DNA from: Streptantibioticus silvisoli
GTDB taxonomy: Bacteria; Actinomycetota; Actinomycetes; Streptomycetales; Streptomycetaceae
Direction: 5' to 3'
NCBI RefSeq assembly: GCF_027947535.2
Contig: NZ_JAAGKO020000018.1
Coordinates: forward strand, 1 to 64,000
Length of the DNA stretch: 64,000 nucleotides
In this document: piece by piece, positions 1 to 64,000 of the stretch
How the letters are laid out: the number at the start of each line of letters is the position of its first letter
Numbering within the stretch: position 1 is the first letter of the stretch
Notes under the pieces: model-generated
What the model was told of the DNA's origin: nothing
What the model saw: only the letters and a program-made list of their open reading frames with translations
Databases searched by the model: none
Translations under genes and position numbers: made by a program

Positions 1-363
1 GAGGGTGGACTTGGGGGGCGGCGGGGTGGCACCGGGGGCCGCGGGGAGGCACCGGGGGCGTCGGAGGCGGGGGCACCGGGGAATCCGGCACCGGAGGCGC
101 TGGCGGAGGCGGATGCGCGCCGGGGCATCGGAGAGGACAGCGGAAGCGTCGGAGGGGGCGTCGCAGGCGGAGGCACCGGGGCGTCGGAGTCGGCACCGCA
201 GGCAAAGGCACCGGAGCGTCGGAGTCGGCACCGCAGGCCGAAGCACCGGAGCGTCGGAGTCGGCACCGCAGGCCGAAGCACCGGAGCGTCGGAGTCGGCA
301 CCGCAGGCCGAAGCACCGGGGTCTCGGAGTCGGCGCCGCAACTGCGGGCTCCCGGTGCGGTCC
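1..363. repeat. Noncoding repeat region with 35-bp tandem array
   Basis: No convincing gene is seen here; it lies downstream of the leftward alpha/beta hydrolase. Between about 173 and 347 there are five near-identical tandem copies of a 35-bp unit beginning gcaccggagcgtcggagtcg, starting near 173, 208, 243, 278 and 313. Three of the copies are essentially identical. Positions 1-170 hold a decayed relative of the same GC-rich repeat. Because 35 is not a multiple of three, successive copies change reading frame, which argues against coding. The long open frame on the plus strand here is a product of GC-rich composition. Confidence 0.8.
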
Positions 364-1080
364 CTACCTGCCGGGCGGCAGCGTGCGGTCCAGCCAGTCG
401 GCCGCCGCGCCGGTGAGCAGGGCGAGGGCCTCGGTCTGGCCGACGGGCGCGCGCTTCGGCACCGCGAAGCCGTGGTCGCCGCCGGGCACCTCGACCGGGC
501 GGTGGGCGGCCGGGAACTCCTCCGGGCGGCCGAAGGGGTCCCGGCCGCCCTGGACGACCAGCACCGGCAGCAGGTCCGCGGCGGCCGTCAGCTCACCGGC
601 GCGGGACGCCTCCGGGCGGCCGGGCGGGTGCAGCGGGAAGGACAGCGCGAGCACCGCGACCGCCCCCAGCCCGGCCGCCGTCCGGCAGGCGACCCGGGCG
701 CCGGCGCTGCGGCCGCCGGCCACCACGGGCAGGCCGGGCGCGGTCAGCGAGGGCCACAGCGCGCTCCAGGCGGCGTCCAGCGTCCTGGGGGCCGGCGCGA
801 TCTTCCGGCCTGCCACCCGCCACGGCTGTTCGACCAGCGCCACGGTGCAGCCGCGGGCCGGCAGCACGGCGGCCAGCGCCACCAGGTCGCGGGCGTCGAT
901 GCCACCGCCGGCGCCGTGCCCCAGCGCGACGACCGCCCGGGGCCGTCGCGGCGCGTGGTGCCAGGTGATCCGGGCGTCGCCGACCGGGGTGGACACGGTC
1001 TCGGTGACGTTCGCCTTCGGGTCGGTGCCCGCCGCGACGCTTCCGCCCGCGTTCCCGTTCCGGCCGCCGTTCTCGTTCAC
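364..1080 (-). CDS. Alpha/beta hydrolase of the KANL3/Tex30-like family
   Basis: The product resembles the small alpha/beta hydrolases common in actinobacteria (dienelactone-hydrolase/Tex30-like); the substrate is unknown. After an Asn/Gly-rich N-terminal stretch come the strand and loop ALGHGAGGGID, the nucleophile elbow GGRSAGARV (Ser), the Asp-bearing stretch VVQGGRDPFG, and a late PGGDHGF that supplies the His. The GTG at 1080 is the first plausible in-frame start after the upstream SRAP gene stop at 1119, but no strong ribosome-binding site is seen. The start could lie slightly downstream, because the Asn/Gly-rich N-terminus is low complexity. It runs in the same direction as the SRAP gene, about 40 bp behind it, and is probably co-transcribed. 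Confidence 0.75.
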   Translation of the reverse strand: MNENGGRNGNAGGSVAAGTDPKANVTETVSTPVGDARITWHHAPRRPRAVVALGHGAGGGIDARDLVALAAVLPARGCTVALVEQPWRVAGRKIAPAPRTLDAAWSALWPSLTAPGLPVVAGGRSAGARVACRTAAGLGAVAVLALSFPLHPPGRPEASRAGELTAAADLLPVLVVQGGRDPFGRPEEFPAAHRPVEVPGGDHGFAVPKRAPVGQTEALALLTGAAADWLDRTLPPGR

Positions 1081-1118
1081 CTCTGCGTTCCCGTTCCGGT
1101 TCCCGCTCCCGTGCGCGT

Positions 1119-1946
1119 TCAGAACAGCGTCGCCTCCTCCGGTGCGGGCAGCGGGGCGAGCAGGTCGGCGCCGTTGTTGCGCACGTCGCTGACGGAGGTG
1201 GCCACCGGGTAGGCGCGGACCGAGCCGGCCGGCGGCGGGGTGAGCAGGTCGCGCAGCTCGTCGGGGTCGGTGTGCGCGGGGTTCAACCAGTCGTCCCAGC
1301 GGTCCGGGGTGAGCATCAGCGGCATGCGGGGGTGTATGTCGGACAGCGAGGCGGGGCCGTCGCCCTCCTGCTCGGCGGCGCCGGACGCCAGCGGCGCGGT
1401 CTCCGCCTCGGTGGTGATCACCGTGCACGTCGCCCACCAGGCACCGGGGTGGTCCTCGGGCAGTGTGCGGTCGCGCCAGAACTCGTACAGCCCGGCCATC
1501 GCCATCACCGATCCGTCGGCGGGCGTGACGAAGTAGGGCTGCTTGCGCGGCCGCTTGCGCCGGCCCTCCTCCTCCAGGCGGCGCTCGTCCTGGCCGGTCA
1601 CCCACTCGAAGTACCCGTCGGCCGGCAGCAGGCAGCGCCGGGCGACGAACGGGCGGCGGTAACTGGGCTTCTCGTGCACGGTCTCGGCGCGGGCGTTGAT
1701 CATCTTGGCGGCGCCCTGCGGGTTCTTGGCCCACGACGGCACCAGGCCCCAGCGCAGGACCCGCAGTTGGCGCACCGGCTCGTTGGACTCGGCGTGCTTG
1801 TCGGGGCGGTCGAGGACGGCGTAGACGGGCTTGGTGGGTGCCACGTTCCAGTCCGCGTCGATGGCCTCGGTGGGATCCCATCGGGTGACCCCGAACGTCT
1901 CGACGAGGTCCTCGGGTTTCCGGCTCGCTGAATATCGCCCGCACAT
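1119..1946 (-). CDS. SOS response-associated peptidase (SRAP/HMCES/YedK family)
   Basis: SRAP proteins form a thiazolidine crosslink with abasic sites in single-stranded DNA, shielding them during replication. The 275-residue product begins MCGRYS; after Met removal the catalytic Cys becomes residue 1, which fixes the ATG start at 1946. Other family motifs are visible in order: the Asn/Arg motif MINARAETV, the Glu-containing PADGYFEW, and the His-containing DIHPRMP. Length is slightly above the family norm because of a charged insertion rich in Glu, Arg and Lys after GYFEW. It is divergent from the M50-type protease gene and is followed by the alpha/beta hydrolase. Confidence 0.93.
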   Translation of the reverse strand: MCGRYSASRKPEDLVETFGVTRWDPTEAIDADWNVAPTKPVYAVLDRPDKHAESNEPVRQLRVLRWGLVPSWAKNPQGAAKMINARAETVHEKPSYRRPFVARRCLLPADGYFEWVTGQDERRLEEEGRRKRPRKQPYFVTPADGSVMAMAGLYEFWRDRTLPEDHPGAWWATCTVITTEAETAPLASGAAEQEGDGPASLSDIHPRMPLMLTPDRWDDWLNPAHTDPDELRDLLTPPPAGSVRAYPVATSVSDVRNNGADLLAPLPAPEEATLF

Positions 1947-2015
1947 GAGTGCAACCCTGCCACGCCGCCACGCGTCTCGGCACCAGAACGCGGTGCCGCA
2001 CGTTGCAGGAGAACC

Positions 2016-2735
2016 ATGGACTTCCAGAACATCACGCAGGTGTGGGACCGGGTCGTCGGCACGCAGGCCGCGCCGCCGGTGTGGCTGGTGTGGGTGTGCG
2101 CGGCGGTGGCGTTGGCCGCGGTGCTGCCCCGCGGCCTGTGGCACGTCACGCGCAACGCGGTGACCATCGCGCACGAGGGCGGCCACGGACTGGTGGCGGT
2201 GGTCAGCGGCCGGCGTCTTCAGGGCATCAGGCTGCACTCCGACACCTCGGGGCTGACCGTCTCGCGGGGCAAGCCGCACGGCGTCGGCATGGTGCTGACG
2301 GCCGCTGCCGGGTACACCGCGCCGCCGCTCATCGGACTGGCCGGCGCCTGGCTGCTGTCGGCCGGGCACATCACGGCGCTGCTGTGGGGCGCGGTCGTGC
2401 TGCTGCTGGCGATGCTGCTGATGATCCGCAACGCGTACGGACTGCTGACGGTGGTCGTGGCGGGCGGCGCGTTCCTGCTGGTGTCGTGGCTGGCGGACGC
2501 CCGGGTGCAGGCCGCGTTCGGCTACCTGGTGGTGTGGTTCCTGCTGGCGGGCGGGGTGCGGCCGGTCTTCGAGCTCCAGCGCAAGCGGCGGCACGGCGGG
2601 GCGCCGGACTCCGACGCCGACCAGCTGGCCCGGCTGACCCACGTGCCGGCCGCGATGTGGCTGGTGCTGTTCTACGCGGTGGCCCTGTGCTCGCTGATCG
2701 GCGGCGCCAGGTTCCTGCTGGGGGCGACGTCCTGA
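2016..2735 (+). CDS. M50B-type integral membrane metalloprotease
   Basis: The predicted 239-residue membrane protein carries HEGGH at residues 53-57, the HExxH zinc motif of M50 site-2-protease relatives, at the end of the first hydrophobic region. At least five further hydrophobic segments follow. The ATG at 2016 is preceded by AGGAGA at good spacing. M50B proteins act inside the membrane, but the substrate of this small actinobacterial class is not known. It ends with a hydrophobic segment and lies about 170 bp before aroA. No anti-sigma factor neighbour is present to suggest a target. Confidence 0.85.
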   Translation: MDFQNITQVWDRVVGTQAAPPVWLVWVCAAVALAAVLPRGLWHVTRNAVTIAHEGGHGLVAVVSGRRLQGIRLHSDTSGLTVSRGKPHGVGMVLTAAAGYTAPPLIGLAGAWLLSAGHITALLWGAVVLLLAMLLMIRNAYGLLTVVVAGGAFLLVSWLADARVQAAFGYLVVWFLLAGGVRPVFELQRKRRHGGAPDSDADQLARLTHVPAAMWLVLFYAVALCSLIGGARFLLGATS

Positions 2736-2894
2736 TCGCCCGGCCGATCACCTGACGAACTTGCCCGACCGATCGCCCGCGCGCCCCACGGGTGGGTGAC
2801 CGCAGGCGTTCCCGCGGGCGGCCACCGGCGTTTCGGCACGTGATACGTCACGATTTCGGCGCGATCAGTACGTATTACCGGTTGGCGCACACAC

Positions 2895-2907
2895 TAGAGT
2901 TGGGAGC
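2895..2907 (+). promoter_or_regulatory. aroA -10 element, leaderless-type promoter
   Basis: TAGAGT at 2895-2900 ends 7 nt before the aroA ATG at 2908, the spacing expected when transcription begins at or beside the start codon. No convincing -35 lies at 16-19 bp. Further upstream the imperfect palindrome CGTGA-tacg-TCACG (2839-2852) could be an operator, though this is inference only. Confidence 0.5.
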
Positions 2908-4230
2908 ATGACCGATCATCTCGCGGACACCGCGCACTGGCCCGCCCCGACCGCCTCCGGTCCGGTGGACGCGACCGTCACCGTGCCCGGGTCGAAGTCG
3001 GTCACCAACCGCGCCCTGATCCTCGCCGCCCTGGCCGCGGAGCCGGGCTGGCTGCGCCGTCCGCTGCGCAGCCGCGACACCGTGCTGATGGCCGACGCGC
3101 TGCGCACGCTGGGCGTCGGCATCGAGGAGACGGCCGACCCCGCGGGCGGTGAGGCGTGGCGGGTGATCCCGTCCGGGCTGCGCGGTCCCGCGGCGGTCGA
3201 CGTGGGCAACGCCGGCACCGTGATGAGGTTCCTGCCGCCGGTGGCCGCGCTGGCCGACGGTGAGGTGACGTTCGACGGGGACCCGCGCAGCCACGAGCGC
3301 CCGCTCGGCGGTGTCATCGCCGGACTGCGGGCGCTGGGGGCGCGGATCGACGACGAGGGGCGCGGCGCGCTGCCGCTGACCGTCCACGGCGGCGGTTCGC
3401 TGACCGGCGGTCCGGTGGAGGTGGACGCCTCCTCCTCGTCGCAGTTCGTCAGCGCGCTGCTGCTGTCGGCGCCGCGGTTCAACCAGGGCGTCGAGCTGCG
3501 GCACACCGGCCGTTCCCTGCCGTCGCTGCCGCACATCCGGATGACGGTGGACATGCTGCGGGCGGCCGGCGCGCAGGTCGACTCGCCGGAGGGCGGCGGC
3601 GAGGCGAACGTGTGGCGGGTGGCGCCGAGCGCGCTGCTGGGCCGGGACCTGACCGTGGAGCCGGACCTGTCGAACGCGGCTCCGTTCCTGGCGGCGGCAC
3701 TGGTGACCGGCGGGCGGGTGACGGTCACCGACTGGCCGGAGCACACCACGCAGCCCGGCGACGCGCTGCGGGAGATCTTCACCCGGATGGGCGGTGCCTG
3801 CGTGCTGGACGAGCGGGGTCTGACCTTCACCGGCACCGGGCGGATCACCGGGATCGACGCGGACCTGCACGAGGTGGGCGAGCTGGCGCCGGTGATCGCG
3901 GCGGTGGCCGCGCTGGCCGACACGCCGTCGCGACTGCGCGGCATCGGGCACCTGCGGCTGCACGAGACCGACCGGCTGGCGGCGCTGGCCAAGGAGCTGA
4001 ACGAACTCGGCAGTGACGTGCGCGAGACCGAGGACGGCCTGGACATCCGGCCGCGCCCGATGGTCGGCGGCGTCTTCCGCACCTACGAGGACCACCGGCT
4101 GGCGACCGCCGCGGCGGTGCTGGGCCTGGTGGTCGGCGGCGTCGAGGTGGAGAACGTGGAGACCACCGGCAAGACGCTGCCGGACTTCCCCGGGCTGTGG
4201 ACCGCGATGCTCGCCGGAACGGGAGCCTGA
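2908..4230 (+). CDS. aroA: 3-phosphoshikimate 1-carboxyvinyltransferase (EPSP synthase)
   Basis: EPSP synthase joins shikimate-3-phosphate and phosphoenolpyruvate, the sixth step of the shikimate pathway, in the cytosol. The 440-residue length is normal. Recognisable motifs are [10 protein letters not shown] near the N-terminus (substrate binding), the NAGTVMRF loop near residue 103, the [12 protein letters not shown] region, [10 protein letters not shown], and HETDRLAAL followed by [11 protein letters not shown] near the C-terminus. The ATG at 2908 fits the leaderless promoter just upstream. rsgA begins 9 bp after the stop, so the two probably share a transcript. Confidence 0.97.
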
Positions 4231-4239
4231 TCCCCCGCC

Positions 4240-5247
4240 ATGCGGCGCTACGGCAAGGACGCTGACGAGGACGACGTGCGGGTCCGCCCGGGACGCAAGG
4301 GCAGCCGTCCGCGCACGCACACCCGCCCCAAGCACGAGGACGCGGCGGAGGGCTTCGTGCTCACCGTGGACCGCGGCCGGGTGACGTGCCTGATCGGTGA
4401 CCGGCAGATCACCGCGATGAAGGCCCGTGAGCTGGGCCGCAAGGGCATCGCGGTGGGCGACCAGGTCGACATCGTCGGCGACCTGACCGGCACGAAGGAC
4501 ACCCTGGCGCGGATCGTGCGGGTGCGGGAGCGCACCTCGGTGCTGCGGCGCACCGCGGACGACGACGACCCGTACGAGCGCGTGGTGGTGGCCAACGCCG
4601 ACCAGTTGGCGATCGTCACGGCGCTGGCCGATCCCGAGCCGCGGCCCCGGCTGATCGACCGCTGCATGGTGGCCGCCTTCGACGCCGGCCTGGAGCCGTT
4701 GCTGGTGCTGACGAAGGCGGACCTGGCGCCGGCCGGGCCGCTGCTGGAGACGTACGCGACGCTGGGCGTGGCGTACGTGGTGACCAGCCGCGAGGAGCTG
4801 ACCGACAGCGCGCTGGAGGAGGTGCGCGGCCGGCTGGCCGGGCGGATCACCGCGTGCGTGGGGCACTCAGGGGTCGGCAAGACGACGCTGGTCAACGCGC
4901 TGGTGCCGGCGCACATGCGGGCCACCGGGCACGTCAACGCGGTGACCGGGCGCGGGCGGCACACCACCACGTCGGCGCTGGCGCTGCCGTTGCCGGACGA
5001 GCGCGGTGGCTGGGTCATCGACACCCCGGGGGTGCGGTCGTTCGGGCTGCACCATGTGGACGCCTCCCGGGTGATCCGGGCCTTCCCCGACCTGGAGCCG
5101 GGCACCGAGGAGTGCCCGCGGGCGTGCAGCCACGACGAGCCGGACTGCGCGCTGGACGCCTGGGTGGCGGCCGGGCACGCGGACCCGCAGCGGCTGTACT
5201 CGTTGCGGCGGCTGCTGTCGACCCGCGAGCGGCGCGAGGGCGACTGA
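4240..5247 (+). CDS. rsgA: Ribosome small-subunit-dependent GTPase A
   Basis: RsgA is a circularly permuted GTPase that matures or recycles the 30S subunit. The 335-residue protein shows an N-terminal OB-fold, then the permuted order of G motifs: LTKAD (G4), the P-loop GHSGVGKTTLV (G1), and DTPGV (G3). The C-terminal zinc motif is ECPRACSHDEPDC, with Cys, His and Cys ligands. It follows aroA by 9 bp, a pairing that recurs in actinobacteria. The basic N-terminus (RPGRKGSRPRTHTRPKH) is likely for rRNA binding. Confidence 0.95.
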   Translation: MRRYGKDADEDDVRVRPGRKGSRPRTHTRPKHEDAAEGFVLTVDRGRVTCLIGDRQITAMKARELGRKGIAVGDQVDIVGDLTGTKDTLARIVRVRERTSVLRRTADDDDPYERVVVANADQLAIVTALADPEPRPRLIDRCMVAAFDAGLEPLLVLTKADLAPAGPLLETYATLGVAYVVTSREELTDSALEEVRGRLAGRITACVGHSGVGKTTLVNALVPAHMRATGHVNAVTGRGRHTTTSALALPLPDERGGWVIDTPGVRSFGLHHVDASRVIRAFPDLEPGTEECPRACSHDEPDCALDAWVAAGHADPQRLYSLRRLLSTRERREGD

Positions 5248-5524
5248 CCGGCGGGCCCGAGATTCCGGCCGGCCGCCGGCCTCTGTGTGATGATCACCTG
5301 TAACCGTAGAACGATGAACGCGGCACCGCGGTACACCGCACGAAGAACGCCGCACGCATCACGCCGTACACCGCACGAAGGACGCCGTACGCAGCACGCG
5401 GTACACCGCACGAAGCACCGTGAAACGCAGAACTGACGAACCGATGAACCGCGAAACGATGAACGCGGAACGATGAACGCAGAACGTTGAACGCGGACGC
5501 CCCGCGCTCGGCCGGGTCCGTTCG
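5248..5524. repeat. Intergenic region with two tandem-repeat families
   Basis: No gene with a ribosome-binding site is seen between rsgA and the SMR gene. From about 5329 to 5418 a motif gtacaccgcacgaag recurs three times, spaced by related acgccg-type sequence. From about 5455 to 5505 a shorter unit, gaacgatgaacgc, recurs about three times with small changes. The 48-codon ORF at about 5289-5436 has no ribosome-binding site and consists of the repeat itself. Confidence 0.65.
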
Positions 5525-5535
5525 GGAGGTTGTTC

Positions 5536-5859
5536 ATGGCGTGGCTGATGGTCATTGTCGCCGGGCTGCTGGAGACCGGGTTCGCGGTGTGCCTGAAGCT
5601 CAGTCACGGCTTCACCCGGCTGTGGCCGACGGTCGCGTTCGCGGCGTTCGCCCTGGGCAGTTTCGGGCTGCTGACTCTGTCGTTGCGCAAGCTCGACGTG
5701 GGCCCGGCGTACGCGGTGTGGACCGGGATCGGCGCCACCGGCACCGCCGTCTACGGCATGGTGTTCCTCAGTGACACCGTCAACACGCTGAAGATCCTTT
5801 CCATCCTCCTGGTGATCGCCGGCGTGATCGGGCTGCCGCTGTCCGGCGCCGAGCACTGA
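5536..5859 (+). CDS. SMR family exporter, SugE/Gdx-like
   Basis: This is a 107-residue protein with four hydrophobic helices, the size of small multidrug resistance transporters, which work as antiparallel dimers in the membrane. The conserved membrane Glu lies in AGLLETGFAV (residue 13) and the Gdx-type signature YAVWTGIGATG is intact, so the guanidinium-exporter branch is the likeliest. The Trp commonly found three residues after that Glu in Gdx proteins is Phe here. The ATG at 5536 follows GGAGGT by 5 nt; an in-frame TTG at 5530 is less likely. I see no guanidine riboswitch upstream, only repeats. Confidence 0.88.
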   Translation: MAWLMVIVAGLLETGFAVCLKLSHGFTRLWPTVAFAAFALGSFGLLTLSLRKLDVGPAYAVWTGIGATGTAVYGMVFLSDTVNTLKILSILLVIAGVIGLPLSGAEH

Positions 5860-5916
5860 ACCGCCGCCCGCACGGCGTCCCCGGGGCGGGGTCGGGCGGT
5901 GTGGTGGGATGGACGC

Positions 5917-6387
5917 ATGACCGACACCGTCACCGACGACATCACCATCCGCCGGGCCACGGCCGACGACATCGCGGGCATCGTGGCCATGCTCGCCGAC
6001 GACGAACTGGGTGCGGCGCGGGAGAACCCGGCGGACCAGGGCCCGTACCGGGCGGCGTTCGCCGTGATCGACGCCGATCCGCAGCAGTGCCTGGTGGTGG
6101 CGGCCCGCGACGGCGAGCTGATCGGCACCGCGCAGCTGACGTACATCGCGGGGCTGGCCCGGCAGGGCGGCACCCGGGCGCAGATCGAGGCGGTCCGGAT
6201 CAGCGAGGCGGCGCGCGGCAGCGGCCTGGGGTCGCAGCTGATCGCCTGGTGCGTGGACCGGGCCCGCGAGCACGGCTGCCTGCTGGTGCAGCTGACCTCC
6301 GACGTGAGCCGGCTCGACGCCCACCGCTTCTACGAGAAGCTCGGGTTCGAGGCGACCCACATCGGGTTCAAGCTCATCCTGCGATGA
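5917..6387 (+). CDS. GNAT family N-acetyltransferase
   Basis: A 156-residue single-domain GNAT acetyltransferase. It opens with ITIRRATADDIAGI, has the acetyl-CoA-binding motif with VRISEAARGSGLGSQLI (R/Q-x-x-G-x-G/A type), and ends with the typical helix and strand AHRFYEKLGFEATHIGFKL. The substrate cannot be told. The ATG at 5917 was chosen over an in-frame GTG at 5899. Its last 14 bp overlap the end of the convergent ABC ATPase gene, so the two transcripts must overlap at their 3' ends. Confidence 0.88.
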   Translation: MTDTVTDDITIRRATADDIAGIVAMLADDELGAARENPADQGPYRAAFAVIDADPQQCLVVAARDGELIGTAQLTYIAGLARQGGTRAQIEAVRISEAARGSGLGSQLIAWCVDRAREHGCLLVQLTSDVSRLDAHRFYEKLGFEATHIGFKLILR

Positions 6388-8842
6388 CGTCCCGCGCCCG
6401 CGGGAAGTGACAGGCCGCCACGTGGTCCTCGGCGTGCGGCCGCAGCGCCGGTGCCTCGGTCTCGCAGACCTGCCGTTCGCCGCCGTCGAGCACCGCGTAC
6501 ACCGGGCAGCGGCCGCGGAACCGGCAACCGGTGTGCCGCACCGTCGGGCTCGGCGGGTCGCCGGTCAGCAGGACGGGGGTACGGCGGCGTTCGGCGGCCG
6601 GGTCGGGCAGCGGCACGGCGGACAGCAGCGCCTGGGTGTACGGGTGCCGGGGGCGTTCGAAGACCTCGGCGACCTCGCCGGCCTCGACGGTGCGGCCCAG
6701 GTAGACGACGCTGACCCGGTCGGCGATGTTCCGCACCACGGACAGGTCGTGCGAGACGAACAGGTAGGCCAGGCCCAGCCGCGCCTTCAGTCCCTGGAGC
6801 AGGTTGAGCACTCCGGCCTGCACCGACACGTCCAGCGCGGAGACCGGCTCGTCCAGCACCAGCAGGTCCGGTTCGACCGACAGCGCCCGCGCGATGCCGA
6901 TCCGCTGCCGCTGGCCGCCGGAGAACTCGTGCGGAAAGCGTTCGGCATGCGCGGCCTCCAGGCCGACCTGGCGCAGCAGTTCCGGCACCCGGCGGGCGGT
7001 GGCCGCCCGGTCGGCGCCCTGGGCGCGCAGCGGTTCGCCGATGATGTCGCCGACCGTCATGCGCGGGTCGAGGCTGGCCATCGGGTCCTGGAAGACGATC
7101 TGCACCCGGCCGCGCACCTGCTTGACCTGGCGTTTCGTCAACGCGGCCACCGAGGTGCCCAGCAGCTCCACCGTGCCGCCCTCGGGCGCGGCCATGCCCA
7201 TGATCTCGAACAGCGCGGTGGACTTGCCCGAGCCGGACTCCCCCACCAGCGCCAGCGTCTCGCCGCGGCGGATGTCGAGGTCGACGCCGTCGACCGCGTG
7301 GACGCTGCCCACCCGGCGCTTGAACGCGGCGCCCTTCATCAGCGGGAACGTCTTGACCAGCCCGTCGACCCGCAGCACCGGATCGCGGTCGGCACGCCGG
7401 CCGGCCGGCGCGGTGGGCGGCAGGTCGGGCACCGGGAAGACGTCGGCGGGGGCGGCGCCGACCAGTTCCCCGGCCGCGACACACGCCGCCGCGTGCTCCG
7501 GCCCGACCTGCGTCAGCGGGGGTTCCGTGGCCCGGCACGCGTCCCGCACCAGCGGGCACCGCGGCCCGAACGGGCAGCCGGGCGGCAGCGCGCCGGGCGA
7601 GGGGGGCGAGCCGGGGATGGGGACGAGGGCGCGCCGACGGGAGGCCGGGGCGGGGGAAGTTGAGGCGGGGGAAGTTGAAGCGGGGGAAGTTGAGGCGGGG
7701 GAAGTTGAGGCGGGGGAAGTTGAGGCGGGCGGGGCGGCCGGTGCGATGATCCGATCGTCAGCCTTCTCACCGCCGGCCACCGCACCGCCGGCCACCGCAC
7801 CGCCAACAACCTCACCGCCAGCCATCTCGGCGTCAGCCACCGCACCGCCAGCAACCGCACCCTCAGCCACCGCACCGCCAGCCACCTCACCGCCAGCCAT
7901 CTCGGCGTCAGCCACCGCACCGCCAGCAACCGCACCGCCAGCCACCGCACCCTCAGCCGCCGCACCCCCGTCCACCTCACCCCCCGCCGCCGTCTCCTCC
8001 CCGTCCAGTCTCGGCACCGCGCCGATGAGTGCCAGCGTGTACGGCATGCGGGGGCCGGTGAACAGGTCGTCGACGGGGGCGTTCTCGACGATGCGGCCGG
8101 CGTACATGACGGCGACCCGGTCGGCGGTGCCGGCGATGACGCCGAGGTCGTGGCTGACCAGCAGCAGCGCGGCGCCGGTCTCGCGGCGGGCGGTGCGCAG
8201 CACGTCGAGGACCTGGGCCTGGATGGTGACGTCGAGCGCGGTGGTCGGCTCGTCGGCGACGATGACGTCCGGGTCGTTGGCGATGGCCATCGCGATCATC
8301 GCACGCTGCCGCATGCCGCCGGAGAACTCGTGCGGGAAGGAGGCGGCCCGGGAGCGGGGTTCGGGGATGCCGACCAGGTCGAGCAGTTCGACGGCGCGTT
8401 CCCTGGCGGCGTCGCGGGTCACGTCGCGGTGGGCGCGGACCGCCTCGGCGATCTGGTCGCCGATCCGGTAGACCGGGGTGAACGCCGACAGCGGGTCCTG
8501 GAAGACCATCGCGACGCGGTCGCCGCGCACCCGCGACAGCGTGGCGTCGCCGGCGCCGATCAGCTCGACGGCGGCGTCCCCGCCCGGCGTGGCGCCCAGT
8601 ACGACCGAGCCGCCGACCCGCGCGTACCCGGGGAGCAGGCCGAGGGCGGCCAGCGCCACCGACGACTTGCCGGAGCCGGACTCGCCGACCAGGCCGAGCA
8701 CCTCGCCGCGCCGCAGGGTCAGGTCGACGCCGCGCACGGCCGGTACGTCGTCGAAGGCGACGCGCAGGTCGCGGATGGTCAGCGCGGCCGCCGTCCCGGT
8801 GGGCGCCGGTGCGGTGGCGGGCCGCTGCCGTGCGGTGGTCAT
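6374..8842 (-). CDS. Fused double ATP-binding protein of a peptide/nickel-type ABC transporter (DppD-DppF fusion)
   Basis: One 822-residue protein carries both ATPases of an Opp/Dpp importer. The first domain has Walker A GESGSGKSS (about residues 53-61), signature FSGGMRQR and Walker B VIVADEP. The second has GESGSGKST, signature FSGGQRQR and LLVLDEP. Each is followed by the Opp/Dpp C-terminal Cys motif (GCPFGPRCP and GCRFRGRCP). Between them, about residues 280-400, lies a low-complexity linker of AVAGG-type pentapeptides and a five-fold ASTSP run, discussed separately. The ATG at 8842 has GGAGGA upstream and overlaps the stop of the permease gene as ATGA, so the two are translationally coupled. 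Confidence 0.93.
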   Translation of the reverse strand: MTTARQRPATAPAPTGTAAALTIRDLRVAFDDVPAVRGVDLTLRRGEVLGLVGESGSGKSSVALAALGLLPGYARVGGSVVLGATPGGDAAVELIGAGDATLSRVRGDRVAMVFQDPLSAFTPVYRIGDQIAEAVRAHRDVTRDAARERAVELLDLVGIPEPRSRAASFPHEFSGGMRQRAMIAMAIANDPDVIVADEPTTALDVTIQAQVLDVLRTARRETGAALLLVSHDLGVIAGTADRVAVMYAGRIVENAPVDDLFTGPRMPYTLALIGAVPRLDGEETAAGGEVDGGAAAEGAVAGGAVAGGAVADAEMAGGEVAGGAVAEGAVAGGAVADAEMAGGEVVGGAVAGGAVAGGEKADDRIIAPAAPPASTSPASTSPASTSPASTSPASTSPAPASRRRALVPIPGSPPSPGALPPGCPFGPRCPLVRDACRATEPPLTQVGPEHAAACVAAGELVGAAPADVFPVPDLPPTAPAGRRADRDPVLRVDGLVKTFPLMKGAAFKRRVGSVHAVDGVDLDIRRGETLALVGESGSGKSTALFEIMGMAAPEGGTVELLGTSVAALTKRQVKQVRGRVQIVFQDPMASLDPRMTVGDIIGEPLRAQGADRAATARRVPELLRQVGLEAAHAERFPHEFSGGQRQRIGIARALSVEPDLLVLDEPVSALDVSVQAGVLNLLQGLKARLGLAYLFVSHDLSVVRNIADRVSVVYLGRTVEAGEVAEVFERPRHPYTQALLSAVPLPDPAAERRRTPVLLTGDPPSPTVRHTGCRFRGRCPVYAVLDGGERQVCETEAPALRPHAEDHVAACHFPRARDVIAG
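7650..7990 (-). repeat. In-frame minisatellites in the ABC ATPase linker
   Basis: Two adjacent arrays lie inside the ATPase gene. At about 7650-7730 a 15-bp unit (gaggcgggggaagtt on the plus strand) occurs about six times and encodes repeated ASTSP. At about 7760-7990 15-bp units encode AVAGG-like pentapeptides arranged in a larger block of about 25 residues containing AVADAEMAGGEV, which occurs twice. All units are multiples of three, so length changes keep the frame. Confidence 0.85.
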
Positions 8843-9804
8843 CGGGGTCCTCCCTGGCCGGCGACCGGGCGCCGGGGGCCGGTGCGGCGCCGGCGGGCGC
8901 GGCGGCGGGCGGTGGGGTCGATGGCGTCGCGCAGTCCGTCGCCGACCAGGTTGACGGCGAGCACGAAGACGACGAGCAGGCCGGCGGCGAAGAAGAACAT
9001 CCACGGGTAGGTGACGGCCGACGTGGTGCCGTCGGCGATCAGCGTGCCCAGCGAGACGTCCGGCGGCTGGATGCCGAAGCCGAAGTAGGACAGGGCGGTC
9101 TCGCTCATCACCGCGCCGCCGACCGCGATGGTGGCGTCGATGATCAGGAACGAGGCGACGTTGGGCAGGATGTGCCGCCAGATGACGCGGAACGGCCCCA
9201 CGCCCATGAACCGGGCGGCGCGCACGAACTCCCGTTCGCGCAGCGACAGCGTCATGGAGCGCACCACCCGGGCGGTGATCATCCAGGCGAAGGCGGCGAG
9301 CAGGCCGACGAACGCGAACCAGCCGCCGTCCTTCAGCCGGGGCGAGATGATGGCGATGACCAGGAAGCTGGGGAAGACCAGCAGCAGGTCGACGGCGAAC
9401 ATCAGCAGGCGGTCCGGCCAGCCGCCGAAGTACCCGGCGCAGGCGCCGACCAGCGCGGCCACCGCGGTGGAGAAGACCGCCACCAGCAGCCCGATGAGCA
9501 GCGACTTCTGCAAACCGTGCACGGTCTGGGCGAAGATGTCCTGGCCGATGCCGTTGGTGCCCCACCAGTGCCGGGCCGACGGTGCCTGGCGCAGCGCGGT
9601 GTAGTCGATGGAGTCGTAGCTCCAGTGCGTCAGCAGCGGGCCGACAAAGGCCAGCAGGAACAGCAGCACCAGCACGACGGCGCCGGCCAGCGCGCCGCGG
9701 TTGCGGACGAACCGGCGCAGGACGACGGCGGCGCGGCCGGCCGGGCGGGCGGCGGCCAGGTCGAGGGGGGCGGTGTCGAGGTCGGCGACGACTGCGGTGG
9801 TCAT
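8839..9804 (-). CDS. ABC transporter permease, DppC/OppC-like
   Basis: The 321-residue permease has the N-terminal OppC-type helix (ALAGAVVLVLLFLLAFVGPLL), a periplasm-facing region with the motif HWWGTNGIGQDIFAQ, and the cytoplasmic EAA loop REREFVRAARFMGVGPFRVIWRH split over residues in the second half, which contacts the ATPase. About six membrane segments are visible. It lies between the other permease gene (10 bp upstream) and the fused ATPase (4-bp overlap), so the three form one operon. The start at 9804 is ATG. Confidence 0.93.
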   Translation of the reverse strand: MTTAVVADLDTAPLDLAAARPAGRAAVVLRRFVRNRGALAGAVVLVLLFLLAFVGPLLTHWSYDSIDYTALRQAPSARHWWGTNGIGQDIFAQTVHGLQKSLLIGLLVAVFSTAVAALVGACAGYFGGWPDRLLMFAVDLLLVFPSFLVIAIISPRLKDGGWFAFVGLLAAFAWMITARVVRSMTLSLREREFVRAARFMGVGPFRVIWRHILPNVASFLIIDATIAVGGAVMSETALSYFGFGIQPPDVSLGTLIADGTTSAVTYPWMFFFAAGLLVVFVLAVNLVGDGLRDAIDPTARRRARRRRTGPRRPVAGQGGPR

Positions 9805-9814
9805 GCCTGGCTCC

Positions 9815-10801
9815 TCACGCGTGCCGGACGCGGGGGTCGAGCGCGGCGTTGAGCAGGTCGGCGAGGAAGCCGGAGGCCAGCACCACCACGGCGGCGAAGA
9901 TGTTGACGGCGACGACGGAGTTGACGTCGTTCTTGTTGATGGAGGAGATGAACCACTCGCCCATCCCGTGCCAGCCGAAGATCGTCTCGGTGAAGGTGGC
10001 GCCGGTGAACAGGGCGAGGAAGCCGTAGGAGAAGTAGGTCGACATCGGGATGAGCGCGGTGCGCAGTCCGTGCCGCAGCAGCGCGGTGTGCCGGCGCAGT
10101 CCCTTGGCGCGGGCGGTGCGCAGGTAGTCAGAGCCGAGGACGTCGAGCATGGTGGAGCGCTGGTAGCGGCTGTAGGAGGCGATGGCGAACAGCGCGACGG
10201 AGATGGTGGGCAGCAGCAGGTGCACGCCGCGGTCGCGCAGGATGGCCCACAGGCCGCCGCTCAGTCCGGGGGTGGCCTCGCCGGTGAACTGGATGACGTC
10301 GGTGCCGGTGGTGGTGTTGAACCAGATCGCGCCGGTCTTGAGCAGCACCGCGAGCAGGAAGACCGGGGTGGACAGCAGGGCGAACGACGCGAGGGTGACC
10401 ACCCGGTCGGAGAGCTTGTACTGCCGTACCGCGGTCCACGCGCCGGCCAGCACGCCCAGGCCGGTGCCGAGCACGGTGCCGATGAGCAGCAGCCGCAGGC
10501 TCACCCCCAGGCGGCGGGCGAACTCGGCGTTCACCGGCTCGTCGTCGATGGTGCGGCCCAGGTCGCCGTGCAGGACCGCGCGGTCCGCCCAGTGGCCGAA
10601 GCGGCCCAGCAGCGGCTGGTGGTCGTTGATGCCGAGCGCGGTCAGGTGCTGGTCGACGGCGATCGGGGAGATCGGCGGCTGGCGTCCGGCGAAGTAGGCG
10701 CGCGGGTCCAGGGCCAGCGAGGCCAGCACGTAGGACAGGAAGACGGCGACCACCAGCAGCACGGCGTAGTAGCCGAGCCGCTTGGCCAGGTAGGCCAGCA
10801 C
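9815..10801 (-). CDS. ABC transporter permease, DppB/OppB-like
   Basis: The 328-residue protein begins MLAYLAKRLGYYAVLLVV, the characteristic first helix of OppB/DppB permeases. The later EAA loop contains YLRTARAKGLRRHTALLRHG. It is the first gene of the leftward importer operon. The GTG at 10801 is preceded closely by GAGGAA. The partner binding protein is encoded divergently 233 bp away, so the shared intergenic region probably controls both halves of the transporter. Confidence 0.92.
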   Translation of the reverse strand: MLAYLAKRLGYYAVLLVVAVFLSYVLASLALDPRAYFAGRQPPISPIAVDQHLTALGINDHQPLLGRFGHWADRAVLHGDLGRTIDDEPVNAEFARRLGVSLRLLLIGTVLGTGLGVLAGAWTAVRQYKLSDRVVTLASFALLSTPVFLLAVLLKTGAIWFNTTTGTDVIQFTGEATPGLSGGLWAILRDRGVHLLLPTISVALFAIASYSRYQRSTMLDVLGSDYLRTARAKGLRRHTALLRHGLRTALIPMSTYFSYGFLALFTGATFTETIFGWHGMGEWFISSINKNDVNSVVAVNIFAAVVVLASGFLADLLNAALDPRVRHA

Positions 10802-11034
10802 GGTTCCTCGTATCCTCCCGGTCGGGATCGGGCACCCCGGGGCGTACGGCGCGTTCGGTCGGCCGGTGCGCCCCTGGGAGGGTATGACACCCAGGATGAT
10901 CTCGCCCTATTGCGGCATTGTGAAGAGCCCATGACAATGCTCGGATTCAACTCGCTTCCGCGCGGAACTGGTTCTACCGTCGTCGAGCCCGTCGTGAGAA
11001 GGCCCCAGCCCAGCCCACCGAAGGAATCCCCACC
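10802..11034. promoter_or_regulatory. Divergent control region of the ABC importer
   Basis: The 233-bp gap between the divergent permease and binding-protein genes should hold both promoters. The clearest element is an inverted repeat, GCATTGT (10915-10921) and ACAATGC (10934-10940), separated by 12 bp, in a locally AT-richer stretch. It could be an operator. A clear paired -35/-10 could not be assigned. Confidence 0.4.
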
Positions 11035-12714
11035 ATGCGCCGAACCACGGTCCTCGCCATCGCGGCCACCTTGACGGCCTCGCTGGTGATGACGGCCTGC
11101 GGGCCGTCCGGCAAGCCGGCGGCCAAGAAGCAGGCCCCGTCGGTGGGCACCTCCGAGGTCAACGCCCAGCCGGTGAGCGCCCTGCGGCAGGGCGGCACGC
11201 TGAAGGTCTCGATCGACCAGTGGATCAGCCAGTACAACTCCAACACCGCCGACGGCGCGCAGGGTGACGCGGCGTCGATCACCGCCCAGGTCGAGCCGAC
11301 GCTGTTCCTGGCCGACGCGCACGGCGTCGAGCAGCCCGACCCCAACTACCTGCTGTCGGCGAAGGTGACCTCCACCTCGCCGCAGGTCGTCACCTACACC
11401 CTGAACCCCAAGGCCCGCTGGTCGGACGGCAAGCAGCTGAGCTGGCGGGACTTCCAGGCGCAGTGGAAGGCGCTCAACGGCACCGACCACGCGTTCCAGG
11501 GCGCCGACCCGACCGGCTACGACCAGATCGGCTCGGTGGTGCGCGGCGCGAACGACCAGCAGGCGAAGGTGACGTTCACCCATGCCTACGCGGACTGGAA
11601 GCGGCTGTTCAACCCGCTGTTCCCGGCCTCCGCCTACTCCACCCCGGCCGAGTTCAACAACGGCTGGGTGGACCACGTGCCGGTCAGCGCGGGGCCGTTC
11701 AAGGTCGGCGACTACGACAAGACCGACCAGACGATCACCCTGGTGCCGGACCCGAAGTGGTGGGGGCCCAAGCCGGTGCTGAGCCAGGTCATCTACCGGG
11801 TGCTGGACATCGACACGCTCACCCAGGCGTTCCTCAACAAGGAGATCGACCTCGCCCCCGCCGAACTGCCGGAGGACTACCAGCAGTTGGTGAAGGACAA
11901 GAACGCGGTGATCGAGACCGGGTCGCGCTGGGACGAGGTGCACATCACCCTCAACGGCGGCCGCGGCCCGCTCAAGGACGTCCGGGTGCGCCAGGCGGTG
12001 GAGATGGCGGTCAACCGCCGCGCGATCACCGACGCCTACGGCTCCGGCATCCCCTACCGGGTCAACGAGCTGGGCAACCACTTCTACATGCCCAACCAGA
12101 AGGGCTACCGGGACAACTCCGGGATCTACGGGACGTACGACCCGAAGGCGGCGGCGAAGCTGCTGGACGCGGCCGGCTGGAAGGACAACGGCGCCGGCAA
12201 GCCGCGCACCAAGGACGGCAAGCCGCTGGAGCTGGCCTATCCGCTCAGCGAGGGCAGCAACCAGGCCAGCGTCGACCAGTCGCAGCTGGTCCAGCAGATG
12301 CTGGGGCAGGTCGGTATCAAGGTCGACATCGACAAGGTGCCCGCCAACGACTTCTTCAACAAGTACATCAACGTCGGCGACTTCGACCTGGCCAGCTTCC
12401 GCAACGTCGACGAGCTGTTCCCCTCCGAGCTGCACCCGGTCTTCCAGCAGCCCAAGGGCGACAACCTCTACCAGAACTTCGGCTCGGTCGGCTCGCCGCA
12501 GATCGACGCGCTGCTGGACCAGGCGCAGGCCACCACCGACCCGGCCAAGGCCGTTGCGCTGTACAACCAGGTCGACGTCCAGCTGTGGAAGCTGGGCCAC
12601 TCCATCGAGCTGTACCAGCGCCCGCAGATCGAGGCGGTGCGCAAGGGCCTGGCCAACTACGGCGCCTCCGGCCTGGCCGACACCGACTGGACCAAGGTCG
12701 GCTGGCAGAAGTGA
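11035..12714 (+). CDS. ABC transporter substrate-binding lipoprotein, peptide/nickel family (SBP_bac_5)
   Basis: The 559-residue binding protein starts with a lipoprotein signal; the lipobox ends VMTAC with Cys22 as the anchoring residue. It then shows the family 5 layout: GGTLKVSIDQW, YTLNPKARWSDGKQLSWRDF (the classic W-SDG-x-PLT-like region), VRQAVEMAVNRRAI, and a late DTDWTKVGW. Closest in form to actinobacterial dipeptide/oligopeptide-binding proteins of about 550-560 residues. GAAGGAAT precedes the ATG. It should deliver a peptide-like ligand to the divergent permease/ATPase complex; the ligand is unknown. Confidence 0.93.
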   Translation: MRRTTVLAIAATLTASLVMTACGPSGKPAAKKQAPSVGTSEVNAQPVSALRQGGTLKVSIDQWISQYNSNTADGAQGDAASITAQVEPTLFLADAHGVEQPDPNYLLSAKVTSTSPQVVTYTLNPKARWSDGKQLSWRDFQAQWKALNGTDHAFQGADPTGYDQIGSVVRGANDQQAKVTFTHAYADWKRLFNPLFPASAYSTPAEFNNGWVDHVPVSAGPFKVGDYDKTDQTITLVPDPKWWGPKPVLSQVIYRVLDIDTLTQAFLNKEIDLAPAELPEDYQQLVKDKNAVIETGSRWDEVHITLNGGRGPLKDVRVRQAVEMAVNRRAITDAYGSGIPYRVNELGNHFYMPNQKGYRDNSGIYGTYDPKAAAKLLDAAGWKDNGAGKPRTKDGKPLELAYPLSEGSNQASVDQSQLVQQMLGQVGIKVDIDKVPANDFFNKYINVGDFDLASFRNVDELFPSELHPVFQQPKGDNLYQNFGSVGSPQIDALLDQAQATTDPAKAVALYNQVDVQLWKLGHSIELYQRPQIEAVRKGLANYGASGLADTDWTKVGWQK

Positions 12715-12718
12715 CGGC

Positions 12719-12753
12719 GGCGGGCCGGGCCGCGAGGTGACGCGGCCGGCCCG
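12719..12753. terminator. GC-rich hairpin after the binding-protein gene
   Basis: cgggccgggccgcg and cgcggccggcccg can pair with a single bulge across an aggtga loop, starting about 5 bp after the stop codon. There is no T-run, so this is a plausible but not certain terminator. Confidence 0.45.
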
Positions 12754-12849
12754 CGCCGACGCGGCCCGGCCGCCCGGCAGAGGGGACCGCCCGCGTGGTG
12801 ACCGGGCCCGGCGGCGCGCGGGAGACGTCAGGGCGGCCGGAGCGGACGC

Positions 12850-12855
12850 TACTGT
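12850..12855 (+). promoter_or_regulatory. hisN -10 element, leaderless-type
   Basis: TACTGT ends 6 nt before the hisN ATG at 12862, and there is no ribosome-binding site between them, as expected for a leaderless transcript. Confidence 0.45.
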
Positions 12856-12861
12856 TCCGGC

Positions 12862-13788
12862 ATGACCGACTTTACCGACGACCTGCGCCTCGCCCACGTC
12901 CTGGCCGACGCCGCCGACGCCGTGACCATGGAGCGGTTCAAGGCGCTCGACCTGAAGGTCGAGACCAAGCCGGACCTGACCCCGGTCAGCGAGGCGGACA
13001 AGGCGGCCGAGGAGCTGATCCGCGCCCAGCTGTCCCGGGCCCGGCCGCGCGACGCGGTGCTCGGCGAGGAGTTCGGCAGCCAGGGCGCCAGCAACCGGCG
13101 CTGGATCATCGACCCGATCGACGGCACCAAGAACTACGTGCGCGGCGTACCGGTGTGGGCCACCCTGATCGCGCTGGCCGTGGCCGGCGAGGGCGGCACG
13201 GACGGCGACGACGGGGTGGTCGGCCTGGTGTCGGCGCCGGCGCTCGGGCGGCGCTGGTGGGCGTCGAAGGGCACCGGCGCCTTCACCGGCCGCAGCCTGA
13301 CGTCGGCCTCCCGGATGCGGGTCTCCGGGGTGGACCGGCTGGCGGACGCGTCGTTCTCGTACTCCTCGCTGTCCGGCTGGCAGGAGCGCGGGATGCTCGA
13401 CGGCTTCCTGGAGCTGACCCGGTCGACCTGGCGGACCCGGGCCTACGGCGACTTCTGGTCGTACATGATGGTCGCCGAGGGCTCGGTGGACCTGGCCGCG
13501 GAGCCGGACCTGAGCCTGTGGGACATGGCCGCGCCGTCGGTCGTGGTCCGCGAGGCCGGCGGCCGCTTCACCGACCTGTCCGGCATCCCGGGCCCCTACG
13601 GCGGCAACGCGGCCGCGTCCAACGGCCTGCTCCACGACGACCTGCTGCGGCAACTGGCCGCGGGACCGGCCCGGGCCGACGGGTCCGCCGGGGCCACGGG
13701 GGCCGGCGGGGCCGGCGTGGGCGACACCTCCGACGGGGCCGGCGCGGTTCACGCGGACGGTACGGCCGCGGAGCCCGTCCAGGGGTGA
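12862..13788 (+). CDS. hisN: Histidinol-phosphatase, inositol-monophosphatase-like (HisN)
   Basis: HisN removes phosphate from L-histidinol phosphate in actinobacterial histidine synthesis. The fold is that of Mg-dependent inositol monophosphatases: LGEEFG supplies the first acidic ligand, WIIDPIDGTKNYVRG (residues 91-105) is the metal-binding Dx-D-G-T motif, and LSLWDMAAPSVVVREAGG near residue 215 is the second motif. The last 40 residues are Gly/Ala-rich and low complexity, a probable tail extension. Other members of this superfamily dephosphorylate inositol or 3'-phosphoadenosine phosphate, so the assignment depends on the actinobacterial HisN-like sequence KNYVRGVPVWATLIAL. Confidence 0.85.
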   Translation: MTDFTDDLRLAHVLADAADAVTMERFKALDLKVETKPDLTPVSEADKAAEELIRAQLSRARPRDAVLGEEFGSQGASNRRWIIDPIDGTKNYVRGVPVWATLIALAVAGEGGTDGDDGVVGLVSAPALGRRWWASKGTGAFTGRSLTSASRMRVSGVDRLADASFSYSSLSGWQERGMLDGFLELTRSTWRTRAYGDFWSYMMVAEGSVDLAAEPDLSLWDMAAPSVVVREAGGRFTDLSGIPGPYGGNAAASNGLLHDDLLRQLAAGPARADGSAGATGAGGAGVGDTSDGAGAVHADGTAAEPVQG

Positions 13789-13919
13789 GCGGCGCGTCCG
13801 TGGGATGACGCGCGCCCCCTGCGCACCCCGCACGCCCCCTTGTGTCCCGTTTTGCGGGCGTGTGACCATGGAGACAGGCAAGCTTGTGCGCTTGTGAAGT
13901 TTCTCTCAAGGGGTATCCC

Positions 13920-14327
13920 ATGCTGGTCCGCGATGCGATGAGCACCCGAATCCTGACCATCGGTCCCGCCCACACCCTGCGGCAGGCGGCGGAGCTGATG
14001 TCGCTGCGCCGGATCGGTTCCGCGGTGGTCCTCGATCCGGACCGGGGCCTGGGGATACTGACCGAACGCGACGTGCTGGACGCGGTCGGCCGCGGCCTGG
14101 ACCCCGGCCGGGAGACGGTCGGCGCGCACACCACCACCGACGTGGTCTTCGCCGCGCCGCAGTGGACGCTGGACGACGCGGCGGCGGCCATGGTGCGCGG
14201 CGGGTTCCGGCACCTGGTGGTACTCGACGGCCGCGAGCCGGTCGGCCTGGTCTCGGTGCGCGACATCATCCGCTGCTGGACCCGCGCCCGGCGCACCGCG
14301 ACCCCGCAGCAGGCGGCCATGGTCTGA
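13920..14327 (+). CDS. CBS-domain pair protein
   Basis: The 135-residue protein is essentially two CBS domains. The first covers VRDAMSTRILTIGPAHTLRQAAELM through GILTERDVLDAVGR, and the second VGAHTTTDVVFAAPQWTLDDAAAAM through GLVSVRDIIRCW. Such stand-alone Bateman modules bind adenine nucleotides and act as sensors or regulators. The ATG at 13920 follows TCAAGGGGTATCCC; the AAGGGG at about 10 nt is a plausible ribosome-binding site. The partner protein is not evident from the neighbours. Confidence 0.88.
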   Translation: MLVRDAMSTRILTIGPAHTLRQAAELMSLRRIGSAVVLDPDRGLGILTERDVLDAVGRGLDPGRETVGAHTTTDVVFAAPQWTLDDAAAAMVRGGFRHLVVLDGREPVGLVSVRDIIRCWTRARRTATPQQAAMV

Positions 14328-14488
14328 CGGGCCGGCGGGGTTCGGCGGCAGGCAGGGGGTTCGGCGGCCGGCGGGTTCCGGCGGCAGGCGGCGACGGTCC
14401 GACCGGTCCACGGTGAGGGCGGCAGCGGAGGCGGTCCGCCCGGCCGCGGCGCGCCGCCCGCGGGGGCCGGATCGCGGAGGGGCAGCCG

Positions 14489-14520
14489 GGAGGCCGCGAC
14501 CCGGTCGGGTCGCGGCCTCC
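14489..14520. terminator. Bidirectional terminator hairpin
   Basis: A perfect 14-bp stem (14489-14502 with 14507-14520) with loop ggtc lies between the convergent CBS-protein and catalase genes. Confidence 0.75.
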
Positions 14521-14542
14521 GCGGTGGTACGGCAGGCGTCCG

Positions 14543-16003
14543 TCAGCCGCGCAGGGCCTGGACGGCGGCCTCCAGACGCTTGCCGTAGTCGGGGTCCGCG
14601 CGGCGGAAGTTGGCGACCGCCCGCTCGGCGATGGCGGTGCGGGAGACCTTGGCGATGAAGCCGGCCAGGTTGGCGATCAGGCGGGCCTTCTCCTGCTCGG
14701 ACAGCATCCGGTAGAGGTCGCCGGCCTGCGTGAAGTCGTCGTCCTCGGCGTGGACCGGCGCCTGGCTCGCACCCGTGGCACCGGTGACCGGCAGCGGCTG
14801 CCACAGCGGGCGGCCGGTCTCGGCCGGACCGCCGAAGCTGTTCGGCTCGTAGTTGCGCGCCCGGCCGTGGCGGCCGTCGTACAGCGCGCCGTCCCGGCCG
14901 TAGGTGCGCGCCTCGGCGGCGTGCGGCCGGTTGACCGGCAGGTGGTCGCCGTTGACGCCGACCCGGTAGCGGTGGGCGTCGCCGTAGGCGAACAGCCGGC
15001 CCTGGAGCATCTTGTCGGGCGACGGGCCGATGCCGGGCACGAAGTGCGCCGGGGAGAAGATCGACTGCTCGACCTCGGCGAAGATGTTCTCCGGGTTGCG
15101 GTTCAGCTCCAGCGTGCCGATCTCGACCGGCGGGTAGTCCGCGTGCGGCCAGACCTTCGTCAGGTCGAACGGGTTGAACCGGTAGGCGGCGGCGTCCGCG
15201 GCCGGCATGATCTGCACCTGCACGGTCCAGCTGGGGAAGTCGCCGCGCTCGATGGCCTCGCGCAGGTCGCGCTGGTGGGAGTCGGGGTCCATGCCGGAGA
15301 CCTGGAGGGCCTCCTCGGTGGTCAGGTTCCTGATGCCCTGGTCGGTCTTGAAGTGGTACTTGACCCAGAAGACCTCGCCGGCCTCGTTGTTCCACTGGTA
15401 CGTGTGCGAGCCGTACCCGTTCAGGTGCCGGTAGGAGGCCGGGATGCCGCGGTCGCCGAACAGCCAGGTGACCTGGTGGGTCGACTCCGGGCTCAGCCCC
15501 CAGAAGTCCCAGACGTTGTCCGCCTCCTGCGAGCCGGTGTACGGGTCGCGCTTCTGGGTGTGGATGAAGTCGGGGAACTTGACGGCGTCCTTGATGAAGA
15601 ACACCGGGGTGTTGTTGCCGACGAGGTCGTAGTTGCCGTCCTCGGTGTAGAACTTCAGCGCGAACCCGCGCGGATCGCGCACCGCGTCCGCCGAGCCGAG
15701 GTTGCCGGCCACCGTGGAGAACCGCAGGAAGGTCTCGGTCCGCTTGCCGACCTCGGACAGGAACCTCGCCCGGGTCCAGCGCGAGACGTCCGCGGTGAGG
15801 GTGAACGTGCCGTAGGCGCCGGCGCCGCGGGCGTGCACGACGCGCTCGGGGATGCGCTCCCGGTTGAAGTGCGCCAGCTTCTCCAGCAGCGACTGGTCCT
15901 GGACCAGCACCGGCCCGCCGGCCCCCGCCGTCTCACTGTTCTGGTTGTCCGCGACCGGGGCTCCCGCCTCGGTGGTGAGCGGGCCCGGCTCCTGAAGCGT
16001 CAC
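14543..16003 (-). CDS. Monofunctional heme catalase
   Basis: Clade-type small-subunit catalase, 486 residues, converting hydrogen peroxide to water and oxygen. The distal His lies in [14 protein letters not shown], the distal Asn in the NNTPVFFI stretch, and the proximal heme-ligand Tyr in [14 protein letters not shown]. The GTG at 16003 is chosen because GGAG precedes it and the residues that follow match catalase N-termini; the open frame continues upstream without evidence. It is divergent from a Fur-family regulator gene 153 bp away, the classic layout of peroxide-controlled catalase genes in streptomycetes. Confidence 0.96.
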
Positions 16004-16068
16004 GTCGTCTCCTCGGTCTCGTCCGATCCCCCGGGTGGGTCCGACCACCCCGGCCGGCTCCGGATTTG

Positions 16069-16096
16069 ATCCTACAATAGACATTGTCTAAGTCAA
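16069..16096 (-). promoter_or_regulatory. Catalase promoter with an operator between -35 and -10
   Basis: Reading leftward, TTGACT (16091-16096) and TAGGAT (16069-16074) are separated by 16 bp, a good sigma-70/HrdB-type promoter. The spacer contains the perfect palindrome TAGACA-T-TGTCTA (16078-16090), abutting the -35, and the overlapping ACAAT-agac-ATTGT (16074-16087). A repressor bound there would occlude RNA polymerase. The expected 5' untranslated region of the catalase mRNA is about 60 nt. Confidence 0.8.
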
Positions 16097-16143
16097 GAAC
16101 CGTGCGAGACCGATACCCGGTCGGGACTGGCCCGCCCCGCTGT

Positions 16144-16149
16144 TAGGCT
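16144..16149 (+). promoter_or_regulatory. Fur-family gene -10 element, leaderless-type
   Basis: TAGGCT ends 7 nt before the ATG at 16157, consistent with a leaderless transcript. The palindrome at 16078-16090 lies about 55-65 bp upstream of this start, so autoregulation from the same site is possible. Confidence 0.5.
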
Positions 16150-16156
16150 GGTGGGC

Positions 16157-16585
16157 ATGAGTGACCTGCTGGAACGACTGCGCGGACGCGGCTGGCGCAT
16201 GACCGCGCAACGCCGGGTCGTCGCCGAGGTTCTCGACGGTGACGGCGCCGCCCACGTCCACCTGACCGCCGACGAGGTGCACGCCCGCGCGGCCGGACGG
16301 CTGCCGGAGATCTCCCGCGCGACGGTCTACAACACCCTGGGCGAACTCGTCTCGCTCGGCGAGGTCATCGAGGTCGCCACCGACGGCCGTGCCAAGCGCT
16401 ACGACCCCAACGCCCACCAGCCGCACCAGCACCTGGTCTGCTCACGCTGCGGCGTGATCCGCGACGTCCACCCGGCCGGCGACCCCTTGGCCGCCCTGCC
16501 CGCGACGGAACGGTTCGGCTTCACCGTCTCCGACGTCGAGGTCACCTACCGCGGCCTCTGCCCGGACTGCGCGACGGCGGCGTAA
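16157..16585 (+). CDS. Fur-family peroxide-type repressor (CatR/PerR-like)
   Basis: The 142-residue protein has an N-terminal winged helix (GWRMTAQRRVVAEVL; recognition helix ISRATVYNTLGELV) and a C-terminal metal-binding domain with HQPHQHLVCSRCG and GLCPDC, two CxxC pairs expected to hold structural zinc. The divergent catalase and the palindrome in its promoter point to a peroxide-sensing repressor like streptomycete CatR. Iron (Fur) or zinc (Zur) roles are alternatives that sequence alone does not exclude. The ATG at 16157 is chosen over the in-frame GTG at 16151 from the position of the -10. Confidence 0.88.
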   Translation: MSDLLERLRGRGWRMTAQRRVVAEVLDGDGAAHVHLTADEVHARAAGRLPEISRATVYNTLGELVSLGEVIEVATDGRAKRYDPNAHQPHQHLVCSRCGVIRDVHPAGDPLAALPATERFGFTVSDVEVTYRGLCPDCATAA

Positions 16586-16804
16586 CACGGGGCGTCCGCA
16601 CGGGCGTTGGCGTGTCGCGACGCGCCGGCGTACGGCGGCCCGTCGGCCTGCGGTGGCACGCCGACGCCGGTCCCCGGCGGGGGGCGACGCAGCGGCGCCG
16701 GCCCCGTCACCCCGGCCGGCTCAGGCGGCCGTCACCCCGGCCGGCTCAGCGGCGGCAGCCCAGCGGCAACGACTCAGCGGCGGCGCCGGCTCAACGGCAA
16801 CGGC
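16586..16804. repeat. Low-complexity intergenic region with direct repeats
   Basis: No gene is seen. The stretch gtcaccccggccggctca occurs twice (about 16707 and 16731), and related gctcagcggcggc units recur four times up to the end of the HEAT-repeat gene. Confidence 0.55.
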
Positions 16805-18454
16805 TCAGCGGCGGCGGCCCAGCGCGCGCAGCAGGAAGTCCAGCGGTGCGTGCTGGTCCTCGGCCAGTCCCGCCCCGCGCAGCCGGGTGCCGAGCCGTTC
16901 CACCCGGTCCGGCTCGACGCTGCCGCCGGACCACCGCAGGCGCCGCCACTCGCACAGCGCCTCGCAGGCCCGGGCGGCCACCTCGGGCCGGGCGTCGGCG
17001 GCCGCGCCGAGCAGCAACTCCAGGCGGTCGAAGTACTCCAGCGTCCGGGACGCCCGCAGAGCCGCCCGCCACACCGCCGGTTCCGGGCGGCGCACGGCGC
17101 AGGCCAGCACGGCGGGCGTCGCCGTCCAGGTCACCGCCAGCGCGTCCAGCGCCTCACGGGCCACGCTCGGCACCGGATCGCCGACCAGCTCCGCCAGCGC
17201 GCCGGCCGCCGCGCCGCCGTCCGTACCGGTCACCGCCGCACCGCGCTCCGGCCCCGATCGCGGCGCGGTGCCGGCCGCCAGCAGGCCGATGGCCCGTACC
17301 GCCGCCCGCCGGGCCACCGCCGGCCAGCTGTCGTCGCGGGCCAGCACCGCGAGCGCCGGCAGGTCGGAGACGTCGCCGCACTCCCCCAGGCCCGCCGCGA
17401 GCCCGGCCACCAGCCGCGGATGCGTGCTGCGGCCGCACCGGCGCAACTGCCTGCGGTAGACGTCGACCGGCGGCTCCCCGCGCTTGTACAGCTTCCACCG
17501 CGCCTGCGCCCGCACCAGCCGGGAGCGGTCCGCCAGCGGCGCCACCAGCCGCACCGCCGGCACGTCGTCGGGCAGCGCCGCCACCGCCAGCTCCCGCACC
17601 GCCGCGGAACGCGCCCACATCAGCCGGCCGGCCTGGTCCGGGTCGAGGTCGAGCAACTGCCGCGCGCACAGCCGCCGGCACTCCTGGTCGCGGTCGTGCA
17701 GCGCGGCGCGGGCCAGGTCACCGCGCACGTACTCACCGAGTTCCAGCGCGAGCCCCATGCCGAATCGCCGGGCGTGCGGGTCGGGTTCGGCGGCCAACCG
17801 GCGTACGGTGCGCCGCCGTTCGGGCTCGCGCAGCACCGCCCGGTACTCCTCCAGCACCCCGCCGGAGCGGCTGCGGGCGCCGAGCCGCGACAGCAGCCGG
17901 ACCGCCGAGGCCGCCTCGTCCGGCGCGACGTGCGCCAGCAACGCCGCCCGGGCCGGGTCGCGCACCGCCGGCACCCAGTCGTCGGTGCGCAGCGCCAGCG
18001 CGGCCACCGCGAACCGGCCACTGCGCCGGGCCAGGCGTTCCACCGCGGCCTGCCGCAGCCGACCGTCGGCGTCGAAGGAGGCCAGCACCAGCCGCAGCGG
18101 GTCCGCGTCCGGCGGCAGCGCCCGCGCGGGCTCGGCCCGGCCGCCGGCGGCGCGGCGCGCGGTGCCGGCCCGGGCGTACCGGTCGAGGGAGAGCCACAAC
18201 CGGGGCCCGGCCAGCAGCAGTTCGTCCAGGGCGATCTTGCGGTCCTCGGCCGTGCCGCGTTCCAGGACGCCGCGCAGTTCGTCCAGCAGGACGTCCGCGG
18301 CCACCCTGCGGCCGGTCTCCGCCGCCCGGCACAGCGGTCGCCACCGACCGCTGTCCACCGCCTGCGGATACACCTCCCGGCGACGCAGCACCGTTCGTGC
18401 CCGCTTCTTGCGCAACAACGCGCCCCGCCGCCTTTCGTGCCGTTCCCGGGTCAA
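16805..18454 (-). CDS. HEAT-repeat protein (PBS-lyase-type repeats)
   Basis: The 549-residue protein is a chain of helical repeats, seen as recurring segments such as LRLVLASFDADGRLRQAAVERLA, VPAVRDPARAALLAHV, RSAAVRELAVAALPDDV and VPSVAREALDALAV. These are HEAT/armadillo-like units that mediate protein contacts. The N-terminus is strongly basic (RHERRRGALLRKKRARTVLRRR split over two helices). No enzymatic motif is seen and I cannot name a partner. The TTG at 18454 is preceded by AGGTGA but the spacing is short, so the start is uncertain. It is divergent from the secreted protease gene. Confidence 0.72.
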   Translation of the reverse strand: MTRERHERRRGALLRKKRARTVLRRREVYPQAVDSGRWRPLCRAAETGRRVAADVLLDELRGVLERGTAEDRKIALDELLLAGPRLWLSLDRYARAGTARRAAGGRAEPARALPPDADPLRLVLASFDADGRLRQAAVERLARRSGRFAVAALALRTDDWVPAVRDPARAALLAHVAPDEAASAVRLLSRLGARSRSGGVLEEYRAVLREPERRRTVRRLAAEPDPHARRFGMGLALELGEYVRGDLARAALHDRDQECRRLCARQLLDLDPDQAGRLMWARSAAVRELAVAALPDDVPAVRLVAPLADRSRLVRAQARWKLYKRGEPPVDVYRRQLRRCGRSTHPRLVAGLAAGLGECGDVSDLPALAVLARDDSWPAVARRAAVRAIGLLAAGTAPRSGPERGAAVTGTDGGAAAGALAELVGDPVPSVAREALDALAVTWTATPAVLACAVRRPEPAVWRAALRASRTLEYFDRLELLLGAAADARPEVAARACEALCEWRRLRWSGGSVEPDRVERLGTRLRGAGLAEDQHAPLDFLLRALGRRR

Positions 18455-18625
18455 GGATCACCTAGCGTGGCCTTCACACCAAGCAAGTTCGCTCGCCTTT
18501 GCCCACGCCTTACCGCCCCTCTACTCAAGGCTGGTTCAGTGTCCCGGCCTGTGCGTATTGTTGACGTGCGGTCGGTGCGGGGTCGCCCATTCCCGGCGGT
18601 GGTGACGAGACGACGGAGGGTCCTG

Positions 18626-19516
18626 GTGCGCCGAAGCGGTCGAGGCCGGTTGCGGACGGCCATCACGGCGGGGGCCGGCATCCTGCTGATCGCCGCGTTC
18701 GCCGGCTACGGGCCGCGGATGCTCACGCTGGCCGAGAGCCGCCACCCCGCGGGCCGTTCGGCCTCACCGGCCGGTCCCACCCCGCCGCCCGACTGGTCCC
18801 GCGAGGGCACCTTCCTGACCGCCTCCCGCGCCTATCCGGCGGTGGTCCGGCTGCTGGCGTCCGGCGGATCGCCGTACTGCAGCGGCAGCGTGGTGCACAG
18901 CACGGGCGGCGACCTGGTGATGACGGCCGCGCACTGCGTGTACGCCAGCGGCTCCTACCTCACCGGTACGACGGTGGTGCCGGGGCTGTCGGGCGGCTCG
19001 CGCCCCTACGGCTCGTGGCAGGTCGACCACGTGTGGATCGACCCGCGCTACACCGCCGAGGGGCACGACGAGGACTACGACTACGCGTTCCTGCGGGTCG
19101 GCCGGTCCGACGGGCGCGCCATCGAGTCGGCGGCCGGCGCCGACACCCTCACCGTCGACCAGCCGTTCCACCTGCTCGGGGTGACGACCACCGGCTACCC
19201 CGAGTCCGGCGACCCCGGCAACCGGCAGCTGACCTGCACGCTGCCGACCTATCAGTCGCCGGCCCACCGCGCGTACCGCGAGATGCACTGCGGCGGTTAC
19301 ACGGCCGGCGTCTCCGGCGCCCCGTGGGTGCTGCTGTCCCCCGGGTCCCGCACCGGCCGGCTGGTCGGCCTCATCGGCGGTTTCAACGGCGGCGGCCCTC
19401 CGGACGGCACGCCGCACGAGGACGCCATCTCCTACAGCCCGTACTTCGACGCCGCCACCGAGGCACTGCTGCGCCAGGCCGAATCGGGTAACGGCGGTCA
19501 CGACAGCGGGAGTTGA
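18626..19516 (+). CDS. Secreted or anchored trypsin-like serine protease
   Basis: The 296-residue protein has a basic N-terminus, then a hydrophobic segment TAGAGILLIAAFAGYG at about residues 14-29 acting as signal or anchor. A Pro-rich linker leads to a chymotrypsin-fold domain. The catalytic triad is visible: His in MTAAHCVY, Asp in DYDYAFLRV, and Ser in AGVSGAPWV. The last has Ala in place of the second Gly of the common GDSGGP motif. Four Cys could form disulfides. The GTG at 18626 follows GGAGGG by about 5 nt and is preferred over an upstream frame extension to 18540. A strong terminator follows at 19661. Confidence 0.88.
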   Translation: MRRSGRGRLRTAITAGAGILLIAAFAGYGPRMLTLAESRHPAGRSASPAGPTPPPDWSREGTFLTASRAYPAVVRLLASGGSPYCSGSVVHSTGGDLVMTAAHCVYASGSYLTGTTVVPGLSGGSRPYGSWQVDHVWIDPRYTAEGHDEDYDYAFLRVGRSDGRAIESAAGADTLTVDQPFHLLGVTTTGYPESGDPGNRQLTCTLPTYQSPAHRAYREMHCGGYTAGVSGAPWVLLSPGSRTGRLVGLIGGFNGGGPPDGTPHEDAISYSPYFDAATEALLRQAESGNGGHDSGS

Positions 19517-19660
19517 GCCCGCTCCGGTTCCGGTTTCCGCTCCCGTGCGCGACGCGGGACGCGTCGGCTGCGGCTGTGCTTTCGCGGGGAGGGGGCGGTC
19601 CCGGCGCCGGTGCGGAGGCGGCCGGCGTGCACCGGGGGCGAACACCGGACGGCGACAACA

Positions 19661-19694
19661 CGAGAGGCCCGGAACTTTCGTTCCGGGCCTCTCG
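19661..19694. terminator. Strong bidirectional terminator
   Basis: A perfect 15-bp stem (19661-19675 with 19680-19694) with loop tttc separates the protease gene from the 3' end of the first initiator tRNA gene. Confidence 0.88.
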
Positions 19695-19701
19695 TCTTCA
19701 G

Positions 19702-19775
19702 TAGCGGGGACAGGATTTGAACCTGCGACCTCTGGGTTATGAGCCCAGCGAGCTACCGAGCTGCTCCACCCCGCG
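19702..19775 (-). tRNA. tRNA-fMet (CAT), copy 1
   Basis: A 74-nt initiator tRNA gene without encoded CCA. The anticodon CAT is complementary to 19739-19741. Initiator marks are present: the unpaired first base (C1 opposite U72) and three consecutive G-C pairs at the base of the anticodon stem (GGG/CCC). The T-arm with TTCAAAT is intact. It is identical to the copy at 22508-22581, including flanks. Confidence 0.97.
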
Positions 19776-19788
19776 TCGTTGTGCCTTT

Positions 19789-19818
19789 ACTCTAGACGAC
19801 CCGTTCCCCACCCGGCAA
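19789..19818 (-). promoter_or_regulatory. Promoter of tRNA-fMet copy 1
   Basis: Reading leftward, TTGCCG (19813-19818) and TAGAGT (19789-19794) are 18 bp apart and end 13 bp before the mature tRNA 5' end. Confidence 0.6.
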
Positions 19819-19941
19819 ATCCGTTCCCGCCCGCCCCCTCCGGACCGCGGCGGGGCCACCCGCCGGAACCACCGACCGGGGTCGGCGGGCGTCAGGGCCG
19901 GGGTCACCGGCCGGGGTCACCGGTGCGGGTCACCGCACCGG

Positions 19942-21648
19942 TCACGCGGACAGCTCCTCGCGCAGCGCGTCGGCCAGCCGGGCCGCGCGTTCGGAGACCT
20001 CGTCGGGGCCGCTCTCCACGGCGCGGTCGCACCAGTGCCGGGCGTCGTCCAGCGCGCCGCGCCGGGCGGCGATCAGCGCGAGCCGCAGCGCGGCCCGGCC
20101 GTGGCCCGCGTCGGCGGCCCGCCGCCACCACACCGCCGCCTCCGGCTCGCTGCCCTCGCGGGCCAGCAGCAGGCCGAGGTTGAACGCGCCGTTGCGGCTG
20201 CCGGCCTCGGCGGCCAGCCGGTACCAGCGGGCGGCGTCGACCGAATCACCGCGTTCGGCGGCCCGCATGCCCAGCCGGATCTGCGCCCTGCGGTGCCCGA
20301 GCCGGGCGGCCCGCTCGTACCACTCCTCGCACTCGGCGGCGTCCTGGTCGAGGACCGCGCCGAGCCGGAAGGCGGCGTCCGCGTTGCCGCCGCCGGCCGC
20401 GCACCGCAGATGCGTCTCGGCGCCCTGGGCGTCGCCGTCCTTCTGCAACGCCATGGCGACCTGGAGCGCGGCCTCGGTGTGCCCGGCGGCCGCCGCCCGC
20501 TCGTACCAGCGCCGGGAGGCGGTCGGGTCGCCGCGCCCGGCGCACAGGATGCCGAGGTTGAACGCGGCGTCCACGCTGCCGGCCTCGGCGGCCTTGGAGA
20601 ACCACGGCTCCGCGCCGGCCGGGTCGTCGTGCTGGAGCAGCAGCACCGCCAGCGCGTTGGCGGCCTCGCGGTGCCCGGCGTAGGCCGCGCGCCGGTACCA
20701 CTGCTCGGCCTGGGCGGCCCGGCCGCGGGCGGCGCACAGCAGGCCGAGGTTGTAGGCGCCGTTGTCGTCGCCGGCGGCCAGCGCGGCGCGGTACCAGCGC
20801 TCCGCCGTCTGGGTCTCGCCGTTCTGGGCGTGCAGCGCGCCGAGGGCGTTGGCGGCCTGGCCGTCACCGTCCTCGGCGGCGCGGCGCCACCACTCGGCGG
20901 CGCCCTCGGTGTCGCCGGCGTCGCGCAGCAGGAAGCCCAGCGCGCAGGCGGCGCGCGCGTCGCCGGCCCGGGCGGCGGTCAGGTACCAGCGGCCGGCCTC
21001 CTTGGCCTCGCCGCGGTCCTCCAGCAGGCTGCCGAGGCGCAGCGCGGCGCCGCCGTGACCGCGGGCGGCGGCCTGGCGGTACCACTGCTCGGCCTCGGCG
21101 TCGCGGCCGCGGTCCTCGCACAGCAGGGCGACCCGGTGGGTGGCCTCGCGGTGGCCGTGCTCGGCGGCGGCCCGGTACCAGCGTTCGGCGTCCGGGTCGC
21201 GGTGCTGCTCCAGCAGGTCGGCGAGCGCGTAGGCGCCGGGCACGTGGCCGCAGGCGGCGGCCTGCCGCAGCCAGTACTCGGCGGCGGGCGCGTCGCCGCG
21301 TTCGCGGTGGTGGCGTCCCAGGGCGTGCGCGGCCGAGGCACTGCCGGCGACGGCGGCGATCCGCCACCAGCCGGCCGCCTCGTCGGCCAGACCGCGCTGG
21401 TGCATCAGGACGCCGAGGTTGTTGGCGGCGGCCCGGTCGCCGGCCGCGGTGGCGGCCCGCAGGTAGGTCTCCGCCGTGTCGAGGTCCCCTCTTCGCAGCA
21501 GCAGCGTGCCCGCCATGCTCTGCGCCGCGGTGTCGCCGGTGTCGGCGGCACGCCGGTAGCGCGCCTCCAGCTCGGCGTCCTCCCGGGCCGTCAGGACGTC
21601 GTCGTCGAGCGCCCCGGCGCCGACCGGCGCCTGCGTCAGGACCGTCAT
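19942..21648 (-). CDS. SEL1/TPR-like repeat protein
   Basis: The 568-residue protein is made almost wholly of about 16 SEL1-type helical repeats of roughly 36 residues, each marked by a W-Y-R-x-A-A core followed by G-x-x-x-A-x-x-x-L-G (for example WYRAALAAGDDNGAYNLG). These form a solenoid for protein contacts. The first 25 residues are nonrepetitive. The ATG at 21648 follows a G-rich site (GGGGGTG). Two further in-frame ATGs at 21711 and 21702 (MNHMGDGAKF) could extend the N-terminus by about 20 residues. It lies alone between two identical tRNA genes. The role is unknown. Confidence 0.85.
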   Translation of the reverse strand: MTVLTQAPVGAGALDDDVLTAREDAELEARYRRAADTGDTAAQSMAGTLLLRRGDLDTAETYLRAATAAGDRAAANNLGVLMHQRGLADEAAGWWRIAAVAGSASAAHALGRHHRERGDAPAAEYWLRQAAACGHVPGAYALADLLEQHRDPDAERWYRAAAEHGHREATHRVALLCEDRGRDAEAEQWYRQAAARGHGGAALRLGSLLEDRGEAKEAGRWYLTAARAGDARAACALGFLLRDAGDTEGAAEWWRRAAEDGDGQAANALGALHAQNGETQTAERWYRAALAAGDDNGAYNLGLLCAARGRAAQAEQWYRRAAYAGHREAANALAVLLLQHDDPAGAEPWFSKAAEAGSVDAAFNLGILCAGRGDPTASRRWYERAAAAGHTEAALQVAMALQKDGDAQGAETHLRCAAGGGNADAAFRLGAVLDQDAAECEEWYERAARLGHRRAQIRLGMRAAERGDSVDAARWYRLAAEAGSRNGAFNLGLLLAREGSEPEAAVWWRRAADAGHGRAALRLALIAARRGALDDARHWCDRAVESGPDEVSERAARLADALREELSA

Positions 21649-21711
21649 GCTCGCACCCCCGTCAGGCGGGCGAGCTTCCCGAAATTTCGCACCATCCCCC
21701 ATGTGGTTCAT

Positions 21712-22460
21712 CGTCGCACCACCCGCAACCGGTGTACATCCTGGTATATCGCAGCCCGCGAGGTCACTACAGCGCTTTGTCGACTTCCCGACACGACGAC
21801 ACTGCAAACCACGACGCTGGGGACCTACCCCCACAACGCGGATGTCAACGCGCATCCGCCACATGACACGTGCGCGCCGACCACATACCTGAGTTGACGC
21901 ACCGCGCACCGCTCCGGGTTGCCGTGAGAACGGCCACTGCGCCAGCCCCCGCGCCGACCACCGCCCCGACCCCGGCACCGCCCCCCGCACCGCCCCCGCC
22001 GACCGCCGCACCGACGCGCCCGCACCTCCCGGAGTCCACCGCGCGGCCGTCCGGGGAACCGTCGCGCGCGCCCCATGAAGCCGGCGCGCGCATCCGAGAC
22101 CGACGGGCGGACGCCTGAAGCCGGATCGCGCACCGAAACCCGCGCCCGGACACCCGAAGCCGACGCGCGCATCCGAGGCCGACGCGCCGACACCTGGAAC
22201 GGACGCAGGCACTCCGTGGACGCGGGACACCTGAGCCGGACGCGGCGAAGCGGAAGGCGCGGGCACCTGAAGGCTCGTGAGACCGGTGCCCCGAAGCCGG
22301 CGCGTGGGGTGGTCCCGTACGGCCGCACCGCACGAGGCCACGACCGCACCGCACGACGCCCCCGCACGACGCCGCCGGACGGCCTGGCGCAGCGTCAGCG
22401 CCCGCGGTACGTCAGCGCGTTCTTCCCGAACATCAGCATCCGCGGAACACCGGCGCACGC
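21712..22460. other. Intergenic region, low complexity
   Basis: No gene is supported in this 750-bp stretch upstream of the SEL1-repeat gene. A possible leftward -35 TTGACA lies at 21843-21848 with a weak TAGGTC at 21822-21827 (15-bp spacing). From about 22070 to 22260 there are imperfect GC-rich repeats of the type gaagccg..cgcgcatccgag. Frames stay open on both strands because of composition only. Confidence 0.55.
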
Positions 22461-22499
22461 AGGAAGACCCGGAGTCCGTTACGGATTCCGGGTCTTCCT
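22461..22499. terminator. Terminator of tRNA-fMet copy 2
   Basis: An 18-bp stem (22461-22478 with 22482-22499, one G-T pair) with loop tta lies just past the tRNA 3' end. It occupies the same relative place as the terminator of copy 1 but has a different sequence. Confidence 0.85.
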
Positions 22500-22507
22500 G
22501 TATTCAG

Positions 22508-22581
22508 TAGCGGGGACAGGATTTGAACCTGCGACCTCTGGGTTATGAGCCCAGCGAGCTACCGAGCTGCTCCACCCCGCG
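22508..22581 (-). tRNA. tRNA-fMet (CAT), copy 2
   Basis: Identical in sequence to the 19702-19775 gene, with the same CAT anticodon, GGG/CCC anticodon-stem pairs and C1-U72 mismatch. Identity continues a few bases into both flanks (22503-22591 matches 19697-19785). The upstream promoter region differs from copy 1 and is weaker by eye. Confidence 0.97.
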
Positions 22582-22641
22582 TCGTTGTGCCCTAAGGCTA
22601 CCACGGCACGGCCGGGCGCTCCGCCACCACCGCGGCGCCGC

Positions 22642-25485
22642 TCAGCGGTCCCCCGTCGCCGCGGCCTGCCGTTTCTCCGCGTCGGAGGCCCGGCGCAGCG
22701 CGTCGTTCAGGGCCTGCTGAGCCTTGCCGTACGCGGTCCAGTCGCCGGAGCGCATCGCCTTCTGCCCGGCGTCGAAGTCCCGCTGGGCGTCGGCCAGCGC
22801 GCGGCGCACCGCGGTCGCGTCGGCGGCGGCGCCGGAGGCCGCGGGCGGCGGTTCGGGGGCGGAGGTGGAGCCGAACAGGCCGTCCAGCGCCTGGTCGAGC
22901 GTGCTGCCGAAGGCGGGGCGCCCGGTGCCGTAGGAGGCCAGCACGAGCTTCAGCGCCGGCGGCCCGGCGCCGGGACCGGCCGTGTAGACGGGTTCGACGT
23001 AGAGCACCCCGCCGTCCATGGGTATCGCCTGCTGGTCGCCGAACTCCACCCGCGATCCGCCCTTGCGCAGCTCCGCCAGCCGCCCGGCGACCGCCGGGTC
23101 GGCGGTGAAGTCGGTCTGGGTGGCGCGCGGTCCCGGTACCGCGTCGCCGGTGGGCAGTTCCAGCAGCCGCATCGTGCCGTACGCCGCGCTGGTGGCGTCC
23201 GAGTCGACGGCGAGGAACGCGCTGACGTTCTGCCGCCCGGTGGAGGTGAACCCGGAGGTGAGCTGCCAGGTACGGGACGTGTCACCCGGCAGGGTGATGC
23301 TCTGGTACTGCGGGGCCTCGGCGGCGCTGCCGGCACCGGTCGGGTCGGCGGGCACCCGCCACTCCTCGCTGCCGCTGGCGAACGCGGCCGCGTCGGTGAC
23401 GTGATACCGGGTCAGCAGCGCGCGTTGCGTGGTGAACAGGTCCTGGGGGTAGCGCAGGTGGGCGGTCAGCGCCGGCGGGATGTCCTTCTTCGGCAGCACG
23501 GTGTGCGGGAACGCCCGCATCCAGGTCTTCAGCACCGGGTCGCGGGTGTCCCACTGGTACAGCCGCACCGTCCCGTCGTACGCGTCGACCGTCGCCTTCA
23601 CCGCGTCCCGCGCGTAGTTGACCTGCCGGCCGGCCGCGCCGGTGCCCAGCGTGGTGCGCGAGGAGTACGGGTAGTCGTCGCTCGTGGTGTACCCGTCGAC
23701 GATCCACTGGATCCGGCCGTCCACCACCGCCGGGTACGGCGTGCCGTCGACGGTCAGCCAGGGCGCGACGGCCTGCACCCGCTGCTGGGGCGTGCGGTCG
23801 TACAGGATGCGTGACGCCGGGCCGATCGCGGCCGAGTACAGGATCTGCGGGTCGCCGGTCTGCACCGCGTACGCGGCCCGGGTGAAGGTGTCCGCCAGGC
23901 TGACGCCGCCGACCCCGGCGTACCGGGTGCTCTTCTCGCCGCCGCCGTCCGCGTAGTCGACCTCCTTGGCCCCGCCGCCGACGATCGAGTACTGCGTGGT
24001 GTCCTGGCCGTAGTAGATCCGCGGTTCGTAGGAGCCCAGCGCCCCGGTGGGCGGCACGTCCCGCTCGGTCAGCAGCGGCGCGCCGGCGTCGGTGGTGCTG
24101 TCGGCGTCGGCGGCCACGACGCCGTATCCGTGGGTGTACGTGAAGTGTTCGTTGGTCCAGTTGTCCTCCGGCACCCCGGACAGCTTCAGCTCCCGCAGCC
24201 CCAGCACGGTCGGCTGCTCGCGGCCGTCGACCGGATAGCGGTCGACGGTCAGCGGTGAGGTGAACGTGTAGTACCCGCCCGCCTGCTGCGCCTGGCGGAA
24301 GTCCGGTGCCGCCACGTCCGGGTCGAGCAGCGTCACGTCGGCCGTACTGTCGGCGTCCGCCCGCAGCTTCGCCCCGGACGTCTTCGGCGCGGCCGGCAGC
24401 GGGGAGACGCGCACGCCGGTCAGACCGTAGGCGGCCCGGGTGGCGGTGATGTTGCGCCGCAGGTACGGCGCCTCCTTGACCGCCTGGTCCGGCTGGACCT
24501 GGAACTTCTGCACGATCGCCGGATACAGCCCGCCGATCAGCACCGCCGACAGCACCATCAGCCCGAACGCCAGCACCGGCAGGCTCCAGGTGCGCCGCCA
24601 CAGCGTGGCGAAGAACAGCAGCGCGCAGATGACGGCGATGCAGAACAGGATGGTCTTGGCCGGCAGGTACGCGTTGGCGTCCACGTACCGCAGCCCGGTC
24701 CACCCGGCCGTGGTGCGAAAGCCGCTGGACTTGACGGCCAGCCCGTAGCGGTCCAGCCAGTAGGCGGCCGCCTTCAGCGACACGAACAGCCCCAGCAGCA
24801 CCGACAGGTGCCCGGTGGCCGCCGCCGTGGCCCGCGCGCCCGGGCTGGTCACCCGCAGCCCGCCGTACAGGTAGTGGGTCAGCGCGGCCGACACCAGCGA
24901 CAGCACCACCACCGCGAACCCGAAGCTGAGCACGAAGCGGTACCACGGCAGGTCGAAGGTGTAGAACGAGGCGTCCAGCCCGAACTGCGGGTCCCGCGTC
25001 CCGAACGGCACGGCGTTGGCGTACGCCAGCCACACCCGCCACTGGCCGGCCGCCGAGGCCCCGGCGATCAGCCCGACCAGCGCGCTGACCACCACCACCA
25101 GCCACACCCGGAACGGCGCGATGCCCATCCGGTAGCGGTCGATCCCCTGCTCCTCCGGCGACATCGCGCCCACCGGCGGCCGCATCCGGTGCGCCAGGTA
25201 CGCGTTGGCGCCGACCGCCGCGGCCATCACGCCGCCGAAGACGGCGAACAGCCCCACCCGGGTCCACAGCGCGGTGTGGAAGACCGACCCGTAGCCGACC
25301 GAGCGGTACCACAGGTGGTCGGTCCAGAAGCCGGAGAAGGCCACGAACCCCATGCTCAGCAGCGCCACCGCCGCCACCACCGCGAACAGCGCCCGCTGGC
25401 GTGTCGACAGCCGCGCGGAGTACGTCTCCGCGTCGTCGTCCCGGCCGTCCTGGCCGTCCTCCCGCTCCGGCATCGGGAATGCCAC
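22642..25485 (-). CDS. UPF0182 family membrane protein
   Basis: The 947-residue protein belongs to the UPF0182 family, conserved in actinobacteria and cyanobacteria and of unknown function. About seven hydrophobic helices occupy the first 340 residues; family signatures include [16 protein letters not shown] and [17 protein letters not shown] large, probably extracytoplasmic domain follows, with blocks such as [15 protein letters not shown] and PRIYYGQ. The C-terminus is charged with short helical segments. The GTG at 25485 is chosen because GAGAAGG lies 8 nt upstream; an in-frame GTG at 25494 would add three residues. Confidence 0.93.
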
Positions 25486-25681
25486 GGTGCGCACCTTCTC
25501 AACACGTTCGCGTCGTCACACGCGCGCCGCGCACACCCCGCCGGCCGGTGATCCCACCTCGGCCGGCCGGCGCGTCCACGGCGCTTCGCCTGCGGCGCCC
25601 AGGGGCGGACACCACCCATGCAACTTACCTACGCGGCGGCCGGTTCCCGTTCCGGGGCCGGAGAAGGGCAGGATGGTGCCC

Positions 25682-26239
25682 ATGTCCAACACTCCCAGCG
25701 GTGGCACGCCCGTCGCCGCAACCCCACTGACCCGTGCCGTACTGGAGATCGACGAGTACGCGGCCGGGCTCGGCTGGGACCAGCCCGCCCGCCTGTTCGC
25801 GCTGGTCGACACCGAGCGGCTGCGCGCGCAGGAACCGTCGCTGAGCGAGCAGCTCGGCCTGGAGGACGGCCAGGAGACCGCCGCGCTGACCCCGGTCGAG
25901 CAGGACGAACTCCCGGCCGGCACCGCGCTGGACGAGTTCCTGGCGACCATCGCCTGGCCCGACGTGGTGGCCGGCTGCGCGCTGACCGTCGAACGGCTGA
26001 TGCTGCCGCCGAGCGCCGAGACGTCGATCCCCAAGGGCCTGACCGAGAAGGCGCTGACCGCCTGGGTCGCCGCCCACCCCGAGCGCCGCGAGGTCCGCAT
26101 GACGGTCGGCGTCCTGCGCGACGGCACCCGTGAGTCGGCGATCCGGCTGCGCGAGAAGGACACGTCGTCGGAGGTGCTGACCGGGTCGGACCTGGTGCCG
26201 GGGCTGGCGGAGGCGCTGCGCGCGACGTTCGAGGGGTAG
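25682..26239 (+). CDS. PPA1309 family protein
   Basis: A 185-residue cytosolic protein of the actinobacterial PPA1309 family, function unknown. Recognisable conserved blocks are LTRAVLEIDEYAAGLGWDQPARLFALVDT, IAWPDVVAGCALTVERLMLPP, and ESAIRLREKD. The start at 25682 (MSNTPSGG) is preferred; a second in-frame ATG lies 9 bp upstream. It is divergent from the UPF0182 gene, an arrangement common in streptomycetes. Confidence 0.88.
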   Translation: MSNTPSGGTPVAATPLTRAVLEIDEYAAGLGWDQPARLFALVDTERLRAQEPSLSEQLGLEDGQETAALTPVEQDELPAGTALDEFLATIAWPDVVAGCALTVERLMLPPSAETSIPKGLTEKALTAWVAAHPERREVRMTVGVLRDGTRESAIRLREKDTSSEVLTGSDLVPGLAEALRATFEG

Positions 26240-26564
26240 CCCTCCGGGGGTGGCGCGGGGGCCCTGCGGTGCGGGGGCTCAGGCGGTGCGGGGGGCTCTG
26301 CGGCGGGGTCTGCTGTGCGGCGCGGGGCTCGGCGCTCGGCGGCGCGGCCTGCTCAGCGGTGAGGTTCGAGTTCCCTTGCGGTGCCGTGCCGTGGGCCGTT
26401 GCCCGGAGCCGACGCGCCGCAGCCCGAACGGCTGAGGGGTCGGTGGGGCCCCGAGGAGCCCGGGGAGCGCCGAGGGCGCCTACGCGGAGCCCCGGGAGCC
26501 CCCAGGAGCCTCAGGATCCCCGCAGCAGAGCACCGTAGAGCCCCCGAGAAGCCGCGAGAAGCCC
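26240..26564. other. Intergenic region, no gene seen
   Basis: GC-rich sequence between the convergent PPA1309 and PDZ/Lon-like protease genes. It holds loosely repeated ctgcggcgggg and gccccgaggagcccgg elements but no ORF with a ribosome-binding site. Confidence 0.6.
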
Positions 26565-26607
26565 TGAGCCCGGCGTCGGTCCGATGATCGGACCGGCACC
26601 GGGCTCA
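26565..26607. terminator. Bidirectional terminator hairpin
   Basis: A 21-bp inverted repeat (26565-26585 and 26587-26607, two imperfect positions) centred on gatgatcg lies between two convergent genes. Confidence 0.7.
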
Positions 26608-26718
26608 AGCGGTTCCCGGCGCGACACGGGACGACACGGCACCGGCCGACACCACGGCGCCCCTCGCACGGCGCGGCACCGCACCGCGATCCGCGCCCCT
26701 CGCCGCGCTCGCGCGCGG

Positions 26719-27801
26719 TCAGCCCGCCGGGCAGCGGGGCAGGTCGGCGGTCTTGCCGGAACGTATGTCCGACAGGGCGTTGAGCGAGTCCTTGAGGGTC
26801 TTGACCTTGACCAGCCGCAGACCGGCCGGGGTGTCCTTGGACGCCTCCGCGCAGTTGTCCGACGGCGTCAGGAAGTACTGGGCCCCGGCCTCGCGGGCCG
26901 CGATGACCTTCAGCGAGATGCCGCCGATCGGCCCGACCGCGCCGTTGTCGTCGATCGTGCCCGTACCGGCCACGAACTTGCCGCCGGTCAGGTCGCCCGG
27001 CGTCAGCTTGTCGATCAGCCCCAGGCTGAACATCATCCCGGCGCTCGGCCCGCCGACGTCCGCCAGCTGGATCTTGATGGTGAACGGGAAGCTGTGCGCC
27101 TCCTCGGCCTGGATACCGACGATCGCCCGGCCGTCGCTCGCCTTCGCGGTGCGGATGGCGATGTTCCGCGTCACGTTCCCGGACGCCACGATGTCGGTGT
27201 CGCCCGACCCCTTCGCCGGCACCACGGTGAAGACCACCGTCTGGCCGGCCTTGTGCTTGGTGACCAGCTTCGCCACGTCCGTCGGGGCCTTGACCGCGCC
27301 GCCGTCGACCGCCTTGATCACGTCACCCGCGTGCAGCTTGCCCTGCGCCGGGCTGCCCTTGACCACCGAACCGACCACCACACGCGACTGCACCGGCAGC
27401 TTGAGCGCCTCCAGCGCCGCGACCTTCGCGCTGTCCTGCGACTCGGTGAACTCCTCGGCGTTCTCCTGGTCGGCCTGCTGCGAGGTCTGCCCCTGCGGGT
27501 ACAGCGTGTCGTGCGGCACCACGCTGTCGTCGTGCGCCAGCCAGCCGGAAACCGCCTCGATGAGGTTCATCCGGTAGTCCGCGCCGGTCACCCGCACCGT
27601 CACCATGTTCAGGTGACCGGCCGTCGGATACGTACGGTGACCGGAAATCTGGAGCACCGGCTGCCCGTCGTTCTTGCCCAGCGTGTTGACCGTGGGCCCC
27701 GGCGACATCTCTGCGTACGGGACGGGGAGCAGCACCGCGACGCAGAACAGCACTATGAGCAGCAGCGTCGAGGTCAGCAGGGTCGCGGAGCGGCGTGACA
27801 T
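26719..27801 (-). CDS. YlbL-like PDZ/Lon-type (S16) membrane serine protease
   Basis: The 360-residue protein has one N-terminal membrane segment (LLTSTLLLIVLFCVAVLLPV), a PDZ domain (VGSVVKGSPAQGKLHAGDVIKAVDG), and a C-terminal Lon-type proteolytic domain. The Ser-Lys catalytic dyad is visible: Ser in GGPSAGMMFSLG and Lys in GGISLKVIAAREAG. Bacillus YlbL is the nearest named relative. The active site should face outward. The -10 TAGGGT ends 6 nt before the ATG, so the mRNA is probably leaderless. Confidence 0.9.
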   Translation of the reverse strand: MSRRSATLLTSTLLLIVLFCVAVLLPVPYAEMSPGPTVNTLGKNDGQPVLQISGHRTYPTAGHLNMVTVRVTGADYRMNLIEAVSGWLAHDDSVVPHDTLYPQGQTSQQADQENAEEFTESQDSAKVAALEALKLPVQSRVVVGSVVKGSPAQGKLHAGDVIKAVDGGAVKAPTDVAKLVTKHKAGQTVVFTVVPAKGSGDTDIVASGNVTRNIAIRTAKASDGRAIVGIQAEEAHSFPFTIKIQLADVGGPSAGMMFSLGLIDKLTPGDLTGGKFVAGTGTIDDNGAVGPIGGISLKVIAAREAGAQYFLTPSDNCAEASKDTPAGLRLVKVKTLKDSLNALSDIRSGKTADLPRCPAG

Positions 27802-27807
27802 GCCACG

Positions 27808-27813
27808 ACCCTA
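27808..27813 (-). promoter_or_regulatory. -10 element of the PDZ/Lon-like gene, leaderless-type
   Basis: TAGGGT on the minus strand ends exactly 6 nt before the ATG at 27801; no ribosome-binding site fits in the gap. Confidence 0.5.
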
Positions 27814-28359
27814 CGGGAACCGCCTGTGACGACGCCCGTTGGGCCGGTCCGTCCGGACGGCCCCGCGCGATACGCCCCGCGGGCGGGCCACCGCGCGACT
27901 GCGGGGAGTGACGGGCGCTCCGCGGGCCGGTACCGGGACGCTCCGCGGGCAGGCACCGGGACGCTCTGCGGGCAGGCACGGCGCCGCCGGCCCGGCGGCG
28001 CGCGGGGACACGTCCGACCGGGGTCGGGTTCCTGGCACGCGGATCCGTCCGCGGGGCATTTAGCGGGCGGTTTCGTCCGGGGACGGCCTCACCGGAGCGG
28101 TTGGCTTCACCGGTGCCGATCGCTTCACCGTGACGGGCGGCCTCACCGGCGCGGATGCCCTCACCGGTGCCGATCGCTTCACCGTACGAGCAGGCTCACC
28201 GGCGCGGATGCCCTCACCGGTGCCGACGGCTTCACCGTACGGGCGGACTCACCGGTGCCGCCGGCCTCACCGTGCGAGCGGGCTCACCGGCGCGGACGGC
28301 TTCACCAGCGGAGCGGGCCCACCGTTCGGACGGCTTGCCCATACGGGCGACCGGGCGTC
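27814..28359. repeat. Intergenic region with 18-bp/54-bp tandem array
   Basis: No gene is supported. From about 28085 to 28310 the sequence is built of 17-18-bp units ctcaccggtgccgatcgc, ctcaccggcgcggatgcc and ttcaccgtacgagcaggc, which assemble into a higher-order unit of about 54 bp repeated several times. Some units are 17 bp, breaking any reading frame. From about 27920 to 27980 a gctccgcgggcaggcaccggga-like motif is also repeated two to three times. Confidence 0.75.
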
Positions 28360-28533
28360 CTACGCCTCCGGGCCGCCCGAGTGGGACTTGGCCATCGCCT
28401 CGCGGAAACGCGCGTAACCGGCGAGTGAGTTGAGGTCTCCCGCCTGTTTGCGGCGCCGGTCGGCCCATACGACCCACAAGCCCGCCACGACCCCTCCGAT
28501 GACCGGAATCAGCAACCACTCCAGAGCCGCCAC
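28360..28533 (-). CDS. Small membrane protein, single transmembrane helix
   Basis: A 57-residue protein: a hydrophobic segment WLLIPVIGGVVAGLWVVWA at about residues 5-23, a basic ADRRRKQAGD, then LAGYARFREAMAKSHS. The GTG at 28533 follows GGGAGG by 5 nt, which decides the start over a frame extension to 28554. The form matches a small conserved streptomycete membrane protein that I recognise only as hypothetical. It lies just downstream of moaE in the same direction. Confidence 0.7.
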   Translation of the reverse strand: MAALEWLLIPVIGGVVAGLWVVWADRRRKQAGDLNSLAGYARFREAMAKSHSGGPEA

Positions 28534-28669
28534 GCCGGCCTCCCGACCACACATACCGAAGTAGGACCTATGAGCACATTAACCGCCCACGTAATCAACG
28601 CTCAGTCGGCCCTCGCGGTTACGCAACCCGAACGCGTCCACTCCGGTGAACCACCCGCCACCCGCGGCG

Positions 28670-29137
28670 TCAGACCCCGACCCATTCCTGCGAACCGTCG
28701 GCGAACGCCTGGTGCTTCCAGATCGGCACCTCGCGCTTGAGGTCGTCGATCAGCCGCCGGCACGCCTCGAACGCCTCCCCGCGGTGCGCGCACCCGACCG
28801 CCACCACCACCGCCAGATCCCCCACCGCCAGCTCCCCCACCCGGTGCGCGGCCGCCAGCGCCAGCACGGGGAAGTCCGCCACCACCTTCTCCGCCACCCG
28901 CCGCAACTCCGCCGCCGCACTCGGATGCGCCGAGTACCCGAGCCCGGTCACCGCCGCCGGACCGTTGTCGTGGTTCCGCACCGTGCCGACGAACAGCGCC
29001 GTCCCGCCGGCCGCGTCGTCGCCCATCGCCGCGAACACCTCGTCCACCGACAGCGGGGTGTCCCGGATCGCCAACAACCTGATGGGTCCGTCGTCCCTGA
29101 CCTCGCCCGTGCCCGCGTCGTTCGCCATACCGTCCAT
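28670..29137 (-). CDS. moaE: Molybdopterin synthase catalytic subunit
   Basis: MoaE, with thiocarboxylated MoaD, inserts the dithiolene sulfurs to make molybdopterin. The 155-residue protein carries ALFVGTVRNHD, the ALAAAHRVGELAVGDLAVVVAVGCAHRGEAFEACRRLIDDLK segment (seen as AHRVGEL then VAVGCAHR), and the catalytic-lysine motif VPIWKHQAF. The ATG at 29137 has only a weak upstream purine run; an ATG at 29128 is an alternative. moeZ at 55.9-57.1 kb belongs to the same pathway, but no moaD is in the window. Confidence 0.92.
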   Translation of the reverse strand: MDGMANDAGTGEVRDDGPIRLLAIRDTPLSVDEVFAAMGDDAAGGTALFVGTVRNHDNGPAAVTGLGYSAHPSAAAELRRVAEKVVADFPVLALAAAHRVGELAVGDLAVVVAVGCAHRGEAFEACRRLIDDLKREVPIWKHQAFADGSQEWVGV

Positions 29138-29297
29138 GGTCCCGCACCGCCGAAGCGCCCGACGCCCGACCGCCCCCTCAGCCCCGGCACCCTCCCCGGT
29201 CCGCCCGCCTCAGCCCTCCCAGCCCCCGTGGCCCCCGCACCCTCAGCCCCGCGCCCAGCGGCGGTCCGGCCCCCGCGACGCTCCCCGCTCCGCGCCC

Positions 29298-30410
29298 TCA
29301 GCCCCCGCGGCGCTTGCGGGCCCGGCGGACCAGCGCCGCCGTGCCGACCAGGGCCACCGTCGCACCGGCCGCGCCCAGCGTCGTCGCGTCCTTGCGCCCC
29401 AGCCGCCGGCCCACCACCGTGTGCCGCCCCTTGACCTCCTCCAGCAACGCCGCCAGCACCTCCTCGTTGCTCCAGCGCGGCCGCCATCCCGCCTCGTGCA
29501 ACCGGCTGCCGCTGACCACCCACGGGTACCTCGTGTACTCGAGGTCCCCGGCCGGCGACGGCGTCAGGCCCAGCCGGTGCAGCCGGGCCGCCGCGCCCAG
29601 CGCGACCGCCTGCGGCAGCTCCATGCGCCGGATGCCCGACAGCTCCTCGACCTCCTCCTGCTCCAGCCAGCCGTCGCACCCCACGGCCATCTCGCCCTCG
29701 GCCCAGCCCAGCGCCGCGTACTCCAGCGCCTCCACCAGGTCGTCGACGTGGCAGAACTGCCAGCGCGGCCGGCTGCCCGCCACCACCAGCAACCGCGGCG
29801 ACTCGAAGTACCGGGTCAGCGCGGTGTCGGTCCCGCCGACCAGTACCGCCGGGCGCACCACGGTCACGTTGAGTCCCGGATGCGCCCGCGGCGCCCGGCG
29901 GCCGAGCCGTTCGATCTCCAGCAGGTCCCCGACGCACGACGCCTCCTCGGTGGCCCGCAGCGGCGCGTCCTCCGCCAGCGGCACGTCGTTGTCGGCCAGC
30001 GCCCCGTAGACCATCGCCGACGTCACCAGCACCACCCGGTGCACCCCGGCGGCCGCGGCGGCGGTCAGCACGGTCTGGGTGCCGCGCACGTTGAACGCGG
30101 TGCGCGCCGCCGGATCCGACTCCAGGTCCATGTCGAGCGCCAGGTGCACCACGACGTCCACCGGCCGGTCCTCCAGCCGCAGCCGGTCCGCGATCGCCGG
30201 GTCCCGCACGTCCAGCACCCGCCACTGCGCCCCGGGCACGTCCGCGCGGCGTTCGTCGATCGCCACGACCTTCCTGACCTCCTCGGACGCGGCGAGCCGC
30301 AGCGCGAGCCGGTGACCGACCCCGGAGGCCGCGCCGGTGATCGCCACCACCGGGCGGGCGGAGGCACGAGTGCTCCGCCCTGAGCGAACGTGCGGTTCCG
30401 GGGAACTCAC
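29298..30410 (-). CDS. NAD-dependent epimerase/dehydratase (SDR superfamily)
   Basis: A 370-residue extended SDR protein. The Rossmann motif is VAITGAASGVGHRLAL, followed by the acidic VVAIDERRADV that favours NAD. VVHLALDMDL and VTSAMVYGA correspond to the cofactor and active-site Ser regions. The usual YxxxK is not obvious: the position after the Ser has ASCVGDLLEIE instead, so catalysis is uncertain. The C-terminus ends in a hydrophobic TLGAAGATVALVGTAALV and a basic tail, suggesting membrane attachment. The GTG at 30410 follows GGGAGAAG. Confidence 0.82.
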   Translation of the reverse strand: MSSPEPHVRSGRSTRASARPVVAITGAASGVGHRLALRLAASEEVRKVVAIDERRADVPGAQWRVLDVRDPAIADRLRLEDRPVDVVVHLALDMDLESDPAARTAFNVRGTQTVLTAAAAAGVHRVVLVTSAMVYGALADNDVPLAEDAPLRATEEASCVGDLLEIERLGRRAPRAHPGLNVTVVRPAVLVGGTDTALTRYFESPRLLVVAGSRPRWQFCHVDDLVEALEYAALGWAEGEMAVGCDGWLEQEEVEELSGIRRMELPQAVALGAAARLHRLGLTPSPAGDLEYTRYPWVVSGSRLHEAGWRPRWSNEEVLAALLEEVKGRHTVVGRRLGRKDATTLGAAGATVALVGTAALVRRARKRRGG

Positions 30411-30540
30411 CGGGCTTCTCCCACTGTTGTCTCTGGTACGAGGTACGCCGGTCCCATCCTGCCCGAGAGTGTCTAGGCTGGAGGGACAAGGCCGACACAG
30501 ACCACCACACCGAGCCGAACACACAGAGCCGAGGAAGCCC

Positions 30541-32286
30541 GTGAGTGACACCCCATTTGGATTCGGCGTCCCTCCTGAGGAGCCCGAGGACGGGGGCCGC
30601 GGGGCCGGCAGGCGTCCGAGCGGCAGCCACGGCGACTCCGACCCGGGTTCCGGCTCGGGCTCGGATTCCGGCTCGGGGTCGGGGTCGTCCGGCTCCGGTT
30701 CGGGGTCGGGGTCGTCCGGCTCGGGCTCGGGGTCGGGGTCTGGATCCGGCTCGGGTTCCGGCTCAGGGTCCGGATCGGGCTCCGGGTCCGGGTCCGGCTC
30801 GGGGTCCGGGTCGGGGTCCGGGTCCGGCGCGGGCGGTCCGTTCGGGTTCGGCGGGTTCGGCGGCTTCGGCGGCATGCCGGGCCTCGGCGGTGGCGCGGGA
30901 GCCGGCGGGGACAATCCGCTCTCCGCCATGTTCGGCGGTCTCAACCCCAACGATCTCGGCGCCGCCTTCCAGCAGCTCGGCCAAATGCTCTCCTTCGATG
31001 GTGGCCCGGTGAACTGGGACATGGCCAAGGACATCGCCCGCCAGACCGTCGCCCAGGGCACCGCCGACGGCACCAAGGATTCCAGCGTCGGCGCCTCCGA
31101 ACGCGCCGCCGTCGAGGAGGCCCTGCGCCTGGCCGACCTCTGGCTGGACGACACCACCTCCCTGCCGTCCGGCGCCGGTTCCGCGGTGGCGTGGAGCCGG
31201 GCCGAATGGGTCGAGGCCACCCTGCCGGTGTGGAAGGAACTCGTCGACCCCATCGCCGAACGCGTCGGCGCCGCCATGGGCGGTGTGCTGCCCGAGGAGA
31301 TGCAGGCCATGGCCGGCCCGCTCATCGGCATGATGCGCTCGATGGGCGGCGCGATGTTCGGCACCCAGATCGGCCAGGCCCTCGGCGTCCTGGCCGGCGA
31401 GGTCGTCGGCTCCACCGACGTCGGCCTGCCACTCGGCCCGGCCGGCAAGGCCGCGCTCATCCCGGTCAACATCACCGCCCTCGGCAAGGGCCTCGGCGTC
31501 CCGCAGGACGAGGTGCGGCTCTACCTCGCCCTGCGCGAGGCCGCGCACCAGCGCCTGTTCGCCCACGTCCCGTGGCTGCGCGCCCACCTGTTCGGCGCCG
31601 TCGAGGGCTACGCCCGCGGCATCTCCGTCGACACCGCACGCCTGGAGGACGCGGTCGGCCAGCTCGACCCGTCCAACCCGCAGGCCCTTCAGGACGCCCT
31701 CCAGCAGGGCATGTTCCAGCCCGAGGACACCCCGCAGCAGAAGGCGGCCCTCGCCCGGCTGGAGACCGCCCTCGCCCTGGTCGAGGGCTGGGTCGACGCC
31801 GTCGTGCACGCCGCCGCCGCACCCCACCTGCCGTCCGCCGGAGCGCTGCGCGAGACCCTGCGCCGCCGCCGCGCGAGCGGCGGTCCCGCCGAGCAGACCT
31901 TCGCCACCCTCATCGGCCTGGAACTGCGCCCGCGCCGCCTGCGTGACGCCGCCCGGCTGTGGGCCTCGCTCGCCGACGCCCGCGGCGCCGACGGCCGCGA
32001 CGCGCTGTGGGAGCACCCCGACATGCTGCCCACCGCCGCCGACCTCGACGACCCCGACGGCTTCGTCCACCGCGAGCACGACGAGACGTTCGACTTCGAC
32101 GCCCTCGACAAGCTCCTCGGCGACGCCGCCCGCGAACAGCACGAGACCACCGCAGGCACCGGTGCCGACTCCCCGAAGGCCGGCGACGGTGACGGGAAGC
32201 CGGGCGAGAGCCGGGACAGGACCGGCGACGACGGCGACGACGACGGCAAGGGCGACGGCAAGGGCAAGGGCGAAGACCGCACGTGA
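30541..32286 (+). CDS. Zinc-dependent metalloprotease-like protein, DUF2342 family
   Basis: The 581-residue protein has three parts. A short Gly/Pro/Glu-rich N-terminus leads to a long Gly-Ser dipeptide run (about residues 31-97). A Phe-Gly patch (FGFGGFGGFGG) and the conserved DUF2342 domain follow: NPLSAMFGG, GTQIGQALGVLAGEVVGSTDVGLPL, LREAAHQRLFAHVPWLRAHL and EGWVDAVVHAA. DUF2342 proteins are annotated as putative zinc metalloproteases linked to F420-producing actinobacteria; the activity is unproven. The GTG at 30541 has GAGGAAG upstream. The tail is acidic and repetitive. It overlaps the NUDIX gene by 4 bp. Confidence 0.85.
   Translation: MSDTPFGFGVPPEEPEDGGRGAGRRPSGSHGDSDPGSGSGSDSGSGSGSSGSGSGSGSSGSGSGSGSGSGSGSGSGSGSGSGSGSGSGSGSGSGSGAGGPFGFGGFGGFGGMPGLGGGAGAGGDNPLSAMFGGLNPNDLGAAFQQLGQMLSFDGGPVNWDMAKDIARQTVAQGTADGTKDSSVGASERAAVEEALRLADLWLDDTTSLPSGAGSAVAWSRAEWVEATLPVWKELVDPIAERVGAAMGGVLPEEMQAMAGPLIGMMRSMGGAMFGTQIGQALGVLAGEVVGSTDVGLPLGPAGKAALIPVNITALGKGLGVPQDEVRLYLALREAAHQRLFAHVPWLRAHLFGAVEGYARGISVDTARLEDAVGQLDPSNPQALQDALQQGMFQPEDTPQQKAALARLETALALVEGWVDAVVHAAAAPHLPSAGALRETLRRRRASGGPAEQTFATLIGLELRPRRLRDAARLWASLADARGADGRDALWEHPDMLPTAADLDDPDGFVHREHDETFDFDALDKLLGDAAREQHETTAGTGADSPKAGDGDGKPGESRDRTGDDGDDDGKGDGKGKGEDRT
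30640..30832 (+). repeat. Gly-Ser-coding hexanucleotide array
   Basis: A run of degenerate 6-bp units (ggctcs/gggtcs) encodes an almost pure Gly-Ser repeat within the DUF2342 protein. Single-base variation among units indicates an aged array, with the frame kept. Confidence 0.85.
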
Positions 32287-32816
32287 CACTGCACGAGAAC
32301 GCGGCCCACGTACTGAAGCAGTGGGCCGCGCCGGCGGACCTGCCCGAGCAGGACCGGCTGCGCCTGGCTTTCCTCGACCATCTCGCGGGCCACCCGGGCG
32401 GCATGTGGAAGGCCTGCGCCGACGGGCACATCACGGCCAGCGCGCTCGTCGTCGACCCCGACGGTGGCCGCGTCCTGCTCACCCTGCACAAGAAGATCCG
32501 CCGCTGGCTCCAGACCGGCGGCCACTGCGAACCGGACGACGCCTCCCTGCCGGCCTCCGCCCTGCGCGAGGCCACCGAGGAGTCCGGCATAACCGGCCTG
32601 ACCCTGCTGTCCGGCGGCCCGGTCCGCCTAGACCGCCACCTGACGCCCTGCGCCTGGCACCTCGACGTCCAGTACGCCGCGCTGGCACCCGCCGGAGCGA
32701 CCGAGGCGATCAGCGAGGAGTCGCTCGACCTGCGCTGGTTCCCGTACGCGCGGGTGCCGGAGGTGGCCGACGAGTCGGTCGTGCGCCTCCTGGAGGAGAC
32801 GCTGCGCCGCCTGTGA
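32283..32816 (+). CDS. NUDIX hydrolase
   Basis: A 177-residue NUDIX hydrolase. The Nudix box is seen as GGHCEPDDASLPASALREATEESGI, that is G-x5-E-x7-REATEESGI, with Glu residues for Mg binding. A helix-rich N-terminus (about 45 residues) precedes the fold. The substrate, some nucleoside diphosphate derivative, cannot be told. The GTG at 32283 overlaps the stop of the DUF2342 gene (GTGA), so translation is coupled. Confidence 0.88.
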   Translation: MTLHENAAHVLKQWAAPADLPEQDRLRLAFLDHLAGHPGGMWKACADGHITASALVVDPDGGRVLLTLHKKIRRWLQTGGHCEPDDASLPASALREATEESGITGLTLLSGGPVRLDRHLTPCAWHLDVQYAALAPAGATEAISEESLDLRWFPYARVPEVADESVVRLLEETLRRL

Positions 32817-32881
32817 GGCGCGGTGATGTCGGCGTGTCCGGGCGCGGGGCGTTGCGTGTTCCGGGGAATCGTTGACTGGTC

Positions 32882-32928
32882 GTTGTCAGTGACAACGGTT
32901 ATGTACGGACCTGACCGTTGTCACTGAC
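32882..32928. other. Composite inverted repeat between convergent genes
   Basis: A perfect 15-bp inverted repeat (32885-32899 with 32914-32928; arms GTCAGTGACAACGGT) encloses a 14-bp loop. The left arm is itself part of a 7-1-7 palindrome GTTGTCA-G-TGACAAC (32882-32896), and the right arm carries a partial copy. It could terminate both convergent transcripts or be a paired protein-binding site. Confidence 0.65.
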
Positions 32929-32929
32929 C

Positions 32930-33298
32930 CCACCGCGCGGTCACCGCCCCCGCCGCGTCACCGCCCCCGCCGTGTCACCGACCCACCGCCGTCACCACCA
33001 CAGCGCCGTCATCAACCCAGCACTGTCACCGACCCCACCGCCGTCACCGACCCACCGCTACCACGGCCCGCGCCCGCCGCCGAGATCCACCGCACGCCGG
33101 CCGATCCGCGCGCCGAAGCCACGCACACCGAGCCGGAGGCCGCCACCCGGCAGACCGCCGAACCGGTGTCCGCCACCGCGCTCCGCCCGGCTCGACTCGG
33201 CCACCCGCCACTACTCGGCCTCCCACCACGACATCGCGGCCCCCGATCCGGCCCCCACGACGACTTCGCACCCGCGTCCCGGTTCGCCGTCCGCACGG
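32930..33298. repeat. Intergenic region with short CACC-rich repeats
   Basis: No gene is seen between the NUDIX gene and the YgjP-like gene. From about 32930 to 33065, variants of accgccgtcaccgaccc recur eight or more times at irregular spacing. The rest is GC-rich unique sequence. Confidence 0.6.
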
Positions 33299-33892
33299 TC
33301 AGACGCTCGGCGCCGGGTCCTCCGCGGCGCCGGCCCGCCGGGGCAGCCGTTCCGCCGCGGCGACCCCCTCCAGATAGCCGCGGGCCCGCTCGGTGCGCGG
33401 GTAGGACTCCAGCAGCTTCCAGAAACGTTCACCATGGCCGGGCACCAGCAGATGCGCGAGTTCGTGCAGCAGCACGTAGTCGACGACGTAGTCCGGCATG
33501 CCCTGCAACCGGTGTGACAGTCGGATACTCCCCTCGGCCGGGGTGCACGAGCCCCACCGCGAGTTCTGGTTGGTCACCCACCGCACGCCGGCCGGCCGCG
33601 CCCGCCCCTCCAGGTACTGCTCGGACAACAGCGTGGCGCGCTCCCCCAGTTCGGCGTCCCCGAGCATCCGCCGGCTCTCCTGCGCCGCCAGCTTGCGCAG
33701 CATCACGGTCACCCAGCGCCGCTCCTCGGCCACCGACATCCCCGCCGGGATCAGAACGATCGTCCGCCCGCCCTCCCGGTATGCGGAAACGGTTCTCCGG
33801 CGGCGGGCACTACGCCGCACCTCCACGTCGGCCGGACCTTCACCGGGCAGCGGGACGGCGGCGGGCGGGCCACAGGGCGCATCGGCGGACAC
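33299..33892 (-). CDS. YgjP/DUF45-type metallopeptidase (M48-like)
   Basis: The 197-residue protein belongs to the YgjP-like zinc peptidases. It has the family motif NQNSRWGSCTPAEGSIRLSHRL (split at GSC), the zinc site HELAHLLVPGHGERFW, in which HELAH supplies two His and the following H the third ligand, and a preceding VDYVLLHE helix. Homologues are widespread but biochemically obscure. The GTG at 33892 has a -10 TAACGT 6 nt upstream, consistent with leaderless translation. Confidence 0.87.
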   Translation of the reverse strand: MSADAPCGPPAAVPLPGEGPADVEVRRSARRRRTVSAYREGGRTIVLIPAGMSVAEERRWVTVMLRKLAAQESRRMLGDAELGERATLLSEQYLEGRARPAGVRWVTNQNSRWGSCTPAEGSIRLSHRLQGMPDYVVDYVLLHELAHLLVPGHGERFWKLLESYPRTERARGYLEGVAAAERLPRRAGAAEDPAPSV

Positions 33893-34289
33893 GCTCCGAC
33901 GTTACCCGCTCAACGACTTCGCCGTCGCGCGACTCGAAAGGCACCGTCGCGGGACAGCGGAGCGGAACCCCGATGAGGCGGCGGCCGGGCCGCGCCTCAC
34001 GGTGGCCGAGCCCGGCTCGCGGCGGACGGGCCCCGACTCACAGGGGGCGGGTATCGCCTCACAGCGGTCGCGGGTCGCAATTGCAGCGGTCGCGTGTCGC
34101 CTCAAGGCGGTCGCGTATCGCCTCAAGGCGGCAGAGGGCGGCACATGTCGGAGCGAGGCGCGGTATGACGAGATGACCTTTCCCCCAGCCTGTGGATAAC
34201 TTTCAGCGCCTTTCTCCCGCTTCGGTCCAGAATGAACATGTCCGGGCGGCGGATCCGCCGGCGTCCGGAGTCGATCACGGGAGACGGTC
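33893..34289. repeat. Divergent intergenic region with 21-bp repeats
   Basis: No gene is seen in about 400 bp between the YgjP-like gene and the ThiF-like gene. TAACGT at 33899-33904 is the likely leftward -10. Between about 34045 and 34136 a unit of about 21 bp, gcggtcgcgtatcgcctcaag, occurs three to four times with substitutions. Close to the ThiF-like start there is a lower-GC patch around 34170-34240 that probably contains the rightward promoter. Confidence 0.6.
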
Positions 34290-35594
<1,305 letters not shown>

Positions 35595-35641
35595 CCGTCC
35601 TTGGACCACGCGGACGGTACGCAGTGACGAAAGAGGGGCGC

Positions 35642-36982
35642 ATGTCGGATCTTCCTCGCAAGGCAGTGACCCGGACCGCGAAGCTGGCCGCGCTGCCCCT
35701 CGGCTTCGCCGGCCGGGCCACCCTGGGGCTCGGCAAGCGGATCGGAGGCCGGCCGGCGGACGTGGTGGCGGTGGAGCTCCAGCAGCGCACCGCCGACCAG
35801 CTGTTCAAGGTGCTCGGCGAGCTGAAGGGGGGTGCGATGAAGTTCGGCCAGGCGATGTCGGTCTTCGAGGCCGCGCTCCCCGAGGAGGTCGCCGGGCCGT
35901 ACCGGGCGGCGCTGACCAAGCTCCAGGACGCGGCGCCGCCGATGCCGGGCCGGACGGTGCGGCAGGTGCTGTCGGACCGGCTGGGTGCGGACTGGCGGGA
36001 GCTGTTCCTGGAGTTCGACGAGGAGCCGGCGGCGGCCGCCTCGATCGGGCAGGTGCACCGCGCGGTGTGGCACGACGGCCGGGACGTGGCGGTGAAGGTG
36101 CAGTATCCGGGCGCCGGCGCGGCCCTGCTGTCGGACCTGTCGCAGCTGGGGCGGGTGGCGCGGCTGCTGGGGCCGCTGATCCCGGGGATGGACATCAAGC
36201 CGTTGATCTCCGAGCTGCGCGACCGGGTGTCGGAGGAGCTGGACTACGCCCTGGAGGCGCAGGCGCAGCACACCCACGCCGCCGAGTTCGCCGACGATCC
36301 CGACATCGTGGTGCCGGACGTGGTCCACCAGGTCGACCAGGTGCTGGTCACCGAGTGGCTGGACGGGGTGCCGCTGGCCGAGGTGATCTCCGGCGGCACC
36401 GAGTCGGAGCGGGACCGGGCGGGGCAGTTGCTGGCGCACTTCCTGTTCGCCGGCCCGATCCGCACCGGGCTGCTGCACGCCGACCCGCACCCGGGCAATT
36501 TCCGGCTGCTGGTGGACGACGGCCCGGCGGAGGGGTGGCGGCTGGGGGTGCTCGACTTCGGCACGGTGGACCGGTTGCCGGAGGGACTGCCGGAGCCGAT
36601 CGGCACGGCGTTGCGGCTGGCGCTGGAGGGCGACGCCGAGCAGGTGAACGCGATGCTGCGTCAGGAGGGGTTCGTCAAGCCGTCGATCCGGCTCGACCCG
36701 GAGGCGGTGCTGGACTACCTGCTGCCGATCATCGAACCGGCGCGACTGGAGGAGTTCCCGTTCAGCCGCGGCTGGATGCGCACGCAGGCGGCGCGGATCG
36801 CGGATCCGCGGTCGCCGGCCAACCAGTTGGGCAAGCAGTTGAACCTGCCGCCGTCCTACCTGCTGATCCACCGGGTGACGCTGAGCACCATCGGGGTGCT
36901 GTGCCAGCTGAACGCGACGGTGCGGCTGCGCGACGAACTGCTGGAGTGGCTGCCGGGGTTCGCCGGTCCCGGGGAGGAGTGA
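35642..36982 (+). CDS. ABC1/UbiB-family atypical kinase
   Basis: The 446-residue protein belongs to the ABC1/AarF/UbiB atypical kinases. The diagnostic KxGQ motif is KFGQAMSVF near residue 76; the Ala-rich nucleotide loop is EPAAAASIGQVHRA; VAVKVQYPG holds the ATP-binding Lys; LLHADPHPGNF is the catalytic loop; and LDFGTV is the metal-binding DFG. UbiB relatives support quinone synthesis, but this organism type uses menaquinone, so the role is unclear. GAGGGG precedes the ATG. The gene lies 47 bp after the ThiF-like gene. Confidence 0.9.
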   Translation: MSDLPRKAVTRTAKLAALPLGFAGRATLGLGKRIGGRPADVVAVELQQRTADQLFKVLGELKGGAMKFGQAMSVFEAALPEEVAGPYRAALTKLQDAAPPMPGRTVRQVLSDRLGADWRELFLEFDEEPAAAASIGQVHRAVWHDGRDVAVKVQYPGAGAALLSDLSQLGRVARLLGPLIPGMDIKPLISELRDRVSEELDYALEAQAQHTHAAEFADDPDIVVPDVVHQVDQVLVTEWLDGVPLAEVISGGTESERDRAGQLLAHFLFAGPIRTGLLHADPHPGNFRLLVDDGPAEGWRLGVLDFGTVDRLPEGLPEPIGTALRLALEGDAEQVNAMLRQEGFVKPSIRLDPEAVLDYLLPIIEPARLEEFPFSRGWMRTQAARIADPRSPANQLGKQLNLPPSYLLIHRVTLSTIGVLCQLNATVRLRDELLEWLPGFAGPGEE

Positions 36983-36992
36983 GCCGACGGCG

Positions 36993-37208
36993 TCACCACC
37001 AGGCGGGGTCGAGGCGGCCCTCGATGCCGCGCAGGTGGGTGCGGGCGCAGGCGTCGCACAGGTAGTGGCGGGTGCCGTCCTCGACGGCGAGGCTCCAGGT
37101 GAGCGGTGGTGTCGCGGCGGTCGCGCGGCAGTGGGCGCAGCTGACGGGAGCGCCCGCTTCGGGAGGCTGCGGGCGGTCGGAGGCGGGTTCTGCGCCGGTG
37201 GGGTCCAC
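36993..37208 (-). CDS. Small zinc-ribbon protein
   Basis: A 71-residue protein with two CxxC pairs (Cys24/27 and Cys51/54), spaced like a zinc ribbon, and a C-terminal HLRGIEGRLDPAWW. It is convergent with the UbiB-family kinase gene, 10 bp away. I recognise it only as a conserved streptomycete hypothetical protein. The GTG at 37208 lacks a strong ribosome-binding site. Confidence 0.72.
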   Translation of the reverse strand: MDPTGAEPASDRPQPPEAGAPVSCAHCRATAATPPLTWSLAVEDGTRHYLCDACARTHLRGIEGRLDPAWW

Positions 37209-37261
37209 CGGGTGACGGTACCTGCGGGGGCGCCGGTTGTCCCGGGGTGCGGCTCAACGGG

Positions 37262-37301
37262 CGGTGGGGCCGGTCCCGTTCGGACCGGCCCCACCGTTTT
37301 T
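37262..37301 (+). terminator. Rho-independent terminator
   Basis: A perfect 15-bp stem (37262-37276 with 37282-37296), loop cgttc, then TTTTT (37297-37301) on the plus strand. The T-run makes it work best rightward, for read-through from the kinase gene, although the stem may also stop leftward transcription. Confidence 0.88.
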
Positions 37302-37328
37302 CGTTGTGCGATCGTGACCAGGCGGCGG

Positions 37329-37499
37329 TTACTGCATGACCACCTGGGCGAGGGCGCGGCGGGCCCGCAGCGAGGCGCGTTCGGCGCGGCGCTGCAGTCG
37401 GCTGGCGCGGGCCAGCCGACGGGCCATGCGTTCAGCCTCGGCCTCGTACAGGCGTTCCTGCACATGGGCACGGGCCAGCGCTTCTGGGATGAGTTGCAT
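37329..37499 (-). CDS. Small basic helical protein
   Basis: A 56-residue product beginning MQLIPEALARAH, almost entirely a charged amphipathic helix rich in Arg, Ala and Glu (ERMARRLARASRLQRRAERAS). AGGA and GAGAA precede the ATG at 37499. An in-frame ATG at 37574 would add 25 residues starting MNPSVLYAS. It lies directly downstream of wblC in the same direction. The composition suggests nucleic-acid or ribosome contact, but I do not recognise a family function. Confidence 0.6.
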   Translation of the reverse strand: MQLIPEALARAHVQERLYEAEAERMARRLARASRLQRRAERASLRARRALAQVVMQ

Positions 37500-37639
37500 T
37501 TCTCGGGTCCTGTTCTGACACCGGGTGGTGGCGTCGGGCGTTCTGGTGGAGGCGTAGAGGACGGACGGGTTCATCGGGACCTGCTTCTGCGGATCAGCTG
37601 TCGTGGGGTGGTCGATCGTGCCGGCGGGGGGTCGGAGCC

Positions 37640-37996
37640 TCATGCGACGACCGCGTCCTTGCGCGGGCGGCCACGCGGCCGCTTCCGGGCGACCACCACG
37701 CCCTGGACGAACAGTTCGCCGCCCCAGACGCCCCAGGGCTCGCGGCGGTCCTTGGCCCCGTCGAGGCAGGCCTCCCGCACCGGGCAGGTCCGGCACAGGG
37801 CCTTGGCGTATTCGACGTCGGCCGGCGTCTCGGCGAAGAAGACCTCCGGGTCGTAGGAGCGGCACGGGACCGGTACGCCGAGGCGCTCGATCTCGTCGTC
37901 GAGGTCGGACAGGGGCAGCACGGTGGCCTCCGGGGCGGCGGGCGGGGAGATCTCTTCGGAAGGCGGTACGGACGGGGAGTGCGGCTCGGGGTACAC
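37640..37996 (-). CDS. wblC: WhiB-family regulator WblC (WhiB7-like)
   Basis: WhiB7/WblC is an Fe-S transcription factor that partners the principal sigma factor and switches on intrinsic resistance to ribosome-targeting antibiotics. The 118-residue protein has the four cluster Cys (45, 68, 71, 77; LCRTCPVREACLDG), the GVWGG turn (89-93) and a C-terminal AT-hook RGRPRK (108-113), the feature that marks the WhiB7 subclass. The GTG at 37996 follows GAGGAAG. The gene is preceded by a hairpin terminator, a 119-codon ORF and a promoter with an AT-rich element, all listed separately. Confidence 0.93.
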   Translation of the reverse strand: MYPEPHSPSVPPSEEISPPAAPEATVLPLSDLDDEIERLGVPVPCRSYDPEVFFAETPADVEYAKALCRTCPVREACLDGAKDRREPWGVWGGELFVQGVVVARKRPRGRPRKDAVVA

Positions 37997-38093
37997 GGTG
38001 TGTCTTCCTCGTCTGTCGGTCGGCCGGTGGGCCGGTCGTCGTGGTCGGTACCGGGTGGGTGGTTTCCGAAGCGCCTTCGCCGTTCCCGGGTGG

Positions 38094-38139
38094 GAAAACA
38101 GAAGGGCCGCGGTACCCGGTGTGCGGGTTCCGCGGCCCT
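38094..38139 (-). terminator. Attenuator-like intrinsic terminator in the wblC leader
   Basis: Reading leftward, a 15-bp stem (38125-38139 with 38103-38117, one mismatch), a 7-nt loop, then the T-rich tail tctgttttccc. It starts 24 nt after the stop codon of the leader ORF and ends about 98 nt before the wblC start. WhiB7-type genes are known to be controlled by transcription attenuation in their leaders, which fits this place. Confidence 0.8.
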
Positions 38140-38163
38140 GGAAGGTGCCGACCTGATGCGCTA

Positions 38164-38523
38164 TCAGGCTGGATCTCTCCAGGGTTCGAGCCCGCGGAAG
38201 GGCCGCTTCTTGCTGGGGTAGAGCGTTGTTACGGCATTGCCGCCGGCAACCGGCTGCTGCTGGTGTCCGGCACCGCTGGCCACGGACCCGGATCCGGAGA
38301 TCCAGGCCGCTTCCGCCACCGATGCCTTGGTCGGTCGCTCGATGACGATCCGGAACGCTTCCGCTGCCGCGGCGACGTTCAGGGAGACACCGGTGCCATG
38401 CAGATCGGTGGCGCCGGCCATCGAGGAACCCGCGCCGAGCAGGCAGGAAGCGGCCACCGAACGGCCGAAGGACATCGGGACGTCGACCGGCGCAACAGCG
38501 GTGAAGTGCGTGTTGGTGATCAC
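38164..38523 (-). CDS. 119-codon ORF in the wblC leader
   Basis: A GTG-initiated ORF (MITNTHFTAVAPVDVPMSFG...) with a strong site GAGAGGAGG about 10 nt upstream and high GC at third positions throughout, so it looks translated. The Ala/Ser/Gly-rich middle gives way to a basic end containing YPSKKRPFRGLEPW. It lies between the likely wblC promoter and the attenuator-like hairpin. I do not recognise its family. It may be a long regulatory leader ORF, or a separate protein gene that wblC control has co-opted. An internal GTG would give a shorter 39-codon version. Confidence 0.62.
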   Translation of the reverse strand: MITNTHFTAVAPVDVPMSFGRSVAASCLLGAGSSMAGATDLHGTGVSLNVAAAAEAFRIVIERPTKASVAEAAWISGSGSVASGAGHQQQPVAGGNAVTTLYPSKKRPFRGLEPWRDPA

Positions 38524-38689
38524 GGGGACTCGCCTCCTCTCGGCGTCTTGTGGGCTTATGGGGACAGGGTCTTGCGGGGTTCTGCTGAACCGGAGGCGGT
38601 CCCGGTGAGGGGCCGTCCGGCACGTCTTTGTCCAGTACATCACGATTCGCTCGACCCCCGAAAGGGCCCGGCGACGACCGCGCCCCCGC

Positions 38690-38727
38690 AGGCTATGAGG
38701 ATTACCTCGACGGGCGCAAACTATTTT
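38690..38727 (-). promoter_or_regulatory. Likely wblC promoter with WhiB7-type AT-rich element
   Basis: Reading leftward, AAAATAGT (38720-38727) sits directly against the -35 TTGCGC (38714-38719); TAGCCT (38690-38695) follows 18 bp later. An AT-rich block just upstream of the -35 is the known recognition feature of WhiB7/WblC-activated promoters, so autoactivation is likely. The element overlaps the stop codon of uvrD2. Confidence 0.65.
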
Positions 38728-40979
38728 CCGGGGGATTCGGAAACTTTCCTCCCGATCGTTTTCCCGGAATCCGCGCCTCCGGCCGCCTCTTCGGGCGGGG
38801 CCGGCCATTCCGCCCCGGAACACAGCGCCAGGACGTCGGCGCCGAACCGCTGCATCTTGCGCGCCGGCACCCCGGCGACCCGGATCAGGTCGGCCTCGTT
38901 CTCCGGTGCGTTCTCCGCGATGGCCAGCAGGGTCTTGTCGGTGAACACGCAGTACGCGGGCTGCCCGAGGTGCTTGGCCTGCGCGGCCCGCCAGCCCAGC
39001 AGCCGTTCGTACAGGCCCTCGTCCAGCTGCGCCGGGCAGTCCTCGCACCGCATGAGCTTGATCTCGCCGGCGTCCGACAGCGCGCGGCCGCAGACCCGGC
39101 AGTGCGCCGGACCGCGCCGCCGCGGCGGTGTCCGCTCGGCGCGCGCCCCGGTGCTCCCGGTGGAGCGGTCGGCGGCACCCCAGGAGATCCCGCCGCCGCC
39201 GGACCCCGCCGTCCTCGGGGCCGGACCGCCGTGCCGCAGTCCGGTCAGGAACCGTGACGGCTGCCGTCCGCCGCGGCCGCCCGGGGAACGCGACAGCGCC
39301 CAGGACAGCGTGAGGTGGGAACGGGCCCGGGTGACGCCGACGTACAGCAGCCGGCGTTCCTCCTCGACCTGTTCCGGGGTGCGGGCGTAGGTGATCGGCA
39401 TCGTGCCCTCGGCCAGGCCGACGAGGAAGACCGCGTCCCACTCCAGTCCCTTGGCGGCGTGCAGCGAGGCGAGGGTGACGCCTTCGACGGTGGGCGCGTG
39501 CTGGGCGGCGGCGCGCTCGTCGAGTTCGGCGACGAGTTCCGCCAGCGTGGCGGCCGGCCGGGCCGCGGCGAGCTCCTCCGCCAGCCGCACCAGCGCCGCC
39601 AGCGACTCCCAGCGGTCCCGGGTGGCACCGGAACCGGCCGGCGGCCGCGGCGTCCAGCCCCGGGTGCCGAGCACCGCCCGCACCTGCGCCGGCAACGCCA
39701 CCTCCTCCTGCCCGGGGACGGCGCCGCCGCCCGCCCGGGCCGCGCCGCGCAGCAGCAGTCCGGCCTCGCGGACCTCGGCCCGTTCGAAGAACCGCTCGGC
39801 GCCGCGCAACTGGTACGGCACCCCGGCGTCGGCCAGCGCATGTTCGTACAGCTCGGACTGGGCGTTGATCCGGAAGAGCACCGCGATCTCGCTGGGCCGG
39901 GTGCCGCGGTCGATGAGCGCCCGGACGCGGCGGGCGGTGCCCTCGGCCTCGGCGGGCTCGTCGGTGTACTCGGTGAACGAGGGTTCGGGGCCGGCCGGGC
40001 GCTGCGAGACCAGGTCGAGGCGGTGGGCGGCGGCCTTGCCGGCGGCCTGGGCCAGCAGCCCGTTGGCCAGGTGGACCACCTGCGGGGTGGAGCGGTAGTC
40101 GCGCACCAGCTTGACCACTGTCGCGTCCGGGTGCCGCAACCGGAAGTCCAGCAGGTAGTCGGGGGTGGCGCCGGTGAAGGAGTAGATGGTCTGGCTGGCG
40201 TCGCCCACCACGCACAGGGTGTCGCGGCCGCCGAGCCACAGGTCCAGCAGCCGCTGCTGGAGCGGGCTGACGTCCTGGTACTCGTCGACCACGAAGTGCC
40301 GGTACTGCGACCGGACCTGCTCGGCGACGTCGAGCCGCTCCTCCAGCACCCCGACGGTCAGCAGCAGCACGTCCTCGAAGTCGATGACGTCCCGCTCCCG
40401 CTTGAGCTGTTCGTACCCGGTGTAGACGGCGGCGATCTCCGCCGGGTCGCGCGGCGCCTCGCGGCCGGCCCGCACGGCGGCCGCCGGGTAGTCCTCCGGC
40501 ACGGTCTGGGTGACCTTGGCCCACTCGATCTCACCGGTGAGATCGCGCAGTTCGGAGCGGTCCAGCCGCAGCCGCAACCGGGTGGCCGCCTCGCTGACCA
40601 GCTGGACCTTGCGCTCCACCAGCCGGGGCAGCCGACCGCCGACCGCCCGGGGCCAGAAGTACTGCAACTGCCGCAGCGCCGCCGAGTGGAAGGTGCGCGC
40701 CTGCACCCCGCCGGCCCCCAACTGGCGCAGCCGCCCGCGCATCTCGCCGGCGGCGCGCGCGGTGAAGGTGACCGCCAGCACGCTCCCGGGCTGGAGTATC
40801 CCGGCGCGCACCCCATAGGCGATCCGGTGGGTGATGGCCCGGGTCTTGCCGGTGCCGGCGCCCGCCAGGACGCACACCGGCCCGTGCAGGGCGGTCGCCA
40901 CCGCGCGCTGCTCGGGGTCGAGGCCGTCGAGCACCGCGTCGGCCGTCTCCGGCACGGGGGGGAAGAGCGCGGCTTCCAT
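38721..40979 (-). CDS. uvrD2: UvrD2-type DNA helicase with C-terminal HRDC domain
   Basis: A 752-residue superfamily 1A helicase translocating 3' to 5' on DNA. Motif I is LAGAGTGKTR, the Walker B/II motif is VVDEYQDVS, motif III is GDASQTIYSF, motif IV/V include LHAAKGLEWDAVFLVG, and motif VI is YVGVTRARSHL. A four-Cys zinc region (CRVCG and CEDCPA) and an HRDC domain (DEGLYERLLGWRAAQAKHL; ADLIRVAGV) follow, the layout of actinobacterial UvrD2. The ATG at 40979 has GGGGTGA upstream; a GTG at 40991 is the alternative. The 3' end overlaps the wblC promoter. Confidence 0.9.
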   Translation of the reverse strand: MEAALFPPVPETADAVLDGLDPEQRAVATALHGPVCVLAGAGTGKTRAITHRIAYGVRAGILQPGSVLAVTFTARAAGEMRGRLRQLGAGGVQARTFHSAALRQLQYFWPRAVGGRLPRLVERKVQLVSEAATRLRLRLDRSELRDLTGEIEWAKVTQTVPEDYPAAAVRAGREAPRDPAEIAAVYTGYEQLKRERDVIDFEDVLLLTVGVLEERLDVAEQVRSQYRHFVVDEYQDVSPLQQRLLDLWLGGRDTLCVVGDASQTIYSFTGATPDYLLDFRLRHPDATVVKLVRDYRSTPQVVHLANGLLAQAAGKAAAHRLDLVSQRPAGPEPSFTEYTDEPAEAEGTARRVRALIDRGTRPSEIAVLFRINAQSELYEHALADAGVPYQLRGAERFFERAEVREAGLLLRGAARAGGGAVPGQEEVALPAQVRAVLGTRGWTPRPPAGSGATRDRWESLAALVRLAEELAAARPAATLAELVAELDERAAAQHAPTVEGVTLASLHAAKGLEWDAVFLVGLAEGTMPITYARTPEQVEEERRLLYVGVTRARSHLTLSWALSRSPGGRGGRQPSRFLTGLRHGGPAPRTAGSGGGGISWGAADRSTGSTGARAERTPPRRRGPAHCRVCGRALSDAGEIKLMRCEDCPAQLDEGLYERLLGWRAAQAKHLGQPAYCVFTDKTLLAIAENAPENEADLIRVAGVPARKMQRFGADVLALCSGAEWPAPPEEAAGGADSGKTIGRKVSESPGK

Positions 40980-41199
40980 GGATGCGGTCACCCCGTCATG
41001 CTCGCAGGTCGGATCGGCGGGCCGGAAAAGTTGTCCACAGCCCCTCCGCTTCAGTCATACGAACGCCACCGCCTGTGGACAACGGCCCCGGGAATGGCCG
41101 GGGTCCGGTGTACGTTTTCACCACTGCCGAGGCGATGGCCCAGCACCGCCGGAGCACTGACAGCACGACGTCGAACGACGACCAAGGAGCACACGGACG

Positions 41200-41442
41200 A
41201 TGCCTGCCGGCGTGACGATGTACAGCACCACCTGGTGCGGCTACTGCCGCCGCCTGAAGAGCCAGATGCAGCGTGAGGGGATCGAGTACACCGAGATCAA
41301 CATCGAGGAGGACCCGGAGTCGGCGGCGTTCGTGGCGAAGGCGAACGGCGGCAACCAGACGGTGCCGACCGTGCTCTTCCCCGACGGCAGCACGCTGACC
41401 AACCCGTCCCTCGCCCAGGTCAAGGAGAAGATCGGCGCCTGA
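41200..41442 (+). CDS. Mycoredoxin-like glutaredoxin-fold protein
   Basis: An 80-residue protein of the mycoredoxin type. The active site is TTWCGYCRRL (Cys13 and Cys16), and TVPTVLFPDG supplies the cis-Pro. Mycoredoxins reduce mycothiol mixed disulfides in the cytosol. The match to the pattern of Mycobacterium Mrx1 (CGYC, GGNxTVPTV, DGSTLTNPS) is close. The ATG at 41200 has AAGGAG 10 nt upstream. It is divergent from uvrD2 and convergent with nudC. Confidence 0.92.
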   Translation: MPAGVTMYSTTWCGYCRRLKSQMQREGIEYTEINIEEDPESAAFVAKANGGNQTVPTVLFPDGSTLTNPSLAQVKEKIGA

Positions 41443-41463
41443 GCGGGGGGACGGGTCGCGGCC

Positions 41464-42453
41464 TCAGACCGGTTGCGCCGCCTGGCGCGGCGCGCCGGGG
41501 AGCGGCTTGCCGTACCAGAGTTCGATGAGGCGGGCGGCGATGGAGATGCCGCTGGGCGGCAGGATGTCACCGGCCTCGATGCCCTGGCGCAGGTCGTCGC
41601 GGGAGAACCAGCGAGCTTCGTGGATCTCCTCGCCGTCCACCTGGATGGTGTCGCTGCCGGCCCGGGCCATGAAGCCCAGCATCAGGCTGGACGGGAACGG
41701 CCACGGCTGGCTGGCCACGTAGCTGACCTCGGCGACCTCGACGCCGGCCTCTTCGGCGACCTCGCGGACGACGGCCTGCTCGATGGACTCACCGGGCTCG
41801 ACGAAGCCGGCGAGCGTGGAGAAGCGACCGGCCGGCCAGTGCATCTGGCGGCCGAGCAGCGCGCGGTCCTGGCCGTCGGTGACCAGCATGATCACCGCGG
41901 GGTCGGTGCGCGGGTAGTGCTCGGCGGCGCAGTCCGGGCAGCGCCGGACGTGGCCGGCGGCGACGATGGTGGTGCGGGCGCCGCAGCGGGAGCAGAAGCG
42001 GTGCATCCGCTGCCAGTTCTCCAGCGCGACGGCGTGCACCATCAGGCCTGCGTCCCGTTCGGACAGCTGGCCGCCGACCTCGCGCAGGCCGGCCGGGCGG
42101 GCGGCTGCGTCCATGCGGCCCGGCAGGCTGTCCTGCTGGAGGGCGAAGTAGTGCGTACCGCCCTCGTCGGTGCCGAGGAAGTAGCGGTGGTTCTCGCTGA
42201 CCGGGGCGTCGAACGGCGGTACCAGGACCAGTTCGGTCCGGCCGTCGGCGGTGTCCTCGACCAGCACCTGCCCGCCGGAGACCACCAGGACGCGGGTGGA
42301 CGGATGGCTCCAGGCCGCCGCGAGCCACGCCTCGTCGAGGCGGTGGTGGGCGGCGCGGTCGACGCCGGGGCGGCTGAGGGCCAGCGGACGCATGGGCAAG
42401 GGCGCTTCTGCTAGGGACAAGGTCGCTTCCAACTCCCCCTGGGACGTGGACAA
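41464..42453 (-). CDS. nudC: NAD(+)/NADH pyrophosphatase (NudC-like)
   Basis: NudC hydrolyses NAD(H), and in some bacteria NAD-capped RNA, to NMN and AMP. The protein has an N-terminal domain, a zinc ribbon (FCSRCG and RRCPDC), the Nudix box (GFVEPGESIEQAVVREVAEEAGV split by a short gap), and the NudC hallmark SQPWPFPSSLM. The start is uncertain. The frame reaches a TTG at 42453, whose -10-like TACGCT lies 6 nt upstream. GGGGGAG could instead serve an inner TTG near 42420, and an ATG lies at 42393. All retain the conserved domains. It is convergent with the mycoredoxin gene, 21 bp away. Confidence 0.88.
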   Translation of the reverse strand: MSTSQGELEATLSLAEAPLPMRPLALSRPGVDRAAHHRLDEAWLAAAWSHPSTRVLVVSGGQVLVEDTADGRTELVLVPPFDAPVSENHRYFLGTDEGGTHYFALQQDSLPGRMDAAARPAGLREVGGQLSERDAGLMVHAVALENWQRMHRFCSRCGARTTIVAAGHVRRCPDCAAEHYPRTDPAVIMLVTDGQDRALLGRQMHWPAGRFSTLAGFVEPGESIEQAVVREVAEEAGVEVAEVSYVASQPWPFPSSLMLGFMARAGSDTIQVDGEEIHEARWFSRDDLRQGIEAGDILPPSGISIAARLIELWYGKPLPGAPRQAAQPV

Positions 42454-42498
42454 TTGTCGAGCGTACGGCCGGCTCCGGGGCGGAGGCGGCCGCGCGGG

Positions 42499-43896
42499 TC
42501 AGCGGGGCCGATTGTCGGCCAGGTCGGCCCAGAGGTACGCGGTGGTCTCCACGCCCTTGAGCAACAGGTCCAGCTCGACCTTCTCGTTCACCGAGTGCCA
42601 ACCGTCGGACGGCACGGAAATTCCCAGGAAGAGCACCGGGGCCCCGAGAACGTCCTGAAGGTCGGCGGCCGGACCGGAACCACCCTCACGAGTGAACCGG
42701 ATCGGCTGCTGGAAGGCGCGGCCCATGGCGCGGACCACCGCCTGGAGGGCCGGATGGTCGAGCGGGGTCAGGCAGGGGCGGGTGGCGCCCCAGAAGGTGA
42801 TCTCGTGCCGGATGCCGGCCGGCAGCGTGGCGGCGACCCAGTCGGCGACCGCCTGCTGGACCTTGTCGGTGTCCTGGCCGGCGACCAGCCGGAACGACAG
42901 CTTGAGCTGGGCGGTGGACGGGACGACGGTCTTGCCGCCGGGGCCGCCGTAGCCGCCGTGGATGCCGTTGACCTCGGCGGTGGGGCGGGCCCAGACGCGT
43001 TCCAGGGTGCTGTAGCCGGTCTCGCCGAGGGTGGCGGAGGACTTGGCGGTGCGCAGCCAGGCGTCCTCGTCGAAGGGCAGTTCGGCGAAGAGGGCGCGCT
43101 CGTCGTCGGTCAGCGGCGTGATGCCGTCGTAGAAGCCGGGGATCGCGACCCGGCGGTCCCGGTCGTGCAGGGCGGCGGCCAGCCGGGCGGCCTCGGTGGC
43201 CGGGTTGGGCACCGCGCCGCCGAACGAGCCGGAGTGGATGTCCTGGGCGGGCCCGTACAGGTCGATCTGGCAGTCGGCGAGGCCGCGCATGCCGGTGCAG
43301 ACGGTCGGGGTCTCGGCGGACCACATGCCGGTGTCGGAGACGATCACCGCGTCGCAGGCCAGCCGGTCGGCGCGGTCGCGCAGCAGGGCGGCGAAGTTCG
43401 GCGAGCCGGACTCCTCCTCGCCCTCGATGAGCAGCTTGAGGTTGACGGCCGGCGTGGTGCGGCCGGTGGCGGCGAGGTGGGCGCGGACGCCGAGGGTGTG
43501 GAAGAAGACCTGGCCCTTGTCGTCGGCGGCGCCGCGCGCGTAGAGGCGGCCGTCGCGGGTCTCGGGCTCGAACGGGTCGCTGTCCCAGCCGTCCTCGCGG
43601 GCGGCGGGCTGGACGTCGTGGTGGCCGTAGACCAGCACCGTCGGGGCGTCCGGGTCGCCGGAGGGCCACTCGGCGTAGACCGCGGGCAGCCCGGCCGTCG
43701 GCCAGACCTCGGTCACCGGGAAGCCGGTGGCGCTCAGCTGCGCCGCGAGCCATTCGGCACTGCGGGCCACGTCGCCGGCCCGGGCGGGGTCCGCCGAGAC
43801 GGACGGAATGCGCAGCCAGGCGGCGAGGTCGGCGAGGAACGCCTCGCGGTGGGCCTCGATGTACGCGCGGACGGCGTTGTCCGTGGTGCTGGTCAT
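42499..43896 (-). CDS. M20-family dipeptidase
   Basis: The 465-residue protein is an M20 metallopeptidase like the carnosinase/DapE relatives called dipeptidases in streptomycetes. Zinc and catalytic motifs appear in order: VYGHHDVQPA, ARGAADDKGQ, the catalytic Glu pair LIEGEEESGSP, SDTGMWS and a late SVPSDGWHSVNE with the last His ligand. The dimerisation domain begins near DIHSGSFGGAVPNP. The start at 43896 (MTSTTDNAVRAYI) is ATG. Stop and nudC are separated by about 45 bp, so the pair may be co-transcribed. Confidence 0.92.
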   Translation of the reverse strand: MTSTTDNAVRAYIEAHREAFLADLAAWLRIPSVSADPARAGDVARSAEWLAAQLSATGFPVTEVWPTAGLPAVYAEWPSGDPDAPTVLVYGHHDVQPAAREDGWDSDPFEPETRDGRLYARGAADDKGQVFFHTLGVRAHLAATGRTTPAVNLKLLIEGEEESGSPNFAALLRDRADRLACDAVIVSDTGMWSAETPTVCTGMRGLADCQIDLYGPAQDIHSGSFGGAVPNPATEAARLAAALHDRDRRVAIPGFYDGITPLTDDERALFAELPFDEDAWLRTAKSSATLGETGYSTLERVWARPTAEVNGIHGGYGGPGGKTVVPSTAQLKLSFRLVAGQDTDKVQQAVADWVAATLPAGIRHEITFWGATRPCLTPLDHPALQAVVRAMGRAFQQPIRFTREGGSGPAADLQDVLGAPVLFLGISVPSDGWHSVNEKVELDLLLKGVETTAYLWADLADNRPR

Positions 43897-44452
43897 ACGT
43901 CGAGCCTAGCCCGGATGCCGGACCGGCCCGGCGGCAGGACCACCCGAAGCCGCCCGGAATCCCCCTCCGGCGCCACCCGGCGGCCCGCACCGGGCGCACC
44001 GCGGCCGCCGGACCCGGCCGGCGCCGGTGACCGCGTTCGAACGCCGGCGTCCCCCCACGCCCCGGCCGCGCGCGCCGCCGCTCCCGGCGGCACCGGGTGC
44101 CGACGGGGTGGGACGGCGGCGGGGGCGGGACGGCGGCGGGGCGCCGGCTCGGGGAGGCGACTGCGCCCGTGCCGTGCGGCAGGCGGCGCCCCTGACGGGC
44201 GGACCGGCGGATACGCGTCAAGGCGGAGGCGCGGACCGGCGGAGACCGGCGGACCGCCGGAGGCGCCGAAAGGCGGCGGCGCGGACCGGCGGAGATGCGG
44301 ACATCCCCAGAGAGATCCCCCACGCCTCACGGGCGGGCGCCGTCCCCGCTTCCGCCGACAGCGGTCGTCCCCCGACAGCAGCCGCTCCCCCGACAAGAAC
44401 CGTTCCCCCGACAGCGGTCATCCCCCCGACAAGAAGCCGCCCCCGACAGCGG
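43897..44452. repeat. Intergenic region with 18-bp tandem array at the adnA 3' end
   Basis: No gene is seen. From about 44354 to 44475 six to seven copies of an 18-bp unit, ccgacagcggtcatcccc and variants, run into the last codons of adnA (44453 is its end). The adnA terminal codons for LLSEG and stop resemble one unit, so the array may have grown from the gene end. From 43990 to 44350 there are looser GC-rich repeats around gcggaccggcgga. Confidence 0.75.
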
Positions 44453-47400
44453 TCATCCCTCCGACAGCAGTCGTTCCAGGGCCGGGCGGTCGGGGAGGGC
44501 GGCGGGGTGTACGACGCGGCCGGTGCGGATGTAGACGAAGGCGGCGGTGACGCGGTCGAGGGGGACGCCGGCGCGTTCGGCCCAGGCGAGGCGGTAGACG
44601 GCGAGCTGGAGCGGGTCGGCGACCGGGGCGCGGTGGGTCTTCCAGTCGACGATCTCGTAGCCGCCGGCGCCCGTGCCGTCCGGGCCGGTGCGGTAGACCG
44701 CGTCGATGCGTCCGCGCACCACGCGTCCGGCGAGCCGGAGCTGGACCGGGACCTCGACGCGGTACGGCGTGAGGTGGGCGTAGGGGGTGCGCAGGAACGC
44801 CTCCTTGAGGGCGGCGAGGTCCTCCTCGTCGTCGATGGCGGCGCCGGGGTCGGGCTCGATGCCGGGCAGTTCGTCCAGGCCGAGCAGCGGGACCTCCTCG
44901 AACCGGGACTGCACCCAGGCGTGGAAGCGGGTGCCGCGCCGGGCGGCGGGCTGCGGGGGCCGGGGGACGGGCCGGGCCAGCTCGCGGGCGAACTCGGCGG
45001 GGTCGGCGGCCAGCCGCATCAGCTGGGTCGCGGTCAGCGAGGCGGGCAGCGGGACGTGCCGGACCGTGCGGCGCGCCAGCCGCAGTTCGCCGGCCAGCGC
45101 GTCGAGGTCCCGGTCCCAGGAGGCGGCGAGCCGGCTCTCCTCCGGGGTCAGTCCGGGGTCGGCGGGCGGCCCGGCGTCGGCGTGGTCCGGCGGGTCGAGC
45201 AGGCCGAGCACGGCGTCGGCGGCGGCGCGGCGGCGGCGCAGCGCGACCGGGTCGAGCGGCAGCGGCCAGGTGTGGTCGCCGGCGGTGTCCAGGGCCGGGT
45301 TCGTCTCCTGCTCGGCGGGCGGTTCGGCCCAGTGCTCGACCTCGCCGTACCCGGCCTCGCAGTGCTCGCGCAGCCGGTCGAGGAACGCGGACGGGCCGCG
45401 CGGGGTCTTCTGGGTGGGCCCCCACCAGTGGCCGCTGGCCAGCAGCAGGGAGCGCGGGCGGGTGAACGTGACGTAGCCGAGCCGCAGTTCCTCGGTGGCG
45501 TTGTGCTCGCGCATCTGCGCGCGGAAGCCGTCGACGCCCTTCTTGGTCCACTCCGCGACGTCGGGCAGCGTGGCGGTGTCGCCGCGCAGCGCGTGCGGCA
45601 GGACCTGGGCGTGCCAGGGCCACAGTTCGCGGACCTTGGCGCTGGGGAACGCCTCGCGGACCAGGCCGGGGACGACGACGACGTCCCACTCCAGGCCCTT
45701 GGACTTGTGGGCGGTCAGGACCTTGACGGTGTTCTCGCCGCCGGGCAGCGAGCTGTCGAGGCCCTTCTCGTGCCGGGCGGCGGCGCGCAGGAAGGCCAGG
45801 AACGCCAGCAGGCTCGCCTCGCCGTCGAGGGAGGCGAAGCCGGCGGCGACGTCGAGGAAGGAGCGCAGGGTCTCGCGGCGCCGGGCGGCCAGCGCCTGCG
45901 GGGAGGCGGCCAGTTCGACCTCCAGGCCGGTGACCGCCAGGACCCGGTGCAGTACGTCCATCAGCGGGTCGGCGAGCGACCGGCGCAGGTCGCGTATCTC
46001 GGTGGCGAGGGCGGCGAACCGGTGCCGGGCCTCGGCGGAGAACGGCAGGCCGTCGTCGTGGCCGGCCGGGCCGGTGAAGGTCTCCAGCGCGTCGGCGAGC
46101 GAGACGACCTCGGCCGGGTCGGTGCCCTCGACGGCGCGGGCCAGCGCTTCCCGGACGTCGGCGGCGTCGGCGCCGCCGGGGCCGTGGCGCACCAGGAGGC
46201 GGGCGCGGCGGCCGAGGAGGGCCAGGTCGCGGGGGCCGATCCGCCAGCGCGGGCCGGTCAGCAGCCGGACCAGGCCGGCGTTGGCGGTGGGGTCGTGCAG
46301 GACCTCGCAGGTGGCGACGAGGTCGGCGACCTCGGGCAGGTGCAGCAGCCCGGAGAGCCCGACGACCTCGACGGGCACGTCGCGGGCGACCAGCGCGGCG
46401 TGGATGTCGGCGAACTGGCCGCCGGTGCGGCACAGCACCGCGATCTCGCCGGGCGGGGTGCCGGTGGCGGTGAGGTGGCGGACGGAGTCGGCCAGCCAGC
46501 CGATCTCGTCGGCCCGGGTGGGCAGCAGGGCGCAGCGCACCAGGCCGTCGTGTTCGGCGCCGGGCGCGGGCCGCAGCGCCTCGACGCCCTCGTGCCGCCG
46601 GCGCAGCGGTGCGGCCAGCGCGTTGGCGAAGTCGAGCAGCCGGCCGCCGCTGCGGCGGTTCTCGCTGAGGCTGTAGCGGCGGGCCGGGGTGCCGTCGCGG
46701 CGCGGGAAGTGCTCGGGGAAGTCGTCGAGGTTGGCGACCGAGGCGCCGCGCCAGCCGTAGATGGCCTGGCAGGGGTCGCCGACGGCGGTGACCGGGTGGC
46801 CGGTGCCGGCGCCGAACAGGGCTGCCAGCAGCAACCGCTGGGCGACGGAGGTGTCCTGGTACTCGTCGAGCAGGACGACCCCGAACTCCTCGCGCAGCAG
46901 CGTGCCGACCTCGGGGCGGGTGCCGGCCAGCCGGGCGGACAGCGCGATCTGGTCGCCGAAGTCGAGCAGGTCGCGGCGGTGCTTCTCGGCGCGGTAGGCG
47001 GTGACGAGGGCGGCGAGGTCCTGCCGGCCGCGCACGGCGGGCGCGACGTCGCGCAGCCAGGCGTAGCCGCGCCGGGCCGGGTCGAGGCGGTCGAGTTCGG
47101 CGGTGAGCGCCGCGTCGTACTCGCGCACGGCGTCGGGGGGGACGAGGTGTTCGGACAGTTCGCCGTCGAGCGCGAGCAGGTCGGCGGCGAGGGTGGGCAG
47201 GCTCTTGGTCAGGTGCGGGTAGGGGCCGGGGGCGGCGGCCAGGACCCGGGCGGCGAGCTGGAAGCGGGTGGCGTCGGCGAGCAGCCGGGAGCCGGGTTCC
47301 AGGCCGATGCGCAGGCCGTGGTCCTTCAGCAGCTGCCCGGCGAACGCGTGGTAGGTCGACACCCGCGGTTCGCCGCCGGCCCCGTCGGGCGTGTCGGGGT

Positions 47401-47686
47401 CGGGGTCGGTGACGCCGGCCCGCACCAGCGCGGTGCGGACGCGTTCGGCCAGTTCGCCGGCCGCCTTGTTGGTGAACGTCAGGCCCAGCACACGGTCCGG
47501 GGCGACCTGTCCGGTGCCGGCCAGCCAGACGACGCGGGCGGCCATCACCGTGGTCTTGCCCGAGCCGGCCCCGGCCACGATGACCCCGGGTTCCAGCGGT
47601 GCCGTCACGCAGGCCATCTGCTCGGGGGTGAACGGGATGCCCAGCAGCGTCTTGAGCTGCTCGGGGTCGGTGAGAGGTGACGGCAC
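44453..47686 (-). CDS. adnA: ATP-dependent helicase-nuclease AdnA-like subunit
   Basis: AdnA and AdnB form the actinobacterial end-resecting motor-nuclease that replaces RecBCD/AddAB. This 1077-residue subunit has Walker A AGAGSGKTT (38-46), DEYQD at 274-278, and later UvrD motifs (LSENRRSGGRLLDFANAL; LTAHKSKGLEWDVVVVPG; YVTFTRPRSLL). The C-terminal nuclease has VDWKTH at about 1013-1018. The order, with the AdnB-like gene upstream, matches mycobacteria. The GTG at 47686 has a TAGCCT -10 ending 6 nt upstream, so adnA may also have its own leaderless promoter. Confidence 0.88.
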   Translation of the reverse strand: MPSPLTDPEQLKTLLGIPFTPEQMACVTAPLEPGVIVAGAGSGKTTVMAARVVWLAGTGQVAPDRVLGLTFTNKAAGELAERVRTALVRAGVTDPDPDTPDGAGGEPRVSTYHAFAGQLLKDHGLRIGLEPGSRLLADATRFQLAARVLAAAPGPYPHLTKSLPTLAADLLALDGELSEHLVPPDAVREYDAALTAELDRLDPARRGYAWLRDVAPAVRGRQDLAALVTAYRAEKHRRDLLDFGDQIALSARLAGTRPEVGTLLREEFGVVLLDEYQDTSVAQRLLLAALFGAGTGHPVTAVGDPCQAIYGWRGASVANLDDFPEHFPRRDGTPARRYSLSENRRSGGRLLDFANALAAPLRRRHEGVEALRPAPGAEHDGLVRCALLPTRADEIGWLADSVRHLTATGTPPGEIAVLCRTGGQFADIHAALVARDVPVEVVGLSGLLHLPEVADLVATCEVLHDPTANAGLVRLLTGPRWRIGPRDLALLGRRARLLVRHGPGGADAADVREALARAVEGTDPAEVVSLADALETFTGPAGHDDGLPFSAEARHRFAALATEIRDLRRSLADPLMDVLHRVLAVTGLEVELAASPQALAARRRETLRSFLDVAAGFASLDGEASLLAFLAFLRAAARHEKGLDSSLPGGENTVKVLTAHKSKGLEWDVVVVPGLVREAFPSAKVRELWPWHAQVLPHALRGDTATLPDVAEWTKKGVDGFRAQMREHNATEELRLGYVTFTRPRSLLLASGHWWGPTQKTPRGPSAFLDRLREHCEAGYGEVEHWAEPPAEQETNPALDTAGDHTWPLPLDPVALRRRRAAADAVLGLLDPPDHADAGPPADPGLTPEESRLAASWDRDLDALAGELRLARRTVRHVPLPASLTATQLMRLAADPAEFARELARPVPRPPQPAARRGTRFHAWVQSRFEEVPLLGLDELPGIEPDPGAAIDDEEDLAALKEAFLRTPYAHLTPYRVEVPVQLRLAGRVVRGRIDAVYRTGPDGTGAGGYEIVDWKTHRAPVADPLQLAVYRLAWAERAGVPLDRVTAAFVYIRTGRVVHPAALPDRPALERLLSEG

Positions 47687-47692
47687 TCCGAG

Positions 47693-47698
47693 AGGCTA
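47693..47698 (-). promoter_or_regulatory. adnA -10 element, leaderless-type
   Basis: TAGCCT on the minus strand ends 6 nt before the adnA GTG, inside the 83-bp gap after adnB. This suggests an internal promoter within the adnB-adnA pair. Confidence 0.45.
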
Positions 47699-47769
47699 AC
47701 CGCCGGGTCGGACACCGCCCGCCACCCCGTTGCTCCGCCGCCCCGCCGGTCCGTCGCCCCGGGCCGGCC

Positions 47770-50700
47770 TCACTCCACCACCTGGCGGCCCTCCGGGCGG
47801 GCGCTGCACGAGGCGTGGAAAGCGCAGTTGTCGCAGGAACGGCCCGGGGAGGGGGTGAAGCGTTCCTCCAGCACGGTGGCGGCCGCGGTGGCCAGCAGGG
47901 TCGTCGGCCAGTCGTCGGCGGCGGTGTCGATCGGCGGCTGGGCCTGCGTTCTGGGCAGCGCGTCGCCGCCCTCCTTCTTCGGCGCGGCCTGCCGCAGGTG
48001 GACGAGTTCGGCGCCGCCCGGCACCACCGCGTCCAGGTCGCGCAACGCGAGCTGGTAGACGGCGAGTTGAGGATGGCGTTCGACCTCGGCGGCGGTCGGG
48101 GCCCGTTTGCCGGTCTTGAAGTCGACGACGTAGACCCGGCCCTCGGCGTCGCGTTCGACCAGGTCCATGCTGCCGCGCACCCGCACCTGGTACGGGCCGG
48201 CCTCCAGCGTGACGTCGAACTCCCGCTCGGAGGCGACCGGTTCACGGCCGCGTTCCATGACGTGCCAGTGCAGGAAGCGCTCCAGGACGACGCGGGCCTG
48301 CTCGCGCTCCTGCTTCGACTTCCACGGCGCGTCGAAGGCCAGCGCGTCCCAGACCGAGTCCAGTCGCTCCATCAGCACGTCCAGCCGGGCCGGGGTGCGG
48401 CGCGAGGCGACCTCGTCGGCGAGCACGTGCACCACGTTGCCGAAGCCCTGCGCCGCGGTCGACGGGTCGTCCGCCTTCACCTCCCGGCCCAGGAACCAGC
48501 GCAGCGAACAGTCGTCGACCAGCTGCCCCAGCGCGCTGCCGGACAACGCCACCGGCTGGGCGGGGTCGCGCAACGGGCTCTCGGCGTGCGTCGGTTCGCG
48601 CAGCCCCCACCAGCGCTGCGGATGCGCGGCCGGCACGAGGGCGTACCCCTCGTCGTCGGTCAGCGCGGCCAGCCGGGCCAGCCGGGCGGCGGCGGCCCGG
48701 CGCAGCGCCGGGGAGACGGCCGGGTCGACCGTGGTGGCCCGCAGTTCCGCGACGAGCGCGGCCACCGCCAGCGGGCGGCGCGGCCGGGCGGTGACGTCGC
48801 GCGGCTCGACGCCGAGTTCGGCCAGGAAACGCGACGGCTGGTCGCCGTCGTCCGCCGGGCCCTTGACGGCGGTGACCACCAGGCGTTCCGACGCCCGGGT
48901 GACCGCGACGTAGAACAGCCGGCGCTCCTCGGCCAGCAGCGCGCCGGGCGGCAGCGGTTCGGCCAGCCCGTCGCGGCCGATCCGGTCCGCCTCCAGCAGC
49001 GACCCGCGCCGCCGCAGGTCCGGCCACAGCCCGTCCTGGACCCCGGCGACCACCACCATCCGCCACTGCCGGCCCTTGCTGCGGTGCGCGGTGGTCAGCA
49101 GCACCGCGTCCGGCCGCACCGCACGGCGGGTCAGCACGTCGGCCGCGATGTCCTGGGCGTCCAGCTCCTCCAGGAAGTTCAGCGCGCCGCGGCCTCCGGT
49201 GCGCTGCTCGGCGCGGGCCGCGGTCTCGAACAGCGCGCAGGCCGCGTCCAGGTCCCGGTCGGCGTTGCGAGCCGCGGCGCCCCCGCGGGCGGCGAGGCGT
49301 TCCAGCCGGGCGGGCCACGGCGTGCCGCTCCACAGCTCCCACAGCGCCGCCTCCGCCGTCCCGCCGGCCGCCAGCACCGTGCGGGCGGCCCGCAGCAGCT
49401 CCCCCAGCCGCCGGGCACCGCGGGCGTACGCGTCGTCATGCGCGATCAGGCGCTCCGGCGCGGCCAGCGCGGCGGTGATCAGCCGGTCCGACGGCGACGG
49501 CACCGCCCGCCCCCCGGCCCGCTCCTCCTCCCGCAACGCCCGCCCGAGCCGCCGCAGATCCGCCGCGTCCATCCCGCCCAGCGGCGACGCGAGCAGCGTC
49601 AACGCGTCCTCCACGGGCAACCAGTCCGGAACGGTGAGGGGGGAGGGGGGTTGGGGGTGCGCGTCTTCGGGGGTGGGGTCTTCAGGGGTGGCCGCTCGGG
49701 CGTGCGGGGCATCGGGGGAGGCGGTTTCCGCGGCGACCGCTTGGGCGTGCGCGTCTTCGGGGTTGGCGGCTTCCGTCATGACGTCCGGGGAGCCGACGCC
49801 TTCAGCCTCCACGTCCAGCGGGCCAGCCTCTTCAGCCCGCACGTCCGGGGAGCCGGCGCGTTCAGCCCCCGCGGGATGCGGGTCGGCGCCTTCACGACCC
49901 GCTCCCTCGGGGGTGGCGTCTTCAGGCCGTACGCCTTCAACACCCGCGCCGTCAGGCCGTACGCCATCAAGCCCCGCGTCATCGGGACCGGCCTCCTCCC
50001 CGCCCTCCGCAGCGGCGGGCACCCCGTCCCCCACCCCCTCCTCCCCCGCCGTGCGGGCCGGGGGGACCGTGGTCGGGCCGGCGGTATGCAGGGCGGCGCG
50101 GGCGGCGACGCGCAGGGCGAGCAGCAGGGGGGCTACGGCGGGTTCCTCGCGGAGCGGCAGGTCGTCGCCGTCGATCTCCACCGGGACGCCGGCCGAGGTC
50201 AGCGCGCGGCGCAGTACCGGCAGCGAGCGGGCGCCTGCCCTGACCAGCACCGCCATGTCCGCCCACGGGACGTCGTCCTCCAGGTGGGCGCGGCGCAGCA
50301 GGTCGGCGACGTTGTCGGTCTCGGAGCCGGCCGTGGGGAACGTCAGCACCTCCACCCGGGCGGGCCGGGCGGCGGCGCCGGCGGACGGGACGGGTTCGCG
50401 GTGCGCGCGGATCACCCGGGCAGGCAGCCGGGTCAGCGGCATGCGGCCGGCGATCCGGCGGGTGGCGGCGAGCATCCCCGGGCCGGCCCGGTAGGAGGTG
50501 GTCAGCGCGGTGACCGGCGCCGCGGAGCCGTCGGCGGCCGGGAACAGGCCGGGGAAGTCCAGCACGCCGCCGACGTCGGCGCCGCGGAAGGCGTAGATCG
50601 ACTGGTCGGGGTCGCCGAAGGCGACCAGCGTGCGGCCGCCGCCGGCGATCGCACGCAGCAGCCGGACCTGGGCGGGGTCGGTGTCCTGGATCTCGTCGAC

Positions 50701-51492
50701 GAACACCGCGTCCCAGTCGCCGGCCCGGTCGCGGGCCGGGGCCACCGCGCGGCGCACGAGTTCCGCGTAGTCGACCGCGCCCTGGAGGCCGAGGACGTCG
50801 AGGTACTCGGCGAGGAAGCCGGCCGCCGCCGCCCAGTCGGGGCGCCCGGTGCGGTCGGCGAACGCGGCCAGCTCACCGGGGCCCAGGCCCAGTTCCCGGG
50901 TGCGGGCCAGCACCGCGCGGACCTCGTCGGCGAAGCCGCGGGTGGTCAGCGCGGCCCGCAGGTCCTTCGGCCAGCGCACCGACGCCCGCCCGGACCGGGC
51001 GAGTTCGGCCTCACCGGCCAGCAGTTCGCGGACGGTGAGGTCCTGCTCCGGCCCGGACAGCAGGCGCAGCGGGTGCGCGAAGGCGTCCGGGTCCTGTTCG
51101 GCGCGGACCAGGGCGTAGGACAGCGAGTGGAAGGTGGTGGGCCGCGGGGCGGTGCGGCCGCCGAGGCGGGCGGCAAGCCGGTCGCGCAGGGTCGCGGCGG
51201 CGGCCCGCCGGTCGGTGAGGACCAGCAGGCGTTCGGGGTCGGCGCCGCGGGCCACCCGGTCCACGACGGCCTCGACCAGGGTGGTGGTCTTGCCGGTGCC
51301 GGGCCCGGCCAGCACCAGCAGCGGTCCGGTGCGGTGCTCAACCACCGCGCGCTGTCCGGCGTCCAGTGAGGGGGGCGGCGGCACGGCGGGGAGGTCGAGG
51401 AGCAGCCGGTACCCGGCCGGCGCGGTGGCCGGCCGGTGGCGCACCGACGGGACGGACGGTACGGACGGGACAGTCGGTACGGAGGGGGTCAC
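47770..51492 (-). CDS. adnB: ATP-dependent helicase-nuclease AdnB-like subunit
   Basis: A 1240-residue UvrD-type helicase with nuclease. Walker A is AGPGTGKTT (62-70), the DExxQ box is DEIQD (266-270), and GDPDQSIYAFRG is motif III. Later motifs TTAHRSKGRQWRMVVVAG and YVAVTRASERL are present. The C-terminal nuclease has VVDFKTGK, and the final Cys cluster CDNCAFHASC, together with a distant upstream Cys, is of the Fe-S type found in AddB/AdnB nucleases. Residues about 472-617 are a repetitive acidic insert described separately. The N-terminal PSVP run is low complexity and the GTG at 51492 has no clear ribosome-binding site. Confidence 0.86.
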   Translation of the reverse strand: MTPSVPTVPSVPSVPSVRHRPATAPAGYRLLLDLPAVPPPPSLDAGQRAVVEHRTGPLLVLAGPGTGKTTTLVEAVVDRVARGADPERLLVLTDRRAAAATLRDRLAARLGGRTAPRPTTFHSLSYALVRAEQDPDAFAHPLRLLSGPEQDLTVRELLAGEAELARSGRASVRWPKDLRAALTTRGFADEVRAVLARTRELGLGPGELAAFADRTGRPDWAAAAGFLAEYLDVLGLQGAVDYAELVRRAVAPARDRAGDWDAVFVDEIQDTDPAQVRLLRAIAGGGRTLVAFGDPDQSIYAFRGADVGGVLDFPGLFPAADGSAAPVTALTTSYRAGPGMLAATRRIAGRMPLTRLPARVIRAHREPVPSAGAAARPARVEVLTFPTAGSETDNVADLLRRAHLEDDVPWADMAVLVRAGARSLPVLRRALTSAGVPVEIDGDDLPLREEPAVAPLLLALRVAARAALHTAGPTTVPPARTAGEEGVGDGVPAAAEGGEEAGPDDAGLDGVRPDGAGVEGVRPEDATPEGAGREGADPHPAGAERAGSPDVRAEEAGPLDVEAEGVGSPDVMTEAANPEDAHAQAVAAETASPDAPHARAATPEDPTPEDAHPQPPSPLTVPDWLPVEDALTLLASPLGGMDAADLRRLGRALREEERAGGRAVPSPSDRLITAALAAPERLIAHDDAYARGARRLGELLRAARTVLAAGGTAEAALWELWSGTPWPARLERLAARGGAAARNADRDLDAACALFETAARAEQRTGGRGALNFLEELDAQDIAADVLTRRAVRPDAVLLTTAHRSKGRQWRMVVVAGVQDGLWPDLRRRGSLLEADRIGRDGLAEPLPPGALLAEERRLFYVAVTRASERLVVTAVKGPADDGDQPSRFLAELGVEPRDVTARPRRPLAVAALVAELRATTVDPAVSPALRRAAAARLARLAALTDDEGYALVPAAHPQRWWGLREPTHAESPLRDPAQPVALSGSALGQLVDDCSLRWFLGREVKADDPSTAAQGFGNVVHVLADEVASRRTPARLDVLMERLDSVWDALAFDAPWKSKQEREQARVVLERFLHWHVMERGREPVASEREFDVTLEAGPYQVRVRGSMDLVERDAEGRVYVVDFKTGKRAPTAAEVERHPQLAVYQLALRDLDAVVPGGAELVHLRQAAPKKEGGDALPRTQAQPPIDTAADDWPTTLLATAAATVLEERFTPSPGRSCDNCAFHASCSARPEGRQVVE
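49642..50079 (-). repeat. Repetitive insert coding region within adnB
   Basis: About 146 codons of imperfect repeats such as GLDGVRPDGAGVEGVRPED, GSPDVRAEEAGPLDVEAEG and TPEDPTPEDAHPQP interrupt adnB between helicase motifs IV and V. The DNA shows recurring ttcagcc..cacgtccgggg elements. The composition (Gly, Ala, Glu, Asp, Pro) predicts disorder. Confidence 0.8.
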
Positions 51493-51744
51493 GTGGATCG
51501 GCGGTTCCGGTTCCGGTTGCGTGCGGGTGCTGGTGCGGGCGGCGCCGGCGGGCCGGTCGCGGCCCCGGTGCCCGGCGCGGCCGGTGTCGCGGACGCGGGC
51601 GGGCGCGGCCGGGACGCCGACGCTACGCCACCGCGCTGCGGCCGCCGCGTACCCCCCGGACCGGGCCGCGCCGAACCGTCCGCGCGGCGCGGCGCCCGCC
51701 GGGGCCCCGGATGGCGGAAGCTTGGAGCTGTGAACAGCCGGTCG

Positions 51745-52101
51745 TCAGCCGTGCGTGCCGTCCCAGCGGGCACGGGGCATGTCAATGCGCGGTATGTGCC
51801 CCTCGGCGGAGCGGCCCGCCGCCCGCAGCGGGGTGCCCTCGCGGCGGTAGTGGGCGAGCGCCCGCAGTTCGTGGCCGGTGAGCAGGGTGCCGTCCGCGCG
51901 GACCACCCGCCACCACGGCACACCGCCGCCGTACAGGGTCATCACCCGGCCGACCTGCCGCGGGCCGCCCTCCTCCAGCCATTCGGCGACGTCGCCGTAG
52001 GTCATCACCCGGCCCGGTGGAATGCCCTCGGCGACCTCCAGCACCCGGTCCGCGTAAGGCGGCAGCTCGACGGGCCCGTTCCGCCCCGGCTCGTCACGCA
52101 T
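51745..52101 (-). CDS. Alkyltransferase-like (ATL) MGMT-family protein
   Basis: A 118-residue protein with the DNA-binding fold of O6-alkylguanine transferases: YADRVLEVAEGIPPGRVMTYGDVAEWL is the helix-turn-helix region with the minor-groove Arg/Tyr area. The alkyl-accepting PCHR motif is replaced by PWWR (62-65), so it cannot transfer alkyl groups. ATL proteins instead flag O6-alkylguanine for nucleotide excision repair. The ATG at 52101 has a strong AAGGAGG. It sits just upstream of adnB in the same direction, in a DNA-repair neighbourhood. Confidence 0.9.
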   Translation of the reverse strand: MRDEPGRNGPVELPPYADRVLEVAEGIPPGRVMTYGDVAEWLEEGGPRQVGRVMTLYGGGVPWWRVVRADGTLLTGHELRALAHYRREGTPLRAAGRSAEGHIPRIDMPRARWDGTHG

Positions 52102-52269
52102 CGCTCAGCCCTCCTTCACGCATCGGTACCGCTTCCCCATCCTGCCGCACGCCTACGACAACGCGGCACGGTGACCACCGCCACGAAATGCGGTCCGGTG
52201 CCCTCATCGGTAGCCGGTCCATGCCACCATCGTGCGAAACGGTGACTGGTGATACGAGATCAACATGCG

Positions 52270-55200
52270 ATGGCCGGAGGCCAGGACGCGGAACCACCTC
52301 GGGTGCTCCCGTCCTCCGCGGGGCTGCCCGCGTCCGGCCCGGAGGGGACGACTCCGGTGCTACGCGCCCACGGCTCGGCGGACGACGAGCGCCCCAGCGG
52401 CGCGCCCGACCGCCCCAATCCGCCGCCCGACGCCACCCCTCCCCCGGCCGCCCGGCCGTCCGGCGCCCCGCCCGCCGGGACCCCGGCCCCGGCCACCCCG
52501 AAGCCTGACGTCATGCCGTCCGACGACGCCGTGACGCCGGGCGAGTCCCCCGCGCCCGGCGACCCGTCCGCGCCCGGCGAGTCCTCCGCGCCCGATGACA
52601 CCTCCGCTTCGGGCGACACGTCCGGGTCCGGCGACACGTCCGCGTCCGGCAGACCGGCGCACGGCGGCCTCCCCCCGTCCGGCAGACCCGAGCCGGAGTC
52701 GGCGTCCCGACCCGAGCCGAAGTCCGAGCCGGAGCCCGAGCCCGGGGTGACGCAATCCCACGAGCCCGAGCCGAAGCCGGAACCCGGACCCGGACCGACC
52801 CCCGAGCCCGAGGCAGAGCCGAAGCCGACCCCCGAGCCCGACGGCGACTCCAGTACCCCGCACACCCCGGCCCCGCGGGACGACGACACGCCGCACCCTC
52901 CCGGAGGGGACTCCGCCGTGGCGAAGGTCGTGCGGGACGCGGCCGCGGTGTCGCGGCCGCCGTCCGGGGCGCACCCGGCCGTGGAGCCGGGTATCGAGCA
53001 CACCGAGGAGGTGGCCGGCGACGAGCCGCTGCTGGCGGCGCGGGTGCACCGGCCGGCGGACCTGCTGCGGTTCCTGACCGGGGTGCTGGGGCTGGTGGTG
53101 GTGCTGGCGATCGCGATGTTCGCGCACGGCACCACCAACGGCGTCGAGCAGGACATCGCGCGCGGCACGCAGGGCGCGCCGGACTTCCTGATCACGTTCG
53201 CCGGGTTCACCGCGAGCGTGGCGGTGCTGATCGTGCCGGTGGCGTTCGCCGTCGAGCGGCTGATCAAGCGGGACGGGCTGCGGGTCGCCGACGGTGTGCT
53301 GGCCGCGGTGCTGGCGCACGGGCTGTCGCTCGCGACCGACCTGTGGGTGACCGACGCCGCGCCCGGCACGATCCGCGACGCGCTGACCACGACCGCGCCC
53401 AGCGGCGGTATCACCGACCCGGTGCACGGCTATCTCGCTCCGGTGATCGCGTACATGACGGCGGTGGGCATGTCGCGCCGGCCGCGCTGGCGGGTGGCGC
53501 TGTGGTGCGTGCTGCTGCTGGACGCGTTCGCGGTGCTGGTCGGCGGCTACACCACGCCGTTCTCCATCGTGGTGACGCTGCTGATCGGCTGGACGGTGGC
53601 GTACGCGACGGTCTACGCGGTCGGGTCGCCCAACGTACGGCCGACCGGGCAGACGCTGCTGGCCGGGCTGCGCCGGGTCGGGTTCTCGCCGGTGACCGCC
53701 CAGCGGTTCGACGACGCGCCGGACACCGCGGACTCCGAGCGCGGCCGGCGCTATCTGGTGACGCTGACCGACGGGCCGCCGCTGGACATCACGGTGGTCG
53801 ACCGCGAGCAGCAGGCGCACGGTTTCTTCTACCGGTTCTGGCGGCGGCTTCAGTTGCGCGGCGTCACCGAGCGGCGCAGCCTCCAGTCGCTGCGGCAGGC
53901 GCTGGAGCAGGAGGCGCTGCTGGCGTACGCGGCGATCTCGGCCGGGGCGCACGCGCCGAAGCTCATCGCCACCTCCGAACTGGGCCCGGACGCGGTGATG
54001 CTGGTCTACGAGCACATCGACGGCCGGTCGCTGGACGGCCTGGAGGACGAGGAGATCACCGGTGAGGTGATGGACCGGGCCTGGCAGCAGGTGCGGTCCC
54101 TGCAGTCCCGCCGGATCGCACACCGGCGGCTGGTCGGCGAGTCGCTGCTGGTCGACCGGGACGGCACGCTGTACGTGACGGACCTGCGCAGCGGTGAGAT
54201 CGCGGCCGGCGACATCGTGCTGCGGATGGACGTCGCCCAGCTGATGACGACGTTCGCGCTGCGGGTCGGCCCGGAGCGGGCGGTGTCGTCGGCGGTGCGG
54301 GTGCTGGGCCCGGACGCGGTGGCCGACAGCCTGCCGCTGCTCCAGCCGATCGCGCTGGACCGGTCGACCCGCGCGACGCTGCGGCAGCTGGCGAAGGCGC
54401 GGTCCAACCGGGAGCGGTCGGCGGTGATCGAGGCCACCCGGATCCGGCGGACCGTCGACCCGCAGGAGCTGTCGGCGGACCACAAGGTGGCCAAGGCACA
54501 GCTGAAGGCGGAGAAGGAGGCGGAGAAGCGCGCCATGGAGGACGCGCTGGAGGCCGCCCGCGAGGAGGACCTGCTGTCGCAGATACGGCAGCAGGTGTTG
54601 CAGATCCGCCCGCAGGCGCCGGTGCAGCCGGTGCGCCTGGAGCGGTTCAAGGCCCGCACCCTGGTGAGTTACATCGCCGGTGCGATCGCCGCGTACTTCC
54701 TGCTGTCGCAGCTGACGTCGCTGAAGTGGAACCAGGTGATCGGCGACGCGAACTGGGCGTGGGTGGTGGCGGCGCTGCTGCTGTCGGCGGCCACCTACGT
54801 GCCGGCCACCATGAGCCTGCTGGGCTTCGTGCCGGAGAAGGTGCCGTTCGGGCGGACCGTGCTGGCGCAGGTGGCCGGCAACTTCGTGAAGCTGGTGGCG
54901 CCCGCGGCGGTCGGCGGGGTGGCGCTCAACACCCGTTTCCTGCAACGCAACGGGGTGCGGCCGGGCCTGGCGGTGGCGAGCGTGGGCGCGGCGCAGCTGG
55001 CGTCGCTGGGCGGGCACATCCTGCTGCTGGCCATGTTCGGTTATCTGACCGGCACCCAGCACGCGCCGTCGCTGTCGCCGTCGCGGACGGTGATCGCCGG
55101 CCTGCTGACCGCGGCGGTGCTGGTGCTGGTGGTCACCGCGGTGCCGCCGCTGCGCAAGTTCGTCTCCTCGCGGGTGCGTTCGCTGTTCGCCGGGGTGGTG

Positions 55201-55566
55201 CCGCGCATGCTGGACATGCTCCAGCGGCCGCGCAAGCTGATCACCGGCGCCGGCGGCGTGCTGCTGCTGACGCTGGTCAACGTGGCCTGCCTGGACGCCT
55301 CGGTGCGCGCCTTCGGGTTCAACTCGATGAGCTACGCGAGCGTGGCGGTGGTCTTCCTGGTGGCGAACGCGGCGGGGTCGGCGGTGCCGTCGCCCGGCGG
55401 GGTGGGCGCGATCGAGGCCGCGCTGTCCGGGGCGCTGACCATCGCGGGGATGGGCGGCGCCGAGGCGGTCTCGGCGGTGCTGCTCTTCCGGCTGGCGACG
55501 TTCTGGCTGCCGGTGCTGCCCGGCTGGCTGTGCTTCACGCACCTGACCCGCAGGGGCGAGCTGTAG
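52270..55566 (+). CDS. Flippase-like (LPG-synthase transmembrane/YbhN-type) membrane protein with kinase-like middle
   Basis: The product of about 1098 residues has three parts. Residues 1-215 are Pro/Glu-rich and probably disordered (repeated EPEPK and EPEPG). Next are about six helices with a cytosolic segment resembling aminoglycoside-kinase folds (EQEALLAYAAISAGAHAPKL; VMLVYEHIDGRSL; LVDRDGTLYVTDLRSGE). The C-terminal third has eight or so helices of the lysylphosphatidylglycerol-synthase TM/YbhN family (AQVAGNFVKLVAPAAVGGVALNTRFLQ; NAAGSAVPSPGGVGAIEAAL). A lipid or glycan transport role is likely but unproven. The start is uncertain: ATG 52270 and GTG 52249 lie upstream, whereas GTG 52918 follows GGAGGGG and would remove the disordered part. 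Confidence 0.82.
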   Translation: MAGGQDAEPPRVLPSSAGLPASGPEGTTPVLRAHGSADDERPSGAPDRPNPPPDATPPPAARPSGAPPAGTPAPATPKPDVMPSDDAVTPGESPAPGDPSAPGESSAPDDTSASGDTSGSGDTSASGRPAHGGLPPSGRPEPESASRPEPKSEPEPEPGVTQSHEPEPKPEPGPGPTPEPEAEPKPTPEPDGDSSTPHTPAPRDDDTPHPPGGDSAVAKVVRDAAAVSRPPSGAHPAVEPGIEHTEEVAGDEPLLAARVHRPADLLRFLTGVLGLVVVLAIAMFAHGTTNGVEQDIARGTQGAPDFLITFAGFTASVAVLIVPVAFAVERLIKRDGLRVADGVLAAVLAHGLSLATDLWVTDAAPGTIRDALTTTAPSGGITDPVHGYLAPVIAYMTAVGMSRRPRWRVALWCVLLLDAFAVLVGGYTTPFSIVVTLLIGWTVAYATVYAVGSPNVRPTGQTLLAGLRRVGFSPVTAQRFDDAPDTADSERGRRYLVTLTDGPPLDITVVDREQQAHGFFYRFWRRLQLRGVTERRSLQSLRQALEQEALLAYAAISAGAHAPKLIATSELGPDAVMLVYEHIDGRSLDGLEDEEITGEVMDRAWQQVRSLQSRRIAHRRLVGESLLVDRDGTLYVTDLRSGEIAAGDIVLRMDVAQLMTTFALRVGPERAVSSAVRVLGPDAVADSLPLLQPIALDRSTRATLRQLAKARSNRERSAVIEATRIRRTVDPQELSADHKVAKAQLKAEKEAEKRAMEDALEAAREEDLLSQIRQQVLQIRPQAPVQPVRLERFKARTLVSYIAGAIAAYFLLSQLTSLKWNQVIGDANWAWVVAALLLSAATYVPATMSLLGFVPEKVPFGRTVLAQVAGNFVKLVAPAAVGGVALNTRFLQRNGVRPGLAVASVGAAQLASLGGHILLLAMFGYLTGTQHAPSLSPSRTVIAGLLTAAVLVLVVTAVPPLRKFVSSRVRSLFAGVVPRMLDMLQRPRKLITGAGGVLLLTLVNVACLDASVRAFGFNSMSYASVAVVFLVANAAGSAVPSPGGVGAIEAALSGALTIAGMGGAEAVSAVLLFRLATFWLPVLPGWLCFTHLTRRGEL
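52680..52860 (+). repeat. Pro-Glu-coding repeat in the flippase-like gene
   Basis: A degenerate array of cccgagccgg-type units encodes alternating Pro, Glu and Lys in the disordered N-terminal region. High GC3 suggests it is translated, but the start codon question leaves that open. Confidence 0.6.
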
Positions 55567-55827
55567 CGGAGGACCGGACCGGTCGGCGGTGCCGTGGCCC
55601 GTGCGGGACGGCCTGTGCGGGACGGCCTGTGCGGGACGGCCTGTGCGGGACGGCCGGTGCGGGACGGCCCACGGTGGCGTGCGTACCGGCGGACGCCATG
55701 TGTACCGGTGGATGCCGCACGTACCGGCGGACCCCATGTGTACCGGCGGATGCCGCCCGTACGTATCGCCGTGCCGTATACCCCACGATCCTGGTACCCG
55801 CGGTACGGGTACCGATGTCCCCGCATG
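55567..55827. repeat. Intergenic tandem repeats after the flippase-like gene
   Basis: From about 55597 to 55668 a 14-bp unit, gtgcgggacggcct, occurs five times almost perfectly. From about 55685 to 55765 a unit of about 33 bp built on gtaccggcgga..cc repeats two to three times. No gene is seen. Confidence 0.8.
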
Positions 55828-55868
55828 CCCGAGGCCGTTCCGCGACGGGGATGCGGAACGGCCTCGGG
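55828..55868. terminator. Bidirectional terminator hairpin
   Basis: A perfect 16-bp stem (55828-55843 with 55853-55868) with a 9-nt loop lies between the convergent flippase-like and moeZ genes. Confidence 0.85.
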
Positions 55869-55941
55869 TACGGCTGCCGTACGGCCCGGACACCGGGCGT
55901 CGGTCCTACAACCGCATGGTCGGACTGATCAGACTGTCGGA

Positions 55942-57120
55942 TCAGTAGACCGGCTTGTCGGGCTCGATGGTGTTGACCCAGCCGATGACGCCGCCGCCGA
56001 CGTGGACCGCGTCGGAGAAGCCGGCGTTCTTCAGCACGGCGAGCACCTCGGCGGAACGCACCCCGGTCTTGCAGTGCAGCACGATGCGCTTGTCCTGCGG
56101 CAGGTCCTGAAGCGCGGTGCCCATCAGGAACTCGTTCTTCGGGATCAGCCTGGCGCCGGGGATCGAGACGATCTCGTACTCGTTCGGCTCGCGGACGTCG
56201 ATGATCTCGATGTTCTCGCCGGCGTCGATCCAGTCCTTGAGCTGCCGGGGGGTGATGGTGGACCCGGCGGCCGCCTCCTGGGCCTCCTCGCTGACGACGC
56301 CGCAGAACGCCTCGTAGTCGATCAGCTCGGTGACGGTCGGGTTCTTGCCGCAGACCGCGCACTCGGGGTCCTTGCGGACCTTGACCTGGCGGTACTGCAT
56401 CTCCAGGGCGTCGTAGATCATCAGCCGGCCGACCAGCGGTTCACCGATTCCGGTGAGCACCTTGATCGCCTCGGTGACCTGGATCGAGCCGATGGACGCG
56501 CACAGCACGCCCAGCACGCCGCCCTCGGCGCAGGACGGCACCATGCCGGGGGGCGGGGGCTCGGGGTAGAGGCAGCGGTAGCAGGGGCCGTGCTCGCTCC
56601 AGAAGACCGACGCCTGGCCGTCGAACCGGTAGATCGAGCCCCACACGTACGGCTTGTTCAGCAGCACGCACGCGTCGTTGACCAGGTACCGGGTGGCGAA
56701 GTTGTCGGTGCCGTCCACGATCAGGTCGTACTGGGCGAAGATCTCCAGCACGTTGTCGGCCTCGAGCCGCTCCTGGTGGAGGATGACGTTCACGTACGGG
56801 TTGATGCCCTTGACGGTGTCGCGCGCGGACTCCGCCTTGGGACGGCCGATGTCGGCCTGGCTGTGGATGATCTGGCGCTGGAGGTTGGACTCGTCGACCT
56901 CGTCGAACTCGACGATGCCGAGGGTGCCGACACCGGCGGCGGCCAGGTACATCAGGGCCGGGGAGCCGAGGCCGCCGGCCCCGACGCACAGCACCTTGGC
57001 GTTCTTCAGGCGCTTTTGTCCGTCCATCCCGACGTCCGGGATGATCAGGTGACGGGAGTACCGGCGGACCTCGTCGACGGTGAGTTCGTCGGCCGGCTCG
57101 ACCAGGGGTGGCAGCGACAC
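55942..57120 (-). CDS. moeZ: Adenylyltransferase/sulfurtransferase MoeZ
   Basis: MoeZ adenylates the C-termini of sulfur-carrier proteins such as MoaD and transfers sulfur to them through its rhodanese domain. The 392-residue protein has the E1-like ATP site VGAGGLGSPAL (about 47-57), RQIIH, DGTDNFATRYLVND, and zinc CxxC pairs (CYRCLYP, CAVCG). The C-terminal rhodanese domain carries the active-site Cys in HCKTGVRSAE. GGAG precedes the GTG at 57120. It should serve molybdopterin together with moaE and other thio-cofactor pathways. Confidence 0.94.
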   Translation of the reverse strand: MSLPPLVEPADELTVDEVRRYSRHLIIPDVGMDGQKRLKNAKVLCVGAGGLGSPALMYLAAAGVGTLGIVEFDEVDESNLQRQIIHSQADIGRPKAESARDTVKGINPYVNVILHQERLEADNVLEIFAQYDLIVDGTDNFATRYLVNDACVLLNKPYVWGSIYRFDGQASVFWSEHGPCYRCLYPEPPPPGMVPSCAEGGVLGVLCASIGSIQVTEAIKVLTGIGEPLVGRLMIYDALEMQYRQVKVRKDPECAVCGKNPTVTELIDYEAFCGVVSEEAQEAAAGSTITPRQLKDWIDAGENIEIIDVREPNEYEIVSIPGARLIPKNEFLMGTALQDLPQDKRIVLHCKTGVRSAEVLAVLKNAGFSDAVHVGGGVIGWVNTIEPDKPVY

Positions 57121-57277
57121 GGGGACTCCGTTGGTCGTCTCAGTACGGTGTGGTTCCTTCCCGTAACACTGCCACGCCCCCGGTCATTCCAAGACACCCG
57201 TTCCGCTGGGCGAGACGCCGCCGACCGGATGCCGGTCCCGCCGGGCCGGCCGGGGGCCGCAGCCGTACGGCGCGGGG

Positions 57278-58030
57278 TCACGCCAGCCAGGGGCGGTCCC
57301 GCAGGATGGACGCCAGATCGCGCCAGTACGTCGGCAGCCCCTCGAACGGATCGGTGCCGGCGATGCCGTCCCGGTCGGTGACGAAGACCGATCCGGCGCC
57401 CTGCCAGCGGGCTATCCGCAGGGCCGTCTCAAGATGCGGGCGCGGCACCCCGTGGACGAGGTGGCAGAACTTCTCCGGCGGGCAGTCGGCCGTCCACTGC
57501 GGCGTCTCCGACCAGCGGTAGTCGCTCCAGCGGCCGTTGAACGTCACCAGCTGGTCGGCGGCCTCGGCGTACCCGGGGTGCGGATGGGTGCCGTGGCCCA
57601 GCACCAGGTGCCGGTCCCCGCCCCGGCCGTCGCCGGCGCCGGACAGCTCGCCCAGGGTGCCGGTCACCCGGCGGCAGGCGGCCAGCAGTGCACGATCCGC
57701 CGGGGCCCGGTCCAGGTAGAAGCCGTCCACCCGGTACCAGTCCAGGTAGTGCTGCGCGTCGCCGATCAGCTCGCCGAGGGTCCGGGCGCCGTACGCCATG
57801 TCCAGCCGGCCCAGCACCCGCACTCCGGCCTCCCGCAACCGGCCCGCGGCGTGCGCGTACCCCGGGTCGGCCCGGGTGCCGGGGCTGCCGGAGACGTTGA
57901 GCACCACCCAGTGCAACGGCGTGCCGGGGCGGGCGAGTTCGGCCCACTCGTCCGGGGCCGTCAGCGGGTCGGCGTAGGCGGGCACCCCCAGGCCGCCGAG
58001 CGCCGCCGCCTGCCGCGCGGGCCCGCTCAC
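57278..58030 (-). CDS. Spherulin-4-like (spherulation-specific family 4) protein
   Basis: A 250-residue TIM-barrel-type protein of the spherulin-4 family, whose fungal member Sph3 (GH135) cleaves galactosaminogalactan. Family features seen: VPAYADPL at the first strand, LHWVVLNVSGSPG, VLGRLDMAYGARTLGELIGDAQHYLDWYRVDGFYLDR (as consecutive segments) and VTFNGRWSDYRW. Where active members have Asp-Glu, this one has YLDRAP, and the later Glu position reads TFN. It may therefore lack the acidic catalytic pair. No signal peptide is seen. The GTG at 58030 overlaps the epimerase stop (GTGA), so the two are coupled. Confidence 0.78.
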   Translation of the reverse strand: MSGPARQAAALGGLGVPAYADPLTAPDEWAELARPGTPLHWVVLNVSGSPGTRADPGYAHAAGRLREAGVRVLGRLDMAYGARTLGELIGDAQHYLDWYRVDGFYLDRAPADRALLAACRRVTGTLGELSGAGDGRGGDRHLVLGHGTHPHPGYAEAADQLVTFNGRWSDYRWSETPQWTADCPPEKFCHLVHGVPRPHLETALRIARWQGAGSVFVTDRDGIAGTDPFEGLPTYWRDLASILRDRPWLA

Positions 58031-58929
58031 ACCCGGCACGCCGCCTCCATCCAGATGTCGGCCAGCGACTCCTCCAGCGCGATCCGCGGCCGCCAGCCGA
58101 GCCGGTCGCGCGCGGTGCGCACGTCGGCCTGCTGCCACACCCCGCAGCCGTCCGGGTACGGCGGCACGGCGACCGGGTCCTCCAGCTCGTGCAGGCTGCC
58201 GTCGAACCCGGCCGCGCGGGCCAGGGTGGCGACGACGTCCTTGAGCCGCACCGCCCGGCCGGTGCCGATGTTGACCACGCCCTGCGCCGCCGACAGCGAC
58301 GCGGCGTGCACCGCGCGGGCCACGTCGCGCACGTCGACGAAGTCCCGCTGCGCCGTCAGCCCGCCGAGCTTCAGCTCCGGGTCGCCGTTCTGCATCACCC
58401 GGCGCAGCGCCTCCGCCAGCCGGCCCAGCGGCGAGGCGGTGGGGGTGCCGGGGCCGACCGGGGAGAAGACCCGCAGCACGATGGCGTCCAGGTCGGAGCC
58501 CAGCACGAGCTCGCCGGCCGCCAGCTTGCTGACGCCGTACGGTCCGCCGGGCCGCGGCACCGCGTCCTCACCGGTGGAGGAGCCGACCGGGCTCGGGCCG
58601 TACTCCGCCGAACAGCCGAGGTGGACCAGCCGGGCGCCGCAGCGGCTGCGGCGCAGCGCCTCGCAGACGGTGGCGACGGCCACGGTGTTGTGCCGGACCA
58701 GGTCGCGGGCGCCGCCCCGGGTGGTGCCGGCGCAGTTGACGACGACCCCGGGGTGGACGGCGTCCAGGAAGCGGGCCAGCGCTCCCGGGCTGCCGTCGGC
58801 CAGGTCGAACCGCACGTCGGCGTCGTCGCGGCGGCCCAGCGCGGTCAGCTGCACGGCCGGGTCGGCCAGCAGCCGTTCGGCGACGTGCCGGCCGAGGAAC
58901 CCGTCGGCGCCCAGCAGCAGCACTCTCAT
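58027..58929 (-). CDS. NAD(P)-dependent sugar-nucleotide epimerase-like protein
   Basis: A 300-residue extended SDR enzyme of the kind that acts on nucleotide sugars. The cofactor loop is LLLGADGFLGRHVAERLL, the active-site Ser lies in HLGCSAEYG, and the catalytic YxxxK is GPYGVSKLAAGE. INIGTGRAVRLKDV-like sequence (VVNIGTGRAVRL) is typical of UDP-sugar epimerases. It is the middle gene of the leftward cluster containing the DUF3492 glycosyltransferase. The ATG at 58929 overlaps the stop of a 19-codon ORF (ATGA). Confidence 0.85.
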   Translation of the reverse strand: MRVLLLGADGFLGRHVAERLLADPAVQLTALGRRDDADVRFDLADGSPGALARFLDAVHPGVVVNCAGTTRGGARDLVRHNTVAVATVCEALRRSRCGARLVHLGCSAEYGPSPVGSSTGEDAVPRPGGPYGVSKLAAGELVLGSDLDAIVLRVFSPVGPGTPTASPLGRLAEALRRVMQNGDPELKLGGLTAQRDFVDVRDVARAVHAASLSAAQGVVNIGTGRAVRLKDVVATLARAAGFDGSLHELEDPVAVPPYPDGCGVWQQADVRTARDRLGWRPRIALEESLADIWMEAACRV

Positions 58930-58985
58930 CGGGCGCCGCCACGGCTGGCCCGGGTGTCCGGTAGCGGTCGGGAGGGGAAGTTCAC
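58926..58985 (-). CDS. Possible 19-residue coupled leader peptide
   Basis: GTG at 58985 follows AGGAGAG at good spacing and encodes MNFPSRPLPDTRASRGGAR. The stop codon overlaps the epimerase ATG as ATGA. The epimerase itself has no ribosome-binding site of its own, so this short ORF may load ribosomes for it by coupling. Confidence 0.4.
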   Translation of the reverse strand: MNFPSRPLPDTRASRGGAR

Positions 58986-59076
58986 GTGTCTCTCCTGAGG
59001 GATATGTCTCCGGCCCGCCGGACGGCTCGGCCGGCGGGCGCGGCGGTCTCGGTGCCGGACGGCGGACCGGCCGGGG

Positions 59077-60297
59077 TCACCGGGCGGGCGCCGTCGGGGT
59101 GTGGGAAGGCGGTCCGCCGAACAGGGCGGCGGCGTACGCCGCGTCGTACGGCGGCGGGGCGGCGGGGCGGTCACCGCCGTGGGCGGCGGCCCGGCCGAGC
59201 GCCGGCAGGGCGTACAGCGCGAGCGCCAGCGCCCCGGCACCGCAGACCGCCGCCTGGACCACGCCCGGCCCGCCGACCGTGACCAGGGCACGCAGCGGTG
59301 AGGTGGCCCCGGCGCACGCCGCCGCGGCCAGCCCGGCCGCCTGCGCCGCGCACACGGTGCCCAGGCCCCAGGCGGCGGCCGGCGCGAAGCCGTGCACCGC
59401 CAGCAGCTGGGCGGTGAACAGCAGCACGCCGAGCGCGGCGGCACCGGTCAGCCCGACCAGGTCGACGCCGTCCACGCGGTGCCCCAGCAGGGCGTACGCC
59501 GCGCCGACCAGCGCCAGCAGCGCCACCGTGAACAGCCCCAGGGCCGCCACCAGCAGCGGGCGCACCCCGGCGCGGAACCCGGCGAGGCCGTGCGAGTCGG
59601 CCAGCCGGCCGCGCGCGCCGCGGGCGAACCGGCGCGCGCACCACGCGGCCGGCAGCAGCGCGAGGGCGCGGGCCAGGAACCCGGCGGCCGAGACCGGATC
59701 GAGCAGCCCGCGCGGCCGGGCCGAACCGTCGCCCAGCAGCGCCTGGAGCGCGTACGGCCCGTACAGCGCGAAGGCCAGCAGCCAGCAGGTCCACAGCGTG
59801 CTGCCCCGGGCGCCGGACGCGCGCAGCGGTCCCGAACGCGCCGCGGTCCGGGCGGCGAGCGCGACCGCCGCCAGCGCCACGCCGCCGGTGACCGGCGCGA
59901 CCCCCGCGGGCGTCAGCCGGGAGACGGCCACCCCGGCGCCGCAGACCACGCCGGGCAGCAGGTGCAGCGCGACCGCCCGCCGGCCCATCGGCTGCTCGGG
60001 GCAGACCCCGGTGCCGTCCCGCTCGGGGCAGTCCGGGGCGTGGTCGCGCGGGACGCGGGCGTACAGCTCCTCGGCGAGGGTGAAGACGTCCCGGTGCCGG
60101 AACCGGGCGGCGATCCGGTCGGTGATGCCGTGCGCCTCCAGGCCGGCCGCGATCTCCAGCGGGTCGACGGCCCGGGCGCACAGGTCGTAGTGGCGGTGTA
60201 TCAGCGCGAGCACCGGGTCCACCGGCCCACGGAGCCGCCCGGCCCCGGCACCGGCCTCGGGTGCGCCGCCGGGTCTGCCACTGCGCGTCTGGGTCAT
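59077..60297 (-). CDS. Multi-pass membrane protein of the polysaccharide-type cluster
   Basis: A 406-residue protein with a soluble N-terminus of about 100 residues (LALIHRHYDLCARAVDPLEIAAGLEAHG split; RHRDVFTLAEELYARVP; CPERDGTGVCPEQP) and then about ten hydrophobic segments. The tail is Ala/Pro-rich. I do not recognise a named family, but its position between a PelF-like glycosyltransferase and an epimerase suggests a role in glycan polymerisation or export, the slot filled by PelG in Pel loci. GGAGGA precedes the ATG at 60297. Confidence 0.75.
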   Translation of the reverse strand: MTQTRSGRPGGAPEAGAGAGRLRGPVDPVLALIHRHYDLCARAVDPLEIAAGLEAHGITDRIAARFRHRDVFTLAEELYARVPRDHAPDCPERDGTGVCPEQPMGRRAVALHLLPGVVCGAGVAVSRLTPAGVAPVTGGVALAAVALAARTAARSGPLRASGARGSTLWTCWLLAFALYGPYALQALLGDGSARPRGLLDPVSAAGFLARALALLPAAWCARRFARGARGRLADSHGLAGFRAGVRPLLVAALGLFTVALLALVGAAYALLGHRVDGVDLVGLTGAAALGVLLFTAQLLAVHGFAPAAAWGLGTVCAAQAAGLAAAACAGATSPLRALVTVGGPGVVQAAVCGAGALALALYALPALGRAAAHGGDRPAAPPPYDAAYAAALFGGPPSHTPTAPAR

Positions 60298-60400
60298 CGG
60301 GGTCCTCCTGGGTGAGTACGGGACGGGGTGCGCCGGGGGGCGGGGCGGGAGGCGGTACGCCGGGAGGCGGACGCGGTGCGCCGGGCACCGGTGCGGGCGT

Positions 60401-62341
60401 TCACCGGGCGTCCGGGCGGACTCCGCCGACCACGCCGCGGGCACCGGTGTCGCCGACCAGGCCGAACCCGCCGACCGTGCCGACTCCGCCGGGCCCGACC
60501 GGTCGGCGGTCCGCGGGGGCGGGGGCGGTCGGGGCGGGGAGGGGGCGCGCGGAGGCGGTCGGGACCGGTGCGGCGGGGAGCGCGGCCGGTGCCGGCGTTC
60601 CGGGGTCGGTCGCCGTGATCGCGGCCGTCGTCACGGTTGCCGACGCGGCCCACCCGGGGCCGGTGGGGGCCGGTGCGGTCCAGTGGCCGGGGACGTGCGC
60701 CTCGGCGGGGTGGGTGAAGGGCACGGCGGCGGGGCGGGCGGGGCGGTGGGCGACGAGGTCGAGGTACAGCGCGCGGAAGGCGGCGACGTTCCGCTCGACG
60801 GTGAACAGCTCCAGGGCGCGGGCCCGGGCGGCGGCGCCCAGCAGGGAGCGGCGCACCGGGTCGCGCAGCAGCGCACCGCACGCCTCGGCGAGCGCGTGGG
60901 GGTTGCGCGCCGGGACGACCAGGCCGGTGCCGCCGATCACCTCGCGGACCGCGCCGACGTCGGTGGAGACGGTGGGCCGGCCGCAGAACATGGCCTCGAC
61001 GAGGGTGCCGGGGAAGCCCTCGACCGCGCTGGAGAGCACCACGACGCCGCCGGCCGCGTAGGCGTCGGCCGGCGTGGGCACGTAGGGCGAGCCGACCTCC
61101 TCGAAGGCCACCGGGCTCTCGCCGGCCGTGACGGTGTCGGCGGCCTCGTCGGGGAAGAGCTGGGCGGCCAGCGCCCGGCACTGCGCGAGGTAGCCGGGGT
61201 CGGCCGGGCCGTCGGCGATGATCCGCAGGCGGGCCGCCGGGAGTGCCCCGCGTATCTCGGCGAAGGCGTGCAGCAGGGCGACGAGGTCCTTGGCGGGCCC
61301 GATCCGGCCGACCCACACCAGCGTGGTGTCGTCCGGATCGGGCGCGGCGGCCTCGGACGCCTCGCCGACGGCCGTCAGCGCGGCGGCGTTCATGCCGGGG
61401 TGGACGGTGGTGATCCGGGCGCGGTCGGCGCCGCAGTGCTCCTGCCAGCGGCGGACGTGCGCGTTGCCCGCGGTCAGGGCGTCCGCGTGCCGGTAGACCT
61501 CGCCGGCCAGCAGGCGGTGGAACGCGCCGGACAGCGCCCGTACCGCCGGCGCCGGGCGGCCGCCGTCGCCGCGCAGGTAGTGCTCGCGCAGCCGGACGGC
61601 GTACTCGGTGACCAGCAGCGGGGTGCCGCACCAGCGGGCGGCCAGCACGCCGGGCAGCGCGGCCGGGCCGCCGGACGCGGCGTGGCACAGGTCGGCCCCG
61701 CCGAGCGCGTCGGCGCCGTACCAGGGCGCGGACAGCGGGCGCAGCGCGCGTTCCAGGAACTCGGCGGCGGCCAGCAGGTCGCGGGGGCGCGGGGCGGCGA
61801 CCGGGCGGGCGGCGCCGGGGGCGCGGCAGGCGTCCTCCAGGGCGCGCATCGCGCTCTGGCCGAGCGGCGCGGCGCCGAGTCCGCCGTACTCACGGGCCAG
61901 GTCGGCCAGGGCGTACAGCCCGTCGGCGAAACGGTCCTTCACCGGGTCCCTCAGGACCGCGCCCCCCGCCCCGGAGCCGGTCGCGCTCCCCGCAGTGGTG
62001 CTCTCCGCAGCGCTCCCCCCGTCGGCGTCCGGGTGCGGCGTGCCGTTGCCGGCGTCGGCCAGTGCGCCGGCCAGCTCGCGGTAGGCGTCGCGGAACCGGC
62101 GGCGGGCGGCACGGCCCCGGGGGCCGGGGCCGGCCGGCGGGGGGCCGTCCAGCGGGAGTTCGGCGACCCGGCGCACCTGGCCGGGCAGCGGCAGCCGGTG
62201 CGGTGGCCGGCCGGCGGCGCGGGTCCGGGCGTACACGTCGAGTTCCTGGTCGGCCAGCCCGCGTACGAGGCGGTCGCACCAGACCCATCCGTCACCCGAC
62301 GGGTACGGATAGCCACCCTCAGTGAGCAGCGCGATGCGCAT
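60401..62341 (-). CDS. DUF3492-type GT4 glycosyltransferase (PelF-like)
   Basis: The 646-residue protein opens with the DUF3492 signature MRIALLTEGGYPYPSGDGWVWCD (seen in two halves) and has a GT4 Rossmann domain. TTLVWVGRIGPAKDLVALLHAF is the nucleotide-sugar side, and EGFPGTLVE is the E-x7-E motif. PelF, which polymerises the Pel polysaccharide from UDP-sugars, is the best-known relative. The first 210 residues contain low-complexity inserts, and the last 120 are Pro/Ala/Gly-rich and unlike PelF. GGGGGTG precedes the ATG at 62341. It is first in the leftward cluster. Confidence 0.87.
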   Translation of the reverse strand: MRIALLTEGGYPYPSGDGWVWCDRLVRGLADQELDVYARTRAAGRPPHRLPLPGQVRRVAELPLDGPPPAGPGPRGRAARRRFRDAYRELAGALADAGNGTPHPDADGGSAAESTTAGSATGSGAGGAVLRDPVKDRFADGLYALADLAREYGGLGAAPLGQSAMRALEDACRAPGAARPVAAPRPRDLLAAAEFLERALRPLSAPWYGADALGGADLCHAASGGPAALPGVLAARWCGTPLLVTEYAVRLREHYLRGDGGRPAPAVRALSGAFHRLLAGEVYRHADALTAGNAHVRRWQEHCGADRARITTVHPGMNAAALTAVGEASEAAAPDPDDTTLVWVGRIGPAKDLVALLHAFAEIRGALPAARLRIIADGPADPGYLAQCRALAAQLFPDEAADTVTAGESPVAFEEVGSPYVPTPADAYAAGGVVVLSSAVEGFPGTLVEAMFCGRPTVSTDVGAVREVIGGTGLVVPARNPHALAEACGALLRDPVRRSLLGAAARARALELFTVERNVAAFRALYLDLVAHRPARPAAVPFTHPAEAHVPGHWTAPAPTGPGWAASATVTTAAITATDPGTPAPAALPAAPVPTASARPLPAPTAPAPADRRPVGPGGVGTVGGFGLVGDTGARGVVGGVRPDAR

Positions 62342-62715
62342 CAAGCACCCCCTCAGAGCTGGGAGAAGACGATGCGCCGACGCTATGCCGACATGACGGT
62401 GGCGCGGCGGACGGTTGTCCGCCGCGCCATCAGAAGGGGTGAACGGCCGTAACTTTCACCGCCACCGCGCGTTGCGCGAGCCGCCGCAGCGGCCCGGACC
62501 TGCGGGAACGGTCCGCCGCCACTCGTCACCGGTGCGGCGGCGGGCCTCGGCGGCGGACGGCGGGCGCCGGCGATCCGGGAGCGGACACCGCCCCCGGCGC
62601 CGACCGGCCCGACAAGCGGCCGGCCACCCGTGAGCGGCCTCAGCGATCCGTCAACGGCCCCTCAGCGGCCTCAGAAACCCGTAGGAGCCGGCCTCGGCGC
62701 CCCGCCGGCGACCCG
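62342..62715. other. Intergenic region with hairpin upstream of the glycosyltransferase cluster
   Basis: A perfect 13-bp inverted repeat (62400-62412 with 62417-62429, loop ggtt) lies about 60-90 bp upstream of the glycosyltransferase start and could be an operator or RNA hairpin. A leftward TAGCGT near 62380 is a possible -10. A tiny plus-strand ORF of 26 codons (62372-62452, MRRRYADMTVARR...) has GGGAGAAG before its ATG but spans the hairpin. From 62455 to 62700 the sequence is GC-rich with short repeats of ctcagcggcc and shows no gene. Confidence 0.55.
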
Positions 62716-63696
62716 TCAGCGCCCCTCGGTGGAGGCCACGAGGTCGCGGAACGCCTGCTCGACGATGGCCGGGTGTTCCATCATGGTGACGTGGCCGCCC
62801 TCCGGCACGGTCACCAGTCGCGAGTCGGGGAACGCCTTCGCCGCGCGGTGGGCCATCCGGAAGGCGACCAGCCGGTCACGGCCGCCGTAGACCAGCAGCG
62901 TCGGCGCCAGCACCTTGCGGGCCTGCCGCCACAGCGAGTGCGGGCCGCCGAGGGTGTACGCGTCGACGATGCCGCGGGTCGAGCGGATCATCGCGTCCCA
63001 GAAGTACGGCAGTTCCATCCGCCGTTCGTACTCACGGGTGGCCGCCTCGAACTCCGCCTCGCCGAAGTTGGCCGGGTCGCCGAAGCACAGCGAGATCAGC
63101 GCCTCGGTGCGGCGGCGCGGGCTCCAGTCGCGGGTGGCCCGCATGTACAGCTGCGGCAGCCCCGGCACCGAGGCCAGCGCGGTCGGCCAGGCGGTGCGCT
63201 GCGGGCGGATCTCGGGCAGCGCGGGCGAGATCAGCGTCAAGGTGCGCACCAGGTCCGGGCGCACCGCGGCGATCCGGGTGGCGACCGCGCCGCCGAGGGA
63301 GTTGCCGAACAGGTCGACCGGCCCGGCGCCGCGGGCCTCCAGCAGCCGCACGACGGCGCGGGCGTGGCCGTTGACCGAGTAGTCGCCGTCGTCCGGGGGC
63401 GGGGAGAAGCCGAAACCGGGCAGGTCGACCGCCTGGCCGTCGACCAGGTCCACGAGCCGGTCCATCAGCGCCGACCAGTTCTGCGAGGAGCCGCCGAGAC
63501 CGTGCACGAACACCGCCGGGCGCAGACCCTCGCGCTCCGGGCGGCGGGAACGCACGACCAGCGAGCACCCCGTCAGGGTGACCGTCGTGACCGTCTCGCG
63601 GTCGCTGTCCGCGGGCGGCGGTCCGGCGGGCGGAACGGATGCCGGAGCGCCGGCCACCGGGGCCGAGGAGGGTTCGGTCGACTCTGTCGAGGACAT
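62716..63696 (-). CDS. Alpha/beta-fold hydrolase
   Basis: A 326-residue hydrolase with a disordered Ser/Pro-rich N-terminus of about 30 residues. The oxyanion strand is FVHGLGGSSQNW, the nucleophile elbow GNSLGGAV (Ser), the acid lies in LVYGGRDRLV, and the His in VPEGGHVTMMEHP. A variable cap domain covers PQLYMRATRDWSPRRRTEAL. The substrate is unknown. It is divergent from the truncated gene at the window edge. Confidence 0.88.
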   Translation of the reverse strand: MSSTESTEPSSAPVAGAPASVPPAGPPPADSDRETVTTVTLTGCSLVVRSRRPEREGLRPAVFVHGLGGSSQNWSALMDRLVDLVDGQAVDLPGFGFSPPPDDGDYSVNGHARAVVRLLEARGAGPVDLFGNSLGGAVATRIAAVRPDLVRTLTLISPALPEIRPQRTAWPTALASVPGLPQLYMRATRDWSPRRRTEALISLCFGDPANFGEAEFEAATREYERRMELPYFWDAMIRSTRGIVDAYTLGGPHSLWRQARKVLAPTLLVYGGRDRLVAFRMAHRAAKAFPDSRLVTVPEGGHVTMMEHPAIVEQAFRDLVASTEGR

Positions 63697-63773
63697 GGTC
63701 CGATAGTACGAGTCGATCCGGGCGATGCCCTGGCGCGCGGCCCGAGCCCGCGCGTCCGGTCCCGCGGCCGCCT

Positions 63774-63779
63774 ACGCTC
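63774..63779 (+). promoter_or_regulatory. -10 element of the gene at the window edge
   Basis: TACGCT 38 nt upstream of the 63817 ATG is a typical streptomycete -10; the ATG at 63781 directly behind it would be outside the transcript. Confidence 0.4.
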
Positions 63780-63816
63780 GATGGTGCACGGCAACCGGCA
63801 GGCGAAGGGAGACGGC

Positions 63817-64000
63817 ATGTCCGACGAGCCGCTGGAAGAGCGCGAGGCAGACCCGGCGGACGCCGCGGAACAGCGGCGGCCGGCGGCCGGCGACGACGGG
63901 ACCGGCACCGGGAACGGCAGCGACGACGACATGGCGGACGGCATCGACGACGGGGCGGCGGACCCCCCGCCGGACGAGGCCGACCGGGCGGACGCGATCG
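63817..64000 (+). CDS. Acidic N-terminus of a protein cut by the window end
   Basis: Only 61 codons are visible: MSDEPLEEREADPADAAEQ followed by more Asp, Glu, Ala and Gly, a disordered acidic leader. AAGGGAG lies about 6 nt before the ATG. The domain that would identify the protein is beyond the window. Confidence 0.65.
   Translation, partial: MSDEPLEEREADPADAAEQRRPAAGDDGTGTGNGSDDDMADGIDDGAADPPPDEADRADAI

Follow-up and report, generated by a model that had tools for sequence, protein, structure and literature searches.

Given four adjacent leftward genes for a glycosyltransferase (GT4), a membrane protein, a sugar-nucleotide enzyme of the SDR type and a spherulin-4-like protein, does this locus of Streptantibioticus silvisoli make a galactosamine polymer of the Pel or fungal galactosaminogalactan (GAG) kind, as an earlier note on the DNA proposed? 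We analysed the locus within a window of 64,000 nucleotides (NZ_JAAGKO020000018.1, positions 1 to 64,000). Our preferred answer, to which we give a probability of roughly 0.65, is that it descends, in reduced and repurposed form, from an actinobacterial Agd3-type (GAG-like) exopolysaccharide operon and probably serves development rather than the making of a galactosamine polymer.

A conserved gene order beside moeZ

The four open reading frames lie together at 57278-62341 on the minus strand, all leftward and clean, as the earlier note described. The arrangement is not due to chance, because the order GT4, membrane protein, SDR, spherulin-4, moeZ recurs across Streptomycetaceae loci: of 80 loci from named Streptomycetaceae most have it, as do most of a further 20. 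The note had staked its proposal on co-conservation in other actinobacteria, and in the neighbourhood survey that it called for the order proved fixed in dozens of Streptomycetaceae. Downstream, moeZ (55942..57120, minus strand) is a conserved neighbour and marks the site; upstream, an alpha/beta hydrolase gene (62716..63696, minus strand) is frequent, and neither is proposed as a member of the system. Almost all Streptomyces relatives retain these operon remains beside this same housekeeping gene. The S. coelicolor counterparts, assigned by position next to moeZ and not by sequence, are SCO5174 (GT4), SCO5175 (membrane protein), SCO5176 (SDR) and SCO5177 (spherulin-4), with SCO5178 being moeB/moeZ (PMC4340878).

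The four proteins and their supposed counterparts

The GT4 (60401..62341, minus strand; 646 aa) carries DUF3492 (76 bits) and GT4 domains by Pfam. To that extent its description as PelF-like stands, but it scores 87.4 bits against a cut-off of 100 for the PelF equivalog NF038011 (relatives in the full operons described below reach 161-175), and in a tree with PelF as outgroup it lies outside the PelF clade, apart from the PelF encoded beside PelG. The ancestral GGVS loop has become SGDGWVW. The donor-site residues, R346 and K351 with E441 and E449 of the EX7E motif, are intact in this genome, as they are in most Streptomyces, and the GT4 of some genera is without any donor-site motif. Since these four residues survive here, the enzyme may still transfer sugars and a polymer could still be formed, a point that counts against our preferred reading.

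The membrane protein (59077..60297, minus strand; 406 aa) is preceded by an AGGAGG site and has no Pfam match. Its AlphaFold2 model (pLDDT 80.8, pTM 0.75) predicts about eight transmembrane helices rather than the ten or so first counted; they follow a conserved helical domain at the N-terminus (residues ~28-81). The suggested HMM-HMM comparison with PelG gave no homology (hhalign probability 0.3% against actinobacterial PelG); none of 46 aligned members of the family matched Pfam PelG, and no PelG was found in the organism's own genome. We likewise rejected a MOP/MATE flippase on the structural comparison, in which the best Foldseek E-value was 0.41 and the TM score to MATE 0.28. Among the Pfam domains of the locus and of the genes directly beside it there was no PelD, in agreement with the earlier note, and no PelE or PelA. 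That the locus is a divergent but true Pel operon would fit the DUF3492 kind of its GT4 and little else: with the PelF score missed, the GT4 outside the PelF clade, a membrane protein unrelated to PelG and the other Pel components not seen in the searches above, we rejected Pel membership and regard such an operon as extremely improbable.

The putative epimerase (58027..58929, minus strand; 300 aa; Epimerase 130 bits) is an extended SDR whose nearest relatives are GDP-4-keto-6-deoxy-hexose reductases. Its best profile match is GDP-4-keto-6-deoxy-D-mannose reductase (RMD, 99 bits; GalE 64), and it reaches 40 bits against a cut-off of 262 for the galE equivalog; on sequence it resembles a 4-ketoreductase more than GalE, and the assignment as a GalE/Uge3-type epimerase is not upheld. 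Y131 and K135 are retained, and the catalytic Ser position is occupied by Cys106. This is the most conserved gene of the locus, occurring in nearly all of 298 genomes and more universally than spherulin-4. Median dN/dS values, estimated by the Nei-Gojobori method on GC-rich genomes and from pairs that are not independent, are 0.15 for the SDR, 0.14 for moeZ, 0.40 for spherulin-4, 0.43 for the GT4 and 0.53 for the membrane protein, and by this measure the SDR is under strong purifying selection.

The spherulin-4 protein (57278..58039, minus strand; 253 aa; PF12138, 86 bits) had been described as coupled to the SDR by GTGA. That motif does occur, at 58030, but 78 loci share a conserved 13-nt overlap at this junction, which makes 58039 the more likely start. 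The AlphaFold model matches the Sph3 structure 5D6T (E 5.5e-15, TM 0.76), predicting a GH135 fold. The catalytic residues of Sph3 are D166 and E222 (PMC10485009, PMC12054363); D166 is retained as D110, and the acid/base E222 is replaced by N168. Although E167 is also changed, to R111, we dropped it as a decisive residue because intact full-operon homologues have Q or R there too. At the E222 position Glu is present in 17/17 full-operon, outside or secreted homologues and in none of the 43 aligned moeZ-linked proteins; among 47 locus homologues only two, L041 and L045, have it. By inspection the protein has no signal peptide, and we predict that it is cytosolic and catalytically inactive. The likeness to Sph3 holds for the fold and fails at the acid/base residue. 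Retention of the Glu in L045 counts against the reduced-descendant reading.

Full operons and the L041 gene set

Streptomyces and other actinobacteria have full operons, at unrelated sites and with the same gene order, that encode an Agd3-like deacetylase, a PelF-like GT4, a membrane protein, a LegB-like dehydratase, a nucleotidyltransferase, an SDR, a spherulin-4 protein and GH114. The deacetylase carries Pfam Agd3_CE in 12 of 13 members and CBM87 in 6 of the 13; a PDB profile search with it did not return Agd3 6NWZ. Homologues of the GT4, membrane protein, SDR and spherulin-4 protein of the window stand in this Agd3-type order; the membrane proteins of the two forms are homologous (99.8%, E 3e-29), that of the window being the shorter through loss of an internal segment. 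Bacterial exopolysaccharide operons containing Agd3 were published in 2020 (Bamford et al., PMC7229062).

L041, a single genome of an early-branching genus, joins the two forms: it has the whole gene set at the moeZ site, its deacetylase family being assigned via Pfam Agd3_CE on the 13 members, and it branches as sister to the lineage to which the window belongs. In the GT4 tree it is sister to the moeZ-linked proteins (94% SH-aLRT; moeZ-linked clade 99%). Among the GT4s whose N-terminus is complete, GGVS occurs in all from full operons and, on the moeZ-linked side, in L041 alone. SDRs of the moeZ clade split from those of full operons at 100/100, with that of L041 inside the moeZ clade; the catalytic Ser is found in all full-operon copies and in L041, and Cys in 106 of 116 moeZ-linked copies. 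A secondary gain of the set by L041, disfavoured because the gene order is shared, keeps a small residual probability. These comparisons show that the ancestor at the moeZ site most likely carried all eight genes. The proposed link to fungal GAG is right in ancestry.

Compared with such an ancestor, the Streptomyces lineage is without the deacetylase, GH114, dehydratase and nucleotidyltransferase at this site. Erosion has also removed the SDR serine, the acid/base residue of GH135, the GGVS loop of the GT4 and a portion of the membrane protein, while the SDR has remained strongly constrained. The dehydratase, nucleotidyltransferase, GH114 and Agd3/CE18 deacetylase are absent from the window's locus. 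The missing deacetylase had already been remarked upon, and a search of the genome with the AGD protein of a full operon (from genome G016), run without a positive control, gave no match. A GH114 with a secretion-signal-like N-terminus is encoded elsewhere in the genome (C52:41921-42706). A deacetylase of another family could serve in trans, which would count against the reduced-descendant reading.

Developmental expression and competing explanations

The operon is preceded by a conserved 78-nt leader (62382..62459, minus strand), in which a BldM-box-like element, GTTACG-N4-TTCACCCCTT, is followed by a covarying hairpin (an inverted repeat at 62398..62431, minus strand) with a near-invariant GGAC-AACC-GTCC core. 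An Rfam search with the leader gave sub-threshold matches only, which we took as chance. In S. coelicolor, SCO5174, SCO5175 and SCO5177 are induced 8-14-fold in differentiated (MII) mycelium (PMC3610822), and actinorhodin production is reduced in a transposon mutant of SCO5174 (PMC6585502). We envisage that the leader couples expression to development, that the SDR alters a nucleotide sugar at C4 in differentiating mycelium, that the GT4 works next to the membrane protein and transfers a sugar there, on the inner face of the membrane, and that the cytosolic GH135-fold protein binds glycan and does not cut it. The product would be a developmental cell-envelope glycan or glycoconjugate, not an exported, deacetylated galactosamine polymer.

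Support for the making and export of a related aminosugar glycan is weak at this locus, in view of the rejected Pel membership, the RMD-like SDR, the catalytic Glu missing from the spherulin-4 protein, the GGVS loop missing from the GT4 and the shortened membrane protein; full operons elsewhere fit that claim better. Were it nevertheless a minimal but functioning Pel/GAG-like system, in which the SDR acted as UDP-GlcNAc 4-epimerase and the spherulin-4 protein as a processing hydrolase, its shared ancestry with GAG-type operons, the donor sites intact in most Streptomyces and the developmental induction would all be accounted for. We consider this rather unlikely in view of the acid/base Glu lost in 43/43 aligned locus proteins, the absent signal peptide, the RMD-like SDR with Ser replaced by Cys, a shortened membrane protein matching neither MOP nor PelG, and a deacetylase that is absent at the locus, with none of the Agd3-like family found in the genome by the search above. 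A galactosamine polymer is unlikely to be made and exported here; more probably the locus has been repurposed for a function in envelope glycans and is induced in development.

Alternatively, only the SDR might matter, in a housekeeping nucleotide-sugar role, with its three neighbours as slowly decaying passengers. Its near-universality and a dN/dS as low as that of moeZ are consistent with this, as are genera whose GT4 lacks all donor-site motifs, genera without spherulin-4, and one locus (L181) that retains the leader and SDR without GT4 or membrane protein. Yet the three other frames stay open family-wide with dN/dS well under 1, the genes of the three supposed passengers are co-induced, and the SCO5174 mutant has a phenotype, and we hold this explanation to be unlikely. 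A bolder reading, which we hold to be less likely than not, sees here a developmental locus of nearly all Streptomycetaceae: a complete former exopolysaccharide operon would have turned into mostly non-catalytic proteins (a pseudo-hydrolase, in some genera a pseudo-glycosyltransferase, and a shortened membrane protein) grouped about a single conserved SDR, under the control of an undescribed structured RNA leader. The analysis corrects an easy mis-annotation, that of a spherulin-4 hydrolase, PelF and epimerase read as a polymer system; it lays out the stepwise dismantling of a GAG-like operon at a fixed site, and picks out a conserved, strongly differentiation-induced locus in an intensively studied genus. 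Streptomyces also has intact GAG-like operons, and from their LegB-like dehydratase and SDR we suspect that the polymer contains a 6-deoxy-hexosamine.

Comparison with known systems

RMD (2PK3, 6X3B) is the SDR's best match by sequence and by profile, and the two share an xEYG motif and YxxxK; in contrast, the Streptomyces-clade SDR has Cys at the catalytic Ser position and the locus has no 4,6-dehydratase. With Pel (P. aeruginosa pelABCDEFG; Gram-positive pelDEADAFG, PMC7112168) the locus has in common a GT4 of the DUF3492 kind, placed outside the PelF clade, and it is without PelG, PelD, PelE and PelA as searched. The fungal galactosaminogalactan cluster (uge3, sph3, gtb3, agd3, ega3), which gives fungi their sticky galactosamine coats, likewise groups an SDR and a glycosyltransferase with a protein of GH135 fold, whereas the window has no Agd3 or Ega3, its SDR is RMD-like rather than GalE/Uge3-like, and its spherulin-4 protein is predicted to be cytosolic and inactive. 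Compared with the Agd3 operons (PMC7229062), the locus lacks the Agd3 and GH114 that those had or commonly had, the dehydratase and the nucleotidyltransferase, and has lost the GH135 acid/base residue, the GGVS loop and part of the membrane protein; it shares with them a cytoplasmic GT4, a multi-pass membrane protein, homologous genes in the same order and, with some actinobacterial members, a spherulin-4 gene.

Gene content and conservation of the locus

The four minus-strand genes that the earlier note placed at 57278-62341 are confirmed, with clean reading frames. Three of the products are recognized by Pfam, namely a glycosyltransferase (DUF3492 and GT4 domains), an SDR protein (Epimerase domain) and a spherulin-4 protein (Spherulin4 domain); the membrane protein has no family match there. 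AlphaFold2, given 46 aligned sequences, predicts an N-terminal helical domain and about eight membrane helices for this protein, rather than the ten or so originally proposed. In 78 loci the end of the SDR gene and the start of the spherulin-4 gene share 13 nt, an overlap that suggests translational coupling of the two, though not through the GTGA to which it had been ascribed. Inside the GT4 gene, at 61074-61156 on the minus strand, there is also a sub-threshold twister-sister ribozyme match (21.7 bits, against a gathering threshold of 34) that is probably due to chance.

Among 80 loci from named species, retrieved with the SDR, the prevailing order is GT4, membrane protein, SDR, spherulin-4 and moeZ. 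The SDR is near-universal among 298 Streptomycetaceae genomes. Spherulin-4 is less so, and some genera retain the first three genes without it; one genome of genus g9 (locus L181) keeps the SDR without the GT4 or the membrane protein. The SDR also stands apart by dN/dS, with 0.15 versus 0.40 for spherulin-4, 0.43 for the GT4 and 0.53 for the membrane protein.

The region upstream of the GT4 gene varies. Many genomes carry a peptide-type ABC transporter module directly upstream (L034, L038, L045, L046, L051, L052, L084 and L184; checked with Pfam in L045 and L046, judged by similarity of layout elsewhere), and others a DUF3152 protein. Neither is found directly upstream of GT4 in the window.

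Descent from Agd3-type operons

At the moeZ site of the early-branching genus g16, locus L041 encodes an Agd3-like protein, a PelF-scoring GT4, a long membrane protein, a dehydratase, a nucleotidyltransferase, an SDR, spherulin-4 and GH114. The same gene order is seen in operons at other sites in Streptomyces and in other actinobacteria, a kind of operon that Bamford et al. (PMC7229062) have described. In 12 of the 13 such operons compared, the first gene has a match to Pfam Agd3_CE, with weak scores (best E value 1.9e-6), and its product conserves the DD and HTxxH positions, consistent with the published catalytic motifs. The partner of the SDR in these operons is LegB-like (455 bits, against a cut-off of 475). 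In a GT4 tree rooted on PelF proteins encoded beside PelG, L041 is the sister of all moeZ-linked GT4s; the SDR tree agrees, placing L041 on the moeZ side. The ancestry of the window locus from GAG-type operons is well supported.

Within Streptomycetaceae, full or near-full Agd3-type operons are present at L041 (399-11386), L190-L193, L077-L083, L087-L089 and L095. Several carry a LegB-like dehydratase, a nucleotidyltransferase and an SDR resembling GDP-4-keto-6-deoxy-D-mannose reductase (RMD), and this combination suggests that the polymer of the full operons may contain a 6-deoxy-hexosamine.

Losses in the locus proteins

Catalysis by the GH135 hydrolase Sph3 involves D166 and E222. The position of E222 is Glu in 17/17 comparison homologues versus 0/43 moeZ-linked spherulin-4 proteins; in a separate count of 47 locus homologues, only L041 and L045 have Glu. 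The fold is preserved (TM 0.76 to 5D6T). The GGVS motif is absent from every moeZ-linked GT4 with a complete N-terminus except that of L041. The R/K and EX7E motifs are retained in most Streptomyces, and partly or wholly lost in the S. cinnamoneus group and several other genera. At the Ser position of the SDR, 106 of the 116 moeZ-linked copies have Cys; the early branches retain Ser. The membrane proteins of moeZ-linked loci and full operons are homologous, and an internal segment is missing from the moeZ-linked ones: their median length beyond the N-domain is 301 residues, compared with 394 for five full-operon proteins and 518 for that of L041. Judged from sequence, these losses of motifs and of a segment may have abolished activity in the locus proteins. 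We consider it unlikely that the locus is a minimal GAG-like system still at work.

Two side observations touch on these families. The GT4 genes of L176-L180, L182, L183 and L185 are still in place with the R/K and EX7E donor-site motifs gone, and apparently encode pseudo-glycosyltransferases. In the same genome as the window, contig C52 carries a GH114 gene (41921-42706) and, about 10 kb away, a spherulin-4 gene (53083-53949; L055/L056). The spherulin-4 protein has its catalytic Asp and Glu intact, both N-termini resemble secretion signals, and no DUF3492 glycosyltransferase lies near the pair, which possibly serves to degrade foreign GAG- or Pel-like polymers.

A probable developmental locus and its relation to known systems

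A conserved 78-nt leader lies upstream of the GT4 gene (62382-62459, minus strand). Its hairpin is 94.6% paired across 36 distinct sequences and covaries (23 double-change cells versus 9.8 in shuffles), with numerous G-U pairs; the element is not in Rfam. A covariance model search found it at the locus on the Streptomyces side of the family, with values as low as 1e-20. L041, L176, L177 and L182 gave weak matches where the element would be expected, and the searched full operons at other sites gave none. L181 retains the leader upstream of the SDR although its GT4 and membrane protein are gone. The leader's consensus TTCACC-N6-GGTGG resembles, and may correspond to, TCACcCgnncGgGTGA, the BldM Group I box (PMC4125116), which the window copy fits less well than that consensus does.

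Because SCO5178 of S. coelicolor is moeB/moeZ (PMC4340878), SCO5174-5177 are, by position, the genes of this locus. Three of them rank among the conserved genes most induced in differentiated mycelium (MII; PMC3610822), and an insertion in SCO5174 results in less actinorhodin (PMC6585502). Our literature search returned no paper linking the locus to a polymer. We favour, with a probability of about two thirds, a repurposed developmental locus, whose present function we infer.

Membership of the Pel systems, as the earlier note had envisaged, fails on every feature tested, and by profile comparison the SDR is nearest to RMD. The link to fungal galactosaminogalactan (GAG) holds in part: as the ancestry of the locus, and probably not as a working minimal version.
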